In this document: positions 1-64,000 of the stretch, piece after piece | Layout of the letters: every line of letters begins with the position of its first letter | Position numbering within the stretch: the first letter of the stretch is position 1 | Assembly: GCF_003633755.1 (NCBI RefSeq) | Contig: NZ_RBIL01000001.1 | Span: forward strand, 1,721,426 to 1,785,425 | Direction: 5' to 3' | From: Solirubrobacter pauli | Lineage (GTDB): Bacteria > Actinomycetota > Thermoleophilia > Solirubrobacterales > Solirubrobacteraceae | Length of the DNA: 64,000 nt | Notes under the pieces: model-generated | What the model was told of the DNA's origin: nothing | What the model saw: only the letters and a program-made list of their open reading frames with translations | The model's database searches: none | Translations under genes and position numbers: made by a program

Positions 1-1
1 C

Positions 2-568
2 GGCGAAGGACTGGCGGAGCGGCTGATCGAGCTGCGGCCGGACGTCGCGGTGGTCGACGTGCGGCTCCCGCCCACCTTCACCGACGAGGGCCTGCGCGCG
101 GCGATCGAGGCCCGCCGCGCGGTGCCCGGCCTGCCGGTGCTGATCCTGTCCCAGTACGTCGAGCCGCTGTACGCCACCGAGCTGCTGTCGGACCGCTCCG
201 GTGGCGTCGGCTACCTGCTCAAGTCACGTGTGGGCGACGTGCGCGAGTTCGTCGACGCCGTCCGGCGCGTCGCCGACGGCGGCACCGCGCTCGACCCGGA
301 CGTCGTCGCGCAGCTGCTGCACCCGCGCGGCGGGATCGACCAGCTCACGCCGCGCGAGCGCGAGGTGCTGGCCGTGATGGCCGAGGGACGGTCGAACGCC
401 GCCATCGCCGAGCGCCTCGTGATCACCGAGAAGTCGGTCAGCAACCACATCAACTCGATCTTCGCGAAGCTCGACCTGCCGCCATCCGACGAGGACCATC
501 GCCGCGTGCTGGCAGTCCTCACCCACCTCGACGGGCATCATGGACCCCATGGGACTCTTCGACCGTAA
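2..568 (+). CDS. LuxR-family response regulator (5' end outside window)
   Basis: The 3' part of a two-component response regulator; the reading frame is open from the window edge, so the true start lies upstream. What remains holds the second half of a receiver domain, with the phospho-acceptor Asp in VVDVRLP and the switch Lys in GYLLKSRV, then a LuxR/FixJ-type helix-turn-helix (LTPREREVLAVMAEGRSNAAIAERL region). It should bind DNA as a phosphorylation-dependent transcription regulator. A paralogue with the same layout but a degenerate receiver lies at 27689-28288. The end overlaps the start of the SUFU-domain gene by 29 bp, suggesting translational coupling. Its kinase is not in view. Confidence 0.9.
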   Translation, partial: GEGLAERLIELRPDVAVVDVRLPPTFTDEGLRAAIEARRAVPGLPVLILSQYVEPLYATELLSDRSGGVGYLLKSRVGDVREFVDAVRRVADGGTALDPDVVAQLLHPRGGIDQLTPREREVLAVMAEGRSNAAIAERLVITEKSVSNHINSIFAKLDLPPSDEDHRRVLAVLTHLDGHHGPHGTLRP

Positions 569-1253
569 GCGCCGCAAGGAGCAAGAGGACAAGGAGCCGC
601 TGGACACGGCTCCCGTCGTCGCCGAGATCATCAAGGGGATCGACGCGCACCTCGACCTGATCGACGCGGTCGAGCACCACATCAAGCGCCACTTCGGCGA
701 GCCGGCCGGAGTCCTGCGCTCCAACCACCCCGACGACATCGCCATGTTCGTGATGCCGCCGACCGAGGATCGCCCGCGCTTCACGATCATCACCTCGGGC
801 ATGAGCCGGATGCCGATGCAGGGCGCGCCCTCGAACTACACGCGCGCCGAGCTCGTCATCGCGCTGCCCCCGGACTGGAAGCTCGGCCAGGACGACCTCG
901 GGGACGAGCGCAACTGGTGGCCGCTGCGTCTGCTGCAGAACCTGTCCCACATGCCGCAGGCGAACGGCGGCTGGCTGGGCTTCGGGCACACCATCCCGCA
1001 CGGCTCTCCGCCCCAGCACTACGCGGACGACACGACCTTCTGCGGCGCGCTGCTGTTCCCGCCCGTCTGGACGCCGTCCGGCTTCAACACGCTCCAGGCC
1101 GGCGACGAGACCGTCCAGTTCATCGGCGTCTACACGCTGCACGGCGACGAGCTCCAGTTCGCGCAGGAGGAAGACGGCCAGGCGATGTTCGCCCGCTTCG
1201 CGGAGCACCAGGTGAGCGAGCTGGTCGACCTGCAGCGGCCGAGCGTGGTGTGA
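540..1253 (+). CDS. Suppressor-of-fused (SUFU) domain protein
   Basis: A 237-residue protein (or 234 residues from the ATG at 549, MGLFDRKRRK). After a charged N-terminus it has the layout of bacterial SUFU-domain proteins: an opening helix (IDAHLDLIDAVEHHIKRHFG), a HPDDIAMFVMPP strand region, TIITSGMSRMPM, an ELVIALPPDWKL motif and a C-terminal FIGVYTLHGDELQFAQEEDG segment. Bacterial SUFU proteins have no defined enzymatic role; some are immunity or protein-binding factors, others stand alone as here. No toxin gene is adjacent. The overlap with the response regulator suggests co-transcription. Confidence 0.8.
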   Translation: MDPMGLFDRKRRKEQEDKEPLDTAPVVAEIIKGIDAHLDLIDAVEHHIKRHFGEPAGVLRSNHPDDIAMFVMPPTEDRPRFTIITSGMSRMPMQGAPSNYTRAELVIALPPDWKLGQDDLGDERNWWPLRLLQNLSHMPQANGGWLGFGHTIPHGSPPQHYADDTTFCGALLFPPVWTPSGFNTLQAGDETVQFIGVYTLHGDELQFAQEEDGQAMFARFAEHQVSELVDLQRPSVV

Positions 1254-1284
1254 CCCGCGGTCGCTAGACTTGCTCGTCGCTTGC

Positions 1285-1358
1285 GGGCGATTAGCTCAGT
1301 TGGTTAGAGCGCACGCTTCACACGCGTGAGGTCACTGGTTCGAGTCCAGTATCGCCCA
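1285..1358 (+). tRNA. tRNA-Val (CAC)
   Basis: A 74-nt cloverleaf. The acceptor stem pairs GGGCGAT with ATCGCCC, the anticodon stem CACGC/GCGTG closes the loop TTCACAC (anticodon CAC, reading GTG), and the T arm is ACTGG-TTCGAGT-CCAGT. CCA is not fully encoded. Confidence 0.97.
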
Positions 1359-1366
1359 CTTGGTCG

Positions 1367-1392
1367 AAGGCCCGCCCCGGCGGGCCTTTCTT
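1367..1392 (+). terminator. Rho-independent terminator after tRNA-Val
   Basis: AAGGCCCG pairs with CGGGCCTT around a CCCCGG loop, followed by the T-rich tract TTCTTC. It lies 9 nt after the tRNA. Confidence 0.75.
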
Positions 1393-1465
1393 CACCTTCA
1401 CCACGGCGACGAGCGCGGACGCGGCGAAGCGCCACCCGCGGTGAAGGGTCACGATCGTGCCTTCC

Positions 1466-1708
1466 TTACTGGAGGTGGTAGCGGCCGTTGCTGTCGCGCT
1501 TCGTGCAGCTCAACCCGTACTTGCGGTAGTCCCGCATCGCCTGCGACGACCGCGAGCAGTACTGGCCGCGAGCGATGCACTTGGACTCGCCGGCGATCTT
1601 CGCCCGGGTGCACGAGGCCTGAGCGATGGGGTCAGCGGCTGCTCGCGCCTGCGAGGCAGCGGGAATCAGAGCCGTCGCGGTGACGACGGCGACGACGAAG
1701 CGACGCAT
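1466..1708 (-). CDS. Small secreted four-cysteine protein
   Basis: An 80-residue protein with a clear signal peptide (MRRFVVAVVTATALIPAASQARA) and a mature part of about 55 residues with four Cys (SCTRAK, SKCIARG, YCSRS, LSCTKRD), likely two disulfides. A GGAGAGGAG ribosome-binding site stands right before the ATG. The C-terminal pattern (YGLSC-KRD-GRYHL) resembles small secreted proteins I associate with Thermoleophilia; function unknown. Confidence 0.75.
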   Translation of the reverse strand: MRRFVVAVVTATALIPAASQARAAADPIAQASCTRAKIAGESKCIARGQYCSRSSQAMRDYRKYGLSCTKRDSNGRYHLQ

Positions 1709-1741
1709 GAGTCTCCTCTCCAGAACGTTGCCCCGACCCTA

Positions 1742-1771
1742 AGGGTACGCGCGTCGTTCTGTACTAGCCAA
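1742..1771 (-). promoter_or_regulatory. Possible sigma70-type promoter of the small secreted protein
   Basis: On the minus strand, TTGGCT (1771-1766) and TACCCT (1747-1742) are separated by 18 bp, about 35 bp before the start codon. The match is modest and based on consensus only. Confidence 0.3.
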
Positions 1772-1837
1772 CCGCTCAGGCTTTACGTCTCAAACTGCGT
1801 CGCCGCCGCGATCGGTCATCCGCGCGACAGTCGCCCA

Positions 1838-2551
1838 CTACCGCGCCGCGCCCAGGTAGAGCACCGCCGACACCGCCGTGGCGAGGTTCAGCGAGGACAC
1901 ACCCGGGCGCATCGGCAGCGCCACGCGCGCGTCGGCCACGGCCAGGAGCTCGTCGGTGAGGCCGTCGCGCTCCGTGCCGAAGGCGAGCAGCGCGCGTGGC
2001 GGGATCACGCCCGGGCCGACGACGGTCCCCTCCGGGTCGAGCGCGATCAGTGGCCGGTCGCCCGTCCGCACCACGCGTGAGCGCGCGACGGGCAGCGCGA
2101 AGTGCAGGCCGGCGGACCCGCGCAGCGCGTCGGCGTGCCACGGGTCCTGCGTGCCGGTGGTGATCACGCCCGCCGCGCCCGCGGCCGCCGCCACCCGCAC
2201 GACGGCACCGAGGTTCCCGAGGTGCCGCGGGGCCTCGAGCAGGACCACCGGCTCGGGGCCCGGCAGCGCGAGGATGCCGTCCGGGTCGGGTTGGCGCGGG
2301 CGCCGCGCGAGGGCGACGACCTGCGCGCGCGGCACGACGGCGGCCAGCGCGCTCAGGTCCACGACGGTCGGTGAGAGCACGACGTCGGGCGCGAGCCGCG
2401 CCGACAGCGCCGCGAGCTCGTCGGCGTCGGCCGTCCACAGCCCGAGCAGCTCGGCCCCGAAGCGCACCGCGTGCTTGACGGCGTGGAAGCCCTCGAGCAC
2501 CACCAGCCCAGGGTCGCGCCGCGCGCGCTGCACATCACCGAGTTCGAGCAC
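1838..2551 (-). CDS. SpoU/TrmH-family RNA 2'-O-methyltransferase
   Basis: A 237-residue protein from a GTG at 2551, 11 bp after the upstream monooxygenase gene. The three SPOUT motifs are present: EAPRHLGNLGAVVRVA (motif 1, Asn and Arg), AFGTERDGLT (motif 2) and LPMRPGVSSLNLATAVSAVLY (motif 3). The N-terminal 95 residues look like the substrate-binding domain of TrmH-type enzymes. It should transfer methyl from S-adenosylmethionine to a ribose 2'-OH in tRNA or rRNA; the exact site cannot be told. The frame continues upstream of the GTG only as antisense to the monooxygenase, so the GTG is preferred. Confidence 0.85.
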   Translation of the reverse strand: MLELGDVQRARRDPGLVVLEGFHAVKHAVRFGAELLGLWTADADELAALSARLAPDVVLSPTVVDLSALAAVVPRAQVVALARRPRQPDPDGILALPGPEPVVLLEAPRHLGNLGAVVRVAAAAGAAGVITTGTQDPWHADALRGSAGLHFALPVARSRVVRTGDRPLIALDPEGTVVGPGVIPPRALLAFGTERDGLTDELLAVADARVALPMRPGVSSLNLATAVSAVLYLGAAR

Positions 2552-2562
2552 GCGCCCAGACG

Positions 2563-4011
2563 CTACTGCGCCGGCCCGACGCCGAACCACCGCTCGAGCG
2601 CGTCCGCCAGGCCGGCGTCGCTGCCGTCGCCGACCCAGGCGACGTAGCCGTCGGGACGGATCAGCACGGCGGCGGGTGCGCTCACGGCGCCGATCACCGG
2701 GAGCTCCCACGCGTCCTCGGTGCGCGCGTCGACGACGAAGGGGGAGCCGTCGAGCGCTCCCGGCTCGCCGAGGTTGAGGAGGACCGGCCGGGCGGCGTGC
2801 AGCAGCTCGTACACGCGACGGCCGCCGTCCAGCGCGAGGTCCGGCATGCGCCGGCCGAGCAGCGGGTGCCCCTCGCCGAGGGCGTAGTGGATGTCGAGCC
2901 CCGAGACGAGCCCCGCGAGCCGGCGGCGGGCTTCGTCGGTCACGACCACCTCCGCCAGGATCTCGGTCAGCGCCTTCGTGCGGTCGTCCTGCCGCTGCAG
3001 CGTCCCCTGGGCCATCGTGTACCGCAGCGCCCGCGCGGTGACCGGGTGGCGCTCGTCGAAGTACGTGTCGAGCAGCGACTCGGGGCTCGTCCCGTGCACG
3101 ACCTGGGCGAGCTTCCAGCCCAGGTTCACGGCGTCCTGGAGACCGAGGCTCAGTCCTTGCCCGCCCGCGGGGTAGTGGATGTGGGCCGCGTCACCGGCCA
3201 GCAGGACGCGGCCGGCGCGGTAGGCGGCGGCCTGCCGGGTCATGTCCGTGAAGCGCGAGATCCACGTCGGGCTGTGGACCCCGAAGTCGGTGCCGAAGAC
3301 CGCGACGAGCGCGGCGCTCAGGTCGGCGAGCGTCGGCTCGCCGCTCGGTCCGATCGCCTGCTCGGTGGTGACGATCCGGACGGTCGTGCCGTCTTCGAGC
3401 CGCTGCAGCCCGTGGACGCCGACCGCGTCGAAGCGCGGGCCGACCGGCGGCTCCTCGGTGACCTGCGCCTCCGCGATCAGGTTGCTCTTCGTCGCGTCCC
3501 AGCCGGGGAAGTCGATGCCGGCCGCCTTGCGGATCGCGCTGCGGCCACCGTCGCAGCCCACCAGGTACCGCGCGCGCAGCGTCTCGCCGCCGTCAAGGCG
3601 CACGTCCACCCCCGCGTCGTCCTGGGTGAAGCCCGTCACGTCGCGGCCGTGGTGGAGCGTCACCGGCAGCTCGGCGACCCACCGGCCGAGGATCGCCTCG
3701 ATCTTGTTCTGGAACAGCGCGAGCGTGTACGGATGGCGCGACGGGAAGTCGCCCATGTCCAGCACGGTCGCGCCGAAGGTGACGACCTGGACCGGCTGCC
3801 CCTCGGCCAGGAACCGCTCGGCCACGCCGCGCTGGTCGAGCAGCTCGATCGACCGGGCGTGCAGCCCGCCGGCGCGCGAGCCGACCAGCTCGTGCCCGGT
3901 GCGCCGCTCGACCACCGCGACGTCCACGCCCGCCAGCGCCAGCTCGGCGGCCAGCATCATCCCCGCGGGACCGCCGCCGACAACGATGACCTCGTGCTCA
4001 TTTGTGCCCAT
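2563..4011 (-). CDS. FAD-dependent aromatic-ring monooxygenase
   Basis: A 482-residue group A flavin monooxygenase (PheA/TfdB, rifampicin-monooxygenase-like). N-terminal FAD-binding GGGPAGMMLAAELA with the Glu of VVERR, the DG motif (GCDGGRSAIRKAAG), and the GD motif with the second FAD contact (VLLAGDAAHIHYPAGGQGLSLGLQDA). A thioredoxin-like C-terminal domain follows from about residue 390, as in phenol-hydroxylase relatives. It would use NAD(P)H and O2 to hydroxylate an aromatic or polyketide-like compound; the substrate cannot be inferred. It precedes the RNA methyltransferase gene on the same strand. Confidence 0.88.
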   Translation of the reverse strand: MGTNEHEVIVVGGGPAGMMLAAELALAGVDVAVVERRTGHELVGSRAGGLHARSIELLDQRGVAERFLAEGQPVQVVTFGATVLDMGDFPSRHPYTLALFQNKIEAILGRWVAELPVTLHHGRDVTGFTQDDAGVDVRLDGGETLRARYLVGCDGGRSAIRKAAGIDFPGWDATKSNLIAEAQVTEEPPVGPRFDAVGVHGLQRLEDGTTVRIVTTEQAIGPSGEPTLADLSAALVAVFGTDFGVHSPTWISRFTDMTRQAAAYRAGRVLLAGDAAHIHYPAGGQGLSLGLQDAVNLGWKLAQVVHGTSPESLLDTYFDERHPVTARALRYTMAQGTLQRQDDRTKALTEILAEVVVTDEARRRLAGLVSGLDIHYALGEGHPLLGRRMPDLALDGGRRVYELLHAARPVLLNLGEPGALDGSPFVVDARTEDAWELPVIGAVSAPAAVLIRPDGYVAWVGDGSDAGLADALERWFGVGPAQ

Positions 4012-4182
4012 GAGCGGCGAGTATGCGGAACCGCGGACAGCCTCATGAGACCGTCGATTCCGGTATAAGTTGGAGGTGGAGAGGGGCTTGCGGGTCGTTC
4101 CGCCGGTGAACGCCGACGCGCCACTTTGCCGACTTTGGATTTAGTTCTAAAGCTTCGCGGTATAGCTGCCGAGAGCCGCTAC

Positions 4183-4398
4183 ATGACCGTCGAATCCGCA
4201 CACTCGCTCACGCTGCTGAGCGACAGCAGTGAAGCCCACATGGCCATCTGGCGGCTTCGTGCTGCTCTGCCCGAGTACGTCGTGACGGTCGAGGGCAAGC
4301 AGGTCGTGATCGCGGCGGCCAACGGCATCGGGACGCTCGCGTCGCTCGACCGCGTGCTGTCCACGATCCCGGACGCCCGCACCCACCTGGCCTGGTAG
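4183..4398 (+). CDS. Hypothetical small protein
   Basis: A 71-residue protein starting MTVESAHSLTLLSD at ATG 4183. A TTG in the same frame at 4126 would add 19 residues, but that stretch is markedly AT-richer and looks like leader sequence. No recognised family; predicted mixed alpha/beta, no signal peptide or membrane segment. Codon use after 4183 is that of the host. About 170 bp upstream to the divergent monooxygenase start hold no gene but a relatively AT-rich leader, with a possible TATAAG -10 element at 4064. Confidence 0.55.
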   Translation: MTVESAHSLTLLSDSSEAHMAIWRLRAALPEYVVTVEGKQVVIAAANGIGTLASLDRVLSTIPDARTHLAW

Positions 4399-4443
4399 TC
4401 GCCTCGAGGGGGCGGCAGGTACCGCGACCTAGCCTTCTTGACC

Positions 4444-4935
4444 GTGAGCGACCCTGAGGAGACCGGCCTCTGCCCGCAGTGCGGCGGGGACCTCACGCTG
4501 AACGCCGACGAGACGGCCTGGCAGTGCGACGCCGACGGGTGCGCGCTCCGCGGACAGCCGCAGGTGGCCGTGACCGACGAGGACCGAGCGACCATGCGTG
4601 CCGTCGGCTCGCTCGAGGACGCCATGCACTCGCTGTTCGGGCTGGACGGGCCCAGCCCCGACGTGCCGGTGACCTTCGAGGTCATGACCGAGTGCCCGTT
4701 CTGCGGAACGCCCGTCGACGACAGCCCACGCACCGAGGGCGCGTGGCGCTGCACGAACGAGGCCTGCGAGCTGCACCGCGAACCCGCGCCGATGACCGAG
4801 GAGGAACGCGCGCAGACACCCTCGCTCGGCACGGTCGAGGACGTCTGGCGCACGTACTTCGCGCCGCAGCCCGACGCGCCACCGGAGCCGCAGCCCGGGC
4901 GCAAGCGCCGCTGGCCGTTCGGCCGCCGCGGCTAA
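4444..4935 (+). CDS. Tandem zinc-ribbon protein
   Basis: A 163-residue acidic protein (GTG start at 4444; a TTG at 4438 would add two residues). It consists of two copies of a unit of about 75 residues: a four-Cys ribbon (CPQCGG...WQCDADGC and CPFCGT...WRCTNEAC), then a linker and a conserved helix (GSLEDAMHSLFG and GTVEDVWRTYFA). A basic tail (RKRRWPFGRRG) ends the protein. The Cys pattern is that of a zinc ribbon and suggests nucleic-acid or protein binding; no specific family is recognised. It ends 4 bp inside the convergent epimerase gene. Confidence 0.7.
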   Translation: MSDPEETGLCPQCGGDLTLNADETAWQCDADGCALRGQPQVAVTDEDRATMRAVGSLEDAMHSLFGLDGPSPDVPVTFEVMTECPFCGTPVDDSPRTEGAWRCTNEACELHREPAPMTEEERAQTPSLGTVEDVWRTYFAPQPDAPPEPQPGRKRRWPFGRRG

Positions 4936-5909
4936 CGCACGGTGTAGACGCCGGTCGACTCGGCGTGGTAGCCCTTCGCGCCGACCGCGAAGGTGAGCTC
5001 GGAGCGCCACTCCTCGCCCGCCGCGAGGCGCTCGATCGCGTAGGCGAAGTCGTAGCGCGGAGCCCAGCCGAGGTCCTGGCGAGCGGCGGCGTTGACGTAG
5101 ACGCGCTCGATCGCGTCGAACATGCGCCAGCCGCGCGCCTCGTAGACCGCCGGATAGGCCGGGACGTGACGGGCGACGACGGGCGGGGCGTCGCGATGCA
5201 GCGCGACGAGGTCGTCCGGGACGAACGGCGTGGTGGCGCTGACGATGTAGCGGCCGAAGCCGATCGCCTCGGCGCGCTCCAGCGCGCAGCGGTGCGCCGA
5301 GACGACGTCCTCGATGTCCACGCGGCGGTAGAGCAGCTCGTTGACCTTCAGGTTCGCGTCGGCGTAAGCCTCGCGGACGGTGTCGCGGTCGTCGCCCTCC
5401 GGGAAGAAGCGGGACGTGCGCAGGATCACGATCGGCAGGCCGTGGTCGCGGTGGACGAGCTCGCACAGGTCCTCGGCGGCGGTCTTGGTGACGCCGTAGA
5501 TGTTCTTCGGGACCGGGCGCACCGCCTCGGTGATCCAGGCCGCGGGCGCGTCGGCCGGCGGGACGAGCGCGTGCCCGAACGCGCTCGTCGTGCTGGTGAA
5601 GACGAAGCGGCCGACGCCCGCGGCGACGGCCTCCTCGAGCAGCGTCAGCGTGCCGGTGACGTTCGTGTCGACGAAGTCCTGGCGGGTGTGCGAGCCGACG
5701 TGCGGCTTGTGGAGCGTCGCCGCGTGCAGCACGGCGTCGGCGCCGTCGACCAGCCGCCGGACGAGGGTCCGGTCGGTGATCGACCCGACGTGGGTGGTGT
5801 GCTCGGACGGCAGGACGTCGATCGACACGACGTCGAAGCCCTCGGCGCCCAGCACGCGGCAGAGCGCTTCGCCAAGGTGACCGGAACTGCCCGTGATCAG
5901 GACGCGCAT
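4932..5909 (-). CDS. NAD-dependent epimerase/dehydratase (extended SDR)
   Basis: A 325-residue extended short-chain dehydrogenase. Rossmann motif GSSGHLGEAL near the N-terminus, adenine-binding Asp (VVSIDVLP), the catalytic YxxxK (IYGVTKTAAEDL) and an upstream Ser/Thr stretch (FTSTTSAFG). It likely works on a nucleotide sugar or similar hydroxy compound with bound NAD. No sugar-pathway neighbours, so the substrate is open. Confidence 0.85.
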   Translation of the reverse strand: MRVLITGSSGHLGEALCRVLGAEGFDVVSIDVLPSEHTTHVGSITDRTLVRRLVDGADAVLHAATLHKPHVGSHTRQDFVDTNVTGTLTLLEEAVAAGVGRFVFTSTTSAFGHALVPPADAPAAWITEAVRPVPKNIYGVTKTAAEDLCELVHRDHGLPIVILRTSRFFPEGDDRDTVREAYADANLKVNELLYRRVDIEDVVSAHRCALERAEAIGFGRYIVSATTPFVPDDLVALHRDAPPVVARHVPAYPAVYEARGWRMFDAIERVYVNAAARQDLGWAPRYDFAYAIERLAAGEEWRSELTFAVGAKGYHAESTGVYTVR

Positions 5910-5951
5910 ACGTATGACGGTACCGGCCGCGGCGCCGTCCGAGGGTTCGGT

Positions 5952-6287
5952 TTACTCGACGATCACCTCGACCCGCCCCGGCCACGGCGCGAGGAGCCCG
6001 GCGATCGGCTTGGCGTCCTCCTCCGACGGCGCCTCGTACACCCAGAAGGCGTCTTCGACCTCGGGCGCCGAGTAGTAGGAGGCGTCGCCCTTGTACGGGC
6101 AGTGCGACGTCGTGTCGGTCGACGTCAGCAGCTCCATGCGGACGTCCTCGCGCGGCAGGTAGTAGCGGGTCGGCAGCCCGGTCTCGTGCAGCTCGACCGC
6201 CCGATCGGACTCGGCGAGCACCTGGCCGCCGGACTCGACGCGCACGTGGCGCTCGCTGGGATTCGTGCTGATGCGGTGCGCAGACAT
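5952..6287 (-). CDS. DUF427 family protein
   Basis: A 111-residue protein from ATG 6287 (MSAHRISTNPSERHVRV). It carries the DUF427 pattern: VRVESGGQVLAESDRAVELHE, YYLPREDVRMELL, then SHCPYKGDASYYS and a FWVYEAP...GLLAPWPGRV end. The family is a small beta-rich fold without an established reaction. The purine-rich GGAGGG stands directly against the ATG, an unusually short spacing, so the start is not fully secure. Confidence 0.8.
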   Translation of the reverse strand: MSAHRISTNPSERHVRVESGGQVLAESDRAVELHETGLPTRYYLPREDVRMELLTSTDTTSHCPYKGDASYYSAPEVEDAFWVYEAPSEEDAKPIAGLLAPWPGRVEVIVE

Positions 6288-6342
6288 CCCTCCATCTTGC
6301 CGTGTGCGATGAATCTGCTCGCGCCGACCCGTCCAAGCTCGC

Positions 6343-6837
6343 ATGCACGCGAAGATCGACCGCCGCTTCAGCGACCCCTCCGCGAAGCCCACGCCGTGGG
6401 AGACGACCGAGCGGACGCTGCGGGACGCCGAGCTCTACTGGATCACCACGGTCCGCGCCGACGGGCGCCCACACGTCACGCCGCTGGTCGGCGTCCTCCA
6501 CGCCGGCGCGCTCCACTTCTGCACCGGCCTACGTGAGCAGAAGTACCGGAACCTCCAAGCGCAATCCGCCCTCGCGCTGACCACCGGCGCGAACACGTGG
6601 GCGGCCGGCCTGGACGTCGTCGTCGAGGGCGTGGCCACCCGGCTCGACGACAACGCGGAGCTGCAGGCGGTGGCCGACGCCTACGTCGACAAGTACGGCG
6701 AAGTCTGGCGGTTCACGGTCGGCGACGGCGTCTTCGACGACAACGAGGGCGGCCCGGCAGCCGTGTTCCGCGTCGACGCGGGCAAGGTCATCGCTTTCGC
6801 GAAAGCCCCGCACGGCCAGACGACCTACGCGCCGTAG
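6343..6837 (+). CDS. Pyridoxamine-5'-phosphate-oxidase-like flavin/F420-binding protein
   Basis: A 164-residue split-barrel protein. LYWITTVRADGRPHVTPLVGVLHAGALHFCTG is the typical PPOX-class N-terminus (strand, RADGRPH turn, substrate strand), followed by KYRNLQAQSALALTTG and a WRFTVGDGVF region. These proteins bind FMN or F420; in actinobacteria many are F420-dependent reductases. The residue set alone does not decide the cofactor. Its 3' end overlaps the convergent GGDEF-EAL gene by 50 bp. Confidence 0.8.
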   Translation: MHAKIDRRFSDPSAKPTPWETTERTLRDAELYWITTVRADGRPHVTPLVGVLHAGALHFCTGLREQKYRNLQAQSALALTTGANTWAAGLDVVVEGVATRLDDNAELQAVADAYVDKYGEVWRFTVGDGVFDDNEGGPAAVFRVDAGKVIAFAKAPHGQTTYAP

Positions 6838-8593
6838 CCAGGTGGGCGGTCGCGTCCGCCTCCGTCAGCGGACGCGAGAAGAGGAAGCCCTGCCCGAGGT
6901 CGCAGCCGAGCGCGCGCACCGCCGCGAGCTGCTCGGCGGTCTCGATGCCCTCGGCCACGGTGGAGAGCCCGAGGCCGGTCGCGAGCCCCGCGATCGCGCC
7001 GAGCACCTGGCCGCGCTCCTCCACCGTGGCGATGAACGCGCGGTCGATCTTCAGGCCTTCCAGCGGCAGCCGCTCGAGGTAGCCGAGCGACGAGAAGCCC
7101 GTGCCGAAGTCGTCGAGCGCGATCCGCACGCCGAGCGCGTGCAGCGCCTGGAGGCGGTCGACGACCGTGGCCGTGTCGGCCAGGAAGACGCCTTCGGTGA
7201 CTTCCAGCGACAGGCAGCGCGGGTTGATCGCGGCGACTTCCAGCGCAGAGCGGACGACGTCCACGATCCACGCGTTCTCGAGCTGCAGCGGTGACAGGTT
7301 CACGTTCATCGACAGCTCGTGGTCGCCGGACGTGTCCTGGAAGCGGCGCAGCGCGTCCGTCGCCTCGCGGATCACCCACGCGCCCAGCCGGTGGATCAGG
7401 CCCGTCGACTCCGCGAGCCCGATGAACCGGTCCGGCGCGAGCAGCCCGCGCGTGGGGTGCTGCCAGCGCACGAGCGCCTCGAACCCGGTGATCGCCTCGG
7501 TGTGCAGGTCGACGATCGGCTGGTAGTGCAGCTCGAGCTCCTCGCCCTCCAGCGCACGGTGCAGCTCGGCGCGCAGCGTCAGCCGCTCGCTGGCCTCCTC
7601 GCTCATGCCGGACTCGAACAGCGTCCACGTGCCCTTCCCCGAGCCCTTGGCGGAGTACATCGCGAGGTCGGCGTCGCGCAGCAGATCGTCAGCGTCCAGC
7701 TGGGCGCCGACCACGAAGCGCACGCCGATGCTCGCGTGGCAGTGGAACGCGCCGACGCTGAGCTCGAACGGCGCCTCGAAGGCCGCGAGCACGCGGTCGG
7801 CGAGGTCGGCCGCCTCCTCCACGCAGGCGACGTCCTCCGCGAAGACGACGAACTCGTCGCCGCCGAGCCGCGCGGCGGTGTCCGCGGCGCGGATCGCGCC
7901 CTCCAGCCGCCGGGCGACCGACTGCAGCAGCAGGTCCCCCTCGCGGTGCCCGAGGCCGTCGTTGACGGACTTGAAGTCGTCGAGGTCGATCATCAGCACG
8001 GCGGCGCCGGCCTGGTCGTTGCGGCGCGCCCGCGCGGCGGCGTGGCCGATCCGCTCGCGCAGCAGGGCGCGGTTCGCGAGCCCGGTCAGCGAGTCGTGGA
8101 AGGCGAGGTCGACGAGCTCGCCCTCGAGCTCGTGGCGGTGCGTCACGTCGCGGACGTTGAAGACGATCGCGCCGACCGCGGACTCCTCGAGCAGGTTCAC
8201 GACGGTGCCGTCGAGGAACCGCCGGGAGCCGTCGGCGTGCAGCAGCTGGAACTCGACCGGGAGCTGCCCGGCGCTGTCGGCCAGCGTCTGCAGGTGGCTC
8301 GTGAGCCGGCCGGCCTCCTCCTCGGGCATGAGCGAGCGCAGCTCGACGCCCTCGGCGCGGGCGGGCGCGATCCCGACGACGGTCTCGAAGGACGGGCTCG
8401 CGTACTGGATGACCCCGCGCTCGTCGATCAGCACCGTGAGGTCGGACGCGTGCTGGATCAGCGCCTCGAACCGGCGCGCGTGCTTGGCCTTCGCCCGCAG
8501 GGTCGCGAGGACCACCAGCAGGAGCGTCAGGGCCAGAAGCCATTGGGCGCCGTCTTCGAGGATCACACCTCTGGGATCGGCCGCGAGCTTCAA
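6788..8593 (-). CDS. Membrane-bound PAS-GGDEF-EAL protein (cyclic-di-GMP turnover)
   Basis: A 601-residue protein with one N-terminal membrane helix (about residues 17-31), a PAS domain (about 42-155), GGDEF (about 160-325, intact RLGGDEF at 242-248) and EAL (about 340-590, FEALVRW at 371-377, DDFGTGFSSL later). Both catalytic motifs are kept, so it may make and degrade cyclic di-GMP, with PAS as sensor. The frame begins with TTG at 8593; a GTG at 8566 (MILEDGAQWLLALTL) is an equally good start and keeps the membrane helix. It stands alone. Confidence 0.9.
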   Translation of the reverse strand: MKLAADPRGVILEDGAQWLLALTLLLVVLATLRAKAKHARRFEALIQHASDLTVLIDERGVIQYASPSFETVVGIAPARAEGVELRSLMPEEEAGRLTSHLQTLADSAGQLPVEFQLLHADGSRRFLDGTVVNLLEESAVGAIVFNVRDVTHRHELEGELVDLAFHDSLTGLANRALLRERIGHAAARARRNDQAGAAVLMIDLDDFKSVNDGLGHREGDLLLQSVARRLEGAIRAADTAARLGGDEFVVFAEDVACVEEAADLADRVLAAFEAPFELSVGAFHCHASIGVRFVVGAQLDADDLLRDADLAMYSAKGSGKGTWTLFESGMSEEASERLTLRAELHRALEGEELELHYQPIVDLHTEAITGFEALVRWQHPTRGLLAPDRFIGLAESTGLIHRLGAWVIREATDALRRFQDTSGDHELSMNVNLSPLQLENAWIVDVVRSALEVAAINPRCLSLEVTEGVFLADTATVVDRLQALHALGVRIALDDFGTGFSSLGYLERLPLEGLKIDRAFIATVEERGQVLGAIAGLATGLGLSTVAEGIETAEQLAAVRALGCDLGQGFLFSRPLTEADATAHLATARRSSGRAGLSRKR

Positions 8594-8622
8594 CCCGCAG
8601 TCAGGCCCATGTCAAGAAACGG

Positions 8623-9105
8623 TCAAGCGGCGAGGCGTGTGACCGTCGCGCCCGAGGCGGTCGCCAGCGCGGCGGGCGCGATCGGGAAGACCGTGTGCGG
8701 GTGCCCGGCGGCCGCCCACACCGTCTCGAACCGCAGCAGGTCCTCGTCCATGAACGTGCGGACCGGGGCGGGATGGCCGACCGGCGGGATGCCGCCGATC
8801 GCGTAGCCCGTGACCTCGCGCACGTAGGCGGCGTCCGGGCGCTCGATCGCCTCGCCCACCGCGGCGGCGAGCACGTCCATGTCGGCGCGGTTGGCGCCGG
8901 ACACGAGCGCGAGCACCGGCTCGCCCGACTGCACGCCGCGCATCACCAGGGACTTGACGATCGCGCCCAGCTCGCAGCCGACGGCGGCCGCGGCCTCAGG
9001 GGCGGTGCGGGTCGCGTCCGCGAGGTGGACGATGTCGGCCGGGAGCTCCAGCGCGACGAGCGCGGCGTGGACGCGGCGGGAGCTGCGGGGCAGGTCGTCG
9101 GTCAC
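8623..9105 (-). CDS. YbaK/EbsC-type aminoacyl-tRNA deacylase
   Basis: A 160-residue protein from GTG 9105 (VTDDLPRSSRRVHAAL). It has the YbaK/ProX fold: CELGAIVKSLVMRG with the conserved Lys, a PVLALVSGANRADMDVLAAAVG strand-helix, and TGYAIGGIPPVGH, the substrate loop of this family. Members hydrolyse mischarged aminoacyl-tRNA (Cys-tRNA-Pro, Ala-tRNA-Pro). This shorter free-standing type (YeaK/PrdX-like) is common in actinobacteria. Confidence 0.85.
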   Translation of the reverse strand: MTDDLPRSSRRVHAALVALELPADIVHLADATRTAPEAAAAVGCELGAIVKSLVMRGVQSGEPVLALVSGANRADMDVLAAAVGEAIERPDAAYVREVTGYAIGGIPPVGHPAPVRTFMDEDLLRFETVWAAAGHPHTVFPIAPAALATASGATVTRLAA

Positions 9106-9130
9106 GGGCGAGCACCTTAGCCACGGCACG

Positions 9131-9156
9131 CCCGGGCCGGCGCGCGCCGGCCCGGG
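9131..9156. terminator. Perfect 26-bp GC palindrome, probable terminator
   Basis: All 26 bp form a perfect self-complementary sequence of G and C only, starting CCCGGGCCGG. It lies 13 bp beyond the end of the fungalysin gene (minus strand) and before the YbaK gene. There is no T tract, so it would act as the hairpin-only type often proposed in high-GC actinobacteria. Confidence 0.5.
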
Positions 9157-9169
9157 GGAACCCCTGCCG

Positions 9170-11905
9170 CTAGGTGAAGCGGTAGTACGCGCGGTACTGC
9201 TTGCCGGTGCGCTCGGTCGCCACGAGCTCACGGCAGGTGCCGGCCCACGCCGCGTCCGTCCGCCACGGGAAGACGAACATCCCGCGGTCGTTGACGCGCA
9301 GCTCACCGAGCGCCGGGATCGGCAGCGGGCGCGGTGTGATCGCCGTCTGGCCCGGCGTCACGGTCTGCAGCGTCGTGCAGTCGACCTGGCGTGAGTACGG
9401 CGAGCCTTTGGTGAGCACGTCGAGCTCGCGGTAGCCGTCCGCGGTGAACCGCAGCTGCACCCGGTCGCCGGCCGTCACCTCGTTGAGCTGCGGCTCCGGC
9501 AACGTCGGCGACTGCAGCGTCCGCACGCAGCTCGGATGCGTGTCGAACGCCTCCGCGTTGTCGTTGCGGTCGGTCGTGCCCTGGACGGCGCTGTAGCCAA
9601 GGCCGCGGCGCGCGAAGGACGCCCACAGCGTGCACGTGTCCGCGCCGCCGCTGCGCACCTCGGCGGCGGCGATGATCGCCGACCGCGCGGCCACCAGGCC
9701 CGGGTTGCAGCCCTGGAACTTGAGGCCGTCGATCACGTACTGGATCGCCCGCAGGTTGCCGCCGCTGTTCCACGAGCCGTACAGGTTCGGGTTGAACCCG
9801 TACTTGTCGACCAGGTCCCAGGTCACGTCGTAGAGCACCGACGCCCAGCCGTGGCCGAGGCCGTGCGGGAGCGCGAGGGTCGCGCCGCCGAGCCAGCCGC
9901 CGGTCTTGATCGAGTCGTACGTGAACGGCTGGATCTCCATGTTGCGGCTGTACGGCCGCGGACGGATCCCGGCGCCCTGGCGGTCAGGCTGGAACAGCGC
10001 GTACGGCCCCATGCCGCGCGGGCCGTTCGGGTCGTCCTTGGTCGGGTCCATCAGCAGCGACAGCGCGAGGAAGTCGCTCCAGCCCTCGCCCGCCTGCTCG
10101 TTGCCGCCGAGGCAGTTGATGCCCGGGCCGCCCGTGAGGCGGTTGGACACGCCGTGCCCGTACTCGTGCAGGATGATCCCGTTCTCGAGGTCGCCGTCGC
10201 GGATGCCCGGATGGGTCGGGCTCTTGGCGAGCGTCGCCTTCGGAGCCGGCCCGGCGGCGATCAGCGCCTTGATCGCGGTGCCGTCGGCCTGGGTGACCGC
10301 CACGGCCGGGATCACCGGCGCCTCGTCGATCATCGACCCGGTGAGCACCGGCGGATTGCCGGCCGCGTCGTGGGCGACGACGACCGCGGTCGCGCCCAGC
10401 GCCTGGGCGACGAGCACGCGCTGCAGGTAGGAGCAGGCGGTGGTGCCGCCGTCGACGACGGCGATCCACTTCTTCGCGGGCCGTGAGCTCGGGAAGGCCG
10501 CGTCGTTGCAGCCGTTGCCGCCGTAGACCAGCGTCTGGTTGGCGAGCCCGGCCTTGGTCGGGGCGGGCGTGAAGCGTGACCAGCCGGCGCCGAACGACGG
10601 CCCGTCCTTGCCCTTGATGGTGAGCACATTGGGCTGGCCGAACGTCGTCGTCGAGCCCGGCCAGACGTACATCTGCATCCGGGGTGTGCCGCCGTCCTGC
10701 GCGGGCGTGCCGAAGTTGGCGTTGTTGGTGCCGTTGCCGTCCTGGGCCTCGGCGCGCACGTAGTCGCCCTCGCCGCCACCCCGGTTGTAGTTGTTGGCCT
10801 GAAAGTTGCCGGCGACCTCGTCGAACCCGAAGCGATGCAGGACGTCATGCATCATGTTGTTCGAGTAGAAGAGGTTCGTCACCGCCGCGTTGCGGTAGTT
10901 CTGCGCGTGCTCGGTCAGGTCCGCGGCGAAGTCGAACCGCAGCGCTGCACCACCGCGCGGGCTCGAGTCGAAGTCCGGCGCGTTGTTGGCGTCCTGGTCG
11001 AGATAGGCGTGGACGTTGTTGCCCTGCGTGGTGGAGAAGTCCGCGCCGGCCGCGCCGTTGACGTCGTGCCAGCCGAACGGCGAGGCGAGCGAGTCCGCCG
11101 GGTTGCCGACGAGCGAGCGTACGGCGTCGTTCGGGCTCTCCGCCGGCCACGCGATCACCCGGTAGGCGGAGCCGTCGTTGACCGGGTTCGGCGAGGCCAG
11201 CGAGAACGCCGACTGGAACGCGCCTGCTTTCGGCGCCGCCGGCGCCTCCTCGCGACCGAGCCGCGATTCGAGCTCGTCGAGGTCGTCGTGGTCGGTCCAG
11301 TCGTCGCGGGCGAGCTCCTCGCCCGTGCGCGCGTCGATCGTGACGAACCACAGGTGCGCGTCGGTCGCGTCGTCGATCGTCACCTGGTAGGCGAGCCGCA
11401 GCTCATCGCCGACCGGGTGGAAGACCTGCTTGGCGCCGATCGGCGCCGACGAGATGCCGCCGTCGGTCAGCGTCGTCTCCGCGCCCCTGCGCGCGACGAC
11501 GCTCAGGCGCTCGGGCTCGTCCAACCCGAGCTCGTCGGCCGCGGACTCGACCGCGCCGGTGACGGACAGCGTCGCCGTCGTGGAGGCGGCGGGCGCGACC
11601 TTGAGCAGGCGGCCGGCCGCGTACTTGACCTGCTTGTCGGCGCCGACGTTGACCGTGACGTGCCCGCCGGCGACGTCCAGGCCGTTGTAGCGCTGGTTGA
11701 GGTTGACGTGCGTGACGCCGGTGCCGGCCGTCACGTACTGGCTGGTGATGGTGGTGTCGGCGACGTCCGCCGCCGTCACGCCGAACTGCGCCGCGTTTTG
11801 CTTGAGGTAGTCGCGCGCGATGTCGCGCGGCTCCTGCGCGGCCGCCGCGGCCGGCACCGCCAGCACGGCAGCGGTGGTCAACGCGGGCACGAGCCCGCGT
11901 GGCAT
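9170..11905 (-). CDS. Secreted fungalysin-type (M36) metalloprotease
   Basis: A 911-residue zinc protease from ATG 11905, chosen because a signal peptide follows at once (MPRGLVPALTTAAVLAVPAAAAAQ). Then an FTP-type propeptide (ARDYLKQNAAQFGV...NQRYNGLDVAGGHVTVNV), a PepSY-like segment, and the M36 catalytic domain: ILHEYGHGVSNRL zinc site with catalytic Glu, and the third ligand in EQAGEGWSDF. A protease-associated (PA) domain is inserted before the zinc site (GYGGNGC... to ALIAAGP region). It should digest extracellular protein. The frame runs on to 12007 but that part holds no signal peptide. Confidence 0.93.
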   Translation of the reverse strand: MPRGLVPALTTAAVLAVPAAAAAQEPRDIARDYLKQNAAQFGVTAADVADTTITSQYVTAGTGVTHVNLNQRYNGLDVAGGHVTVNVGADKQVKYAAGRLLKVAPAASTTATLSVTGAVESAADELGLDEPERLSVVARRGAETTLTDGGISSAPIGAKQVFHPVGDELRLAYQVTIDDATDAHLWFVTIDARTGEELARDDWTDHDDLDELESRLGREEAPAAPKAGAFQSAFSLASPNPVNDGSAYRVIAWPAESPNDAVRSLVGNPADSLASPFGWHDVNGAAGADFSTTQGNNVHAYLDQDANNAPDFDSSPRGGAALRFDFAADLTEHAQNYRNAAVTNLFYSNNMMHDVLHRFGFDEVAGNFQANNYNRGGGEGDYVRAEAQDGNGTNNANFGTPAQDGGTPRMQMYVWPGSTTTFGQPNVLTIKGKDGPSFGAGWSRFTPAPTKAGLANQTLVYGGNGCNDAAFPSSRPAKKWIAVVDGGTTACSYLQRVLVAQALGATAVVVAHDAAGNPPVLTGSMIDEAPVIPAVAVTQADGTAIKALIAAGPAPKATLAKSPTHPGIRDGDLENGIILHEYGHGVSNRLTGGPGINCLGGNEQAGEGWSDFLALSLLMDPTKDDPNGPRGMGPYALFQPDRQGAGIRPRPYSRNMEIQPFTYDSIKTGGWLGGATLALPHGLGHGWASVLYDVTWDLVDKYGFNPNLYGSWNSGGNLRAIQYVIDGLKFQGCNPGLVAARSAIIAAAEVRSGGADTCTLWASFARRGLGYSAVQGTTDRNDNAEAFDTHPSCVRTLQSPTLPEPQLNEVTAGDRVQLRFTADGYRELDVLTKGSPYSRQVDCTTLQTVTPGQTAITPRPLPIPALGELRVNDRGMFVFPWRTDAAWAGTCRELVATERTGKQYRAYYRFT

Positions 11906-12028
11906 GGAAAGCAACGATCCCCCTTCGTTGTGTGCCGGGGCCTCCCCAAGTGGCCCGGCATCCCGCCCTACATCGCCGACGGTACGTCGTCGCGCGGAGG
12001 ATGACAAACGGATGAGCGTTGAGGTTGA

Positions 12029-12058
12029 TCAACACTCACTACTTCAGTTTTCTGTCAA
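12029..12058 (-). promoter_or_regulatory. Possible promoter with palindromic operator for the M36 protease
   Basis: On the minus strand a perfect TTGACA (12058-12053) is followed after 18 bp by TGTTGA (12034-12029). The 10-bp palindrome GTTGATCAAC (12024-12033) covers the -10 position and could be a repressor site. The -35 overlaps the end of the acetyltransferase gene. Confidence 0.35.
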
Positions 12059-12502
12059 GCGCTTCTCGTAAAAGCGCTCGGCGAACTCCTCGTCGCTGAA
12101 GGGGTCGACCTCGAGGTAGCCCTCGGACAGGTAGAGGGCCTGGGCTTCGACGAGGTCGTCGCGGGTGTCGATCTGCAGCGTCTCCATGCCGAGTCGCCGG
12201 GCCGCGTCCTCGACCGCGCGGACGATCAGCCGCGCACCGCCCCGCCGCCGGTACTCCGGGACGATGTACATGCGGGTGAGCGCGCCGTGCGCACGCAGGC
12301 CGGCGCAGCCCGCGGGCGTGCCGTCCCAGCGGGCGAGCAACCACGCCGCGAGCCCCTCGGTGCGGTCCTCGTCCATGGCGTCGTCGACCTCCTGCGGGGC
12401 GATCGGACGCCGGTGGTAGCGCTCGATGATGTCGAGGAAGTAGGCCCGGAGCAACGCTTCGGATTCCGGGCTGTCCAAAGGCTCGTGGTCGATGGTCCAC
12501 AC
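12044..12502 (-). CDS. GNAT-family N-acetyltransferase
   Basis: A 152-residue GNAT protein from GTG 12502 (MWTIDHEPLDS). The acetyl-CoA motif is clear: ALTRMYIVPEYRRRGGARLIVRAVEDAARRLG (motif A, R-R-R-G-G-A), followed by LQIDTRDDLVEAQALYLSEGYLEVDPF (motif B). It would acetylate an amine of a small molecule or protein; the substrate is unknown. It lies upstream of the protease on the same strand, 138 bp away, and its 5' end is 46 bp from the divergent secreted-protein gene. Confidence 0.85.
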   Translation of the reverse strand: MWTIDHEPLDSPESEALLRAYFLDIIERYHRRPIAPQEVDDAMDEDRTEGLAAWLLARWDGTPAGCAGLRAHGALTRMYIVPEYRRRGGARLIVRAVEDAARRLGMETLQIDTRDDLVEAQALYLSEGYLEVDPFSDEEFAERFYEKRLTEN

Positions 12503-12548
12503 GGCGGTTAGCCGCACTTTACGTGCTGTCGGGTTGCGGGTAGGTTCG

Positions 12549-12977
12549 ATGTTCGTGCGACGACCCTTCACCGCCTTGATCGCCATCGGCGCCACGCTCG
12601 GCCTCGGCGCCACCGCGATCGCCCAGGGCGGCGGGGACCCGCTCTCGATCGACTTCCAGGACGGCTGCCTGGACCACTCGCGCGTGGTCGTGAAGATCAA
12701 CGCGCCGGACGGCGACAGCATCGACGCGCTGAGCGTGCGCGCGAACGGCCGCGAGGTGCTGCGCCTCAACGGCCTGTCCGGCGAGGCGCGGATGCGCATG
12801 CGCCTCGCCTCCGCCCGCGGCCAGGTGACCGTCAGCGGCCGGCTCACGGGCGGCGAGCCGTTCTCACGCTCGCGCGACTACCGCCCGTGTGCTCCCGCGC
12901 CCGCGCCGGACCCGCAGCCCGCGCCGCAGCGCAACTCCCGCCCCGAGCCGACGCTCACCGGCGGCGGCGAAGGCTAG
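12549..12977 (+). CDS. Secreted hypothetical protein with Pro-rich tail
   Basis: A 142-residue protein starting MFVRRPFTALIAIGATLGLGATAIAQ, a typical signal peptide. The mature part has a small beta-rich domain with two Cys (GCLDHSRVVVKINAPDG...DYRPCAP) that looks like a disulfide-closed Ig-like fold, and a disordered Pro/Gln-rich tail. No family recognised. It ends 4 bp inside the convergent amidohydrolase gene. Confidence 0.65.
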   Translation: MFVRRPFTALIAIGATLGLGATAIAQGGGDPLSIDFQDGCLDHSRVVVKINAPDGDSIDALSVRANGREVLRLNGLSGEARMRMRLASARGQVTVSGRLTGGEPFSRSRDYRPCAPAPAPDPQPAPQRNSRPEPTLTGGGEG

Positions 12978-14134
12978 GCCTCCGCCTCGTCGCGCGTGGG
13001 CGGCGGGACGTGGAACGCGTCCGGCAGCGGGACGGTCGGCGTGCGCGCCACGGTCAGCGCGGCCATCAGGAACCGGAAGCCGACCGGGAACGGGCGCCCG
13101 GGCGGCGGGGGCGCGAGGTGCTCGCGGTAGAGGTCGAGCAGCTCGAGCGTCGCGCCGGCGACGTCGGCGTGCGGCGCGTCCTCGCCGACCGCGCAGGAGA
13201 GCCGCGCGAGCGCGATCGACTCGTCCGGGTCGGTCTGGCCGAACGCGCGGCCCATCGCCGTGATCAGGTGCGTGGCGATCCGGTCCAGCAGCGGGTGCAG
13301 CGCCGGCTCGACGGCGCCGGGCGCGCTGCCGACCCACGCCGGGTCCTCCCCGGCCACGAGCCGCGCCATCTGGCCGCCCATGATCGAGCGCAGCGCCTCG
13401 TCGCTCACGCCCGCCTGGAGCGCGCAGCGCGCATGGGTGAACGCGGCGGTCACCGGCAGCCCGTACGGCGAGTCGCTCGCCCAGACGATGTGCGACGGGT
13501 CCACGAGCGCGAACAGCGCGATCAGGTCGGCCGGGTTCCACCACGACGTGTCGATGAACACGTTCGGGTGCTCGGGCAGCACGTGCCAGAGCCAGGCGAG
13601 GTCGGAGATCGCGCCGTGCGCGAGGATCAGCCGCGCGCCCGGGAACTCGCTCGAGAGCGCGACCGTGGTCTGGCCGAGCGCCGGGATGCCGCGGCCGGCG
13701 TGGATGAGCACCGGCACCTTGCGCTCGTGGGCGATCGCGATGATCTCGCGCACGCCCGGCTCGTCCATCCCGAACTGCTCCGCGCGCGGGTGCAGCTTGA
13801 TGCCGACCGCGCCCGCATCGAGGCAGCGACGCGCCTCTTCCGCCGGGTGGTCACGTGGGTCGAGCCGGCAGAACGCCTCGAGCCGGTCGGACGCCGCCGC
13901 CGCGGCGATCGCGACGTCGTTCGCCTCGCGGTAGCCGCCGGGCTCGTGCATCGGGAACGTCACGGCGCGCGCGTCGGCGCGCGTCATCACGTCGACGAGC
14001 TCTTCCGGCGTCTGCCTGAAGCCGTCCGGGTCGTTCTGCCCGATGTGGGTGTGGGCGTCGTAGAGCTCCAGCGGGCCGTGCGCCGTCTGGATGCTGTCCC
14101 ACCAGGGGCGCAGGATCGCGTCGATGTCCAGCAT
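12974..14134 (-). CDS. Amidohydrolase (Amidohydro_2 / TIM-barrel metal-dependent hydrolase)
   Basis: A 386-residue protein. Metal site pieces follow the ACMSD/2-pyrone-dicarboxylate-hydrolase-like branch: YDAHTHIG (first HxH), VGIKLHPRAEQF, PVLIHAGRGI, ILAHGAISDLAWLW and the final Asp in IVWASDSPYG. Such enzymes hydrolyse or decarboxylate small organic acids with one Zn or Mn ion. The C-terminal 100 residues are less typical and may be a dimerisation extension. The substrate is unknown. Confidence 0.85.
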   Translation of the reverse strand: MLDIDAILRPWWDSIQTAHGPLELYDAHTHIGQNDPDGFRQTPEELVDVMTRADARAVTFPMHEPGGYREANDVAIAAAAASDRLEAFCRLDPRDHPAEEARRCLDAGAVGIKLHPRAEQFGMDEPGVREIIAIAHERKVPVLIHAGRGIPALGQTTVALSSEFPGARLILAHGAISDLAWLWHVLPEHPNVFIDTSWWNPADLIALFALVDPSHIVWASDSPYGLPVTAAFTHARCALQAGVSDEALRSIMGGQMARLVAGEDPAWVGSAPGAVEPALHPLLDRIATHLITAMGRAFGQTDPDESIALARLSCAVGEDAPHADVAGATLELLDLYREHLAPPPPGRPFPVGFRFLMAALTVARTPTVPLPDAFHVPPPTRDEAEA

Positions 14135-14184
14135 GGGTTGGCAACCCTACAGACGCGTCGCGTCCGGCCCTCCATACTGAGCCG

Positions 14185-14448
14185 ATGCAGTTCCGCCACG
14201 AACGCGTCCGCATCGAGACCGCGCGCCACGAGATCGAGGGCACGCTGCAGCTGCCGCAGGAGGGCTTCCGGTCGCGGCTCACGGACTTCCTGAACGCCCA
14301 GGGCGACGACTTCCTCCCGCTCACCGACGCGACCGTGACCTGGCTCGACGGCGCGCGCGAGCCCGAGCGCCACGAGTACCTCGCGCTCGCGACGCGTCAC
14401 GTCGTGCTGGTGCTCGAGCTCAGCCCAGCGCCCGCGCCATCCGCCTGA
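14185..14448 (+). CDS. Conserved small hypothetical protein
   Basis: An 87-residue protein: QFRHERVRIETARHEIEG, an LQLPQEGFRSRLTDFLN helix, FLPLTDATVTWL and HEYLALATRHVVLVLEL. The pattern of two short beta hairpins around a central helix recurs in actinobacterial small proteins of unknown function. It is divergent from the amidohydrolase (50 bp) and overlaps the end of the convergent aminotransferase gene by 29 bp. Confidence 0.65.
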   Translation: MQFRHERVRIETARHEIEGTLQLPQEGFRSRLTDFLNAQGDDFLPLTDATVTWLDGAREPERHEYLALATRHVVLVLELSPAPAPSA

Positions 14449-15490
14449 CGGCTTCGCGCAGCAGCTCGGGCGTGGTCCCCACGTTGAGGCGCACGTGGCC
14501 CTTGCCGGGTGCGCCGAAGCCGAGCCCGGGCTGCAACGCCACGCGGCCGCGCTCGAGGAAGACTGCGGCGGGGTCGTCGCCGAGGCCGGTGCAGCGGAGC
14601 CAGGCGAGGTAGGACGCCCCCGCGGGGTAGGTCACCTCGACGCCCGCAGGCAGCAGGGCAGGCAGCGCGCGCTGGTTGGCGGCGATGGTGGCGATCGTCT
14701 CGTCCAGCCAGTCGTCCCCGTCGCGGAAGGCCGCCTCGGCCGCGACGAGGCCGGCGTAGCCCGCGTGGTAGCGCAGGTGCGGGTGCAGCTTCGTCGCCGG
14801 CTCGCCGACCACGAACCCGAGCTTGAGCCCGGGCACGTTGAACGCCTTCGACGCGGACGTCAGCACGGCGCCGCGACCGGACACCGCCTGCCACGGCGTG
14901 AAGTCCGTGAACGTCAGCGGCGCGTGGATCTCGTCGACGACCACGAACGCGTCGTGCGCCGCCGCGACCGCGTCGACGGCTGCGAGCTCGTCGCGCGTGT
15001 AGACGCGGCCGGTCGGGTTGTGCGGCGAGCACAGCAGCAGCGCGCGGGCGCCCGCGGCGAACGCGCGGTCCAGCCCGTCGACGTCGATGGCGCCGTCCTC
15101 GCCGAGCGGCACCTCGACCACCGCGCGGCCCACGTGCGGGATGTCGTCGAAGTACGGCGGGTACGCGGGCGGGTTGATGATCACGCCGTCGCCCGGCTGC
15201 GTGTGGACGAGCAGCAGCTCCTTGAAGCCGATCATCACGTCCGCGACCAGCGCGACCTGCTCGGTGTCGACGTCCCACCCGAGCCGCCGCGCGTAGAAGC
15301 CGCGCATCGCCTCCAGCAGGCCGTCGGTGGGGCCGATGTAGCCGAGGTCACCGCGATCGATCGCGGTGTGCAGCGCCTCGCGGATCGGCGGCGCGAGCGG
15401 GAAGTCCATCTCGGCCACCCACGCCGGCAGCACGTCCGGCGGGTACTTGCTCCACTTCTCGCTGCCGCGAGCGACTAGCTGACTGTCCAC
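14420..15490 (-). CDS. PatB/MalY-type PLP-dependent C-S lyase or aminotransferase
   Basis: A 356-residue fold-type I PLP enzyme (GTG start at 15490). The N-terminus WSKYPPDVLPAWVAEMDFPLAPPIREAL is characteristic of the PatB/MalY branch; other landmarks are HNPTGRVYTRDEL, the PLP-Asp in VVVDEIHAPL and the Schiff-base Lys in SASKAFNVPGLKLGF. PatB/MalY enzymes cleave cystathionine or cysteine to pyruvate, ammonia and thiol. It is the last gene after korA-korB, overlapping korB by 16 bp. Confidence 0.88.
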   Translation of the reverse strand: MDSQLVARGSEKWSKYPPDVLPAWVAEMDFPLAPPIREALHTAIDRGDLGYIGPTDGLLEAMRGFYARRLGWDVDTEQVALVADVMIGFKELLLVHTQPGDGVIINPPAYPPYFDDIPHVGRAVVEVPLGEDGAIDVDGLDRAFAAGARALLLCSPHNPTGRVYTRDELAAVDAVAAAHDAFVVVDEIHAPLTFTDFTPWQAVSGRGAVLTSASKAFNVPGLKLGFVVGEPATKLHPHLRYHAGYAGLVAAEAAFRDGDDWLDETIATIAANQRALPALLPAGVEVTYPAGASYLAWLRCTGLGDDPAAVFLERGRVALQPGLGFGAPGKGHVRLNVGTTPELLREAVRRMARALG

Positions 15491-16452
15491 GTGTCACCGG
15501 ATCGCATCAAGGCGTCCAGTGAAGCATCGGTCGCGCCCGCGCGCGCCGCCTGCAGCTCGGCGAACAGGTCGCGACCGCTCACGGCTCGCTGGACGTCGCG
15601 GAAGACGCCGATCGGCGTCGGGCCGTCCGGCGTCGACGACAGACGCGAGAGCGCGAACGCGAACGACGGGTCCTCCCGGTGCGCGTCGTGGACCACCGGC
15701 TCGCCGTCGTCGCCCAGTCGCAGCGTGCCGTCCGCCGCGCGCACGACGCCGCGGATCGGCGCGCCGTGCTCGAGGTAGATGCGGTTGATCGCGCCGCGCC
15801 GCTTGTCGCGGAGCGCGTCGAACGCGCCGTCGTTGAACACGGGGCAGTTCTGGTAGATCTCGACGAAGGCGGCGCCGTCGTGCGCGGCGGCCGCGCGCAG
15901 GACGGCGGGTAGGTGCTGCTTGTCGGTGTCGATCGTGCGGGCCACGAACGTCGCCTCGGCGCCGAGCGCCAGCGAGAGCGGGTTGAAGGGCGCGTCGATC
16001 GACCCGAACGGCGTCGACTTGGTCACCTTGCCGCGCTCGCTGGTCGGTGACGCCTGGCCCTTCGTGAGCCCGTAGATCTGGTTGTTGAAGAGCAGGATCT
16101 TCACGGGCACGTTGCGGCGCAGCGCGTGGATGAGGTGGTTGCCGCCGATGCTCAGCGCGTCGCCGTCGCCGGTCACGACCCAGATCGACAGGTCGTCGCG
16201 GGCGGCCGCCAGGCCGGTCGCGAGCGCCGGTCCGCGGCCGTGGATGCCGTGCATCCCGTACGTGTCCATGTAGTAGGCGAAGCGCCCTGCGCAGCCGATG
16301 CCGGACACGAACATGATCCGCTCGGGCGGGATGCCGAGCTCCGGGAAGAAGGCCTGCACGGCGGCGAGCACCGCGTAGTCGCCGCAGCCCGGGCACCAGC
16401 GCGTCTCCTGGTCGGACTGGAAATCGGCCTTCGTCAGCTCAGGCGCTGCCAT
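15475..16452 (-). CDS. korB: 2-oxoacid:ferredoxin oxidoreductase beta subunit
   Basis: A 325-residue TPP-binding subunit. WCPGCGDYAVLAAVQ supplies the first cluster Cys residues and SGIGCAGRFAYYM the next; the TPP motif is GDGDALSIGGNHLIHALRRN with NNQIYGLTKGQASPTS, and a further Cys lies in YQNCPVFND. With KorA it should convert 2-oxoglutarate (or another 2-oxoacid) and CoA to acyl-CoA and CO2, reducing ferredoxin. Start ATG 16452 has the ribosome-binding site AGGAG and overlaps korA by 19 bp. Confidence 0.92.
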   Translation of the reverse strand: MAAPELTKADFQSDQETRWCPGCGDYAVLAAVQAFFPELGIPPERIMFVSGIGCAGRFAYYMDTYGMHGIHGRGPALATGLAAARDDLSIWVVTGDGDALSIGGNHLIHALRRNVPVKILLFNNQIYGLTKGQASPTSERGKVTKSTPFGSIDAPFNPLSLALGAEATFVARTIDTDKQHLPAVLRAAAAHDGAAFVEIYQNCPVFNDGAFDALRDKRRGAINRIYLEHGAPIRGVVRAADGTLRLGDDGEPVVHDAHREDPSFAFALSRLSSTPDGPTPIGVFRDVQRAVSGRDLFAELQAARAGATDASLDALMRSGDTWTVS

Positions 16453-18263
16453 ATCTCCTGCTCCAGCTCCGAGGGCAGCAACGGCTGGCCCTCGACCTTG
16501 CCGTAGCTCTCGACGTTCACGAGGTAGCGGGCGCGCAGCTCGTGGGCGAGCTGGCCGCTGTTCATCTCCGGCACCAGCACGCGCTCGAACGTGCGCAGCA
16601 GCGCGCCGGTGTTGGCGGGCATCGGCCGCAGGTGACGCAGGTGGGCCGTCGCGACGCGCCCGCCGCCCTCGCGCACGCGCCGCGCGCCGGCCCGGATCGT
16701 CCCGTAGGACGAGCCCCAGCCGAGCACGAGCAGGTCCGCGTCGGCCTCGCCGTGGATCTCGAGGTCGGGCACCTCGATCCCGTCGACCTTGTCGCCGCGC
16801 AGCTTGGTCATCCGGGCGTGGTTCTTGCCGTCGTAGGAGATCGCGCCGGTGCGGTCGGCCTTCTCGAGCCCGCCGATCCGGTGCGCCAGCCCGGGCGTGC
16901 CGGGAACCGCCCACGGCCGGGCGAGGTTGTCGTCGCGCGTGTACGGGAGGAACGGCCCGCTGGTGGTGGTGCGCAGGCGCGGGTCGATCGGCGGGAGCGA
17001 CGCCGCGTCGGGGATCCGCCACGGCTCGCTCGAGTTGGCCACGAACAGGTCGCTCAGCAGGATCACCGGCGTGCGGTAGGTGATCGCGATCCGCGCCGCC
17101 TCGTACACCGCCTCGAAGCACTGCCCGGGCGACGAGGCCGCGAGCACCGGCAGCGGCGACTCGCCGTGGCGCCCGTAGAGCGCCTGCAGCAGGTCGGACT
17201 GCTCGGTCTTGGTCGGCATGCCGGTCGAGGGGCCCGCGCGCTGGACGTCGATCACCACGAGCGGCAGCTCGAGCATCACGGCCAGGCCGATCGTCTCCGT
17301 CTTGAGGTCCAGCCCCGGCCCGCTCGTGCAGGTGACGCCGAGCGCGCCGCCGAACGCCGCGCCGACCGCCATCGACGCCGCCGCGATCTCGTCCTCGGCC
17401 TGGATCGTCCGCACGCCCATGTCGTGCCGGCGCGCGAGCGCGTGCAGCAGGTCCGACGCGGGCGTGATCGGGTACGCGCCGAACACGAGCGGCAGCCCCG
17501 ACTTCACCGACGCCGCGATCAGCCCCAGCGCGGTCGCCTCGGTGCCGTTGACGTTGCGGTACGTGCCGGGCGCGACATCGGTGTTCGGGTCGACCTTGAC
17601 CTGCACGTCGATCAGCTCCGACGTCTCCCCGAAGCTCCAGCCGGCCCGGAAGGCCGCCAGGTTCGCGGCGCCCACCGGCCCCTTGAACCTGCCGCGGATC
17701 CAGCGCTCGGTGACGTCCGTCGGCCGGTCGTAGAGCCAGCTCAGCACGCCGAGCGCGAACAGGTTCTTGGCCTTCTGCGCGTCCCGGCTGGAGACGCCGT
17801 CCAGCCCTTCGACCGCACGGGTCGTCAGCGAGCTCATCGGCACGCGCTTGACCGTGAACCCATCGAGCGTGCCGTCCTCGAGCGGCGACTGCTGGTAGCC
17901 CGCCTTCTGGATCGCGCGCACGCTGAACGCGTCCTCGTTGACGAGGATCGTCGCGCCCCGCCGCAGCAGCGCCACGTTGGCCTTCAGCGCCGCGGGGTTC
18001 ATCGCCACCAGCACGTCCGGCGCGTCACCGGGCGTGAGGATGTCGCGCGACGCGAAGTGGATCTGGAACGCGGACACGCCCGCCACCGTCCCGGCCGGCG
18101 CGCGGATCTCCGCGGGGAAGTCCGGCAGCGTGGCGAGGTCGTTGCCGAAGACCGCGGTCGCATCGGTGAACCGGCTGCCCGCCAGCTGCATCCCGTCTCC
18201 GGAGTCCCCGGCCATGCGGACGACGACGCGCTCACGGGTCTCACTCCGATGACTCGTCCCCAC
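16434..18263 (-). CDS. korA: 2-oxoacid:ferredoxin oxidoreductase alpha subunit (gamma-alpha fusion)
   Basis: A 609-residue protein with the gamma domain fused in front (VVVRMAGDSGDGMQLAGSRFT) and then the pyrimidine-binding alpha domain (NGTEATALGLIAAS, FGAYPITPASDLLHALA, TIQAEDEIAAASMAVGAAFGG, TSGPGLDLKTE). This is the layout of the actinobacterial two-subunit 2-oxoglutarate oxidoreductase. GTG 18263 is chosen as start because upstream codons are antisense to the divergent hydrolase. It has no cluster-binding ferredoxin domain, as usual for this type. Confidence 0.92.
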   Translation of the reverse strand: MGTSHRSETRERVVVRMAGDSGDGMQLAGSRFTDATAVFGNDLATLPDFPAEIRAPAGTVAGVSAFQIHFASRDILTPGDAPDVLVAMNPAALKANVALLRRGATILVNEDAFSVRAIQKAGYQQSPLEDGTLDGFTVKRVPMSSLTTRAVEGLDGVSSRDAQKAKNLFALGVLSWLYDRPTDVTERWIRGRFKGPVGAANLAAFRAGWSFGETSELIDVQVKVDPNTDVAPGTYRNVNGTEATALGLIAASVKSGLPLVFGAYPITPASDLLHALARRHDMGVRTIQAEDEIAAASMAVGAAFGGALGVTCTSGPGLDLKTETIGLAVMLELPLVVIDVQRAGPSTGMPTKTEQSDLLQALYGRHGESPLPVLAASSPGQCFEAVYEAARIAITYRTPVILLSDLFVANSSEPWRIPDAASLPPIDPRLRTTTSGPFLPYTRDDNLARPWAVPGTPGLAHRIGGLEKADRTGAISYDGKNHARMTKLRGDKVDGIEVPDLEIHGEADADLLVLGWGSSYGTIRAGARRVREGGGRVATAHLRHLRPMPANTGALLRTFERVLVPEMNSGQLAHELRARYLVNVESYGKVEGQPLLPSELEQEIWQRLS

Positions 18264-18282
18264 GCTTGTAGCCTTGCGCACA

Positions 18283-19083
18283 ATGCGGCGGAAGGTAAGG
18301 GTGGACGGTCCGGAAATCGCCGTTGCGGTGACCGGCGAGGGGCCGGCGGTCCTGCTGCTCCACGGCTTCCCCGACCGCGCGGACCTGTGGCGCCACCAGA
18401 TCGAGGACCTGCGGTCCGACTTCACGGTCATCGCCCCGGACCTGCGCGGCTTCGGAGACTCGGAGAAGCCCCGCGACGTGGACGCCTACCGGATGCGCCG
18501 AAGCGTGCAGGACATGCTCGGGCTCCTCGACGCGCTCGGCTTCGAGCGGGCGCACGTGGTCGGCCACGACTGGGGAGCGGGCCTCGCCTGGTCGCTCACG
18601 CACGCGGCGCCCGACCGGGTGGAGCGGCTCGTCGTGCTGTCGGTCGGCCATCCCGGCGTCCCGCGCACGCTCGCCCAGCGCGAGAAGTCCTGGTACACGA
18701 CGTACTTCCAGTTCGACGAGGCCGAGGCGTTGCTGCGCCGCGACGATTGGGCGCTGCTGCGCCAGTGGGTGCAGACGCATCCCGAGCCCGAGCGCGTGAT
18801 CGCCGACCTCACGCGACCAGGCGCGCTGACCGCCGGCCTCCACTGGTACCGGGCGAACCACCACCCCAGGCTCGAGCTGCGCGAGCGCACGTTCCCGCGC
18901 GTGACGACGCCGGTCCTCGGCGTCTGGAGCAGCGGCGACGCCTACCTGCTCGAGGAGCAGATGACCGGCTCTGAGGCGTTCGTGGACGATTGGCGCTACG
19001 CGCGGATCGAAGGCGCGGGGCACTGGATGCAACTCGACGCCCCGATCGAGGTCACCGCACTGATAAGAAGCCATCTGTGCTGA
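18283..19083 (+). CDS. Alpha/beta hydrolase, epoxide-hydrolase-like
   Basis: A 266-residue alpha/beta hydrolase. Oxyanion loop LLLHGFPDRADLW, nucleophile elbow VVGHDWGAGLAW with Asp as nucleophile (the epoxide hydrolase and haloalkane/haloacid dehalogenase pattern) and the final His in GAGHWMQLDAP. It probably opens epoxides or dehalogenates. The start at ATG 18283 leaves 19 bp to the divergent korA start. The stop overlaps the amidase start by 7 bp. Confidence 0.88.
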   Translation: MRRKVRVDGPEIAVAVTGEGPAVLLLHGFPDRADLWRHQIEDLRSDFTVIAPDLRGFGDSEKPRDVDAYRMRRSVQDMLGLLDALGFERAHVVGHDWGAGLAWSLTHAAPDRVERLVVLSVGHPGVPRTLAQREKSWYTTYFQFDEAEALLRRDDWALLRQWVQTHPEPERVIADLTRPGALTAGLHWYRANHHPRLELRERTFPRVTTPVLGVWSSGDAYLLEEQMTGSEAFVDDWRYARIEGAGHWMQLDAPIEVTALIRSHLC

Positions 19084-20378
19084 ACGCCGTATCGCTGCGC
19101 GCCGCCTTCGCCGCGCGGGAGCTGTCGCCGGTCGAGGTCGTGGACGCCTTCGAGGAGCTGCCGGAGTACGGCGCCTTCATCACGCTCACGCTCGAGCGCG
19201 CGCGGGAGGAGGCCAAGGCCGCGGAAGCCGCGTACCGGGACGGCACGGCGCGGCCGCTGGAGGGGCTGACGCTCGCCGTCAAGGACCTGTTCGACACCGA
19301 GGGCGTGCGGACCACGTACGGCTCGAGCATCTTCACCGGGCACGTGCCCAACGCCGACGCGTGGGCCGTGCGGCGGGCGCGGGAGGCCGGCGCGATCGTG
19401 GTCGGCAAGACGATCACGCACGAGTTCGCGTGGGGCATCACGTCGATCAACCCGCACTTCCCGCCGTGCCGCAACCCGCACGACCCCGAGCGCGTACCGG
19501 GCGGGTCCAGCGGCGGGTCGGGCGTGGCGCTCGGCCTCGGGCAGGCCGCGCTCGCGCTGGGCACGGACACCGGCGGCTCGATCCGCATCCCGGCGTCGTT
19601 CTGCGGCGTCTCGGGCCTGAAGCCGACGTTCGGCCGGATCAGCACGGGCGGCGTCTTCCCGCTCGCCCGCTCGCTCGACCACGCCGGGCCGATGGCACGC
19701 ACGCCCGGCGACGTGAAGCTCTTCTACGAGGCGCTCGTCGGCGAGCGCGGGCGCACCGAGCCGGCCACGCGCATCGCGGTCTGCCCGGACCTGCACCTGC
19801 GTGCGCCCGAGCCGGGCATCCAGCGCGCGTTCGACACGGCCGTCGCCGCGCTGGACGCCGAGGTGGTCGAGGTGCGCTTCGACGCCAACCCGGAGCGCCT
19901 GTACCCAACGTACGCGAGCATCCAGAACGCCGAGGCGGCGCTCACCCACGCGCCGTTCTTCCCCGCGCAGCGCGACGCGTACGGCCCCGACGTCGCCGGC
20001 CGGATCGAGTTCGCGCAGCGCGTGACGCTCGCCGAGTACGCGGAGGCGATCGCCGAGCGCGAGCGCATCCGCAGCGCCTTCTCGCACCTGTTCGCGATCG
20101 CCGACCTGCTGATCACGCCGATCTCGGCCGTCCCGCCGGAGCGGATCGACGCGCCGACCAACCAGCAGTTCCGCGACGGCGTCCTGCCCTACACGGTGCC
20201 GCAGGACCTCGCCGGGCTGCCGGCGTGCGCGGTGCCCGTCGGCTTCGACGACGAGGGCCTGCCCGTCGGCGTGCAGCTCACCGGCGCGCCCTGGTGCGAG
20301 GCCCTCGTGCTCGCCACCGCCGAGGCGCTGTTCAGCGCGACAGCATCGGCGAGGGCGGAATCCGCGTCTGCCCGGTGA
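19077..20378 (+). CDS. Amidase-signature family hydrolase
   Basis: A 433-residue amidase from GTG 19077. The Ser-cisSer-Lys triad is complete: Lys in LTLAVKDLFDTEG, cis-Ser in PGGSSGGSGVALG and the nucleophile Ser in GTDTGGSIRIPASFCGVSGLKPTFG. It hydrolyses a C-N amide bond. The start lies in the stop of the alpha/beta hydrolase, so the two are translationally coupled and may serve one degradation route (epoxide or nitrile to amide to acid is possible). Its 3' end overlaps the convergent UBP zinc-finger gene by 47 bp. Confidence 0.9.
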   Translation: MLNAVSLRAAFAARELSPVEVVDAFEELPEYGAFITLTLERAREEAKAAEAAYRDGTARPLEGLTLAVKDLFDTEGVRTTYGSSIFTGHVPNADAWAVRRAREAGAIVVGKTITHEFAWGITSINPHFPPCRNPHDPERVPGGSSGGSGVALGLGQAALALGTDTGGSIRIPASFCGVSGLKPTFGRISTGGVFPLARSLDHAGPMARTPGDVKLFYEALVGERGRTEPATRIAVCPDLHLRAPEPGIQRAFDTAVAALDAEVVEVRFDANPERLYPTYASIQNAEAALTHAPFFPAQRDAYGPDVAGRIEFAQRVTLAEYAEAIAERERIRSAFSHLFAIADLLITPISAVPPERIDAPTNQQFRDGVLPYTVPQDLAGLPACAVPVGFDDEGLPVGVQLTGAPWCEALVLATAEALFSATASARAESASAR

Positions 20379-20655
20379 TCTGCGGGATCAGCATCCCGAC
20401 CTCGTCCTTGAAGCACCAGCACCACGCCTCACCCGGCTCGAGCGAGCGGATGATCGGGTGCTCGTCGTGAGCGCGCGCGTGCGCGCTCGCGTGCTGGTTC
20501 GGTGAGTCGTCGCAGCAGCCGACGTGCCCGCACGTCAGGCAGATGCGCAGGTGCAGCCAGACGTCACCGGTCTTCAGGCAGTCCTCGCAGCCGGCCACCT
20601 CGTCCGGCAGCTCGGTGATCTCGATCGCGTCGGTGTGGGTGCAGCGCGTGCTCAT
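20332..20655 (-). CDS. UBP-type zinc finger protein
   Basis: A 107-residue protein that is nearly all one UBP-type (ubiquitin-hydrolase-like) zinc finger: C5, H7, C23-x2-C26, C39-x2-C42, C47, and the His residues H55, H59, H63 and H66 within GCCDDSPNQHASAHARAHDEHPI. WCWCFKDE follows. In eukaryotes this fold binds the C-terminus of ubiquitin; the bacterial role is unknown. It starts by ATGA overlap with the histidine kinase gene, the third gene of the operon at 23719-20332. Confidence 0.88.
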   Translation of the reverse strand: MSTRCTHTDAIEITELPDEVAGCEDCLKTGDVWLHLRICLTCGHVGCCDDSPNQHASAHARAHDEHPIIRSLEPGEAWCWCFKDEVGMLIPQITGQTRIPPSPMLSR

Positions 20656-22064
20656 TGCTTCTTCCCCTCGAGTGGCAGCCAGATGTGGAAGGTCGTGCCC
20701 GCGTCGCTCGTGTCGAACGTCAGCGAGCCGCCGTGCTTCTGCTCCACGATCCGGCGGGCGGTGTCCAAGCCCATGCCCGTGCCGCTGCCGGGGGCCTTCG
20801 TGGTGAAGAACGGATCGAAGATGCGCGCGCGGACGTCCTCGGGGATGCCCGGGCCGGTGTCGGCGATGTCGACCCGGATGCAGCCGTTGTCGGGCAACGT
20901 CGTGATCGTGATCTTCCCGTCCTCGCCGAGCGCGCCGAGCGCGTTGTCGAGGATGTTCGTCCACACCTGGTTGAGCTCGGACCCGTGCATCGTGATCTTC
21001 GGCAGCGACTGGTCGTAGTTGCGCTCGACCTTGATGTTCGTGTGCTTGATCTTGTGCTTGAGCATGATCAGCGTGCTGTCGAGGCCCTCGTGCACGTCGG
21101 CGATGATCACGCCGCCGCGGTCCATGTAGGCGTAGGTCTTGATCGCCTTCACGAGCTGCGACATGCGGTCGGTGGAGTCCACGAGCTCGGTGGCCAGCTC
21201 TTGCGCGGAGATCGTCGACGCCACCCACCACAGCGCTTTCAGCGAGGCGTGCGTGCCCTCGCCGGTGATGGCGATGACGCGTCGGACCCAGTCCTCGTCG
21301 AGCCCGGCCGCGGCGAGCGGCTCCGAGAAGCGGTACCCCTCCGTGATGCCGAGGTCGGCGAGCAGGTCCTCCATCGCGTCGATCGCGTCGGCTTCGTCGA
21401 GCGCGCCGCCCGCCTCGCGAAGCTCGCAGCGCTCGAGCGCCTCCTTCTGCAGCGCGAGCAGCTTCTCGGCGTCGTCGAGCTCGATGCCGGCCTCCACGAA
21501 CGCGCGCAGCGCGTAGTTGATGACCTGCATCGCCTGCACGAGGTCCGACGCCGCGCGCCGCGCCGCCGCGGCCGGGTTGTTGAGCTCGTGCGCGAGGCCC
21601 GCGGCCATCGTGCCGAGCGAGGTCAGCCGCTCCTGGCTGGACTCGCGCGCGTTGAGGCCGCGCATCACCGGCCCGATCACGTGCATGACCTTGCGGTGCA
21701 CGGAGCGGTGCTTGATCGCCAGGTCGATGAAGGCGTCGCGCGGCACGATCGCGTACCGGCACGTCGACGTCGTCTCGATCGTGACCGGGAGCGGCCCCTC
21801 GGTGATGGCCGCGATCGCGCCGATCCAGGTCGGCCCGTGCCCCGGGTTGCCGATGTCGGTGCCGCCGCCGGCCGTCTTGACCAGGCCGCGCGTGGCGCCG
21901 TCGAGCAGCAGCAGCGTGCCGGGCGAGTCCTGGCCCTGCTCGAGCAGGATCTCGCCCTCCCCGACCTCCTGGATCGAGGGTGTCGCGGCCGCCCACTCCG
22001 CCAGCGCCTCGTCCGACAGCCCGTCGAACAGGTCGATCCGGCGGAGCTCTTCGACGGGGATCAT
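20652..22064 (-). CDS. Histidine kinase with cyclic-nucleotide-binding sensor domain
   Basis: A 470-residue soluble kinase. Residues 1-125 form a cNMP/CRP-type beta-roll (EGEILLEQGQDSPGTLLLLDG), then a dimerisation helix with the phospho-accepting H159 (GLAHELNNPAAAARR) and the ATPase domain: N box QVWTNILDNALGALG, G1 IADTGPGIPEDV, G2 GSGTGMGLDTARRIV. No membrane helix. It overlaps the receiver-flavoprotein gene by ATGA and is its likely phosphodonor. Confidence 0.9.
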   Translation of the reverse strand: MIPVEELRRIDLFDGLSDEALAEWAAATPSIQEVGEGEILLEQGQDSPGTLLLLDGATRGLVKTAGGGTDIGNPGHGPTWIGAIAAITEGPLPVTIETTSTCRYAIVPRDAFIDLAIKHRSVHRKVMHVIGPVMRGLNARESSQERLTSLGTMAAGLAHELNNPAAAARRAASDLVQAMQVINYALRAFVEAGIELDDAEKLLALQKEALERCELREAGGALDEADAIDAMEDLLADLGITEGYRFSEPLAAAGLDEDWVRRVIAITGEGTHASLKALWWVASTISAQELATELVDSTDRMSQLVKAIKTYAYMDRGGVIIADVHEGLDSTLIMLKHKIKHTNIKVERNYDQSLPKITMHGSELNQVWTNILDNALGALGEDGKITITTLPDNGCIRVDIADTGPGIPEDVRARIFDPFFTTKAPGSGTGMGLDTARRIVEQKHGGSLTFDTSDAGTTFHIWLPLEGKKQ

Positions 22065-23719
22065 TCGGCCAGGTACTCGTGGATCAGCGAGACGGCCATC
22101 GAGCCCTCGCCCACCGCGCTCGCGACGCGCTTGATCGAGCGGGCGCGGACGTCCCCGGCGACGAACACGCCGGGCACGGTCGTCTCGAGCGTGTAGGGGT
22201 CGCGTTTGAGCGGGAAGCCCGCGGCCTTGGCGTCGGCGCCGGCGAGGATGAAGCCGCGCTCGTCACGCCCCACGACCCCGTCGAGCCAGTCGGTGCGCGG
22301 CGCGGCCCCGATGAACACGAACGTCGCGTCGACGTCCTCCTCGTGCTCGCCGTCGGCGTCGCGGATGCGCAGCGTGCGCAGGTGGTCATCGCCCCCGGCC
22401 GCGATCGCCTGCGCGCCCGTGCGCACGTCGATGTTCGGGATGGCGGCGATCTGCTCGATCAGGTAGTGCGACATCGACTTCGCGAGCGAGTCGCCGCGCA
22501 CGAGCATCGTCACCTGACGCGCGTAGCCCGAGAAGTGCACGGCAGCCTGGCCCGCGGAGTTCGCGCCGCCGATGATCACGACGTGCTGCTCCGAGCACGA
22601 GCGCGCCTCGCTCAGCGCTGCGCCGTAGTAGATGCCCTTGCCGGTGAACGTGTCGAAGCCCTCGGCGGTGAGGTGGTTGTAGGAGACGCCGGACGCCACG
22701 AGCACGCAGTTCGCGCTCAGCGTGCCGCCGCCCGACAGCTGCAGGATCCGGCCGGCGCCCTCGACCCGCAGCGACACCGCGTCCTGGACCGTCAGCAGCT
22801 CGGCGCCGAGCCGGCGCGCCTGGTCGGTCGCGCGGCGCGCCAGGTCCGAGCCCGACAGGCCGGTCGGGAAGCCGAGGTAGTTCTCGATCCGCGACGACGT
22901 GCCCGCCTGGCCGCCGGGCGCCTCGCGCTCGACCATCACGGTCCGCAGGCCCTCCGACGCGCCGTAGACCGCGGCCGCGAGCCCCGCGGGCCCGCCGCCG
23001 ACGATCGCCAGGTCGTAGTGGTCGGACGCGGGCGCGGCGGACACGCCGAGGCGCTCGGCCAGCTCCAGCACGGTCGGGCGCTCGAGCACGGTGCCGTCCT
23101 CGAGCAGCGCGACCGGCAGCCGGCCGTCCTCGACCGCCGCGACCGCGAGCAGCTCACGCGCCTCGGAGTCGCGCTCGACGTCCAGCCAGCGCATCGGCAC
23201 GCGGTTGCGGGCGAGGAAGTCGCGCAGGTCGTGCGAGTCGCGGCTGAAGCGGTGGCCGATCACGCGCACGCCGCCGGACTCGAGCGCGGCGCCCGCCTCC
23301 CACGTCGTCAGCAGGTCCTCGACGACCGGGTACAGCTGCTCCTCCGGCGGGTCCCACGGCTTGAGCAGGTAGTAGTCGAGGTCGACCTCGTTGATCGCCT
23401 GGATCGCCGCCTCGGTGTCGGCGTACGCGGTCAGGAGCACGCGCTTGGCGTCCGGCACGAGCTTGCGCGCCTCCACCAGGTACTCCGTGCCGGCCATGCC
23501 CGGCATCCGCTGGTCGGCGACGAGCAGCGCGACCTGCTCGCCGCGCGCGACGAGCTCCTTCAGCGCGCCCAGCGCCTCGGGCCCGCTGGTCGCACGTACG
23601 ATCCGGTAGCGCTCGCCGAACTGACGCCGCAGGTCACGGGCGACGGCGGCGAGCACGGCGGGTTCGTCATCGACGCAGACGATCGCGGCGCGGCGCCGGC
23701 GCGGTTCGGAAGCCTCCAT
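22061..23719 (-). CDS. Receiver domain fused to thioredoxin-reductase-like flavoprotein
   Basis: A 552-residue fusion. Residues 1-140 are a response-regulator receiver (DDEP, D69 in VADQRMPG, T97, K120). About 150-225 is a thioredoxin-like region without Cys pair (VRVIGHRFSRDSHDLRDFLARN). From 236 a thioredoxin-reductase-type domain: GGGPAGLAAAVYGASEG for FAD, HVVIIGGANSAGQAAVHF for NAD(P)H, GVFVAGDVRARSIKRVASAVGEG. The CxxC that TrxR needs is missing: the position reads GKGIYYGAALSEARSC. It may move electrons to another acceptor under control of phosphorylation. First gene of the coupled trio. Confidence 0.92.
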   Translation of the reverse strand: MEASEPRRRRAAIVCVDDEPAVLAAVARDLRRQFGERYRIVRATSGPEALGALKELVARGEQVALLVADQRMPGMAGTEYLVEARKLVPDAKRVLLTAYADTEAAIQAINEVDLDYYLLKPWDPPEEQLYPVVEDLLTTWEAGAALESGGVRVIGHRFSRDSHDLRDFLARNRVPMRWLDVERDSEARELLAVAAVEDGRLPVALLEDGTVLERPTVLELAERLGVSAAPASDHYDLAIVGGGPAGLAAAVYGASEGLRTVMVEREAPGGQAGTSSRIENYLGFPTGLSGSDLARRATDQARRLGAELLTVQDAVSLRVEGAGRILQLSGGGTLSANCVLVASGVSYNHLTAEGFDTFTGKGIYYGAALSEARSCSEQHVVIIGGANSAGQAAVHFSGYARQVTMLVRGDSLAKSMSHYLIEQIAAIPNIDVRTGAQAIAAGGDDHLRTLRIRDADGEHEEDVDATFVFIGAAPRTDWLDGVVGRDERGFILAGADAKAAGFPLKRDPYTLETTVPGVFVAGDVRARSIKRVASAVGEGSMAVSLIHEYLAE

Positions 23720-23729
23720 GCCCAGGACG

Positions 23730-24740
23730 CTATACGACGCGAACCGGCGTGCCGACTTCCACGAAGTCGAACACCGCTTGGACTTCCGGCATAGGTACGC
23801 GCGCGCCGCCGTGCGAGGCGGGGCCGGCGGGCACGTCGGTCGCGCCGTAGAGGGCGAGGCCGGTCCCCCAGTAGACCGCGTGATCCAGCCAGCTCTTGAA
23901 CGGCACGGACCAGGCCTCCTCGACCTTGCGCGTGACCTTGAAGGTGCCGGAGGGCGTGCCCATGTCGGTCGAGTTGTTGCCGACGCCGGTCGACGTGTGG
24001 ATGACGCGAACGACGCGGCCCGCCTCGACCAGCAGCACGACGCTCTTGCCGCGGATGATCTCGACCTTCTTGCCCGCGCCCGTGCGGTCGGTGGCCAGCG
24101 GCCGGCCGGCGCCGTCGAGGCGCTGCAGCGTCATCCCGCCCACGATCCCGTCGCGCTCGAGGCCCTCCCAGGACTGGAAGGCGAGCACGGCCTGCTGGGA
24201 GCGGTAGTCCCACTTGCCGGTGACCGCGTCCTCGGGCAGGTAGCCGAGCTGCGCGAGCTTGGCCTGCACCGCCTGCGGGTCGCGCGGCGCGGCCGGCTTC
24301 TTCGTCGGCGGCTTGGGCGCGGTGTACTCCTCCGGCGGGGCGAAGTCCGCGCGCGTGAACGTGCGGCCGCGGATCTCGACCTCCTCGGCGTCGGACGCGC
24401 CGGTGACCGTGTAGACCACCTGCGCCACGCGCGCGAGGTAGGAGACGTCGGCGGCCGCGAAGCTGCCGCCGAGCTCGACTTCGACCTTGTCGTCGTCCTC
24501 CTCGGCGGACGTGACCGTCACGCCGCTCGGGATCGCAGTGCCGTAGCCCTTCTTGCGCTCGGCGGCCGTGACGCCCTGCAGCAGCACCTTCAGCGCGGCC
24601 TCGGGGCCGGCGGCGGCCTGGCGCTTGACCGAGCTGAGCGCCTCGCCGCGCAGGACGTAGATCTTGACCGTCTTGGCCTCGGCCGCCGCGGGCGCGGCGA
24701 GCACGAGCAGGGCGACGACGAGGAGAAGGAATCTGCGCAT
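23730..24740 (-). CDS. GerMN / PG-binding / L,D-transpeptidase-like protein without catalytic Cys
   Basis: A 336-residue secreted protein: signal peptide 1-21, GerMN domain about 25-130, linker, PG_binding_1 domain (about 154-207) and a YkuD-like fold (about 226-336). In YkuD enzymes the active site reads HG...SHGC; here it is LYGA (297-300) and SHGG (309-312), so the catalytic Cys is Gly312 and the first His is Tyr. It probably binds peptidoglycan without crosslinking it. A GTG one codon upstream is an alternative start. It sits 10 bp upstream of the receiver-flavoprotein start on the same strand. Confidence 0.85.
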   Translation of the reverse strand: MRRFLLLVVALLVLAAPAAAEAKTVKIYVLRGEALSSVKRQAAAGPEAALKVLLQGVTAAERKKGYGTAIPSGVTVTSAEEDDDKVEVELGGSFAAADVSYLARVAQVVYTVTGASDAEEVEIRGRTFTRADFAPPEEYTAPKPPTKKPAAPRDPQAVQAKLAQLGYLPEDAVTGKWDYRSQQAVLAFQSWEGLERDGIVGGMTLQRLDGAGRPLATDRTGAGKKVEIIRGKSVVLLVEAGRVVRVIHTSTGVGNNSTDMGTPSGTFKVTRKVEEAWSVPFKSWLDHAVYWGTGLALYGATDVPAGPASHGGARVPMPEVQAVFDFVEVGTPVRVV

Positions 24741-24768
24741 CACGCGGCCAGTTTGACAAGGTGCGCAA

Positions 24769-25977
24769 GTGGACCGGCTCTCGATCTACGAGATCAACAC
24801 CGCCGTGTGGCTGCACGGGCACTCGCTGGCCGACGTGCCCGCGCGGCGCTGGGACGCGCTCGCCGCGCTCGGCATCGACGCGGTCTGGCTGATGGGCGTG
24901 TGGGAGCGCTCCCCGGCGGGATCGGCGATCGCGCTGGCCGACCCCGGGCTGGTGGCGAGCTTCGAGGCGGCGGTGGGCGAGCTGCGCGCGGGTGACGTGA
25001 TCGGCTCGCCCTACTGCGTGCGGCGGTACGTGGTCGACGAGCGGTTCGGCGGCCCGGACGCCCTGGCGGTCGCGCGGCGCGAGCTGGCGGCGCGCGGCAT
25101 CAAGCTGATCCTCGACTACGTCCCCAACCACGTCGCGCCCGACCACCCGTGGGTGACGGAGCGCCCGGACGTCTTCCTGCGCGCCCCGGACGGCACGATC
25201 GCGCACGGCAAGGACCCGTACTTCGACCCCTGGCCGGACGTGATCCAGCTCGACGCGTTCGCTCCTGGGCTGCGGGAAGCGACGGTCGAGACGCTGCTGG
25301 ACATCGGAGCCCAGTGCGACGGCCTGCGCGTCGACATGGCGATGCTGATGGTCAACGCCGTGTTCGCGAAGACGTGGGGGCGGCCGGCGCCCGCCGAGGA
25401 GTTCTGGCCGGCGGTGATCGCCCGCGTGAAGTGGACGCACCCCGCGCTGCTGCTGATCGCCGAGGTGTACTGGGACATGGAGTCGACGCTGCACGAGCAG
25501 GGCTTCGACCTCTGCTACGACAAGCGCCTGTACGACCGGCTCGTGGAGCGGGGCGACGTCGCCGCGCACCTCGCCGCCGACGCGCGCTTCCAGGAGCGGC
25601 TCGTCCGCTTCGTCGAGAACCACGACGAGCCGCGGGCGGCGGCGGTGTTCGGCGCGGCGCAGGCCCGCGCCGCGGCGGTCGTGATGTCGACGCTGCCGGG
25701 CGCGCGGCTGTACCACGACGGCCAGCTCAGCGGGCGGCGCACGCACGTGCCGGTGTTCCTCGGGCGCGCGCCGGACGAGCCGGTGGACGCCGACCTGCGC
25801 GCGTTCTACGCGTGGCTGCTGCCGCGCGCCGCGCGACTGGGAGGCACGTGGCGCCTGCTGGAGCGCGAGCCGCCGCTGGTCGCCTGGGCGTGGGACGACG
25901 CCGTCGTGGAGGTCAACCTCTCCGACACGCCGGTCGGCGAGTTGGCGCCCTGGGGCTTCACTTTGCCGTTCGGATAA
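24769..25977 (+). CDS. GH13 alpha-amylase-family glycosidase
   Basis: A 402-residue protein with all four GH13 regions: DYVPNHV (I), GLRVDMAMLM with the nucleophile Asp (II), LIAEVYWDM with the acid Glu (III) and FVENHDEPR with the transition-state Asp (IV). It lacks a long C-terminal beta domain and a signal peptide, so it acts inside the cell on a small alpha-glucan or sugar. The GTG start follows 25 bp after the divergent L,D-transpeptidase-like gene. Confidence 0.88.
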   Translation: MDRLSIYEINTAVWLHGHSLADVPARRWDALAALGIDAVWLMGVWERSPAGSAIALADPGLVASFEAAVGELRAGDVIGSPYCVRRYVVDERFGGPDALAVARRELAARGIKLILDYVPNHVAPDHPWVTERPDVFLRAPDGTIAHGKDPYFDPWPDVIQLDAFAPGLREATVETLLDIGAQCDGLRVDMAMLMVNAVFAKTWGRPAPAEEFWPAVIARVKWTHPALLLIAEVYWDMESTLHEQGFDLCYDKRLYDRLVERGDVAAHLAADARFQERLVRFVENHDEPRAAAVFGAAQARAAAVVMSTLPGARLYHDGQLSGRRTHVPVFLGRAPDEPVDADLRAFYAWLLPRAARLGGTWRLLEREPPLVAWAWDDAVVEVNLSDTPVGELAPWGFTLPFG

Positions 25978-26046
25978 TGGGTGCTGGCCCGTGTTGTACG
26001 CACGGCTAAAGACGTTCTCGCCCCGCGCGTGGAGGCTGTGCGGCCT

Positions 26047-26400
26047 ATGAAGCTCGTAATCGGGATTGTCCGCCCCGAAAAGACGAACGAGGTCCTCGAA
26101 GCGCTCTACCGCGCCGAAGTCAGAGGGTTCTCCATGAGCCGCGTGCAGGGGCACGGCGGCGAGCTCGACCGCGTCGAGACCTATCGCGGGACCACCGTCC
26201 GCGTCGGCCTCACGGAGAAGGTGCGGTTCGAGATCGCGGTGTCCGACGACTTCGTCGCACCCGCCATCGACGCGCTGTGCTCCGGAGGTCAGACCGGCGA
26301 GGTCGGCGACGGCAAGATCTACGTGCTCGACCTCGAGCAGGTCGTCCGCATCCGCACCGGCGAGACCGCCAACGCCGCCGTGACCCCGGTGGGTGCCTGA
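26047..26400 (+). CDS. glnK: PII-family nitrogen regulator
   Basis: A 117-residue PII protein. Signature 2 is intact (TGEVGDGKIYVLDLEQVVRIRTGE). The T loop reads YRGTTVRVGLTEKVRFE, so the Tyr51 that is uridylylated or adenylylated in other bacteria is Val51 here. It still should bind ATP/ADP and 2-oxoglutarate and gate the ammonium channel coded by the next gene. ATG 26047 gives the standard MKLVIGIVRPEK start; the frame is open further upstream without PII homology. Confidence 0.92.
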   Translation: MKLVIGIVRPEKTNEVLEALYRAEVRGFSMSRVQGHGGELDRVETYRGTTVRVGLTEKVRFEIAVSDDFVAPAIDALCSGGQTGEVGDGKIYVLDLEQVVRIRTGETANAAVTPVGA

Positions 26401-27692
26401 TGCCGGCGGGAGTGGATACCGGCGACACCGCCTGGATGCTGATGGCGACCGCCCTCGTGCTGCTGATGACGCCCGCGCTGGGCCTCTTCTACGCCGGGCT
26501 CGTGCGGTCCAAGAACACGCTCAACACGTTCATGATGTGCGTCGCCGCGCTCGCCGTGGCGACGATCACGTGGGCGCTGGTCGGCTACTCGATCGCGTTC
26601 GCGCCGGGCAACGGCATCGTCGGCGGGCTCGACCACGTCGGCCTGAGCGGCGTCGACTTCGCGCCGCGCGAGGGCCAGACGATCCCGCACCTGCTGTTCA
26701 TGGCCTTCCAGGCCACGTTCTGCATCATCACCACCGCGCTGGTCGCGGGCGCGGTCGTCGAGCGCATGCGCTTCGGCCCGTTCCTGGTCTTCTCCGCGCT
26801 GTGGTCGGTGCTCGTCTACGCCGTGCTCGCGCACTGGGCGTGGGGCGGCGGCTGGCTGCAGGAGCTCGGCGCGCTGGACTTCGCGGGCGGCATCCCGGTC
26901 GAGATGGGCTCGGGCTTCAGCGCCCTCGCCGCCGCGATCGTCGTCGGCTCGCGCAAGGACCACGGCCGCGTCGCGATGCTCCCGCACAACTCCGTCTACG
27001 TCCTGCTCGGCGCCGGCCTGCTGTGGTTCGGCTGGTTCGGCTTCAACGGCGGCAGCGGGCTCGCCGCGGGCCAGGTGTCCGTGCTGGCGTTCGTCAACAC
27101 GCTGCTGACGCCGGCGTGCACGCTCGCCGCCTGGTTCATCCTCGACCTGCTGCGCTCGCGCCAGGTGACCGCGATCGGCGCGGCGACGGCGATCGTCGTC
27201 GGCTGCGTCGGCATCACGCCCGCCGCGGGCTTCCTCTCCCCGATCTGGGCGATGGTCCTCGGCGTGGTGGCGGCGCTGCCGTCCTACGCGGTGATCATGT
27301 GGCGCCCGCGCTGGCGGGTGGACGAGACGCTCGACGTGCTCGCCGCCCACGGCGTCGCGGGCCTGTGCGGCATCGTGTTCATCGGCCTCGCCGCGCAGTC
27401 GGGCTGGAACGGCACCGCCGACGGCGCCTTCTACGGCGACGCCGCGCAGCTCGGCAAGCAGCTCGTGGCCGTCCTGGCCGCCCCGGCCTACGCGTTCGGC
27501 GCGACCTTCGCGCTGCTGAAGCTGATCGCCGCGTTCATGCCCCTGCGCGCGACCGCGAGCGAGGAGGCGATCGGCATGGACATCGTCGCCCACGGCGAGG
27601 AGGCCTACGCCACCGGCGAGGGCGCGATCCTCGTCATGCCGGACGCGCCGCGCACCGAGCCGCGCCGTTCGTCGGAGAAGGTCCTGGTCTAG
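26400..27692 (+). CDS. amt: Ammonium transporter (Amt/MEP/Rh)
   Basis: A 430-residue membrane channel with about 11 helices. Landmarks: GLFYAGLVRSKNTLNT, GYSIAFAPGNGIVGG, FMAFQATFCIITTALVAGAVVERM, HWAWGGGWLQELGALDFAGGIPVEMGSGFSAL (twin-His region, first His) and DVLAAHGVAGLCG (second His). It conducts ammonium, and PII binding regulates it. ATG 26400 shares one base with the glnK stop, so the two are coupled. A soluble tail of about 45 residues follows the last helix. Confidence 0.95.
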   Translation: MPAGVDTGDTAWMLMATALVLLMTPALGLFYAGLVRSKNTLNTFMMCVAALAVATITWALVGYSIAFAPGNGIVGGLDHVGLSGVDFAPREGQTIPHLLFMAFQATFCIITTALVAGAVVERMRFGPFLVFSALWSVLVYAVLAHWAWGGGWLQELGALDFAGGIPVEMGSGFSALAAAIVVGSRKDHGRVAMLPHNSVYVLLGAGLLWFGWFGFNGGSGLAAGQVSVLAFVNTLLTPACTLAAWFILDLLRSRQVTAIGAATAIVVGCVGITPAAGFLSPIWAMVLGVVAALPSYAVIMWRPRWRVDETLDVLAAHGVAGLCGIVFIGLAAQSGWNGTADGAFYGDAAQLGKQLVAVLAAPAYAFGATFALLKLIAAFMPLRATASEEAIGMDIVAHGEEAYATGEGAILVMPDAPRTEPRRSSEKVLV

Positions 27693-28288
27693 ACCTGGAG
27701 GTGGGCGCGCACCGCCAGCACACGGCGGTGCGTGCGCGTCGACGGCGGCAGCCGGAGCTTGTCGAAGATCGACGTCACGTGGCGCTCGACGGCCCGCTCG
27801 GACAGGTACGCCTGCTGCGCGATCGCCTTGTTCGAGCGGCCCGCGGCCATCAGTTCGAGCACCTCGCGCTCGCGGTCGGTGAACGTGTTGCGGGTGGAGC
27901 GGCGAACGAGCACCTGCGGGACGACCGCAGGGTCGATCACCGAGCCGCCCGCCGCCACCTCGCGCACGGCGGAGATGAACCGCTCGACGTCCGGGACCTG
28001 CCCGGCCAGCAGGTAGCCCGCGCCGGACGGACGCTCCTCGAGCAGGTCCAGCGCGGCGTCCGGGTCGGCCGTGTCGGCGAGCACGAGCAGCGGCACGTGC
28101 TCGCGCGCGGGAGGATCGGTGAGCGCGACGACGGCCATGTCGGGGCGGTGCGCGCGGGCCTTGCGCTGCAGCTCCTCGGCGTCCGCCGCCTGGCCGACGA
28201 CCGCGATGCCGTGGTCCTCGAGCAGGCGGCTGAGGACCGCGCGCAGGAGGGCTGAGTCGGCGGCGACGATGACGTGGAGTTGCTGCAT
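27689..28288 (-). CDS. LuxR-family regulator with degenerate receiver
   Basis: A 199-residue protein from ATG 28288 (MQQLHVIVAADSALL). The receiver keeps the fold but not its chemistry: the phospho-acceptor position in VVALTD is Ala55 where the paralogue at 2-568 has Asp (VVDVRLP), and the switch Lys is Ala95 (GYLLAGQV). The LuxR HTH (FTDREREVLELMAAGRSNKAIAQQ) is intact. It likely binds DNA independent of phosphorylation. Its 3' end overlaps amt by 4 bp. Confidence 0.88.
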   Translation of the reverse strand: MQQLHVIVAADSALLRAVLSRLLEDHGIAVVGQAADAEELQRKARAHRPDMAVVALTDPPAREHVPLLVLADTADPDAALDLLEERPSGAGYLLAGQVPDVERFISAVREVAAGGSVIDPAVVPQVLVRRSTRNTFTDREREVLELMAAGRSNKAIAQQAYLSERAVERHVTSIFDKLRLPPSTRTHRRVLAVRAHLQV

Positions 28289-28344
28289 GCCCTTCCAGAC
28301 GATGAAGGGACGTCGGCTATTCCCGGTCATGCCACACTGGCCGC

Positions 28345-29232
28345 ATGAGCCGTTCCCTCATCCCCGTCAACCGTGTCGGGGTCGACGAGCGGGCCGCGGC
28401 ACTCGGGCGCCGGTCGATCAAGACGACCGCCAAGCGCGAGGGCATCCGTCTCGCCACGTCGATGATCGACCTCACGACGCTGGAGGGGTCGGACACGCCC
28501 GGCAAGGTCCGTCACCTCTGCGCGAAGGCCGTCTGCCCGGACGGCCTGCGGCCGGAGATCCCGAGCGTGGCGGCCGTGTGCGTGTATCCGTCGCTGGTCG
28601 GCGTCGCCGCCGAGGCGCTGCAGGGCTCCGGCGTGGCGGTCGCGTCGGTCGCCACCGGGTTCCCGGCCGGGCAGACGTCGCTGAAGGTCAAGGTCGACGA
28701 GACGCGCGAGGCGGTCGCCGCCGGCGCGACGGAGATCGACATGGTGATCTCGCGCGACGCGTACCTGCGCGGGGACGACGCGCGCGTGGCCCGCGAGGTC
28801 GAGGCCGTCAAGGAGGCGTGCGGCCCGGCGCACCTGAAGGTGATCCTCGAGACCGCGGAGCTGCCGACCTACGCGCACGTGCGCCACGCGTCGGAGCTGG
28901 TGATCGCCGCGGGCGCGGACTGGATCAAGACGTCGACCGGCAAGGCGTCCTCCGGCGCCACCCCGGGCGTCGTCCTGGTGATGCTGGAGACCGTGCGCGA
29001 CCACGCGCACCGCACCGGCGAGATCGTCGGCGTCAAGGCGGCCGGCGGCGTCTCGAACACGAAGGCGGCGCTGCACATGCTGGTGCTCGTCAAGGAGACG
29101 CTCGGGGACGACTGGCTCACGTCGGAGCGCTTCCGGATCGGCGCATCGTCGCTCCTGAACGACCTGCTGATGCAGTACGCCAAGCTCGACGGCGGCCATT
29201 ACGGGCGCGCCGAGGACTTCTCGAAGGAGTGA
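28345..29232 (+). CDS. deoC: Deoxyribose-phosphate aldolase
   Basis: A 295-residue DERA of the longer, eukaryote-like form. Schiff-base Lys is in DWIKTSTGKASSGATPG, the proton-relay Lys in VGVKAAGGVSN, and the substrate Asp in IDLTTLEGSDT. It splits 2-deoxyribose-5-phosphate to acetaldehyde and glyceraldehyde-3-phosphate. The downstream aldehyde dehydrogenase would oxidise the acetaldehyde, which makes this a deoxynucleoside salvage operon. Confidence 0.93.
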   Translation: MSRSLIPVNRVGVDERAAALGRRSIKTTAKREGIRLATSMIDLTTLEGSDTPGKVRHLCAKAVCPDGLRPEIPSVAAVCVYPSLVGVAAEALQGSGVAVASVATGFPAGQTSLKVKVDETREAVAAGATEIDMVISRDAYLRGDDARVAREVEAVKEACGPAHLKVILETAELPTYAHVRHASELVIAAGADWIKTSTGKASSGATPGVVLVMLETVRDHAHRTGEIVGVKAAGGVSNTKAALHMLVLVKETLGDDWLTSERFRIGASSLLNDLLMQYAKLDGGHYGRAEDFSKE

Positions 29233-29238
29233 GGCTGG

Positions 29239-30696
29239 ATGGCGACCGTTGAACGTGCAGCCTTGAAGTGGGACTACGCGCCGGCCCCGGAGTCGCGCGA
29301 CGCGGCGCCGCTGAAGCCGCGCTACGACCTGTTCATCGGCGGGAAGTTCGTCGCGCCGACGGACGGGACCGTGGTCTCGACCGTCAACCCCGCCACCGAG
29401 GAGGTGCTGGCCGAGGTCGCGTTCGCGGGGCCGGGCGACGTGGCCCGCGCCGTGGAGGCCGCGCGCGCCGCGGCCGCCGGCTGGGCCGCGCTGCCGGCGC
29501 TCGAGCGCGGCAAGTACCTGTTCCGGATCGCACGGCTCATCCAGGAGCGCTCGCGCGAGCTGGCGATCGTGGAGACGCTGGACGGAGGCAAGCCGATCCG
29601 CGAGTCCCGCGACGTCGACGTGCCGCTCGCGGCGGCGCACTTCTTCTCCTACGCGGGCTGGGCCGACAAGCTGTCGTACGCCTTCGCGGGACGCGCGCAT
29701 GAGCCGCGCGGTGTCGTCGGCCAGGTCGTGCCGTGGAACTTCCCGCTGCTGATGGCGGCGTGGAAGCTCGCGCCCGCGCTGGCGACCGGCAACACCGCCG
29801 TGCTCAAGCCGGCCGAGACGACGCCGCTGACGGCGCTCATCCTGGCCGAGATCATCGAGGAGGCGGGCCTCCCGGACGGCGTCGTGAACATCGTCGCCGG
29901 CGACGGGTCCGCGGGCGCCGCGCTCGTGCGCTCCGACGTCGACAAGGTCGCCTTCACCGGCTCCACCGCGGTCGGCAAGGAGATCCAGCGCGCGCTGGCC
30001 GGCACCGGCCGGGGGCTCACGCTCGAGCTCGGCGGCAAGTCGGCCAACATCGTGTTCGAGGACGCCGCGCTCGACCAGGCGGTCGAAGGGATCATCGAGG
30101 GCATCTTCTTCAACCAGGGCCACGTGTGCTGCGCGGGCTCGCGGCTGCTGCTGCAGGAGAGCGTGGCCGAGGAGGTCGTGCGCAAGCTGTGGGCGCGGAT
30201 GGAGCGCCTGCGCGTCGGCGACCCGCTGGACAAGAACACGGACGTCGGCGCGATCAACTCCGCCGAGCAGCTCGCGCGGATCAACGACCTCGTGGCCGCG
30301 GGCGAGCGCGAGGGCGCGACGCGGCGCAGCGTCGCCTGCGAGCTGCCCGAGCAGGGCTACTGGTTCGCGCCGACGCTGTTCCTGGACGTCGCCCCCGCCA
30401 ACCGGATCGCGGTCGAGGAGATCTTCGGCCCCGTCGTGTCGGTGACGACGTTCCGCTCGCCGGCCGAGGCGGTCGAGCGCGCGAACAACTCCGCCTACGG
30501 GCTCGCGGCGGGCGTGTGGACGGACAACGGCGCGAAGGCCTTCGAGGTCGCCTCGAAGCTCCGCGCCGGCGTGGTCTGGCAGAACACGTACAACAAGTTC
30601 GACCCGACGGCCGCCTTCGGGGGCTTCAAGGAGAGCGGGTTCGGCCGCGAGGGCGGGCCCGCCGGGCTGGCGCCGTACGTGAGGTTCGCGTCATGA
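29239..30696 (+). CDS. NAD(P)-dependent aldehyde dehydrogenase
   Basis: A 485-residue ALDH. Catalytic Cys in NQGHVCCAGSRLLL, general-base Glu in LTLELGGKSANIVFED, cofactor loop FTGSTAVGKEIQ and PWNFPLLMAAWKLAPALATGNTAVLKPAE. The start is 6 bp after deoC, so it probably oxidises the acetaldehyde or a related aldehyde that deoC releases. Its stop overlaps the half-length ALDH gene (ATGA). Confidence 0.93.
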   Translation: MATVERAALKWDYAPAPESRDAAPLKPRYDLFIGGKFVAPTDGTVVSTVNPATEEVLAEVAFAGPGDVARAVEAARAAAAGWAALPALERGKYLFRIARLIQERSRELAIVETLDGGKPIRESRDVDVPLAAAHFFSYAGWADKLSYAFAGRAHEPRGVVGQVVPWNFPLLMAAWKLAPALATGNTAVLKPAETTPLTALILAEIIEEAGLPDGVVNIVAGDGSAGAALVRSDVDKVAFTGSTAVGKEIQRALAGTGRGLTLELGGKSANIVFEDAALDQAVEGIIEGIFFNQGHVCCAGSRLLLQESVAEEVVRKLWARMERLRVGDPLDKNTDVGAINSAEQLARINDLVAAGEREGATRRSVACELPEQGYWFAPTLFLDVAPANRIAVEEIFGPVVSVTTFRSPAEAVERANNSAYGLAAGVWTDNGAKAFEVASKLRAGVVWQNTYNKFDPTAAFGGFKESGFGREGGPAGLAPYVRFAS

Positions 30697-31472
30697 GCCG
30701 GGCCGCGGTCGCCAAGACGTACAAGCTCTACCTGGGAGGCGCGTTCGTGCGTTCGGAGTCCGGCCGGACCGACCCGATCGGCGGGGTCAACGTGCCCCGC
30801 GGCTCCCGCAAGGACATCCGCGACGCGGTCAAGGCCGCGCGCGCCGCGGCGCCCGGTTGGGCGAAGAAGACGGCCTACAACCGCGGCCAGGTGCTGTACC
30901 GGTTCGCGGAGGCGCTCGAGTCGCGCTCCGACGGCTCCGACGAGTACGGCGAGGCCGTCGACCTGCTCGTGCACTACGCGGGCTGGACGGACAAGCTGGC
31001 GGCGGTCATGGGCGGCGTGAACCCGGTCGCGGCGCCGTTCCTGTCCTTCTCCTCGCCCGAGCCGACCGGGGTCGTGGCGGTGCTCGCGCCGGACCGGCCG
31101 GACGTGCTCGGCCTGATCCGCGAGGTCGCGCCCGCACTGGCCGCGGGGAACACCGTGGTCGCCGTGGTCTCCCGCAGCTCTCCGCTGCGCCCGCTGGACC
31201 TGGGCGAGGTCGCTGGCGTCTCCGACATCCCCGGTGGCGTGCTGAACCTCATCTCCGGCCGGCTGGACGAGCTGCTCACGCCGCTGTGCGGACACCGCGA
31301 CGTCAACGCGATCGTCGACGCGACGAGCGACGACTCGGTGGCCGCGACGGTCGACGAGCTCGCGGCCGAGACGGTCAAGCGCGTGTCCCGCCCGACCCCC
31401 TACACCGACTCCCTCACCCGCCTCGAACCCCTGGTCGAGCTCAAGACCGCCTGGCACCCGGTCGGAACTTAA
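30693..31472 (+). CDS. Half-length, non-catalytic aldehyde dehydrogenase-like protein
   Basis: A 259-residue protein with only the N-terminal NAD-binding half of the ALDH fold (YLGGAFVRSESG, AVKAARAAAPGWAKKTAYNRGQVLYRFAEAL, EPTGVVAVLAPDRPDVLGLIREVAPALAAGNTVV). The Glu and Cys of the active site are absent, and it stops with the ordinary stop inside a palindrome. There is no sign of decay: codon use and the coupling (ATGA) to the full ALDH gene are regular. It may be a regulatory partner in a heteromer with the full enzyme. Confidence 0.85.
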   Translation: MSRAAVAKTYKLYLGGAFVRSESGRTDPIGGVNVPRGSRKDIRDAVKAARAAAPGWAKKTAYNRGQVLYRFAEALESRSDGSDEYGEAVDLLVHYAGWTDKLAAVMGGVNPVAAPFLSFSSPEPTGVVAVLAPDRPDVLGLIREVAPALAAGNTVVAVVSRSSPLRPLDLGEVAGVSDIPGGVLNLISGRLDELLTPLCGHRDVNAIVDATSDDSVAATVDELAAETVKRVSRPTPYTDSLTRLEPLVELKTAWHPVGT

Positions 31473-31492
31473 AGTGCCAGGCACTTTAAGTT
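31466..31492. repeat. 13-bp palindrome (AACTTAAAGTGCC), possible terminator or REP-like element
   Basis: Two 13-bp arms, AACTTAAAGTGCC and GGCACTTTAAGTT, face each other around one A. The stop codon of the half ALDH gene lies in the left arm. The element is far more AT-rich than its surroundings, so it is not random in this genome. A similar AAGTGCC-GGCACTT core is seen in REP-type palindromes of other bacteria, as far as I recall. Confidence 0.6.
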
Positions 31493-31509
31493 TCGGGTAG
31501 CACCGGCGC

Positions 31510-32852
31510 GTGCTGACTCGCTGGCTTCGCGTCGTTCCCGCCTCCGCGCTCGCGGAGGGCCTGGCCGCCATCCGTGACGAGCTCGACGTGCCGGGCGCGT
31601 TCCCCGCCGATGTGGTGGCGGAGGCCGAGGCGGCCGTGCGCGCGCCCGTCGAGGGCGAGCGCGTCGACCTGCCGTTCGTGACGGTCGACCCACCGGGTGC
31701 GCGCGACCTGGACCAGGCGCTGCATCTCGCGCGGCGCGACGACGGGTACCGCGTGTCCTACGCGATCGCCGACCCCGGGTTCTTCGTGCGCGACGGCGGC
31801 GCGTTGGACCGTGAGGCGCACGCGCGCGGCGCGACGATCTACATGCCCGACGGGAAGATCCCGCTGTACCCGCCGGCGCTGTCCGAAGGCGCGGCGTCGC
31901 TGCTGCCGGGCGAGTGGCGACCGGCGGTGCTGTGGACGCTCAACCTCGACGCGGACGGCGAGCTCGTGGCCGTGGACGTCGCGCGCAAGGTCGTGCGCAG
32001 CACCGCGCAGCACACCTACCAGGACGTGCCGGACGCGGTCGCGCCGCTGCTGCGCGAGATCGGCGAGCGGCGGCTGGCGGTCGAGCGCGAGCGTGGCGGC
32101 GTGCGCCTCGCCGTGCCCGAGCAGGAGGTGGTGTCGCAGAATGGCGGCTGGACGACCTCCTACCGCGTCCCGAACGAGTACGAGGACTTCAACGCCCAGC
32201 TGTCGCTGCTGACGGGCATGGCCGCGGCCGCGCGCATGCTCGAGGCGCGGGTCGGCATCCTGCGCACCCAGCCCCCGCCGTCCGAGAAGTCCTTCACGCG
32301 CTTCCGGCTCGCCGCGGCGGCGCTCGGCGTGATCTGGGCGCCCGACGTGACCTACCCCGAGTTCGTCCGCCGCCTGGACCCGTCGATCCCCGCGCACGCG
32401 GCGGTCATGCACGAGGCGTCGCGGATCGGCTCCGGCGCCGGCTACACGGCGTTCGACGGCGAGCTGCCCGAGCAGCCGGCGCACTGGGCGGTCGCGGCGC
32501 CCTACGCGCACGCCACCGCGCCCCTGCGCCGGCTGCAGGACCGCTACGTGTCCGACTGCTGCCTCGGGGCGCCGGATCGCGCCGCGCTGCCGGACCTGCC
32601 GAAGACGATGGCCGCGGCCTCCCGGCGCGCCGGAGCGGTGGACCGCGCGGTCGTCGACCTGGTCGAAGCCGTGCTCCTGCAGGGGCGGGAGGGCGAGCGC
32701 TTCGAGGGCGTCGTGATCGACGAGGGCGTGGTCCAGCTGCGCGACCCCGCCGTGCGGGCGAAGGTCGACGGCGCGCCTGAGCAGGGCAGCGCGGTGGTCG
32801 TGCGCCTCGTGCGCGCCGACCCCGCCGCGCGCACGGTGGAGTTCACGGTCTG

Positions 32853-32853
<1 letters not shown>
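31510..32853 (+). CDS. Stand-alone RNB (RNase II-type) ribonuclease
   Basis: A 447-residue exoribonuclease domain from GTG 31510. The catalytic Asp cluster is in VTVDPPGARDLDQALHLARR and a substrate region in DVTYPEFVRRL, with RRLQDRYVSDCCLG near the end, as in RNase II/R. The cold-shock and most of the S1 domains of RNase R are missing; only a short C-terminal beta segment remains (GVVIDEGVVQLRDPAV). It should degrade RNA 3' to 5'. Its stop shares a base with the start of the HerA-like ATPase. Confidence 0.9.
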
Positions 32854-34906
<2,053 letters not shown>

Positions 34907-34910
<4 letters not shown>

Positions 34911-35956
34911 TCCATCCGCTCCAGCAGCTCCGCGAGGATGCGCTTCACGAGCGCCGGGCCGTGGTATACGAGCCCGGTGTACAGCTGCACGTTGGTCGCG
35001 CCCAGCTGCAGCTTCGTGTAGGCGGCCTCGCCGCTCATGACGCCGCCCGCCGCGATCAGCGTGTAGCGGTCCCCCGTGATCCCCTTCAGCGTGCCGAGGA
35101 TCGCGTTCACGTACGCCTCGACCGGCGGACCGCCGACCGCGCCCGGCATGCGGTCGAGCGAGTCGCGCGCGACCGTGAGGTCCAGGAAGTCCGGCTTGCC
35201 CGACGGCAGGTTGATCGCGAAGCCCGACACGAACGGGTGGCCGTCGGCGATCGCGACGATCTCCCGCAGGACGCCCGCATCCCGAGTCGGCTTGAGCTTG
35301 AGGATCAGCGGCACGCGCGGGTCGCACTCGGCGAGGCGGGCGAGCAGCGCGTCGATCCGCGTCAGGTCGTCGAAGAAGTCGCGGTCGGCCGCCGAGTTCG
35401 GGCAGCTGAGGTTGAGCGCGACGTAGTCGGCGCGGTCCTGCAGGACGCTGAAGGACGCCGCGTAGTCCTCGTAGACCTCGGGACCGGCCGCGGGCTTCGC
35501 GGGGTCGTTGGTCTTGACCAGGTTCACGCCGACGGGCACGGGCCGCGGCCCCGCCAGCCGCTCGCGGACGGCCTCGGCGCCCTCGTTGGGCACCCCGTAG
35601 GCGACGACGATCGCCTCGTCCTGCGGCACGCGGAACAGCCGCGGCTTCGGGTTCCCGTCGGAGGCGTCGGCGGACACCGACCCGATCTCCAGGTGCCCGA
35701 ACCCGAGCGCCCCGAGCATCCGCACCGCCCGCGCGTTCTTGTCGAACCCGGCGGCGAGCCCGAGCGGGTTGGCCACCGGGATGCCCGCCAGGGTCGTCTC
35801 CAGCCGCGGGTCCCGCAGCGTGAACGCCCGCTGCGCCACGCGTCGCACGACCGACGACCGCCCACCGAGCTCCGACGCCGCCAGCGTCAGGTTGTGCGCC
35901 CGCTCCGCGTCGAGCCGGAACAGCAGGGGCCTCACGGTCGACTCGTAGACGCTCAT
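34907..35956 (-). CDS. pyrD: Dihydroorotate dehydrogenase family protein
   Basis: A 349-residue TIM-barrel flavoenzyme from ATG 35956, with a class 2 N-terminal helix pair (YESTVRPLLFRLDAERAHNLTLAA) for membrane contact, FMN-binding AGFDKNARAVRMLGALGFGHLEIGSV and IAAGGVMSGEAAYTKLQLGA. The catalytic loop reads LNLSCPNS: class 2 enzymes have Ser (N-x-S-S-P-N), class 1 Cys. It should oxidise dihydroorotate, with quinone as the expected acceptor, but the mixed features leave doubt. It is the only pyrimidine gene seen here. Confidence 0.8.
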
Positions 35957-35974
35957 GCCAGGATCGTACGGACC

Positions 35975-36214
35975 ATGGACGTGCCCTTCACGCTTGACCC
36001 CGGCCCCGACGGGTCCGCGGTCCTCACCGTCGACGACGCCCAGCTCACCCTCGACCAGGCCGGGCTGCGCGAGTTGCGCGACGGCATCGACGCCGCCGTC
36101 GCCCGCGGCGCGGCCGGCGGCCAGGGCCTCGTGCACGAGTTCGAGGCCGGCAACGCCGTCGTGACCATCTCGGCCGTGCCGGGCGGGTCGGTCAAGCTGC
36201 GCATCGATCGCTGA
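35975..36214 (+). CDS. Hypothetical small protein
   Basis: A 79-residue acidic protein (MDVPFTLDPGPDGSAVLTVDDAQLT...), divergent from the pyrD-like gene with 18 bp between. Predicted beta-helix-beta, no signal peptide or membrane segment. Codon use is normal, which supports the reading. No family recognised. Confidence 0.55.
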   Translation: MDVPFTLDPGPDGSAVLTVDDAQLTLDQAGLRELRDGIDAAVARGAAGGQGLVHEFEAGNAVVTISAVPGGSVKLRIDR

Positions 36215-36225
36215 CGCAGCCGCTA

Positions 36226-36312
36226 CGGAGAGAGGGGGATTCGAACCCCCGGATGAGTTTCCCCATCACACGATTTCCAGTCGTGCCCGTTCAGCCGCTC
36301 CGGCACCTCTCC
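36226..36312 (-). tRNA. tRNA-Ser (GGA)
   Basis: An 87-nt class II tRNA. Acceptor stem GGAGAGG with TCTCTCC, anticodon loop CTGGAAA (GGA), long variable arm, T arm GGGGG-TTCGAAT-CCCCC. No terminator is evident downstream. Confidence 0.97.
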
Positions 36313-36337
36313 TGGATCAGCGCGACAGGATAGTGCG

Positions 36338-37540
36338 TCAGATTCGCCAGGCCCCTCCGAAGAGCACCGGGACGCGCTCACCGTCGGTGGTGATGCCGGT
36401 GATGTCGAGCTGGTCGGAGCCGATCATGAAGTCGATGTGGATGTCGGACTCGTTCATGCGGGCGGCGGTCTGCTCGTCGCCGGCGAGGAACGGGAAGGCG
36501 CGGCCCAGCGCGATGTGCGAGGCGGCGTTCTCGTCCAGGAGCGTGTCGTAGAAGACGGTGTCGAGCGCGCCGATCCGGCCCTCGTTGTCGACGAGCGCGA
36601 CCTCGCCCAGGCGGGCGGCGCCCTCGTCGCGGGTGATGATCGTGCGCATCGTCTCCTGCGCGGTGCTCGAGTTCAGCTCGACCGCGCGGCCGTTCTCGAA
36701 GCGCACGTAGAGGTCGCGGACGACCGTGCCGTCGATCAGGACGAGCGGCTTGGAGGACGTCACGTGGCCGTCCACGCGGGACGGGTCCGGGCTCGTGAAC
36801 ACCTCCTCGGTCGGGAGGTTCGGCATGTGCGGGATGCCGTCGGCGGTCTGGAAGCGGGCGGCCTGCCACGAGGCGCCCGGGAGCAGGCCGACCGTCATGT
36901 CGGTGCCTGGGCCCTCGTAGTGGAGGGCGTCGAACTGGCGGTCGGTGAGCACCTGCGCGACGGACACCAGCCGGTCGGCGCGGGTGCGCCAGGCCGCGAC
37001 CGGGTCCTCCTCGTCCAGCCGCAGCACGTGCAGGAGCTGCTGCTCGAGCTTGGCGAGCGCCTCGGCCGGCTCCAGGCCGGGGTGGACGAGCTCGGCCCAG
37101 GCGGGCGTCGGCCCGGGCAGGATCGTCCAGTTGAGCTCGCGGCGGCCGACGACCTCGCCGGTCTCGCGGATCGCGGGCAGGCGGTCACGGCCTGAGCGCA
37201 CCGGGTCCAGGTCGTCGAGCAGGCCGGGCGCGACCGGACCGCTCAGCGTGATCGCGGCGCCGCGTTCCTTGCCGAGCTGCAGGATCCGCTCGCCGTACCA
37301 GGGCGGGACGAACTCGAGTGTCTCGTCGGCCGCGTGCTCGATCCGCGCTCGCTTGATCCAGGGGTCGAACCACGCGAGGTCGACGAACTTGGCGCCCTTC
37401 TCGTAGGCGCGGTTCGCGATCGCGCGAACGAGCGCTTCCTTGCCTGGAGCCCCGCTCAAGGAGACCACCTGGCCGGGCTGGAGGTTGGCGCCGAAATCGA
37501 CAGCGAGCTCGGCGAAGCGCGCAAGCGTTACATCGTCCAT
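36338..37540 (-). CDS. M29-family aminopeptidase
   Basis: A 400-residue metallopeptidase of the thermophilic aminopeptidase family (PepS/AmpS/AmpT). The metal ligand regions are LPTEEVFTSPDPSRVDGHV, LGEVALVDNEGRI, SHIALGRAFPF and the final NESDIHIDFMIGS. It releases N-terminal residues from peptides, with Co, Zn or Mn. Start ATG 37540 gives MDDVTLARFAELAVDFG as in the family; the frame upstream of it is antisense to the stress-protein gene. Confidence 0.9.
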   Translation of the reverse strand: MDDVTLARFAELAVDFGANLQPGQVVSLSGAPGKEALVRAIANRAYEKGAKFVDLAWFDPWIKRARIEHAADETLEFVPPWYGERILQLGKERGAAITLSGPVAPGLLDDLDPVRSGRDRLPAIRETGEVVGRRELNWTILPGPTPAWAELVHPGLEPAEALAKLEQQLLHVLRLDEEDPVAAWRTRADRLVSVAQVLTDRQFDALHYEGPGTDMTVGLLPGASWQAARFQTADGIPHMPNLPTEEVFTSPDPSRVDGHVTSSKPLVLIDGTVVRDLYVRFENGRAVELNSSTAQETMRTIITRDEGAARLGEVALVDNEGRIGALDTVFYDTLLDENAASHIALGRAFPFLAGDEQTAARMNESDIHIDFMIGSDQLDITGITTDGERVPVLFGGAWRI

Positions 37541-37576
37541 AGGCACGGCGAGCGTACCGGGTGCCACTATTGCGCC

Positions 37577-37960
37577 GTGCTGCGCTACCGCCATGTCCTG
37601 ATCGCGTTCGACGGCTCGCCCGAATCCGCGCTCGTGCTCGAGCACGCGGTGGCCCTGGCGCACGTGACCCGCGCACGGCTGGCGATCGTGGCCCTCGCGC
37701 CGCGCCCGGCCTGGTCGGTGCGGGACGCGCTCGAGGCGCAGCTCCGCGCGGCCGCCGACGGTGTGCCCGATGACCTCGAGGTGACGACGCGCCTGCTCGA
37801 AGGCGACCCGGCGCACGAGCTCCTGCGCGCGGCGCGGGAGGGCGACCACGACGCGATCATCCTCGGCGCGAACGGGTTCGCGGACCGGGTGGTCCATGAT
37901 GCGGCTGTGCCAGTGATCCTCATCCACTCCCCCGGCGAAGGGCCCGACCTTGCCGCATAG
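37577..37960 (+). CDS. Short universal stress protein
   Basis: A 127-residue USP from GTG 37577. RHVLIAFDGSPESALVLEHAVALAHVTRARLAIVAL opens the fold, then GDPAHELLRAAREGDHDAIILGANG. The ATP loop stops early: after GANG comes FADRVVHDAAVPVILIHS, with no G-x9-G-S/T, so nucleotide binding is doubtful. It overlaps the next gene by 11 bp. Confidence 0.8.
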   Translation: MLRYRHVLIAFDGSPESALVLEHAVALAHVTRARLAIVALAPRPAWSVRDALEAQLRAAADGVPDDLEVTTRLLEGDPAHELLRAAREGDHDAIILGANGFADRVVHDAAVPVILIHSPGEGPDLAA

Positions 37961-38759
37961 GCCCTGGACCGTGCTCGATGCGCCGTCCAACCTCGGGCTG
38001 CGTCAGCTGCGCCCGGGGGTCGAGCCCGGCGCGCGGCGGCTGGCCGACGCGCTGCGGGCCCGCGGGCTCGTGGAGCGCCTCGGCGCGGTCGACGCGGGGC
38101 GCGTCGAGGCCCCGCCGTGGACGGAGCTGCTCGAGAACCGCGCGAAGGTGCCGGGCTACACGGTCGAGCTGGCGGCGCGGCTCGGCGAGCTGCTGCGGGA
38201 GGGCGCGAAACCGCTCGTGCTCGGCGGCGACTGCTCGATCCTGCTCGGCGCGATGCTGGCGTTGAAGCGCCGTGGGCACTACGGGCTGGCGTTCGTCGAC
38301 GGGCACCTGGACTTCCGGACCGAGGACGTGGACGCGGTCGCCGGCGAGGACCTCGCGGTCGTGACCGGGCGCGCCGAGGACACGCTGGCGGACATCGACG
38401 GGCTGCGGCCGTACGTGCTCGACGAGGACGTCGTGGCCTACGGCACGCGCGACGGCAGCACCGCTCCCGTCCGCGTGATCGACCTCGACGCGCTGCGCGC
38501 AGGCGAGTGGGCGGTCCCGCCGTTCCCGTACTGGGTGCACGTCGACGCCGACGTCCTGCGCCTGGACGCCGTCGACTCGCCGCAGCCGGACGGGCTGTCG
38601 TTCGACGAGCTGTCGGCGCTGCTCGCGCGGCTCCTGGGCGGCCCGGTCGTCGGGATGCAGGTGACGGTCTTCGATCCCGACCTGGACCCCGACGGGAGCG
38701 TCGCGGAGGCGCTCACGGCGTGCCTCGTGGGCGCCGCCGAGGCGGCGCGCCCCCGCTAG
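37950..38759 (+). CDS. Arginase/agmatinase/formimidoylglutamase-family hydrolase
   Basis: A 269-residue ureohydrolase (TTG 37950; a GTG at 37971 that starts MLDAPSNLGL is as likely). Metal-site motifs: LVLGGDCSILLGAML (Cys instead of the common His), AFVDGHLDFR and WVHVDADVLRLDA. Members cleave guanidino compounds with Mn. The changed first motif and the shortened final segment mean its substrate cannot be told. It overlaps the convergent cydDC end by 4 bp. Confidence 0.75.
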   Translation: MPHRPWTVLDAPSNLGLRQLRPGVEPGARRLADALRARGLVERLGAVDAGRVEAPPWTELLENRAKVPGYTVELAARLGELLREGAKPLVLGGDCSILLGAMLALKRRGHYGLAFVDGHLDFRTEDVDAVAGEDLAVVTGRAEDTLADIDGLRPYVLDEDVVAYGTRDGSTAPVRVIDLDALRAGEWAVPPFPYWVHVDADVLRLDAVDSPQPDGLSFDELSALLARLLGGPVVGMQVTVFDPDLDPDGSVAEALTACLVGAAEAARPR

Positions 38760-41700
38760 CGCAACGCGAACCCGCCGACGGCGTCGAGCGCGCCGTCGCG
38801 GAGCTCCAGCACCGCGTCGAACGCCTCCAGGCCGGTCGGGTCGTGCGTGATGACGATCAGCGTCCGGTCGGTGGCGAGGATGTCCTCGCGCACGGCCCGG
38901 GCGGTCTCCGGGTCCAGCATGGCCGTCGGCTCGTCGAGCACGATGATCTCCGCGAGGCTGATCAGGGCACGCGCGAGCCCGATCCGCTGGCGCTGACCAC
39001 CCGAGACCGCGACGCCGTCCTCGCCGACGCGCGTGTCGATGCCGTCCGGGAGCGCGGCGAGCCACTCGGCCAGACCCGCTTCGCGCAGCGCCCGGATGAT
39101 GTCGGCGTCGCCGGCCTCGGGGCGGCCGATCCGCACGTTGGCGGCGACCGTCCCCGCGAGCAGGTGCGCGTCCTGGCCGGCCAGGCGGATGCGCTCGCGC
39201 GTCTGCTCCGCAGGCACGGCCTTGAGGTCCACCCCGCCGAGCGCGACCGTGCCCGCGTCGGGATCGGCGAGCCGGGTCAGCAGGTCGGCCAGCGTCGACT
39301 TGCCGGCCCCGGACGGCCCGACGATCGCGACGTGCTGCCCGGGCTCGACCGCGAGGTCGACGCCGTCGAGCACGACGGGCGCGCCCGGCCCGCCGGGACG
39401 ATGGACGATCCCGGTCGCGGTGAGCGCCGCCACGCGCGGCAGCTCCCCGGTCTGCTGGCCGCGGGCGAGCCGCTCCGGGCCTGACGTCGCCGCGGCGAGG
39501 CGGTCCTTCGCGGCCCGGACGCCGATCAGCCGCAGCGCCGCCTCGGGGAGCGCCGCGGGCGCCTCGAACGCGCCCAGCGTGAGCAGCACGAGCGCGCCGA
39601 GCCAAACCGTGGCGAGGTCGCTCGCCGTGCCGACCGCGATCACGCCCGCGAGCGTCGCGCCGGCGGCGAGCTGGGTCGTGACGGCGCCGAACGCGGCCGC
39701 GCGGGCCTGGCCGCGGTCGATCCGGGCGAGGCGGCGGCTGGCGTCCGTGAGCGCGAGGAGCCGCGCCGCGCCCTGCCCCGCGACCGCGAGCTGCGGGCCG
39801 AACGTGAGCGCCTCGACGAGCTGCGCGCCGAACGCCGCGCGGGCCTTCCCGGGCGCGGTGTGGCGGGCGAGCGCGTGCGTCGCGGCGGGGACGAGGAGCG
39901 TCGCGACCGCGAGCCCCGCGGCGAGGATCAGCGCCGACACCGGCAGGATGAGCCCCGCCGCGAGCACGACGCCCAGCGACGCCACGACCGCGACCGCCGC
40001 CGGCAGCACGACCCGTGGGTGCAGGTGCTGCAGCTCGTCCACGTCGCTCGTGAAGCGCGCGAGCAGGTCCGCGGCGCCAGGCACGCCCGGCCCGCCGATT
40101 CGCGCGGCGAGCCGCTCGAAGAACCGCACCCGCACGTCCGCGAGCTGCCGCAGCGCGACGTCGTGCGAGGCGAGCCGCTCGCCGTACCGCGCCAGCGCCC
40201 GCACGAGCCCGAGCGCGCGCACCGTGACGATCCCGACCAGCAGCGCCAGCACGGGCGGCTGCTCGGCCGCCCGCGTCACGAGCCAGCCGCTCGTGGCGAG
40301 CACGGCCAGCGCGGACAACGTCCCCGCCACGCCGAGCGCGACGCCCGCCCACTTCGGCCACTGCCGCGCGGGCCGAGCCGCGACGGGCGCGCCGCGGAGC
40401 GAGAGCCCGGAGCCGCCCGAGCTTGAAGCGGGACTGTCCCTCTTCAGCAACACCTGTCGCGTGCGCAGCGAGCCGTCGCCGGTCGCGTCGACGCGCGTCG
40501 CCCGCAGCGAGCCGCTCGTCCACACCCAGTCGGGCCGGGGCGGGTCGAGCGCGGCGAGGTCGACGATGACGTCGCACAGGGAGGCCAGGCGCGCGTCGTG
40601 CGTGGCGACGACGAGCGTGCGGCCACGCGCGGCCGCCAGGATGCCCTCGGCCACGCGGCGGGTGGAGTCCTGGTCGAGGTGGGCGGTCGGCTCGTCGAGG
40701 AGCAGCAGCGGCGCGTCGGAGCCGAGCGCCGCGGCGAGGCCGAGCCGCTGCTCCTGGCCGCGCGAGAACGGGCGGCCGCCGGCGCCGACGCGGGTCGTCT
40801 CCGGCACCGCGGCGACGATCTCCTCGGCGTCCGCGGCGCGCAGGGCGGGCTCGCCTCCGTGCAGGCGGAGCGCTTCGCCGAGCGTGCCGGTGGGCAGCGG
40901 TGGGCGCTGGTCGAGCCAGGTGACGTCGTGCCACCAGGCGTTGCGGTCGATGTTGCGGACGTCGACGCCGCCGACGGTGATCCGGCCGCTGTCGGGGTCC
41001 TGGACGCGGGCGAGCAGGCGCAGCAGCGTCGACTTGCCGGCGCCCGACGGCCCGACGAGCGCGACCGACGTCCCCGGCTCGATCGTCAGGTCCAGCCCGT
41101 GCAGGGGGTCGGGGCGGCCGTGGCCGTCCACGCCGACGCCCCGCAGCACGATCGCGCCGCCCGCGGGCAGGCGGTTCCCGCTGTCGGTGAAGGGCGCGGG
41201 CTCGTCGAGCAGGTCGAACAGCCGCTGGACCGCGACGGCGCCGTCCTCGGCCGCGTGGAAGCGCGCGCCCGCGGCGCGCAGCGGCGCATAGACCTCCGGC
41301 GCGAGGATCAGCACGAACAGCCCGACCGCCAGGTCGAGGTGCCCTTCCGCGAGCTGGACGCCGACGACCGCGGCCGCGATCGCCGTGCCGAGCATCGCCA
41401 GGAACTCGAGCACGAGCGCGCTCAGGAACGCGACCCGCAGCGCGCCGAGCGACTCGTCGCGGTAGCGCTCGCCGACCGCCTGCAGCGACGCCGCCTGCGC
41501 CTGCTCCCGCCCGTGCGCACGGAGCGTCGGCAGCCCGCGCACCACCTCGAGGAAGTGCGCGCCGAGCACGGCCAGCGCGTGCTGGCGCTCGCGCGCGTGC
41601 TCGGCCGACTTGCGGCCGACGAGCACCATGAACACGACCACGATCGGCAGCGTGATCCCGAGCAGGACGCCGACCACCAGGTCGCGCGTGGCGATCACGG

Positions 41701-42244
41701 CCACGACGCCGATCGGCACCGCCGCGCCCAGCGCCAGCTGCGGCACGGCGCGCGCGTAGTACTCGGCGAGCGCATCCAGGCCCTGGGTGGCGGCCGTGGC
41801 GATGTCCCCGCGCCGTGCGTCCCGCGCGCGCCCGGCCAGCGCCCGCGCGGCCACGCGCTCACGCAGCCGCGAGAGCGCGACCTCGGCGGCGCGGCGCCCG
41901 GCCAGCTCGGTCACGCCGGCCAGCAGCGCACGCGCCGCCACGACCAGGAGCAACCCCCAGGCGAGCTCGCGCGTGGCGACGGCGTCGGCCACGAGCCACG
42001 CCTGCACGACGAGCAGCGCCGCGGCGAGCAGCCCGGCGCCCGCGGCGATCGCCAGTGCCGCGCGAGCGCGCGGCGCCACCGAGAGCAGCCGCAGGTGCAC
42101 GGGAGGGAGCGGCCCACGGCCGCGCCCGCCACCCCGGCGCGCCGCCCGGCCGCCGCGTCCAGCGCCGCCGTCACGCCCTGCGCCATCGCCGCGCGCGGCC
42201 GCCCGCCGGCGCCGCTCGTCGTCGTCCCGCCGCAGCGCGCTCAT
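38756..42244 (-). CDS. cydDC: CydDC fused heterodimeric-type ABC exporter
   Basis: A 1162-residue fusion of CydD (about 1-560) and CydC (about 590-1162). Each half has six predicted helices and an ATPase: Walker A GPSGAGKST twice; signature FSRGQEQRLGL (degenerate) in the first half, VSGGQRQRIGL in the second; Walker B LLLLDEPTAHLD and IIVLDEPTAMLD. It exports glutathione/cysteine-type thiols or haem-related compounds and is needed for cytochrome bd assembly. ATG 42244 overlaps cydB (ATGA). The first 45 residues are Arg/Gly-rich, so an inner start is possible. Confidence 0.92.
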   Translation of the reverse strand: MSALRRDDDERRRRAAARGDGAGRDGGAGRGGRAARRGGGRGRGPLPPVHLRLLSVAPRARAALAIAAGAGLLAAALLVVQAWLVADAVATRELAWGLLLVVAARALLAGVTELAGRRAAEVALSRLRERVAARALAGRARDARRGDIATAATQGLDALAEYYARAVPQLALGAAVPIGVVAVIATRDLVVGVLLGITLPIVVVFMVLVGRKSAEHARERQHALAVLGAHFLEVVRGLPTLRAHGREQAQAASLQAVGERYRDESLGALRVAFLSALVLEFLAMLGTAIAAAVVGVQLAEGHLDLAVGLFVLILAPEVYAPLRAAGARFHAAEDGAVAVQRLFDLLDEPAPFTDSGNRLPAGGAIVLRGVGVDGHGRPDPLHGLDLTIEPGTSVALVGPSGAGKSTLLRLLARVQDPDSGRITVGGVDVRNIDRNAWWHDVTWLDQRPPLPTGTLGEALRLHGGEPALRAADAEEIVAAVPETTRVGAGGRPFSRGQEQRLGLAAALGSDAPLLLLDEPTAHLDQDSTRRVAEGILAAARGRTLVVATHDARLASLCDVIVDLAALDPPRPDWVWTSGSLRATRVDATGDGSLRTRQVLLKRDSPASSSGGSGLSLRGAPVAARPARQWPKWAGVALGVAGTLSALAVLATSGWLVTRAAEQPPVLALLVGIVTVRALGLVRALARYGERLASHDVALRQLADVRVRFFERLAARIGGPGVPGAADLLARFTSDVDELQHLHPRVVLPAAVAVVASLGVVLAAGLILPVSALILAAGLAVATLLVPAATHALARHTAPGKARAAFGAQLVEALTFGPQLAVAGQGAARLLALTDASRRLARIDRGQARAAAFGAVTTQLAAGATLAGVIAVGTASDLATVWLGALVLLTLGAFEAPAALPEAALRLIGVRAAKDRLAAATSGPERLARGQQTGELPRVAALTATGIVHRPGGPGAPVVLDGVDLAVEPGQHVAIVGPSGAGKSTLADLLTRLADPDAGTVALGGVDLKAVPAEQTRERIRLAGQDAHLLAGTVAANVRIGRPEAGDADIIRALREAGLAEWLAALPDGIDTRVGEDGVAVSGGQRQRIGLARALISLAEIIVLDEPTAMLDPETARAVREDILATDRTLIVITHDPTGLEAFDAVLELRDGALDAVGGFALR

Positions 42245-43134
42245 CGCAGCTGCTCCATGGCCCGGCGCGTCAGCTGCACCAGCCCGCCCGGTTCGCGCTT
42301 GAACCGCGAGTAGGCGAGCAGGTGCGCGAGCAGGACCAGCGGCAGCACGATGCCCGCGATCACGGTCATCAGCGTGAGCGTGTAGTCGCCGGCGGCTTCG
42401 ACGCGCAGGTCGACGCCCGCCACGTTGGGCGACACCGTCGCGAGCACGATCAGCGGGACGACCGCGGCCGCCAGCCCCGCACCCCAGAGCGCGAAGCGCG
42501 GCACGAGCGCGAGCACGACGAGCCCGGTCCAGGGGGAGCCGAGCGCGACCCCCGCGACGACCGCGAGCGCGACCGCGAGCGGCGCCGTCCGCCGGCGCAC
42601 GTCCGCCGCCGCCGAGCCGTCCTCCAGGCGCCGTTCGAGGTAGGCCGCGCCGGCCACGCGGAACACGAGCGCGACGGCCACGCCGCCGAGCACGTTCGCC
42701 ACCGACAGCACGTCGCCGCCCTGCAATAGCCAGGCCCACACGATCCCCCAGCCGACCGCGTTCACCCACGCGGCGCCGACGATCGCCCGGCTCCAGAGCG
42801 CAGCCGCGCGCGCCTCCAGGTGGCCGATCAGCTCGACGCCCGCGTGGCGCACGATCAGCGCCAGGATGATCACGACGAGCACGCCGTAGAGGCCGCTCAT
42901 CCAGGCCGCGTACCAGCCGGGGAAGGCGCCGAACGTCGCGGCGATCGCGATCACGAGCCAGACGTCGTTGGTCGCCCACGTCGCGCCGTTCGAGCGCAGC
43001 ACCGCCGCGCGGTCGGGCATCCGCCGCAGCAGCATCGAGACGCCCAGGTCGGCGCCGCCGAGGCCGAAGTACAGCGCCCAGACGACGCCGAGCAGCGCCA
43101 ACCACAGCGCGGGGAGTCCTTCGAGGCCGAGCAT
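42241..43134 (-). CDS. cydB: Cytochrome bd ubiquinol oxidase subunit II
   Basis: A 297-residue membrane protein, shorter than the usual 330-380. It begins in a helix (LPALWLALLGVVWALYFGLGGADLGVSMLL), the family signature, and has about eight helices. It is the partner of CydA and starts 1 bp after the cydA stop. Confidence 0.9.
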   Translation of the reverse strand: MLGLEGLPALWLALLGVVWALYFGLGGADLGVSMLLRRMPDRAAVLRSNGATWATNDVWLVIAIAATFGAFPGWYAAWMSGLYGVLVVIILALIVRHAGVELIGHLEARAAALWSRAIVGAAWVNAVGWGIVWAWLLQGGDVLSVANVLGGVAVALVFRVAGAAYLERRLEDGSAAADVRRRTAPLAVALAVVAGVALGSPWTGLVVLALVPRFALWGAGLAAAVVPLIVLATVSPNVAGVDLRVEAAGDYTLTLMTVIAGIVLPLVLLAHLLAYSRFKREPGGLVQLTRRAMEQLR

Positions 43135-43135
43135 C

Positions 43136-44518
43136 TCAGTACCCCAGGGCCAGCTCGGGAGCGCGGCGCGGCGCTCGTTCCACCGCCGGCAGCCCGTGCG
43201 ACAGCTCGCGCCGCAGCACGCGTCCGGCCGTCCAGAAGATCACCGCGTACACGGCCAGGAACGCGCCCAGCGACGACGCCACGGCCAACGCGGTCACGTC
43301 CGAGGACGCGGCGTCCGTCCGCAGCAGCCCTTCGACGATCCACGGCTGGCGTCCGCCCTCGCGCAGGATCCAGCCACCGGCCTGCGCGGCGAACGGCACC
43401 GCCACGGCCAAGGGCGCTGCGCGCAGGAACCACTTCGAGCGCTCCAGCCGCCCCGTCGCGGCGAGCCGGCAGCCCCACGCCATCAGCGCGATCAGCAGCA
43501 CGCCGCTGCCGACCATCAGCCGGAAGCTCCAGTACATGAGCGCCACGACCGGCGTGTAGTCGCCGGGCCCGTAGCGCGCGACCGACTCGGCCTGCAACTG
43601 CTCGATCCCGCGCACCTCGCTCGTGAGCGAGAACGAGTTGAGGAAGCTGAGCGCCACCGGCAGCTTCAGGTTCAGGAACGGCGGCCCGGGGTCGGTGGAG
43701 AGCCCGCCGAGCGCGAACAGCGACAACCCGGCCGGCGCCTCGGTCTCGTAATGCGCCTCCGCCGCGGCCATCTTCATCGGCTGCTGCTCGAGCGCGAGCA
43801 CGCCCTGGAAGTGGCCGGCGCCCGCCGCGCCCAACGCGCCGGCGAGGCCGATCACGACCGCCATCCGGGCGACCGCGCCGAACACGTCGACCTCGCGTCC
43901 GCGGGCGATCTGCCAGCAGGCGATCGCGAGCACGACGACCGCGCCGGTCGTCAGCGAGGCGAGCAGCACGTGCGCGGCGGTGAGGCCGACGGTCAGGTTG
44001 AACAGGACCGCGGAGACGTCGGTGAGCTGGGCGCGCCCGTCGACGATCTCGTAGCCGACGGGGTGCTGCATCCACGAGTTCGCGACGAGGATGCTGTAGG
44101 CGGACAGCATCGTGGCGACGCTCACGATCCACAGGCACGCGAGATGCACGCGCGGCCGCAGCTTGTCCCAGCCGAAGATCCACAGGCCGAGGAACACCGA
44201 CTCGACGAAGAACGCCGCGAGGCCTTCGAGCGCGAGCGGCGCGCCGAACACGTCGCCGACGTAGCGCGAGAAGCCCGCCCAGTTCATCCCGAACTGGAAC
44301 GTCTGCATGAGCCCGGTGACCACGCCTACCGCGAACACGACGACCAGCGCCCGTCCGTAGTACTTGGTCAGCCGGAGCCACCGTTCATCACCGCTGCGCA
44401 GGTAGCGCGTCTGCATCACGGCGACGAAGAACGTCAGCCCGATCGACACTCCGACGATCGCGAAGTGCAGCAGCGTCGTCAGGCCGAACTGCCAACGTGC
44501 GAGGTCGAGCGAGGTCAT
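43136..44518 (-). CDS. cydA: Cytochrome bd ubiquinol oxidase subunit I
   Basis: A 460-residue subunit. H18 (TTLLHFAIVG) is the haem b595 ligand, other haem contacts fall in VANSWMQHPVGYE and QPMKMAAAEAHYET, and GRQPWIVEGLLRT holds the conserved Glu/Trp region. The quinol loop is short, of the CydA S subfamily. It reduces O2 with quinol, useful at low oxygen. ATG 44518 is preceded by AAGGGA. First gene of cydA-cydB-cydDC. Confidence 0.95.
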   Translation of the reverse strand: MTSLDLARWQFGLTTLLHFAIVGVSIGLTFFVAVMQTRYLRSGDERWLRLTKYYGRALVVVFAVGVVTGLMQTFQFGMNWAGFSRYVGDVFGAPLALEGLAAFFVESVFLGLWIFGWDKLRPRVHLACLWIVSVATMLSAYSILVANSWMQHPVGYEIVDGRAQLTDVSAVLFNLTVGLTAAHVLLASLTTGAVVVLAIACWQIARGREVDVFGAVARMAVVIGLAGALGAAGAGHFQGVLALEQQPMKMAAAEAHYETEAPAGLSLFALGGLSTDPGPPFLNLKLPVALSFLNSFSLTSEVRGIEQLQAESVARYGPGDYTPVVALMYWSFRLMVGSGVLLIALMAWGCRLAATGRLERSKWFLRAAPLAVAVPFAAQAGGWILREGGRQPWIVEGLLRTDAASSDVTALAVASSLGAFLAVYAVIFWTAGRVLRRELSHGLPAVERAPRRAPELALGY

Positions 44519-44618
44519 GCGGTGGGTCCCTTCCGTTCGTGCCCAGGGGCAATCTCGTGAACGGGCTGTCAGGACCCTTGGCCACCGATCGTGAGCGGCC
44601 GCGACGTACTGTAGAGCC

Positions 44619-45707
44619 GTGGCCGACCGGATTCCACTCCACGAGGCACTGCGCGCCGGAACCGCGCTCGGCTGGACCTCCGTGGCGGCCGTCATCACCG
44701 CGCTGGTGGTGGGTGTGCCGATCTCCGACGCCGAGCTCGTGGCGGTCCTGACCGGCCTGGCGGCGATCGCCCACCTCGTGATGGCGCGGCTGCCGTGGGC
44801 GACCCTGCTGCCCACCCCGCGCGGGAAGCTGCTGATCGACCTGTGGGCCGGCGGCGTGCTGATCTCGGTCTGCGGGCTCGTGCTGATCGCGGGCGGCCAG
44901 TCGCGGCTGGACCTGCTGCTCCTGCTCGTCGTCCCGTTCCTGGCGATCTCCCACGACGACGACCGGCGCGAGCTGGCCGCGTGGATGACGGTCGCGGCGC
45001 TGGCCTTCGGCGCGTGCGTGGGCCTGGCGCACGACCCGCTGCCCGTGCCGGAGGCGCTCCTGCACCTGGTCGTGCTCGCCGGCTCGACGGTGCTGAGCCT
45101 GATGCTCGCGCGGGCCGTCCGCCGCAACGCGCTGGCCGTGACGGAGGCCGTCCGCCGCGCGGAGCTCGAGGGCGCGATGCTCGCCGAGTCGCACCACCGG
45201 GTGAAGAACTCGCTCCAGGTCGTGGCCGAGCTGCTGCTGCTCGGGCGGCCGTCGGACCCGGAGAGCGGCGAGGCGTTCGACCGTGCGGCCGAGCGGATCC
45301 ACGCGATCGCCGCCGTGCACCAGGTGCTCGCGAGCCGCCACGGCGGGCGCGTGCGGGCGGACGAGCTGCTGGACGCGATCGTCGCCGGCTACGACGACGT
45401 CGTCGTGGACGCGGAGCCGGTCGAGCTGCCGTTCGCGCAGGCGCAGCACCTGGGGGTCGTGGTCAACGAGCTCGTGACCAACGCGATCCAGCACGGGGCT
45501 CCGCCCGTGACGGTGCGGCTGGCGGACGGCGTGTTGACCGTGCGCGACACGGGCGGCGGGCCGTCGGAGGAGGCGCTCGCCGCGCCGGGTCTCGGGCTCA
45601 CGCTCGTCCGGCAGGTCGTGACGAACGGCCTGCACGGCACACTTGGGCGCGACGTGGACGGCACGGTGCGGATCGACTTCTCGGCGGATGCGCGTCCTCG
45701 TCGCTGA
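44619..45707 (+). CDS. HisKA_2-type histidine kinase with membrane sensor
   Basis: A 362-residue kinase from GTG 44619. About five to six membrane helices in the first 170 residues, then HisKA_2 with the phospho-His in ESHHRVKNSLQVVAELLLL and an HWE-like ATPase (VVNELVTNAIQHGAPP, VRDTGGGPSEE, GLGLTLVRQVV). It is divergent from cydA with 100 bp between and overlaps the ANTAR regulator by 20 bp, so the two form a pair. Confidence 0.9.
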   Translation: MADRIPLHEALRAGTALGWTSVAAVITALVVGVPISDAELVAVLTGLAAIAHLVMARLPWATLLPTPRGKLLIDLWAGGVLISVCGLVLIAGGQSRLDLLLLLVVPFLAISHDDDRRELAAWMTVAALAFGACVGLAHDPLPVPEALLHLVVLAGSTVLSLMLARAVRRNALAVTEAVRRAELEGAMLAESHHRVKNSLQVVAELLLLGRPSDPESGEAFDRAAERIHAIAAVHQVLASRHGGRVRADELLDAIVAGYDDVVVDAEPVELPFAQAQHLGVVVNELVTNAIQHGAPPVTVRLADGVLTVRDTGGGPSEEALAAPGLGLTLVRQVVTNGLHGTLGRDVDGTVRIDFSADARPRR

Positions 45708-46275
45708 GGACGACCCGATCATCGCGCTCGGCCTGGCCCGCCGGCTCGGGGCGCTCGGGCACGAGGTGGTCGGGCCGGTGGCGTCGGTCGTGGACGCGGC
45801 GGCGCTGGCACGGGACGAAGGCGCGGACCTCTACCTGTTCGACGTCGACCTCGCCGACGGCGACGGGATCGAGCTCGCGCGCGACCTGTCCGTTGATGGC
45901 CCGCGGCGCCCCGTGGTCGTGCTGACCGGGTTGGACGCCCCCGAGGTGCTGGACCGCTCGATCGCGGCGGGTGTGCTCGCCCACCTGACCAAGCCGGTCG
46001 ACGACCGCCAGCTCGACGCGGCGCTGCGCCTGGCCGCGGCGCGCTCCGCCGAGCTGGAGGCGTTGCGCGAGGAGGTCGACTCCACGCGTCAGGCGCTCGC
46101 CGACCGCAAGGTGGTCGAGCAGGCCAAGGGCATCCTCATCAACGCCCTGGGACTCAGCGAGCCGGAGGCCTTCGCGCGGATCCGGTCGACGGCGCGGGAC
46201 CGCAACCTGCGGCTGGTCGACGTGGCGCGCGCGATCGTCGACCAGCGCGCTCTGTACGAGCGCCCGTCCCGCTAG
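45688..46275 (+). CDS. Response regulator with ANTAR RNA-binding domain
   Basis: A 195-residue protein from ATG 45688. Receiver (VAEDDPIIALG, phospho-Asp in YLFDVDLADG, switch Lys in LTKPVDD) and a C-terminal ANTAR domain (ADRKVVEQAKGILINALGLSEPEAFARIRSTARDRN). ANTAR regulators bind paired hairpins in mRNA leaders and block termination once phosphorylated. The cognate kinase is the upstream gene. No certain target hairpins were found. Confidence 0.93.
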   Translation: MRVLVAEDDPIIALGLARRLGALGHEVVGPVASVVDAAALARDEGADLYLFDVDLADGDGIELARDLSVDGPRRPVVVLTGLDAPEVLDRSIAAGVLAHLTKPVDDRQLDAALRLAAARSAELEALREEVDSTRQALADRKVVEQAKGILINALGLSEPEAFARIRSTARDRNLRLVDVARAIVDQRALYERPSR

Positions 46276-46460
46276 CCGCCACCTCCGCCCATCATCCCGC
46301 CGAGCCCGGCGCGGATGGTCGCATCCCGCGCGTCGTAGACGCCGTGGGACGGCTCCTCACGCTTCTCGGGCGTGTCGCCCGTGCGCTCCTGCTCGAGTCG
46401 CTTCCGCTCGCGTCGCTTGGCGCGTAGACCCGGCTTCTTGGGTGGCTGCTCTTCGGGCAT
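46272..46460 (-). CDS. Small basic hypothetical protein
   Basis: A 62-residue protein, very basic at first (KKPGLRAKRRERKRLEQER), ending in a glycine run (GGMMGGGGG). No family known. Codon use and the fixed composition support it; it overlaps the ANTAR regulator end by 4 bp. Confidence 0.5.
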   Translation of the reverse strand: MPEEQPPKKPGLRAKRRERKRLEQERTGDTPEKREEPSHGVYDARDATIRAGLGGMMGGGGG

Positions 46461-46521
46461 GCCGGCCTCGCCTTCGGATCGGGGGCTCCAGCGAGCCTAC
46501 GCCCGGACGTGGCGGTCCGCC

Positions 46522-46551
46522 AAACGAAAAGGGCGCCCTGAGGCGCCCTTT
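46522..46551 (-). terminator. Rho-independent terminator after tRNA-Ser(CGA)
   Basis: On the minus strand AAAGGGCGCC and GGCGCCCTTT pair around TCAG (or, read on the plus strand, CTGA), followed by TTTTCGTTT. It lies 4 bp past the tRNA 3' end. Confidence 0.8.
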
Positions 46552-46555
46552 GCAG

Positions 46556-46645
46556 CGGAGGGGGAGGGATTCGAACCCTCGGAACAGGGGTTACCCGCTC
46601 AACGGTTTTCGAGACCGCCCGATTCAACCACTCTCGCACCCCTCC
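46556..46645 (-). tRNA. tRNA-Ser (CGA)
   Basis: A 90-nt class II tRNA. Acceptor stem GGAGGGG with its complement at the 3' end, anticodon loop CTCGAAA (CGA), long variable arm, T arm closing on TTCGAAT. Its first 22 nt overlap the end of tadA on the same strand. Confidence 0.97.
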
Positions 46646-47106
46646 GGGTGTGCGGCGTCTGAGGGTAGCGGGCGACGGCGGCGAGCGGCGAAGAAGTCCT
46701 TCAGAAGCTGCGCGCATTCGGGCTGCAGGATGTCCTTGGTGACCTGCGGGCGGTGGTTGAGCTTGGGCTGGTCGAGGAGGTCGAGGACGCTGCCGGCCAT
46801 GCCCGCCTTCGGGTCGGTGGTGCCGTAGACGACGTGCGGGATCCGGGCCAGGACGATCGCGCCCGCGCACATCGCGCAGGGCTCGAGGGTCACGTAGAGC
46901 GTCGTGTCGAGCAGGCGCCAGTAGCCGATCTGCTCGGCGGCCTGGCGGATGGCGAGCATCTCGGCGTGGGCGCTGGGGTCCTGCAGGAGCTCGCGCTCGT
47001 TGTGGCCGGCGCCGATGACGGTCCCGTCGGGGCCGAGGATGACCGCCCCGACGGGGACGTCGTCGTGCGCGAGGGCCTTCTCGGCCTCCGCGATCGCGAG
47101 CCGCAT
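46624..47106 (-). CDS. tadA: tRNA adenosine-34 deaminase
   Basis: A 160-residue deaminase. Zinc site HAEM (AHAEMLAIRQAAEQIG) and PCAMCAGAIVLARI, as in TadA, which makes inosine in tRNA-Arg(ACG). The start is set at ATG 47106 (MRLAIAEAEKALAHDDVPVGAV) with GAGGG just before; GTG 47142 would add 12 residues. The last codons run into tRNA-Ser(CGA), which begins 22 bp before the tadA stop. Confidence 0.92.
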   Translation of the reverse strand: MRLAIAEAEKALAHDDVPVGAVILGPDGTVIGAGHNERELLQDPSAHAEMLAIRQAAEQIGYWRLLDTTLYVTLEPCAMCAGAIVLARIPHVVYGTTDPKAGMAGSVLDLLDQPKLNHRPQVTKDILQPECAQLLKDFFAARRRRPLPSDAAHPEGCESG

Positions 47107-47245
47107 CGGGCCCTCGTGCTCATCTCGGCACACAATTGGCACAGTTTCGTGGCACCTTGGTGTTGTTCAGCAACTTCCAGATGCCGATCATGTTGTACGA
47201 GGCGGGACGGGCCACAGCCGACCACCCGCTCGCCCCCACTGCATC

Positions 47246-48571
47246 TTGCGCCTGCTCTCTGCCACCTTGCTCGCCTCCACCCTGCTCGCCGCCGGGCCGG
47301 TGAGTGGTGCGTCGGCGGGGGGCACGGGCGGTGATGCGCGCGCGGCCGCCGCGGCGATGAAGGCGCGGGCGGCGGCCCCGGCGCGGGCTCGGGCGAACGA
47401 GGTCGTGGTGTCGGACACGCGCGGCTCGCGGGTCGTGAAGGTGCGGGACGTGGCGAAGGCGTCGCGGGCGATCGCCAAGCGCGACGGCGTCCGGAGCGTC
47501 ACGCCGAACTACATCGCGCACGTGTCCGGCTGGGTTCCGCCCGACCCGGGCAACGCCGCCGCCCCGGGCGGCTGGCAGAGCCTGCAGTGGAACTTCCTGG
47601 CCGACTCGGGCGTGAACGCACCCGAGGCGTGGGCGAACCTCGCGCGCGTCGGCCGGCCGGGCGGCAAGGGCGTCATCGTCGCGGTCCTGGACACGGGCGT
47701 GGCCTACGCGAACCGCGGTGGCTTCCGCCGGTCGCCGGACCTGTCGAAGTCGCGCTTCGTCCGCGGCTGGGACTTCGCGAACAACGACCCGTACCCCAAC
47801 GACGACAACGGCCACGGCACGCACGTCGCCAGCACGATCGTCGAGGGCACGGGGAACGCGATCGGCCTGACGGGCCTGGCCTACGGCGTGAAGGTGATGC
47901 CGGTCAAGGTCCTGGACGCCGAGGGCGAGGGAGACTCGGGCCGGATCGCCGCGGGCATCCGCTTCGCGGCGGACCGCGGCGCCCAGGTCATCAACCTCTC
48001 GTTCGAGTTCCCGTCGGACATCACCCGCTCGCAGATCCCGAACATCCTCAACGCCATCCGCCACGCGCGGCGCAAGGGCGCGCTGGTCGTCGGCGCGTCC
48101 GGGAACGCCGCCGCGGCCGCGGTCGCCTACCCGGCCCGCTCGAGCGACGTCCTGTCCGTCGGCGCCACCACCCAGCACGGCTGCCAGGCCGACTACTCCA
48201 ACGAGGGCGCCGACCTCGACATCGTCGCCCCGGGCGGCGGCGTCGACGCCGCCCTGGAGGGCGACCCGCTCTGCCGCCCGCTGGAAGCGGCGGGCCTGGA
48301 CATCTTCCAGATGACCTTCACGAGCTCCCCGCGCCGCTTCGGCCTGCCCGACGGCTACATCGGCACCTCGATGGCCGCCCCGCACGCCTCGGCCACCGCG
48401 GCGCTGATCATCGCGTCGGGCGTGCTCGGCCCGAAGCCGACGCCGAACGCGATCGAGCGTCGCCTGGAGCTCACGGCGACGGACCTCGGCCCGGCCGGCA
48501 AGGACCCGCACTACGGGTGGGGCCGCATCAACGCGGCCCGCGCGACGGACCCGGCGATCCCGGTGACCTGA
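47246..48571 (+). CDS. Secreted subtilisin-family (S8) serine protease
   Basis: A 441-residue protein from TTG 47246, where a signal peptide follows (MRLLSATLLASTLLAAGPVSGASA). Then a short inhibitor-like propeptide and the catalytic domain: Asp in VIVAVLDTGVAY, His in DNGHGTHVASTI, Ser in GTSMAAPHASATAAL. No C-terminal domain: it stops (PAIPVT) just before an AACGGC tandem repeat that in another frame would code an Asn-Gly tail. Confidence 0.88.
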   Translation: MRLLSATLLASTLLAAGPVSGASAGGTGGDARAAAAAMKARAAAPARARANEVVVSDTRGSRVVKVRDVAKASRAIAKRDGVRSVTPNYIAHVSGWVPPDPGNAAAPGGWQSLQWNFLADSGVNAPEAWANLARVGRPGGKGVIVAVLDTGVAYANRGGFRRSPDLSKSRFVRGWDFANNDPYPNDDNGHGTHVASTIVEGTGNAIGLTGLAYGVKVMPVKVLDAEGEGDSGRIAAGIRFAADRGAQVINLSFEFPSDITRSQIPNILNAIRHARRKGALVVGASGNAAAAAVAYPARSSDVLSVGATTQHGCQADYSNEGADLDIVAPGGGVDAALEGDPLCRPLEAAGLDIFQMTFTSSPRRFGLPDGYIGTSMAAPHASATAALIIASGVLGPKPTPNAIERRLELTATDLGPAGKDPHYGWGRINAARATDPAIPVT

Positions 48572-48578
48572 CCCGCGC

Positions 48579-48627
<49 letters not shown>

Positions 48628-48628
48628 T

Positions 48629-48710
48629 GACCACACCCGCGGGCGCCGCGTCAAGCAATTCATGCCCCGGCGTGGGCGGAGACCGGTGTGGTCGTCAGGA
48701 ATTGCTTGAC
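48629..48710. repeat. Interleaved inverted repeats (A-B-A'-B' order)
   Basis: GACCACACC (48629-48637) pairs with GGTGTGGTC (48685-48693), and GTCAAGCAATTC (48650-48661) pairs with GAATTGCTTGAC (48699-48710). The two pairs cross each other, the order of a pseudoknot. As DNA, each long arm extends as GTCAAGCAATTC-nTG, like inverted protein-binding sites. Confidence 0.7.
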
Positions 48711-48742
48711 CCGTCGCGGCGGGCGTGGTGTGTGCGGGTGAG

Positions 48743-48907
48743 CCGGGTTCCCCGGACTGTGGAACGCGTTCGCGTTCCCCGGGCCCATGGCGAGGCCCGA
48801 AAGCGTGGGTGGGGTCGGAAACATGCGCATAGCGAACCTTTCCGACCGCACCCCCCTGCACCGACGGTCCCTCAGGCTCGAACCGCGGTGAACGCCTGGG
48901 CGTTCAC
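48743..48907. terminator. Series of hairpins in the convergent intergenic region
   Basis: Between the subtilase (stop 48571) and the stress protein (stop 48930) lie CCGGG-TTC-CCCGG (48743-48755), GGAACGC-GTTC-GCGTTCC (48761-48778), GGTCGGAAA with TTTCCGACC (48813-48821/48839-48847) and GTGAACGC-CTGG-GCGTTCAC (48888-48907). Terminators for both flanking genes are the simplest reading. No gene is seen in the 358 bp. Confidence 0.5.
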
Positions 48908-48929
48908 ACAGTGCCGTTGCCGTCGCCGC

Positions 48930-49373
48930 TCAGACCGTGCGGATGATCAAGACCGAGCACGGCGCGTGGTGCGACACCTTGTTCGGCACCGAGCCGAGCA
49001 GGAACCGGCGCGCGCCGGTCATGCCCTTGTTGCCGACGACGATGAGGTCGGCGTCGCGTTCTTCGGCGACGTCGAGGATCGCGTCGGCGGGGTCGCCTTC
49101 GCGGGCGAAGGTCTCGACGTCCACGCCGGCGGCGCGGACGATGTCGGCCGCGTCGGAGAGGGTCGCGTCGACCTCCTCGCGGGGGTTGACCATCCACTGC
49201 AGATCGGCGGGGGTCTGGCGGGCCTCTTCGCGGAGGCGGGCCTTGGGGACGGGCTCGTAGGCGGAGACGAGCCAGAGCTTGGCGTTGAGTGCCTTGGCGA
49301 GGTCGACCGCCTCGTCCACGGCCTTCTGCGCGGTGTCGGAGCCGTCGGTGCCCACGACGATCGAGCGGAACAT
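48930..49373 (-). CDS. Universal stress protein (ATP-binding type)
   Basis: A 147-residue UspA-type protein. FRSIVVGTDGSDTAQKAVDEA opens it; the ATP loop is complete: VVGNKGMTGARRFLLGSVPNKVSHHAPCSVLI (G-x2-G-x9-G-S). It binds ATP and acts in stress or dormancy. It lies at the end of a set of two stress-type genes with a membrane peptide between them. Confidence 0.92.
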   Translation of the reverse strand: MFRSIVVGTDGSDTAQKAVDEAVDLAKALNAKLWLVSAYEPVPKARLREEARQTPADLQWMVNPREEVDATLSDAADIVRAAGVDVETFAREGDPADAILDVAEERDADLIVVGNKGMTGARRFLLGSVPNKVSHHAPCSVLIIRTV

Positions 49374-49417
49374 GGCGCGATCATACGCACGCCGGGGCGG
49401 GCGCTATGTCGGTTCGA

Positions 49418-49501
49418 TCACAGCTTGATGGCGGCGATCACGAAGCTGATGATCACGCAGATCACGATGATCACCTGCATCCAGATCCAGAGGCGGTTCA
49501 C
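49418..49501 (-). CDS. 27-residue single-helix membrane peptide
   Basis: GTG AAC CGC CTC TGG opens a frame of 27 codons plus TGA: a start MNRLWIWMQ, then an almost unbroken run of Ile/Val/Cys/Phe/Ala and the end AAIKL. This is a single membrane helix with Arg before and Lys after it. A GTG two codons upstream (49507) is an alternative. It sits between two stress-protein genes on the same strand. Too short for usual gene finders. Confidence 0.55.
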   Translation of the reverse strand: MNRLWIWMQVIIVICVIISFVIAAIKL

Positions 49502-49531
49502 TGGCACTCAGGCTAGTGGCCGCTTCTCATC

Positions 49532-49972
49532 TCAGGCCATGGCGCGCTCCGCGCGGCTCGAGGCGACGACGGTCGTGACCGGCAGGCCGAGGCCGGACGC
49601 CTTCGCGGGCAGGTCGAGATGCAGCCACTTGGAGACGCGCTGCGGGAGCGTCGAGATGATCAGCTCGTCGAACCCGTGCACGTTGACCGCGTCCTGGATG
49701 GCGGCGAGCGGCTCGGGCACGCCGATCATGCTGTCGACCGGTCCGCCGGCGGCCTCCTCGAGCAGCGGCACCGCCAGCTCGATCACCGCCTCCGCCTCGC
49801 TGCGGCCCTGATCCTCCGGGTCGACGAGCTTGTGCAGGCCGTGCGCGGCGTTCGGGACGAGCAGCGTGAACACCGCCGGCCCGCGAGCCGCCCGCTCGCG
49901 CACCGCCTCCAGCAGCGCGGGCGTCGCGGCGGTCTTGTTGGCGACGACGAGGACTCGGGCACCTTCGGACAT
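49532..49972 (-). CDS. Stress-protein-like (USP-fold) protein
   Basis: A 146-residue protein from ATG 49972, with AAGGAG 7 bp before it. RVLVVANKTAATPALLEAVRERAARGPAVFTLLVPN is a USP-like Rossmann start, and DELIISTLPQRVSKWLHLDLPAKASGLGLPVTTV is the end typical of an actinobacterial branch without the ATP loop. Its ligand is unknown. First of the three minus-strand genes at 49.97-48.93 kb. Confidence 0.8.
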   Translation of the reverse strand: MSEGARVLVVANKTAATPALLEAVRERAARGPAVFTLLVPNAAHGLHKLVDPEDQGRSEAEAVIELAVPLLEEAAGGPVDSMIGVPEPLAAIQDAVNVHGFDELIISTLPQRVSKWLHLDLPAKASGLGLPVTTVVASSRAERAMA

Positions 49973-50073
49973 GAAGCGCTCCTTCGGACGATCGCTCGAG
50001 GCAATTGTTGCAAGCGACCGGGGAACGTCAACCCGACCCGTGCGCCCGCGGCGCGGGGCGGGCCGCGCAGGGC

Positions 50074-50098
50074 GGCGCGGCGCGGCGCGGCGCGGCGC
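50074..50098. repeat. GGCGC pentanucleotide tandem repeat
   Basis: Five GGCGC units and a partial sixth lie just beyond the stop of the large secreted repeat protein. A simple low-complexity tract of G and C. Confidence 0.85.
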
Positions 50099-50100
50099 GG

Positions 50101-53100
50101 CTAGAGCTTCGCGCTGCCCGTGGCGAAGGTCGTCCAGCGCTTGCCGGACTTCTTCTTGACCGTCAGCTGCACGCGGACGTCGGCGCCCGCGGCGGCCTTG
50201 ACGGTGACGCGCTTCGAGTAGCCCTTGACCGTCTTCTGGGTCTTGGTGACGGTCTTGCTCTTCTTGTTGACCGTGACCTTGATGACGAGCTGGAAGGTGC
50301 CCTTGCCGAGCGCGAGGGGGCGGAGGTCGACGGTGGTGGCGGACGGGGTCGCCGACAGCGCGAGCTGGCCGACGAGCCGCGCGGACGCGGACGCCTTGCC
50401 CTTCAGGAGCACGGCGTTGCTGCTGGAGCGCGGGGTGATCCCCTCGTCCTCGTCCTCGCCGCCGTGCGCATCGGCGGCCTTGCGCTGGGTGAGGGTCACG
50501 GCCGGCGACGTGCCGACGTTGCCGGCGGCGTCGGTGGCCGTGACGACGACCTTGCCCTTGGCGACGCTGAAGGTCCCGCCCGCGGCGATCGGCGTGGCCG
50601 AGCCGCCGTTGAGCGCCCACTTGACGCCGGTCAGGCCGGACAGCGGGTCAGAGCCGCCGGCGGTGCAGAGGTAGTCGGTCGACTTCGGGTCCGGCGTGCA
50701 GGACACCGTGGCGGCGGGCGGCGTGCGGTCGACCTTGACCGCGCCCTGCGCCGTGACCTCGTTGCCCGCGCCGTCGACGGCGCGGAAGACGATCGAGGAG
50801 GCGCCTTCGGCTTCGACGGTGTAGACGCCACCGGCGACGTTGGCCGGGCCCTCGCCGCCACGCGCGCCGGTGAGCACCGCGAGGCCGGAGATCCCGCCGG
50901 ACGCCGTGACGTTGCACGTCGCGGGCGTGTTGCGCCACGTCGCGGGGCCGCAGTCGGCGGCGAGCGTCGGCGCGGTCTTGTCGATCGCGACCGTGTCCTC
51001 GCGCCAGTCGGACGCATTGCCGGCGACGTCGAGCACGCGGCTGTAGAGCTTGTAGGAGCCTTCCTGCGTGATCGAGACGGAGGGCGTCGTCGTCGCGCTG
51101 GGCGCCGTGTCGAGCTTCCACTCGACGCGGAGCAGGCCGGACGTCGTGTCGCTGCCGGACACGGTCGTCGTGAAGTTGGACTTGCGCCAGCCGGCGGGGA
51201 CCGCCGGGGTGGTGTTGACCGGCTTGGTCAGGTCGACCCGGATCGCCTCCGACCGCCACGGGGACTCGTTGCCGGCCTTGTCGACCACGCGCGTGAGCAG
51301 CGTCTGGCCGCCCTCGACGGTGACGAGCGCCGGGCCGGACTTGACCTCGCCCGTGGCGCCGAGCTTCCACTCGCCGCGGTCGATGCCCGCGCCCACGTCG
51401 GTGCCGGTGATGTCGAGCGCCAGCGGCGTCGTCTGCCAGGCGGTCGGCGCGGCGGCGCTCGTGAGCGTCGGCACGATCGTGTCGACCTTCAGCTCGGTGG
51501 ACTTCCAGCCGGTGGACTGGCCGGCCACGTCGGTGACGCGCCGCTCGACGACGAAGGTGCCGTCGGCCGGGAGCGTGAAGTTCGCGGTGGCGGTGTTGAC
51601 GGTCGTGACCGTCCCGCCGTTGACGCGGTACTCGATGGTCGCCACGCCGGAGGTCGCGTCGGTCGCGGTGAGCGCGACGGCACGCGACTTCACCCAGCCG
51701 GCGACGAGGCCGGAGGTGTCCTCGGGCTGCGTCTTGTCGATCTTGAGCGTCTGCGTGCGCCAGGCGCCGACGTTGCCGGCGGTGTCGGTGGCGCGGGTCA
51801 TGATCGAGTGCGATCCGTCGTCGCTGACCGTGAACGTCACGCCGTTCGGGCCGGACGTGATCGGCGAGCTGCCGACGCGGTACTCGACGTAGTCCACGCC
51901 GGCGCCGCCGTTGTCGTCGGCCGTGACCGTGATCGTCACCGGGCCGGTCCGCCAGTTGGTCGGGACCGTGGTGTTGTCGATCGGCGCGTCGCTGTCCTCC
52001 TGCGGGAGGCTGGAGCTGACGGTCACGTTCGAGGACTTCCAGTCGCTCCAGTTGCCCGCGTTGTCCTGCACGCGCGTCTTGAGCACGTGGGGGCCGAACC
52101 CGGTGAGCGTCGCCTGGAGCGAGGTCTTCACGGCGCCGTTGTCGAGCTGCCACTCGACCGAGCCGGACGGGCCGGACAGCGCGTCGGTCGCGGTCAGGGT
52201 GATCTTGCGGCCGTTGCCGACCGTCGCCGGGACCGTCGTGGTGTCGACCGGCTTGACCGAGTCGATGCGGATCGTCTCGTCGCGCCAGGCGGACGTGTTG
52301 CCGGCGACGTCCTTGGCGCGCGTGGACAGCGTATGGACGCCGTCGCCGCTGACGTAGGCGTTGGTGGCGGCGAGGCTGCCGCTGTTGGTCGCGCCGCCGT
52401 TCACGCGCCACTCGAGCGAGGCGACGCCGGAGTTCGCGTCGGTGCCGTTGAGCTTGACGCCGTAGGCGGTCTGGCGCCAGGCGGTGTCCGCGGCCGGGGT
52501 GGTGTTGACCGGCGAGTCGGGATCGAGGCGGACGACGCGGGAGAACCAGGGCGACGTGTTGCCGGCGACGTCGACCACGCGCGTGTCGAGGTCGTGCTCG
52601 CCCGCGCCGGTGACGGTGATCGTGCCGGAGCCGCCGGCGACGGTGCCCGCGACGCCGTCGAGGCGGTACTCGACGCGCGCCACGCCCGAGCCGGGGGACG
52701 CGTCGGTGCCGGTCAGGTTGACGTCGAGCGACGTGCGCGAGAGCCAGGTCGACGTGACCGTGGTGGTGTCCACCGGCAGGTTCGTGTCGATCCGGATCGT
52801 GTGGACCTTCCAGCCGGAGCTGTGGCCGTCGCCGTCGATGAAGCGGGTGCGCAGGGTGTGCACGCCCTGGCCGCCGACGGTGATGTCGACCGGGCCGGTG
52901 CCCATGACCGTGTTCACGGGACCGCCGTCGAGGTCCCAGTCGATCTGGGTGACGCCGCTGCCGACGCTGTCGGTGCCGGTGATGTGGACGTCGACGGAGG
53001 AGTTGTCGGTGGTCCAGCCGGACGGGACGGTCGTGTTGTCGACCGGGCCGGCCGCGTCGACCTTGACGACGTAGTCGGTGTAGCCCGTCTGGTTGCCGGC

Positions 53101-53919
53101 CGCGTCATAGACGTTCACGCGCAGCGAGTGGATGCCGTTGCCGGTGACGTCGAGGTTCGTGCCGTTGACGAAGACGGGGACCGGGGTGCCGCCGTCGAGC
53201 TGGTAGACGATGCGCTCCACGCCGGAGTGCGCGTCCGAGCCCAGCAGCGGGATCGTCGCCTTGGTCGTGTACCAGCCGGGATCGACGACCGTGTCGTTCG
53301 TCGGCGCGACGTTGTCCACGCGCACCGTGTGCGAGCGGTCGTGGCGGTTGCCGGCGGCGTCGACGGCGGACGTGTAGAGGGTGTGCGTTCCCGTGCCGCT
53401 GATGGCCGCGGTGTTGGAGACCGTGTACGGGTCGGACGGGTCCAGGCGCCACTCGCCGTGCACCGGCGAGGTCGCGTCGGCGACGTTGAGGTTCACGTTG
53501 ACCGTGCCCTGCTGCCAGGTCGACGGCACCGAGGTGCTGTTGACGGGCAGGACCGTGTCGATGCTGACGTCGTCGGTGACCCACGGGGTCCAGTCGCCGG
53601 TGCCGGTCTCCTGGGCGCGGTGGGAGAACTGGTGCGTGCCCTCGGGAAGGTTCGCGCTGCCGGTCGTCTGGACCGGGTCGCAGTCGACGCGCCATTCGTA
53701 GCCCTGCACGCCCGTGCCCGAGAGCGCCACGACCGGGTTGTTGGTCCAGGCGCTGGACACCGCGGTCGTGTCAGTGGCCGTGGCCGCCCACGGCCCCGGG
53801 TCGGTGATGCACATGGGGGGCGCGGACGCGATCGAGGCCCACGGGTTCGCGGACGCCGTGGCCGGCAGCGCGAGGGCCAGGAGGAGCATGAGGACGAATG
53901 TGCGAATCCGAGGGTTCAC
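50101..53919 (-). CDS. Large secreted repeat protein (Ig-like/OmpL47-type beta repeats)
   Basis: A 1272-residue protein from GTG 53919. A signal peptide (RIRTFVLMLLLALALPATASA) is followed by an N-terminal beta domain and twelve tandem units of about 80-85 residues, each opening with D-x3-P (DTVLPVNSTSVPSTWQ, DKTAPTLAADCGPATW and so on), then a SGV-x-EWR-like strand and an AGN-x-S-x-W turn. The last 110 residues form a Lys-rich domain (VTVNKKSKTVTKTQKTVKGYSKR). A surface or matrix adhesin is likely; no anchor motif is seen. Confidence 0.88.
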   Translation of the reverse strand: MNPRIRTFVLMLLLALALPATASANPWASIASAPPMCITDPGPWAATATDTTAVSSAWTNNPVVALSGTGVQGYEWRVDCDPVQTTGSANLPEGTHQFSHRAQETGTGDWTPWVTDDVSIDTVLPVNSTSVPSTWQQGTVNVNLNVADATSPVHGEWRLDPSDPYTVSNTAAISGTGTHTLYTSAVDAAGNRHDRSHTVRVDNVAPTNDTVVDPGWYTTKATIPLLGSDAHSGVERIVYQLDGGTPVPVFVNGTNLDVTGNGIHSLRVNVYDAAGNQTGYTDYVVKVDAAGPVDNTTVPSGWTTDNSSVDVHITGTDSVGSGVTQIDWDLDGGPVNTVMGTGPVDITVGGQGVHTLRTRFIDGDGHSSGWKVHTIRIDTNLPVDTTTVTSTWLSRTSLDVNLTGTDASPGSGVARVEYRLDGVAGTVAGGSGTITVTGAGEHDLDTRVVDVAGNTSPWFSRVVRLDPDSPVNTTPAADTAWRQTAYGVKLNGTDANSGVASLEWRVNGGATNSGSLAATNAYVSGDGVHTLSTRAKDVAGNTSAWRDETIRIDSVKPVDTTTVPATVGNGRKITLTATDALSGPSGSVEWQLDNGAVKTSLQATLTGFGPHVLKTRVQDNAGNWSDWKSSNVTVSSSLPQEDSDAPIDNTTVPTNWRTGPVTITVTADDNGGAGVDYVEYRVGSSPITSGPNGVTFTVSDDGSHSIMTRATDTAGNVGAWRTQTLKIDKTQPEDTSGLVAGWVKSRAVALTATDATSGVATIEYRVNGGTVTTVNTATANFTLPADGTFVVERRVTDVAGQSTGWKSTELKVDTIVPTLTSAAAPTAWQTTPLALDITGTDVGAGIDRGEWKLGATGEVKSGPALVTVEGGQTLLTRVVDKAGNESPWRSEAIRVDLTKPVNTTPAVPAGWRKSNFTTTVSGSDTTSGLLRVEWKLDTAPSATTTPSVSITQEGSYKLYSRVLDVAGNASDWREDTVAIDKTAPTLAADCGPATWRNTPATCNVTASGGISGLAVLTGARGGEGPANVAGGVYTVEAEGASSIVFRAVDGAGNEVTAQGAVKVDRTPPAATVSCTPDPKSTDYLCTAGGSDPLSGLTGVKWALNGGSATPIAAGGTFSVAKGKVVVTATDAAGNVGTSPAVTLTQRKAADAHGGEDEDEGITPRSSSNAVLLKGKASASARLVGQLALSATPSATTVDLRPLALGKGTFQLVIKVTVNKKSKTVTKTQKTVKGYSKRVTVKAAAGADVRVQLTVKKKSGKRWTTFATGSAKL

Positions 53920-53995
53920 GTCCCGGTCATCGGCAGAGCAGTGAGGACCTGTAGTGGGACCTGGACACTTTTCGGACCACGGCCATACTGGGCGC

Positions 53996-54526
53996 GTGAT
54001 CGTTGCCGTTTTGGCGGGCGGACGCGGGAGCCGCCTGGGAGGAGCGAAGGCGCTGACGCCGCTCGGCGGCCGCCCGCTGATCGCACGCCCGGTGGCGGCG
54101 GCGCGCGCGGCGGGCCTGGACGTGGTGGTGGTCGCCAAGCCCGACAGCGCGCTGCCGGGCCTCCCCGTCCTGGTGGAGCCGGCGGACCCCACGCACCCGC
54201 TGCTCGGCCTGGTGACCGCGCTCGAGCACCACGGCCCGATCGTCGCGGTCGCGTGCGACCAGCCCTGGGTGACGGCCGAGTGGCTGCGCGCGCTCGCCGA
54301 CCACGACGGCCCCGCGCTCGCGGTGGCCGACGAGCCGTTCCCGGGCCGCTACGAGCCGAGCCAGCTGCCGACCTTGCGCGCCGCCCTGGCCGAGGAGGCC
54401 TCGCTGCGCCGGACGCTCGCGCGCCTGGCGCCCGCCGTGCTCGGCGCACCGCCCGAGCTCGCGGCGAGCGTGAACACACCCGAGGACCTGGCCGCGGCGG
54501 AGCAGCAGCTGGCGGTGCGTCCATGA
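53996..54526 (+). CDS. mobA: MobA-like nucleotidyltransferase (molybdenum cofactor guanylyltransferase)
   Basis: A 176-residue protein from GTG 53996. VAVLAGGRGSRLGGAKALTPLGGRPL is the NTP-binding start (A-K in place of the usual D-K), PIVAVACDQPWVTAEWL the metal-Asp region. It attaches GMP to molybdopterin to make the bis-MGD cofactor, if the family call holds. It overlaps the downstream oxidase by ATGA and is divergent from the repeat protein. Confidence 0.75.
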   Translation: MIVAVLAGGRGSRLGGAKALTPLGGRPLIARPVAAARAAGLDVVVVAKPDSALPGLPVLVEPADPTHPLLGLVTALEHHGPIVAVACDQPWVTAEWLRALADHDGPALAVADEPFPGRYEPSQLPTLRAALAEEASLRRTLARLAPAVLGAPPELAASVNTPEDLAAAEQQLAVRP

Positions 54527-55503
54527 GCGCCGACTTCGCCGTCGTCGGCGGCGGCATCGTCGGCTGCGCCCTCGCCGCGTTCCTCGCCGAGGGCGGGGCG
54601 CGCGTCGTCGTCCACGAGCGCGAGGCGATCGCCGCGGGCGCGTCGGGGCGCAACTCGGGCGTCGTCCAGGACCCGCTCGACCCGGCGCTCACCGGCCTGT
54701 ACGAGGAGTCGCTCGAGCACTACCGCACGCTCGAGGGGTTCGACTTCCCGGCCGATCCGGTCGGGCTGCTGCTCGTCGGCGAGCAGCCGTTCGAGCATCC
54801 GGGCACGGAGTTGATCGAGGACCCGCACCGGCTCGAGCCGGCGCTCGCCCCGGGCCTGTTCGCGCGCCGCATCGACACCGGACGGCCGGTGCCGCCCGCC
54901 GCCGCGGCGCACGCGTGGGCCGAGCGGGCCAGGCGCGCGGGCGCGACGTTCCGGATCGGCGAGGACGGGCCCACCGACGGCCCACGCGTGATCGCGGCCG
55001 GCCCGTGGGCCAGGGACCTGCTGCCGCTGCCGATCACCCCGATCTGGGGCGTCGTGGTCGAGTTCGAGCTCCCGGACGCGCCGACGCACGTGCTCGAGGA
55101 GGCCGGGATCGACGCGCTCACGAGCGACGCGGTGCCGGAGACGCTGTTCAGCGCCGTGACCGCGCGCGGGATCAGCGCGATCGGGTCGACGTTCGAGCCG
55201 GCGAAGCCGGACCCGGAGGCGAAGGCGCCGAGCATCGTCGCCCATGCCGCGCGCTTCCTGCCCGGCCTGGACCGGCACCCAATGCGCGGTCTGCGGGCGT
55301 GCGCGCGGCCGGGCTCGGCCGACGGGCGGCCGATGCTGGGTCGCATCGACGACGAGGTCTACGTGGCCGGCGGCCACGGGGCATGGGGCATCACGCTCGG
55401 GCCGGCGTCGGCGCGGCTCGTCGCGGACCTGATGCTGGGCAGGCCGGCGGAGATCCCGCCGGCCCTCGACGTCGGACGCTTTACGTCGTCGCCGAGTCGG
55501 TGA
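54523..55503 (+). CDS. DAO-type FAD-dependent oxidoreductase
   Basis: A 326-residue protein. ADFAVVGGGIVGCALAAFLAEGGARVVVHERE is the FAD-binding start, ASGRNSGVVQDP the flavin loop, and YVAGGHGAWGITLGPASARLVADLM the C-terminal FAD contact, as in glycine/D-amino-acid oxidases. It oxidises an amine or 2-hydroxy acid. ATGA coupling to mobA. The end overlaps the convergent duplicated-domain gene by 23 bp. Confidence 0.88.
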   Translation: MSADFAVVGGGIVGCALAAFLAEGGARVVVHEREAIAAGASGRNSGVVQDPLDPALTGLYEESLEHYRTLEGFDFPADPVGLLLVGEQPFEHPGTELIEDPHRLEPALAPGLFARRIDTGRPVPPAAAAHAWAERARRAGATFRIGEDGPTDGPRVIAAGPWARDLLPLPITPIWGVVVEFELPDAPTHVLEEAGIDALTSDAVPETLFSAVTARGISAIGSTFEPAKPDPEAKAPSIVAHAARFLPGLDRHPMRGLRACARPGSADGRPMLGRIDDEVYVAGGHGAWGITLGPASARLVADLMLGRPAEIPPALDVGRFTSSPSR

Positions 55504-56173
55504 TCGGCCCGCTGCCGACCGTGCCGCTCGGCTTCGACGGGTCGGTCGTCGCGGTCTTGTCGGTCGTCGACGGCGTCTCTTCCGTCGTCTCAGGCTTGGG
55601 GCGCAGGCCGATGACCTGACGGTCCTTGCCGGTGCCGTAGATGTGGTACTCCCGGCCTTCCTTCATCACGAGGCTGAAGACCTGGCCGCTGCGGGCGTTG
55701 GTGCTCGTGTTGAGGTAGAGGCCGTTGCGGGAGCCGGTGAGGATGTCGGCGTACGCGCGCCCCTCGACCTGCTTGACCGTCTCGTTGGCCGGCGCCTTCG
55801 AGGTGGCCGGCTTGTCGGACGTCTTGTCGGCCGTCGCGGACGACTCGCTACCGCTCGAGACGACCTTGCGGTCCTTGCCCGTGCCGTAGATGTGCTGCTC
55901 GCTGCCGTCCTTGCCCTTGACGAGGATGAACGCCTCGCCGTCACGGGCGTTGCCGGACGTGTTGACGTACATGCCGGCGCGCGGACCCGTGAGGATCTCG
56001 GCGTAGCTCTCGCCCTCGACGGGCTTGGTCGTCTCCTTCTCGGTGGACGCCGTCTTGAGGGCGCTGGAGAAGGACGTGGTGGTCCCCGTCGAGGTCAACG
56101 AGGAGGACTTGGCCTTGACCGCCGCGTTGTTCGCAGCCGTGATGCCTTGGAGGAGGGAGGTATCGACGCGCAT
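55481..56173 (-). CDS. Duplicated-domain hypothetical protein
   Basis: A 230-residue protein. After a Ser/Thr-rich start (MRVDTSLLQGITAANNAAVK...) come two copies of a domain of about 52 residues: G-x-x-YA-D/E-ILTG-x-R-x-G-M/L-Y-V/L-NTS-x-NAR-x-G-x-x-F-x-LV ... HIYGTGKDR-x-V, joined by a Ser/Thr/Lys linker, then a Thr/Pro-rich tail. No signal peptide. The N-terminal shape is reminiscent of flagellar axial proteins, but that is weak evidence. GGAGAG lies 7 bp before the ATG. Confidence 0.7.
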   Translation of the reverse strand: MRVDTSLLQGITAANNAAVKAKSSSLTSTGTTTSFSSALKTASTEKETTKPVEGESYAEILTGPRAGMYVNTSGNARDGEAFILVKGKDGSEQHIYGTGKDRKVVSSGSESSATADKTSDKPATSKAPANETVKQVEGRAYADILTGSRNGLYLNTSTNARSGQVFSLVMKEGREYHIYGTGKDRQVIGLRPKPETTEETPSTTDKTATTDPSKPSGTVGSGPITDSATT

Positions 56174-56186
56174 TGGGTTGCTCTCC

Positions 56187-56214
56187 GCATCGGCCGTTCG
56201 TCGATCACCCTTTA
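56187..56214 (-). promoter_or_regulatory. Possible sigma28 (FliA/SigD)-type promoter
   Basis: On the minus strand TAAA (56214-56211), 16 bp, then GCCGATGC (56194-56187), close to the TAAA-N15-GCCGATAA consensus. It lies 13 bp before the ATG of the duplicated-domain gene, which would leave a very short leader. Consensus match only. Confidence 0.3.
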
Positions 56215-56236
56215 GCGGGGTAAGGGAAAGGACGCG

Positions 56237-56593
56237 ATGCGCACCTACATCGACGCCATGAACGTGATCGGCTCACGCCCCGACGGCTGGTGGCGCGACC
56301 GCGAAGGAGCGATGCGACGGCTCGTCGAGGACGTCCGCGCCTGGGCGGACGGGGACGTCACCGTGGTCCTCGACGCCGGCCCGGACGACTTGATCGGCAC
56401 CGTCGGGCGCGTGACCGCGATCCGCGCGCCGCGTCGCGGCCGCGACGCCGCCGACGACGAGATCGCCCGCCTGGTCGAGCCCGGCGACCGCGTGGTCACG
56501 AGCGACGCCACGCTCGCCGCCCGCGTTCGCGAGCAGGGCGCTGACGTGGAAGGCGCAGGGAGCTTCAGACGACGGCTAGAGTCAGGCGCGTGA
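56237..56593 (+). CDS. NYN-domain (YacP-like) RNA-binding/nuclease protein
   Basis: A 118-residue PIN-like protein. RTYIDAMNVIGSRPDGWW holds the first conserved Asp and Asn, VTVVLDAGPDDLIG a second acidic strand, RDAADDEIARLVEPGDRVVTSDATLAARVREQG the third. NYN proteins of this type act on RNA with a metal ion. GTGA overlap with the uridylyltransferase gene couples the two. Confidence 0.88.
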   Translation: MRTYIDAMNVIGSRPDGWWRDREGAMRRLVEDVRAWADGDVTVVLDAGPDDLIGTVGRVTAIRAPRRGRDAADDEIARLVEPGDRVVTSDATLAARVREQGADVEGAGSFRRRLESGA

Positions 56594-57960
56594 GCGACGA
56601 AGGCCTGCGCGCAGCGGTCCAGAAGATGCGCGAGGAGGGCGTGGCGGACGCCGCCATCAACGCCTTCGAGCACTACTACCGCCAGCTTGAGGCGGGCGAG
56701 ACCGGGCTGATGCCCGAGGACTCGATCGAGCCGGTGACCGAGCTCCCGCACCTCGACGACCTGCCGCCTGACCCGGACGCCGAGCGCGAGGCGCTGCGCA
56801 AGGCGATCGTGCTGCGCCTCAACGGCGGGCTCGGGACGAGCATGGGCCTGACCGGCGCCAAGTCGCTGCTGGAGGCCAAGGACGGGCTGAGCTTCCTGGA
56901 CATCATCGCCCGCCAGGTCCTGGCGCTGCGCGAGCAGCACGGCTGCGAGCTGCCGCTGGTGCTGATGGACTCGTTCTCCACGCGCGAGGACTCGCTCCGT
57001 GCGCTCGCCGAGTACGACGACCTGGACATCGGCCTGCCGCTCGACTTCATCCAGAACAAGGAGCCCAAGCTCCTCGTCGAGGACCTCACGCCCGCCGAGT
57101 GGCCCGACAACCCGGCGCTCGAGTGGTGCCCGCCCGGCCACGGCGACCTCTACACGGCGCTCGTCACCTCCGGCATGCTGGAGGACCTGCTCGAGCGCGG
57201 CTTCGAGTACGCGTTCGTGGCCAACTCGGACAACCTCGGCGCGGTCGTCGAGCCGCGCATCCTCGCCTGGCTGCGCGCGAACGACGTGCCGTTCCTGATG
57301 GAGGTCACCGAGCGCACGGAGGCCGACCGCAAGGGCGGCCATCTCGCCCGCCGCAAGGCCGACGACCGGCTCGTGCTGCGCGAGACCGCCCAGACGCCCG
57401 ACGAGGACCTCAAGGCGCTGCAGGACCTGAGCACGCACCGCTTCGCCAACACGAACAACCTGTGGGTGAGCCTGCGCGCGCTCGACCAGGCGATGCGCGA
57501 ACGCGACGGCGTGCTCGGCCTGCCGATGATCCGCAACAAGAAGACCGTCGACCCGGGCGACAAGTCCTCCCCCGAGGTGTTCCAGATCGAGACCGCGATG
57601 GGCGCAGCGATCGAGGTCTTCGAGGGCGCCCGCGCGCTGGTCGTCCCGCGCACGCGCTTCGCCCCCGTCAAGACCACCGACGACCTGCTCGCGCTGCGCT
57701 CGGACGCCTACCGGCTCACCGACGACGCGCGCGTGGAGCTCGTCCGCGACCGCGTCCCGATCGTCACGCTCGACCCCGACCACTACAAGCTGATGCGCGA
57801 CTTCGACGCGCGCTTCCCCGACGGCCCCGTGTCCCTGGCCGAGGCCGACCGCTTCGAGGTCGACGGTGACGTCACCTTCGGCGCGGACGTCGTCGCGCGC
57901 GGCTCCGTCAAGGTCGAGGGCCCGGCCACGATCGAGCCCGGCACCATCCTCACGGGCTGA
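56590..57960 (+). CDS. UTP-glucose-1-phosphate uridylyltransferase (UDPGP family)
   Basis: A 456-residue enzyme of the eukaryotic-like UDPGP family, not the bacterial GalU family. LRLNGGLGTSMGLTGAKSLLEAKDGLSFLD is the nucleotide site, FANTNNLWVSLRAL the sugar site and GDVTFGADVVARGSVKVEG the left-handed helix end. It makes UDP-glucose from UTP and glucose-1-phosphate. GTG 56590 start. Its end overlaps the convergent lipoprotein by 11 bp. Confidence 0.9.
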   Translation: MSDEGLRAAVQKMREEGVADAAINAFEHYYRQLEAGETGLMPEDSIEPVTELPHLDDLPPDPDAEREALRKAIVLRLNGGLGTSMGLTGAKSLLEAKDGLSFLDIIARQVLALREQHGCELPLVLMDSFSTREDSLRALAEYDDLDIGLPLDFIQNKEPKLLVEDLTPAEWPDNPALEWCPPGHGDLYTALVTSGMLEDLLERGFEYAFVANSDNLGAVVEPRILAWLRANDVPFLMEVTERTEADRKGGHLARRKADDRLVLRETAQTPDEDLKALQDLSTHRFANTNNLWVSLRALDQAMRERDGVLGLPMIRNKKTVDPGDKSSPEVFQIETAMGAAIEVFEGARALVVPRTRFAPVKTTDDLLALRSDAYRLTDDARVELVRDRVPIVTLDPDHYKLMRDFDARFPDGPVSLAEADRFEVDGDVTFGADVVARGSVKVEGPATIEPGTILTG

Positions 57961-58969
57961 CGATCTGCAGCTCTCCGCGATCGCGGCCGGTGACCAGCAC
58001 GTCGCCGGCCGGGTTGACGGCGACGCTGTAGGGCGTGGTCACCGTCGGGTAGCGCTTGACCACGCGCCCGCCCTCGATCCGCAGCAGCTGGTTGCGGTCG
58101 GAGAGCGTGACCCACAGGCGCGCGCCGTCGAGGGCGACGCCGTACGGCTTGCCCGGCGTGGCGATGCGCTGCTCGAAGCGCAGCCGCGGGCGCGTGGAGA
58201 AGACGCTGATCCCGCCGCCGCGGGTGTCGGCGACGTACAGCCGCCCGTCCTCGCCCGCGACGACGTGCGACGGCCCGTAGCCGACGTTCTGCGTGCTCAA
58301 CCGCTCGAGCGTGCGCCGGTCGTAGGCCTCGACGACGTTCGCGCGCACGGACACGACCGCGACGACGTCACCCGTCACCGCCACGCCGCCGGGTTGCTCG
58401 GCCACGCGCACCGTGCGGACCGTGGCTCCCGCCTCGACCACCGACAGCGAGGCGGCGAACTCGTCGCCGACGAAGACGCGGCCGTCGGCATCGCCGGCCG
58501 CGTCGTGTGGGTGCGTGCCGGTGTCGATGAGCCGCACGCCTCCGTCCGGCGAGACCTCCGCCAGCTGGTTCGCCTCCTCGAGCGGCACGAGGAACCCGTG
58601 CCGGGGGGAGAACGAGACGTGACGCGCCGCCGCGGGCAGGCGGACGGTCTCGCGGACCGCGCCGGTACCGGCGTCGACGAGCGTGAGGCCGTCGTCGGTC
58701 GCGATCGCCGCGACCGTGCCCGCCGGGTCGACCGCGATCCCCTCCGCGCCCGCCCCCACCCGCACGACGCGACCGGCGGGCCGCTCACGCGCCGGCGCAC
58801 GCCCGGGCTCCTGCGCTTGGGGCGGGAACGTCAACCGCGGTGCCGGAGCCGCCGGCCGCTCCGGTTCTGAGCCGCAGCCGGCGACGGCGAAGAGGACGAT
58901 CAGGCTCGCCGCGCGAGCACGACGACGAGCGTGAGCACCAGCAGTGTGATGATCGCTATCGGGATCCAC
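57950..58969 (-). CDS. Beta-propeller (YncE/NHL-like) lipoprotein
   Basis: A protein of about 339 residues whose frame is certain but whose start is not. LIVLFAVAGCGSEP is a lipobox. The domain is a seven-bladed propeller with repeats such as GAEGIAVDPAGTVAAIATDDGLTLVDAGTG, GPSHVVAGEDGRLYVADTRGGGISVFS and TPYSVAVNPAGDVLVTG. It is probably held at the membrane outside the cell. GTG 58969 is the only standard start codon before the lipobox and gives a long n-region; a CTG inside is possible. Confidence 0.75.
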   Translation of the reverse strand: MDPDSDHHTAGAHARRRARAASLIVLFAVAGCGSEPERPAAPAPRLTFPPQAQEPGRAPARERPAGRVVRVGAGAEGIAVDPAGTVAAIATDDGLTLVDAGTGAVRETVRLPAAARHVSFSPRHGFLVPLEEANQLAEVSPDGGVRLIDTGTHPHDAAGDADGRVFVGDEFAASLSVVEAGATVRTVRVAEQPGGVAVTGDVVAVVSVRANVVEAYDRRTLERLSTQNVGYGPSHVVAGEDGRLYVADTRGGGISVFSTRPRLRFEQRIATPGKPYGVALDGARLWVTLSDRNQLLRIEGGRVVKRYPTVTTPYSVAVNPAGDVLVTGRDRGELQIVSP

Positions 58970-58977
58970 TGCGCCAT
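58900..58977 (-). CDS. 25-residue membrane peptide overlapping the lipoprotein start
   Basis: ATG 58977 opens MAQWIPIAIITLLVLTLVVV and ends LARRA: one membrane helix with two Arg at the cytosolic end. It lies out of frame over the 5' part of the propeller lipoprotein gene. Either this peptide or the long lipoprotein leader is the real product here; both could be. Confidence 0.4.
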   Translation of the reverse strand: MAQWIPIAIITLLVLTLVVVLARRA

Positions 58978-59031
58978 AAGTGCGTGACCCTACGCCTCCG
59001 CGGATCACTCGTCGCCTGACCGACGGTCTAG

Positions 59032-59709
59032 TTACGCACCAAGTTCGGCCCGAAGGGTGGTGAGCTCCTCGCGCATTGCGGAGAGCTCCGTGCGCAGCGC
59101 CAGCACCTCGGCCTCGAGCTTGTCCATCCGCTCGTCGCGGCGCGGGGGCGGCGGGACGACCGCGGCCGGACCCGACGAGGCTGCCAGCTCGGCGCCCTCC
59201 GGCACGTCGGCGGGGTCCAGGTCGTCCGACAGGTTGTGGCGGAAGCGCTCCTCCTTCTGGCCCGGGCGACGGGCCAGCTCGGAGACGAAGCCCTTGTCGA
59301 TCAGCCCCGTGAGGCAGTCGTGCAAACCGGCGATGCCGTCGAAGGCCTGCATGCGCTCGGTGCGCTGCTTGAGCTCCCCGGGGGTCTGCTCGCCGCGCAG
59401 GAACAGCACCGCGAGCACGGCCTGCTCGGCGGCGTCGAGCGGCAGCGCCTCGTCGAGCAGGTGGCGGTACTTGGCCGCCCGGCTCGTGTGGCCCGAGGTG
59501 AGGCGCGTGTAGCGACGCCGGCCGAGCTTCTGCAGCGCGTGGCGGAGCATCTCCTCGTCGTAGGAGACGATCGGATTGCGGTTCGTCGTCTGGTTGCACG
59601 CGCTGCGCAGCGCGTTCAGGCTGAGCGGATACTGGTCCGGCGTCGTGCGCTGCTTCTCGATCAGGCAGCCGAGGACGCGGATCTCCACGGGGTCAAGGTC
59701 GCGATCCAT
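59032..59709 (-). CDS. YceH/DUF480 family protein
   Basis: A 225-residue protein with two winged-helix domains: LDPVEIRVLGCLIEKQRTTPDQYPLSLNALRSACNQTTNRNPI and DAAEQAVLAVLFLRGEQTPGELKQRT, the family hallmarks. A C-terminal coiled coil (MDKLEAEVLALRTELSAMREELTTLRAELG) follows. The function is not established; DNA binding is likely. It starts at the acyl-CoA dehydrogenase stop. Confidence 0.9.
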   Translation of the reverse strand: MDRDLDPVEIRVLGCLIEKQRTTPDQYPLSLNALRSACNQTTNRNPIVSYDEEMLRHALQKLGRRRYTRLTSGHTSRAAKYRHLLDEALPLDAAEQAVLAVLFLRGEQTPGELKQRTERMQAFDGIAGLHDCLTGLIDKGFVSELARRPGQKEERFRHNLSDDLDPADVPEGAELAASSGPAAVVPPPPRRDERMDKLEAEVLALRTELSAMREELTTLRAELGA

Positions 59710-60951
59710 CTAGCGGATCATCATGCCCGAGATCGCCCGGCTGATGACGAGCCGTTGGATCTCGCTGGTGCCCTCGAAGATGGTGTAGATCTTCGCGTCG
59801 CGGTGCATGCGCTCCACCGGGTACTCGCGCGTGTAGCCGTTGCCGCCCAGGATCTGGATCGCGCGCTCGGTCGCCCACACGGCGACCTCGCCGGCCTTGA
59901 GCTTGCTCATCGAGCCCTCGGCGTGCTCGAACTTGCGGCCCGTGCGGCCCATCCATGACGCGCGCCATACGAGCAGCCGGGCGGCGTCGATCTCCAGCGC
60001 CATGTCCGCCAGCGCGAACGCGATGGCCTGGTTCTCGATGATCGGTTTGCCGAACTGCGTGCGCTCCTTCGCGTACCCGAGCGCGTACTCGTAGGCGGCG
60101 CGGGCGATGCCGATCGCCTGCGCGCCGACCGCGGGCCGCGTGTTCTCGAACGTCTGCATCGCGGCCTGCTTCTTCGCGCGCGTGCCCTCGCGTGCGCGGG
60201 CGAGGCGCTCGTCGAGCTTCTCCTTGCCGCCCAGGACGTTGCGACCGGGGATGCGGACGTCGTCGAGGAAGACGTCGGCGGTGTGCGAGGCGCGCAGCCC
60301 GTGCTTGGAGACCTTGGTCCCCATCGTCAGGCCGGGCGTGTTCGGCGGGATGATGAAGCCGGCCTGGCCGCGCGCCTTCAGCTCCGGCTCGACCGACGCG
60401 ATCACGACGTGCACGTTGGCGATGCCGCCGTTGGTCACCCACGCCTTCTGGCCGTTGAGCACCCACTCGTCGGAGGCCTCGTCGTACTTCGCGCGGGTGC
60501 GCAACGAGGACACGTCGCTGCCCGCGTCCGGCTCGCTCACGCAGAACGCGCCGACCTGCGGGTCGTCCGGCGTGCCGTAGCACTGCGGGACCCACTCCCC
60601 CAGCTGCTCGCCGGTGCCCGCGGAGAAGATCCCGGCGACCGCGAGCGTCGTACCCATGATCGACATGCCGATGCCCGCGTCGCCCCAGAAGAGCTCCTCG
60701 TTCACGATCGGCAGCAACAGCCCCGTCTCGTCGGCGTAGAACTGCGCGAGCGCCTCGAACGAGTAGAGCCCGATCTTCGCGGCCTCCTGGATGAGCGGCC
60801 ACGGCGTCTCCTCGCGCTCGTCCCACTCGGCCGCCGCCGGCCGGACGACGTTCGCCGCGAACCCGTGCACCCAGTCGCGCACGTCGCGTTGGTCGTCGCT
60901 GAGCTCGAGCGAGAACGCGCCCTGGGAGAGCTGCTCCGTGACTGCTTCCAT
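59710..60951 (-). CDS. Acyl-CoA dehydrogenase
   Basis: A 413-residue flavoenzyme. [20 protein letters not shown] binds [23 protein letters not shown] and [46 protein letters not shown] are the family end with the Glu of EGTSEIQ as base. It oxidises an acyl-CoA to the enoyl-CoA. No other beta-oxidation gene is in the window, so chain length and route are unknown. Confidence 0.92.
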
Positions 60952-60964
60952 GGGCGCATCCTAT

Positions 60965-60974
60965 GGAGGTGATC
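60965..60974 (+). promoter_or_regulatory. Strong ribosome-binding site that sets the DNA glycosylase start
   Basis: GGAGGTGATC is a nearly full anti-Shine-Dalgarno complement. It leaves five bases to GTG 60975, so the ATG at 60963, which lies before this site, is not the start. Confidence 0.7.
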
Positions 60975-61787
60975 GTGAAGCCGCCGTGGCCGAGCCAGCC
61001 GCCCCGCGGGGCCGGGCTGCTCAAGCGCGACGGCAACGTCGTCCGCCGCGCGATGGTCATCGACGGCGAGCTGCTGCTGGGCGAAGCGGCGTGGGTCGGC
61101 GAGCACGTGCACCTGCGCGGAGACGAGCGGGCGGTCGAGCGGCTGCGGTTCGTGCTCGCGCTCGACGACGACCTGGAGCCGTTCCACCGCGCCCATCGGT
61201 CCGACCCGTTGCTCGGCCGGGCGCTGAAGGCCAAGCCGCGGCTCCGGGTGACGCGCACGCCCGATCCGTTCGAAGCGCTGGCCTGGGCGGTGATGTACCA
61301 GCTCATCGACACCCAGAAGGCAGGGATGATCGCCTTCGAGTTCACGCGCCGGCACGGCACGCGGCACCCGAGCGGCGTCTACGCCGCGCCGCCGCCCGAG
61401 GCGTTCACCAACCAGGCCGCGCTGCAGGAGGCCGGCCTGGGTGTCCAGCAGGCGCGGACGCTCGCCCGCGTCGCCCGCGTGGTCGTCGAGCGCGGGATGG
61501 ACCGTCCCCGGATCGAAGCGGTGCAGGGCATCGGCCCGTGGACGCTCGGCCAGATGGACTGGTTCGGGTTCGGGCGCTACGACATCCCGCTCGAGGGCGA
61601 CGTCGGCATCCGCAACGCGTACGCGCGCATGATCGGCGCGCGCACCGGCAGCGTCACCGAGGCGGAGTTCAAGGCGGTGCTCGACCGCTACGCGCCGTGG
61701 CAGGGCATGGCCGCCCTCTACATGACCGCGATGGGGTGGCGCGGCGGAGCACGGTATGAATCTGTGCATGCCCTTCGCCGCCGCTGA
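60975..61787 (+). CDS. AlkA-like DNA-3-methyladenine glycosylase (HhH-GPD)
   Basis: A 270-residue protein. PFEALAWAVMYQLIDTQKA is the HhH-GPD start, IEAVQGIGPWTLGQMDWFGFGRYDIPLEGDVGIRNAYARM the hairpin with the catalytic Asp in EGDVG. It removes alkylated purines from DNA. Start GTG 60975 by its ribosome-binding site. It overlaps the aldo/keto reductase by 32 bp. Confidence 0.88.
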   Translation: MKPPWPSQPPRGAGLLKRDGNVVRRAMVIDGELLLGEAAWVGEHVHLRGDERAVERLRFVLALDDDLEPFHRAHRSDPLLGRALKAKPRLRVTRTPDPFEALAWAVMYQLIDTQKAGMIAFEFTRRHGTRHPSGVYAAPPPEAFTNQAALQEAGLGVQQARTLARVARVVVERGMDRPRIEAVQGIGPWTLGQMDWFGFGRYDIPLEGDVGIRNAYARMIGARTGSVTEAEFKAVLDRYAPWQGMAALYMTAMGWRGGARYESVHALRRR

Positions 61788-62793
61788 AGATCGATACGAC
61801 TCGATGCCCTACCGCCGCTGTGGTCGCAGCGGCATCCAGCTCCCGCCGATCAGCCTCGGCCTGTGGAACCGCTTCGGCGACGACACGCCGCTGCAGAACC
61901 AGCGCGACATCATCCGCCGCGCGTTCGACCTCGGCATCACCCACATCGACCTCGCGAACAACTACGGCCCGCCGGCTGGTTCCGCCGAGATCAACTTCGG
62001 CCGGATCCTGCGCGAGGACCTGCGCCCTTACCGCGACGAGCTGATCATCTCCACCAAGGCCGGCTACGACATGTGGCCCGGCCCGTACGGCGAGTGGGGC
62101 TCGCGCAAGTACCTGCTGGCGTCGCTCGACCAGTCGCTCGAGCGGATGGGGCTCGACTACGTCGACATCTTCTACTCGCACCGGTACGACCCGGAGACGC
62201 CGCTGGAGGAGACGATCGGCGCGCTGGACACCGCGGTCCGCTCCGGCCGTGCCCTGTACGCCGGCATCTCGTCCTACTCGGCCGAGCGCACGGCGGAGGC
62301 GGTCGCGATCGCGAACCGGCTCGGCACGCCCCTGCTGATCCACCAGCCGTCGTACTCGCTGCTCAACCGGTGGATCGAGCCCGAGGTGCTGGAAGCGTGC
62401 GACGAGGCCGGCATGGGCGTCATCGCCTTCTCGCCGCTCGCCCAGGGCATGCTCACCGACCGCTACCTCGGCGGCATCCCGAAGGACTCGCGCGCGGCGC
62501 AGGACCACTTCCTCAAGCAGGACTTCATCTCCGAGGAGAACATGGCCGCGGTGCGGGCGCTGAACGAGATCGCGCAGCGGCGCGGGCAGGCGCTCGCGCA
62601 GATGGCGATCGCGTGGGTGCTGCGCGACCCACGGGTGACGTCCGCCCTGATCGGCGCGTCCTCGGTCAAGCAGCTCGAGACCAACGTGGCGGCGCTCGAG
62701 AACCTCGAGTTCAGCGACGAGGAGCTCGCCGAGATCGACAAGCACGCGGTCGACGCCGGCATCAACATCTGGGAGCAGTCGAGCTTCGCATGA
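61756..62793 (+). CDS. Aldo/keto reductase (YghZ/GpR-like)
   Basis: A 345-residue reductase of the AKR14 type. The tetrad is kept: Asp and Tyr in THIDLANNYGPP, Lys in ISTKAGYDMWPG, His in DIFYSHRYDPETPLEE. NADPH-linked, it reduces aldehydes such as L-glyceraldehyde-3-phosphate or methylglyoxal. ATG 61768 (MPFAAAEDRYDSMPYRRCG) is an alternative start close to the E. coli one. Confidence 0.9.
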   Translation: MNLCMPFAAAEDRYDSMPYRRCGRSGIQLPPISLGLWNRFGDDTPLQNQRDIIRRAFDLGITHIDLANNYGPPAGSAEINFGRILREDLRPYRDELIISTKAGYDMWPGPYGEWGSRKYLLASLDQSLERMGLDYVDIFYSHRYDPETPLEETIGALDTAVRSGRALYAGISSYSAERTAEAVAIANRLGTPLLIHQPSYSLLNRWIEPEVLEACDEAGMGVIAFSPLAQGMLTDRYLGGIPKDSRAAQDHFLKQDFISEENMAAVRALNEIAQRRGQALAQMAIAWVLRDPRVTSALIGASSVKQLETNVAALENLEFSDEELAEIDKHAVDAGINIWEQSSFA

Positions 62794-63197
62794 GGCGCTC
62801 CGAGCTCCTGAAGCAGTTCCTGCCGAATTCGCCGTTCGTGGGGCTGCTCGGGGTCTCGCTCGTGGCTCTGGAAGACGAGCGGGCGGAGCTGCGGATGCCG
62901 TTCCGCCCGGAGCTGGCCACCGCCGGTGACGTCGTCCACGGTGGCGCGATCGCCTCGCTCATCGACATGACGGCGGTGTCCGCCGCGTGGGCCGACGACC
63001 ACGAGCCGCAGTCGATGGAAGGCGCTACCGTGACCCTCGACGTGTCCTACGTGGCCGCAGCGCGCGGGAAGGACCTCACGGCGATCGGCGTGGTGAGCAA
63101 GCGCGGACGCAGCCTCGTGTTCGCCGACGTGCGCGTCAGCGAGCCGGACGGCCGGCTCGTGGCCACCGGCTCCGCGGTGGTGACGCTCGGCTCGTGA
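62790..63197 (+). CDS. PaaI-family hotdog thioesterase
   Basis: A 135-residue hotdog protein. VVHGGAIASLIDMTAVSAAW is the active-site helix of the PaaI branch, VTLDVSYVAAARGKDLTAIGVVSKRGRSLVFADVRVSE the central sheet. It hydrolyses an aromatic or acyl-CoA thioester. ATGA coupling with the aldo/keto reductase and GTGA coupling with the next gene. Confidence 0.9.
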   Translation: MRRSELLKQFLPNSPFVGLLGVSLVALEDERAELRMPFRPELATAGDVVHGGAIASLIDMTAVSAAWADDHEPQSMEGATVTLDVSYVAAARGKDLTAIGVVSKRGRSLVFADVRVSEPDGRLVATGSAVVTLGS

Positions 63198-64000
63198 CCG
63201 CGCTGGGCCGGCTGGCGGCGACGGAGCTCGCGGGCCTCTCGCGAGGGATCGGCGACGTCCACTTCGCGATCTCGGGCCGGGTGTTCCGCGCGCTCGGCCC
63301 GCCGGCGCTGCCGGTGCGGGTCATGCACGACGCGGTCGCGCGCGGCACGTACGCCGCGGTCTGCGGCGGCCTGTGGGCGGGCGCCCGCGCGCTGCCGCTG
63401 GACGCGCCGCCGGCCGTACTCGGCGCCCTCAACGGGCTGATCGGCGATGAGCTGCACGCCGTCGGCAGCCCGCTCGCGATCCCGATGCGCGCGGAGCGGA
63501 TCGGCGAGCCGCGCGGGCGCGACGTCGCCGTCTTCGTGCACGGGTTGGGTGAGACCGAGCTCGCCTGGGGGCCTGCGCCCTACGGCGACCGGCTGCCCGG
63601 CTGGACCCCGGTCTACGTCCGCTACAACACCGGCCGCTCGATCGCGGAGAACGCGGCGGAGCTCGGCGCGCTGATCGAAGGCCTGGACTGGAAGATCGAG
63701 CGGATCGCGCTCGTCGGGCACTCGATGGGCGGGCTCGTCGCGCGCAGCGCGTGCGCCCGGGGCGGCGCGTGGACGGAGCGCGTGACCCACACCGTCTCGC
63801 TCGGCACCCCCCACGACGGCGCGCCGCTCGCGCAGCTCGTGCACGGGCTGGCCGCCGCGCTCGAGCGCGCGCCGGAGACGCGTCCGTTCGCCCGCTTCCT
63901 CGGTCGGCGCAGCGCGGGCATCCGCGACCTGCGCCGCGGCGTGCGCGACCCGCTGCTGCCCGGCGCCCGCCACGGGTTCGTCGCCGCGACCGTCACCGCC
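63194..64000 (+). CDS. Lipase-like alpha/beta hydrolase (3' end outside window)
   Basis: The first 269 codons of a hydrolase from GTG 63194; the frame stays open to the edge. DVAVFVHGLGETELAWG is the oxyanion loop, IERIALVGHSMGGLVARSACA the nucleophile Ser and VSLGTPHDGAPLAQLVHG a lipase-like flank (PGAP1/EstA-like). The first 110 residues are an extra helical domain. The Asp and His of the triad lie at least partly beyond the window. Confidence 0.85.
   Translation, partial: MTALGRLAATELAGLSRGIGDVHFAISGRVFRALGPPALPVRVMHDAVARGTYAAVCGGLWAGARALPLDAPPAVLGALNGLIGDELHAVGSPLAIPMRAERIGEPRGRDVAVFVHGLGETELAWGPAPYGDRLPGWTPVYVRYNTGRSIAENAAELGALIEGLDWKIERIALVGHSMGGLVARSACARGGAWTERVTHTVSLGTPHDGAPLAQLVHGLAAALERAPETRPFARFLGRRSAGIRDLRRGVRDPLLPGARHGFVAATVTA

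What the first reader, a model, noticed from the sequence alone, without database searches (positions are those of the whole stretch)
20332..23719. Coupled redox signalling operon: receiver-TrxR-like fusion, cNMP-domain histidine kinase, UBP zinc finger
Three genes with ATGA overlaps code for a receiver fused to a thioredoxin-reductase-like flavoprotein, a soluble kinase with a cyclic-nucleotide-type sensor domain, and a single UBP zinc finger, a fold mostly known from ubiquitin binding. The flavoprotein has lost the CxxC of TrxR (GKGIYYGAAL at the site). A phosphorelay whose output is a flavin enzyme instead of DNA binding would be unusual. I recall similar sets in other actinobacteria, so the set may be conserved but not explained.
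Basis: partly seen in the sequence, partly recalled or inferred. Interest (0 to 1): 0.62.

Follow-up and report, generated by a model that had tools for sequence, protein, structure and literature searches.

The report
Kinase-controlled flavoprotein with UBP zinc finger
Three overlapping bacterial genes appear to form a signalling set in which a sensor kinase switches a flavin enzyme by phosphorylation, with a small zinc protein as partner; the set is widespread and, from memory, was already predicted by computer in 2011, but its chemistry is unknown.

Summary
Three minus-strand genes with exact ATGA overlaps encode REC–Grx-fold–TrxR-like, CNB-fold–histidine kinase and a single UBP zinc finger.

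The set is widespread. In 198 genomes of the phylum the kinase occurs only with REC-flavoproteins that keep their phosphorylation site (23 of 24 genomes versus 0 of 174). The pair occurs in seven phyla; the complete trio was seen in three.

New here:
- The receiver site is intact in 102 of 103 proteins with a kinase in the locus (the other is truncated) and degraded in 22 others, none with a kinase nearby. Eight of eight genomes with an intact but unlinked receiver carry the kinase elsewhere. On the tree this is only about two independent events.
- None of 159 relatives keeps the CxxC, and the Grx-like domain also lacks one, so it is not a thioredoxin reductase.
- The "cyclic-nucleotide" domain lacks the cAMP-binding Glu and Arg.
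- The UBP domain keeps its zinc ligands but has Asp where ubiquitin binders have Arg.

Best reading: the kinase phosphorylates REC to gate a CxxC-less NAD(P)H flavoprotein, with UBP as its partner. Acceptor, signal and UBP role are unknown. From memory (paper not held), Burroughs, Iyer and Aravind 2011 predicted this kind: a new member of a known, untested kind.

The parts
22061..23719 (-). REC - Grx-fold - TrxR-like flavoprotein (552 aa, P0001)
23345..23683 (-). receiver domain, residues 13-125; D17, D18, D69, T97, K120 all present
23513..23515 (-). D69 codon, predicted phospho-acceptor
23042..23275 (-). glutaredoxin-fold domain without CxxC, residues about 149-226
   Evidence: (Glutaredoxin E 0.085)
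22064..23026 (-). TrxR-like FAD/NAD(P)H domain, residues 232-552
22610..22624 (-). former CxxC site, residues 366-370 (GAALS)
20652..22064 (-). CNB-fold histidine kinase (470 aa, P0002)
21717..22040 (-). CNB-fold sensor domain, residues 9-116, phosphate-binding Glu and Arg missing
21588..21590 (-). H159 codon, phospho-acceptor histidine in HELNNP H-box, invariant in 51 kinases
21252..21491 (-). helical insert in the DHp hairpin, residues about 192-271, between H120-191 and H272-316
20667..20978 (-). HATPase_c domain, residues 363-466
20332..20655 (-). stand-alone UBP zinc finger (107 aa, P0003)
22061..22064 (-). ATGA overlap, flavoprotein/kinase
20652..20655 (-). ATGA overlap, kinase/UBP

Best explanation
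A two-component system whose output is a flavoprotein instead of a DNA-binding domain. The soluble kinase (CNB-fold sensor, ligand unknown and probably not cAMP) autophosphorylates on H159 and passes the phosphate to D69 of the receiver fused to the flavoprotein. Phosphorylation is inferred to shift the receiver and Grx-fold domains so as to gate an FAD- and NAD(P)H-binding, TrxR-derived core, which hands electrons to an acceptor other than its own CxxC. The UBP zinc protein acts on the flavoprotein side as adaptor or substrate, not as a ubiquitin reader. Shown by comparison: gene linkage, kinase-receiver co-dependence, loss of both CxxC sites, loss of cAMP- and ubiquitin-contact residues. Inferred: phosphotransfer, gating, catalysis, and the role of UBP.
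For: Kinase genes occur only in genomes with an intact-REC flavoprotein (23/24 versus 0/174; the 24th has a contig-cut kinase). 70 of 80 named loci hold both, in both gene orders. REC active-site residues are intact in 102/103 with a kinase in the locus (one truncated) and degraded in 22, all without one. 8/8 genomes with intact but unlinked REC have a full-length kinase elsewhere, and 14/15 genomes with degraded REC have none. The same Grx-TrxR core carries an intact REC, a degraded REC, a CNB domain or no front domain, which makes the front a swappable input and the flavoprotein the output. Two or three tandem kinases sit beside one flavoprotein in several loci. UBP neighbours the core in 9/24 loci of types C and D that lack the kinase and co-occurs with the family in 31/40 versus 14/158 genomes. 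CxxC: 0/159 at the TrxR-like site and 0/159 in the Grx-like domain, while the genome's own TrxR keeps CATC.
Against: No biochemical data exist. Intact versus degraded REC is only about two independent events on the tree, too few for a significant phylogenetic test. UBP is absent from many loci (present in 27/80) and is fused to Na+/H+ exchangers elsewhere, so it has another context. An inactive, purely sensory flavoprotein is not excluded.
Confidence: 0.62

Rival explanations
1. The flow is reversed: the flavoprotein is the sensor (NAD(P)H or flavin redox state) and its fused receiver is a phosphate sink or modulator of the kinase, whose real output is another protein.
For: No CxxC means no obvious product; no other output gene recurs beside the set; the kinase can be unlinked.
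Against: The core is also found behind a CNB input domain or a degraded receiver without any kinase, so its role does not need one. No DNA-binding response regulator is a general neighbour of the set.
Confidence: 0.2
2. A conventional thiol system in disguise: the reduced flavin reduces disulfides of an external thioredoxin-like protein (for example the DsbA-like domain of a nearby NhaA fusion) by direct docking.
For: TrxR fold; a Grx-fold domain in front of the core, reminiscent of AhpF; NhaA-DsbA fusions with CPxC lie near 6/159 loci of six different families.
Against: Both internal CxxC sites are lost in all 159; the NhaA link is post hoc and rare; the window has no such neighbour.
Confidence: 0.12
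3. A cyclic-nucleotide-dependent redox signalling system in the literal sense, with cAMP or cGMP bound by the kinase.
For: CNB fold; 6 of 109 kinases keep the Glu and Arg of the phosphate-binding cassette.
Against: In the window's kinase both are lost (Glu to Ala, the Arg site to Leu/Pro), as in most relatives.
Confidence: 0.06

Closest known systems
Bacterial ZF-UBP redox-signalling system (Burroughs, Iyer, Aravind 2011, Mol BioSyst 7:2261, doi 10.1039/c1mb05061c; abstract recalled from memory, text not held)
   Same: UBP finger encoded with a TrxR-like flavoprotein and a cyclic-nucleotide-type domain, unrelated to ubiquitin
   Different: Cannot be compared in detail. The tests here (receiver site tied to kinase presence, CxxC loss, loss of cAMP contacts) may or may not be in that paper.
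Cyclic nucleotide-binding domain-containing thioredoxin-disulfide reductase (RefSeq name, e.g. Deinococcus aquaticus)
   Same: Same Grx-TrxR core without CxxC (type C here)
   Different: CNB fused directly to the core in place of a receiver; no kinase
AhpF (PDB 4o5q, 1hyu)
   Same: Thioredoxin-fold domain in front of a TrxR domain
   Different: AhpF has active CxxC in both (established knowledge); none here; no receiver in AhpF
TrxR-type ferredoxin-NADP reductases (e.g. 6gar, 8c3m)
   Same: TrxR fold (Z 27.9); CxxC-free by established knowledge
   Different: Lower structural similarity than to TrxR; no Grx or REC domain; ferredoxin as acceptor untested here
2ida, Rhodopseudomonas palustris UBP-like protein (organism recalled, listed as hypothetical protein)
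   Same: Closest solved relative of P0003 (E 3.1e-27)
   Different: Function unknown

Membership tests
Two-component histidine kinase | H-box histidine, N-box, G-boxes, DHp-CA fold | tested here: met
   H159, N374, D402, G404, G428 and G430 invariant in 51 kinases; Foldseek to ZraS and HK853; extra helical insert in DHp
Response-regulator receiver | Acidic pair, phospho-Asp, Thr/Ser, Lys | tested here: met
   D17, D18, D69, T97, K120
Low-molecular-weight thioredoxin reductase | Redox-active CxxC in the NADPH domain | tested here: not met
   Gly and Ser at the two sites; 0/159 relatives keep it; 193 bits against the TIGR01292 cut-off of 343
Low-molecular-weight thioredoxin reductase | FAD and NAD(P)H Rossmann motifs, TrxR fold | tested here: met
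   (Z up to 35)
Glutaredoxin | CxxC or CxxS active site | tested here: not met
   SRDS at the site; no CxxC in 159
Cyclic-nucleotide-binding domain | Phosphate-binding-cassette Glu and Arg | tested here: not met
   Glu to Ala, Arg site Leu/Pro; 6/109 kinases keep both
Cyclic-nucleotide-binding domain | CNB fold | tested here: met
   Rv0998 CNB, Z 19.8, 2.2 A over 135 residues; Pfam score just under its cut-off
ZnF-UBP | Zinc ligand set | tested here: met
   C23, C26, C39, C42, C47, C48, H55, H59, H66 in 51/51
Ubiquitin-binding ZnF-UBP | Arg contacting the ubiquitin C-terminus (established for HDAC6 and USP5) | tested here: not met
   Aligned residue is D49, Asp or Glu in 51/51
ZF-UBP redox-signalling system (2011) | Gene linkage of UBP, TrxR-like flavoprotein and CNB protein | tested here: met
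   the definition itself is recalled, the paper was not readable
Phosphorelay to a flavoenzyme | Phosphotransfer and effect on turnover | not testable with these tools
   needs biochemistry

The most novel reading that the evidence does not exclude
A phosphorelay whose output is electron flow: a CxxC-less flavoprotein passes NAD(P)H electrons, with its Cys-free Grx-fold domain as a docking module, to the cysteine- and zinc-rich UBP protein, which would be a zinc/redox switch and the true effector, with no link to ubiquitin.
Probability: 0.12. Interest if true: 0.78.

Novelty: new member of a known kind. Interest (0 to 1): 0.45.

Why it matters
Most response regulators bind DNA or make second messengers. 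Here a kinase is tied to a flavoprotein in seven phyla, yet I found no experimental study of it in the library searched. The comparison gives concrete tests (H159, D69, acceptor, UBP partner) and removes two misleading labels, thioredoxin-disulfide reductase and cyclic-nucleotide or ubiquitin binder.

Tried and rejected
Literature: the 2011 paper is not held, and full-text searches found no experimental study of the set. Neighbour survey for the electron acceptor: apart from the trio mostly local synteny recurs (streptomycete DUF4032/MBL genes, acidobacterial genes); NhaA-DsbA fusions near 6/159 loci are kept as a lead only. The L,D-transpeptidase gene 10 bases upstream was considered as a fourth member and rejected, as it is not found near any relative fetched with a long flank. 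One in-frame kinase-UBP fusion (L065) was not used as strong evidence, because a sequencing error could make it. A sign test on the tree for REC loss versus kinase loss had too few events. Whole-model fold searches listed mainly the TrxR and kinase domains, so they say nothing about the DHp insert or the Grx-like domain.

Full report
The reading. The stated coordinates hold three minus-strand genes: 22061-23719 (552 aa), 20652-22064 (470 aa) and 20332-20655 (107 aa), with ATGA overlaps at 22061-22064 and 20652-20655. Pfam finds Response_reg plus Pyr_redox_2, cNMP_binding (25.5 bits against a cut-off of 27.5) plus HATPase_c, and zf-UBP at 54.3 bits. It is the only UBP finger found in the 7.1-Mb genome. 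The genome is of the Solirubrobacterales kind, judged from the nearest named hits: Conexibacter, an unnamed Solirubrobacterales bacterium and Patulibacter.

Anatomy. The AlphaFold model of the flavoprotein (mean pLDDT 88) shows a receiver, a long linker helix (125-148), a beta-alpha-beta-alpha-beta-beta-alpha domain of glutaredoxin type (151-224) and a TrxR core (Z 35.2, 1.7 A over 301 residues to 4up3). The kinase model (pLDDT 91.8) shows a CNB fold (Rv0998, Z 19.8), a 72-residue helix carrying H159, a helical insert at about 192-271, the second DHp helix (272-316) and the catalytic domain.

What is missing. At the site of CATC in the genome's own thioredoxin reductase (over the TIGR01292 cut-off) the flavoprotein has GAALS. 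None of 159 relatives has Cys at either position, and none has CxxC in the Grx-like domain. Cys375 is kept in 125 of 159. The FAD and NAD(P)H motifs are kept. So the protein is TrxR-derived but not a thioredoxin reductase. In the kinase's CNB domain the cAMP-contacting Glu and Arg (marked by CRP and PKA) are lost; only 6 of 109 related kinases keep both. In the UBP protein nine zinc-type ligands are present in 51/51, but the residue aligned with the Arg of USP16 is Asp or Glu in 51/51. That Arg is established in HDAC6 and USP5 as the contact to the ubiquitin C-terminus (own knowledge).

Spread. In 198 genomes of the phylum, UBP occurs in 45, the flavoprotein family in 40 and the kinase in 23. 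Every kinase genome has an intact-REC flavoprotein (23 of 24; the 24th, G238, has a kinase cut by a contig end). UBP co-occurs with the flavoprotein family in 31/40 against 14/158. In the 80 best named loci the kinase is present in 70 and UBP in 27, in Actinomycetota, Cyanobacteriota, Chloroflexota, Acidobacteriota and Bacteroidota, with different gene orders: flavoprotein-kinase-UBP in actinobacteria, kinase-flavoprotein-UBP in Dyadobacter and Mucilaginibacter. The complete trio was seen in Actinomycetota, Bacteroidota and one cyanobacterium. Flavoprotein beside an 'ATP-binding protein' of kinase size, without UBP, also occurs in Caballeronia and Deinococcus. RefSeq names the three genes in Streptomyces fungicidicus 'FAD-dependent oxidoreductase', 'ATP-binding protein' and 'UBP-type zinc finger'.

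Architectures. Four fronts precede the same Grx-TrxR core: intact REC with kinase (type A), degraded REC without kinase (B), CNB fused directly (C), and none (D). Several loci have two or three kinases beside one flavoprotein (L056, L059, L124, L127, L131, L140). UBP accompanies types A, C and D, so it goes with the flavoprotein core and not with the kinase.

Natural experiment. The five receiver residues are intact in 102 of 103 proteins with a kinase in the locus; the exception is truncated. They are degraded in 22, all without a kinase, and intact in 10 without a kinase in the locus. Eight of those ten genomes were searched, and all eight have a full-length kinase elsewhere; 14 of 15 genomes with only degraded receivers have none, and the 15th has a contig-edge fragment. 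This links kinase and receiver. The counts are not independent: the tree needs only three changes, one of them the truncated row.

Mechanism. The front-domain swap makes the flavoprotein the output. The best-supported reading is phosphorylation of D69 by the adjacent kinase, gating an NAD(P)H-flavin core or its docking. Phosphotransfer, gating and acceptor are inferred. UBP is placed on the flavoprotein side by its co-occurrence.

Known or new. From memory, the abstract of Burroughs, Iyer and Aravind 2011 states that bacterial ZF-UBP domains are part of a novel cyclic-nucleotide-dependent redox signalling system. The paper exists (reference list of PMC4506424) but could not be read. I therefore file the window's set as a new member of that predicted kind. 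The tests here argue against a literal cyclic-nucleotide signal for this member.

Noticed in passing
window 23730-24743 (-): Germane/PG_binding/YkuD (L,D-transpeptidase) gene ends 10 bases upstream of the trio on the same strand, so it may be co-transcribed; no match near any relative.
   Followed up: yes
window 21252-21491 (-): Helical insert of about 80 residues inside the DHp domain, conserved in kinases of five phyla.
   Followed up: partly
L196, L198, L212: UBP fingers fused to the C-terminus of Na+/H+ exchangers (PF00999).
   Followed up: partly
L037, L039, L071, L107, L114, L177: NhaA-DsbA fusion antiporters (a C-terminal fragment in L071) near the flavoprotein in six different families.
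   Followed up: partly
L065:4328-6085: Kinase and UBP in one open frame (586 aa); possible fusion or sequence error.
   Followed up: partly
L056, L059, L131: Three tandem CNB kinases beside one flavoprotein.
   Followed up: no
window 20332-20378: The UBP gene overlaps the 3' end of the convergent amidase gene by 47 bases.
   Followed up: no
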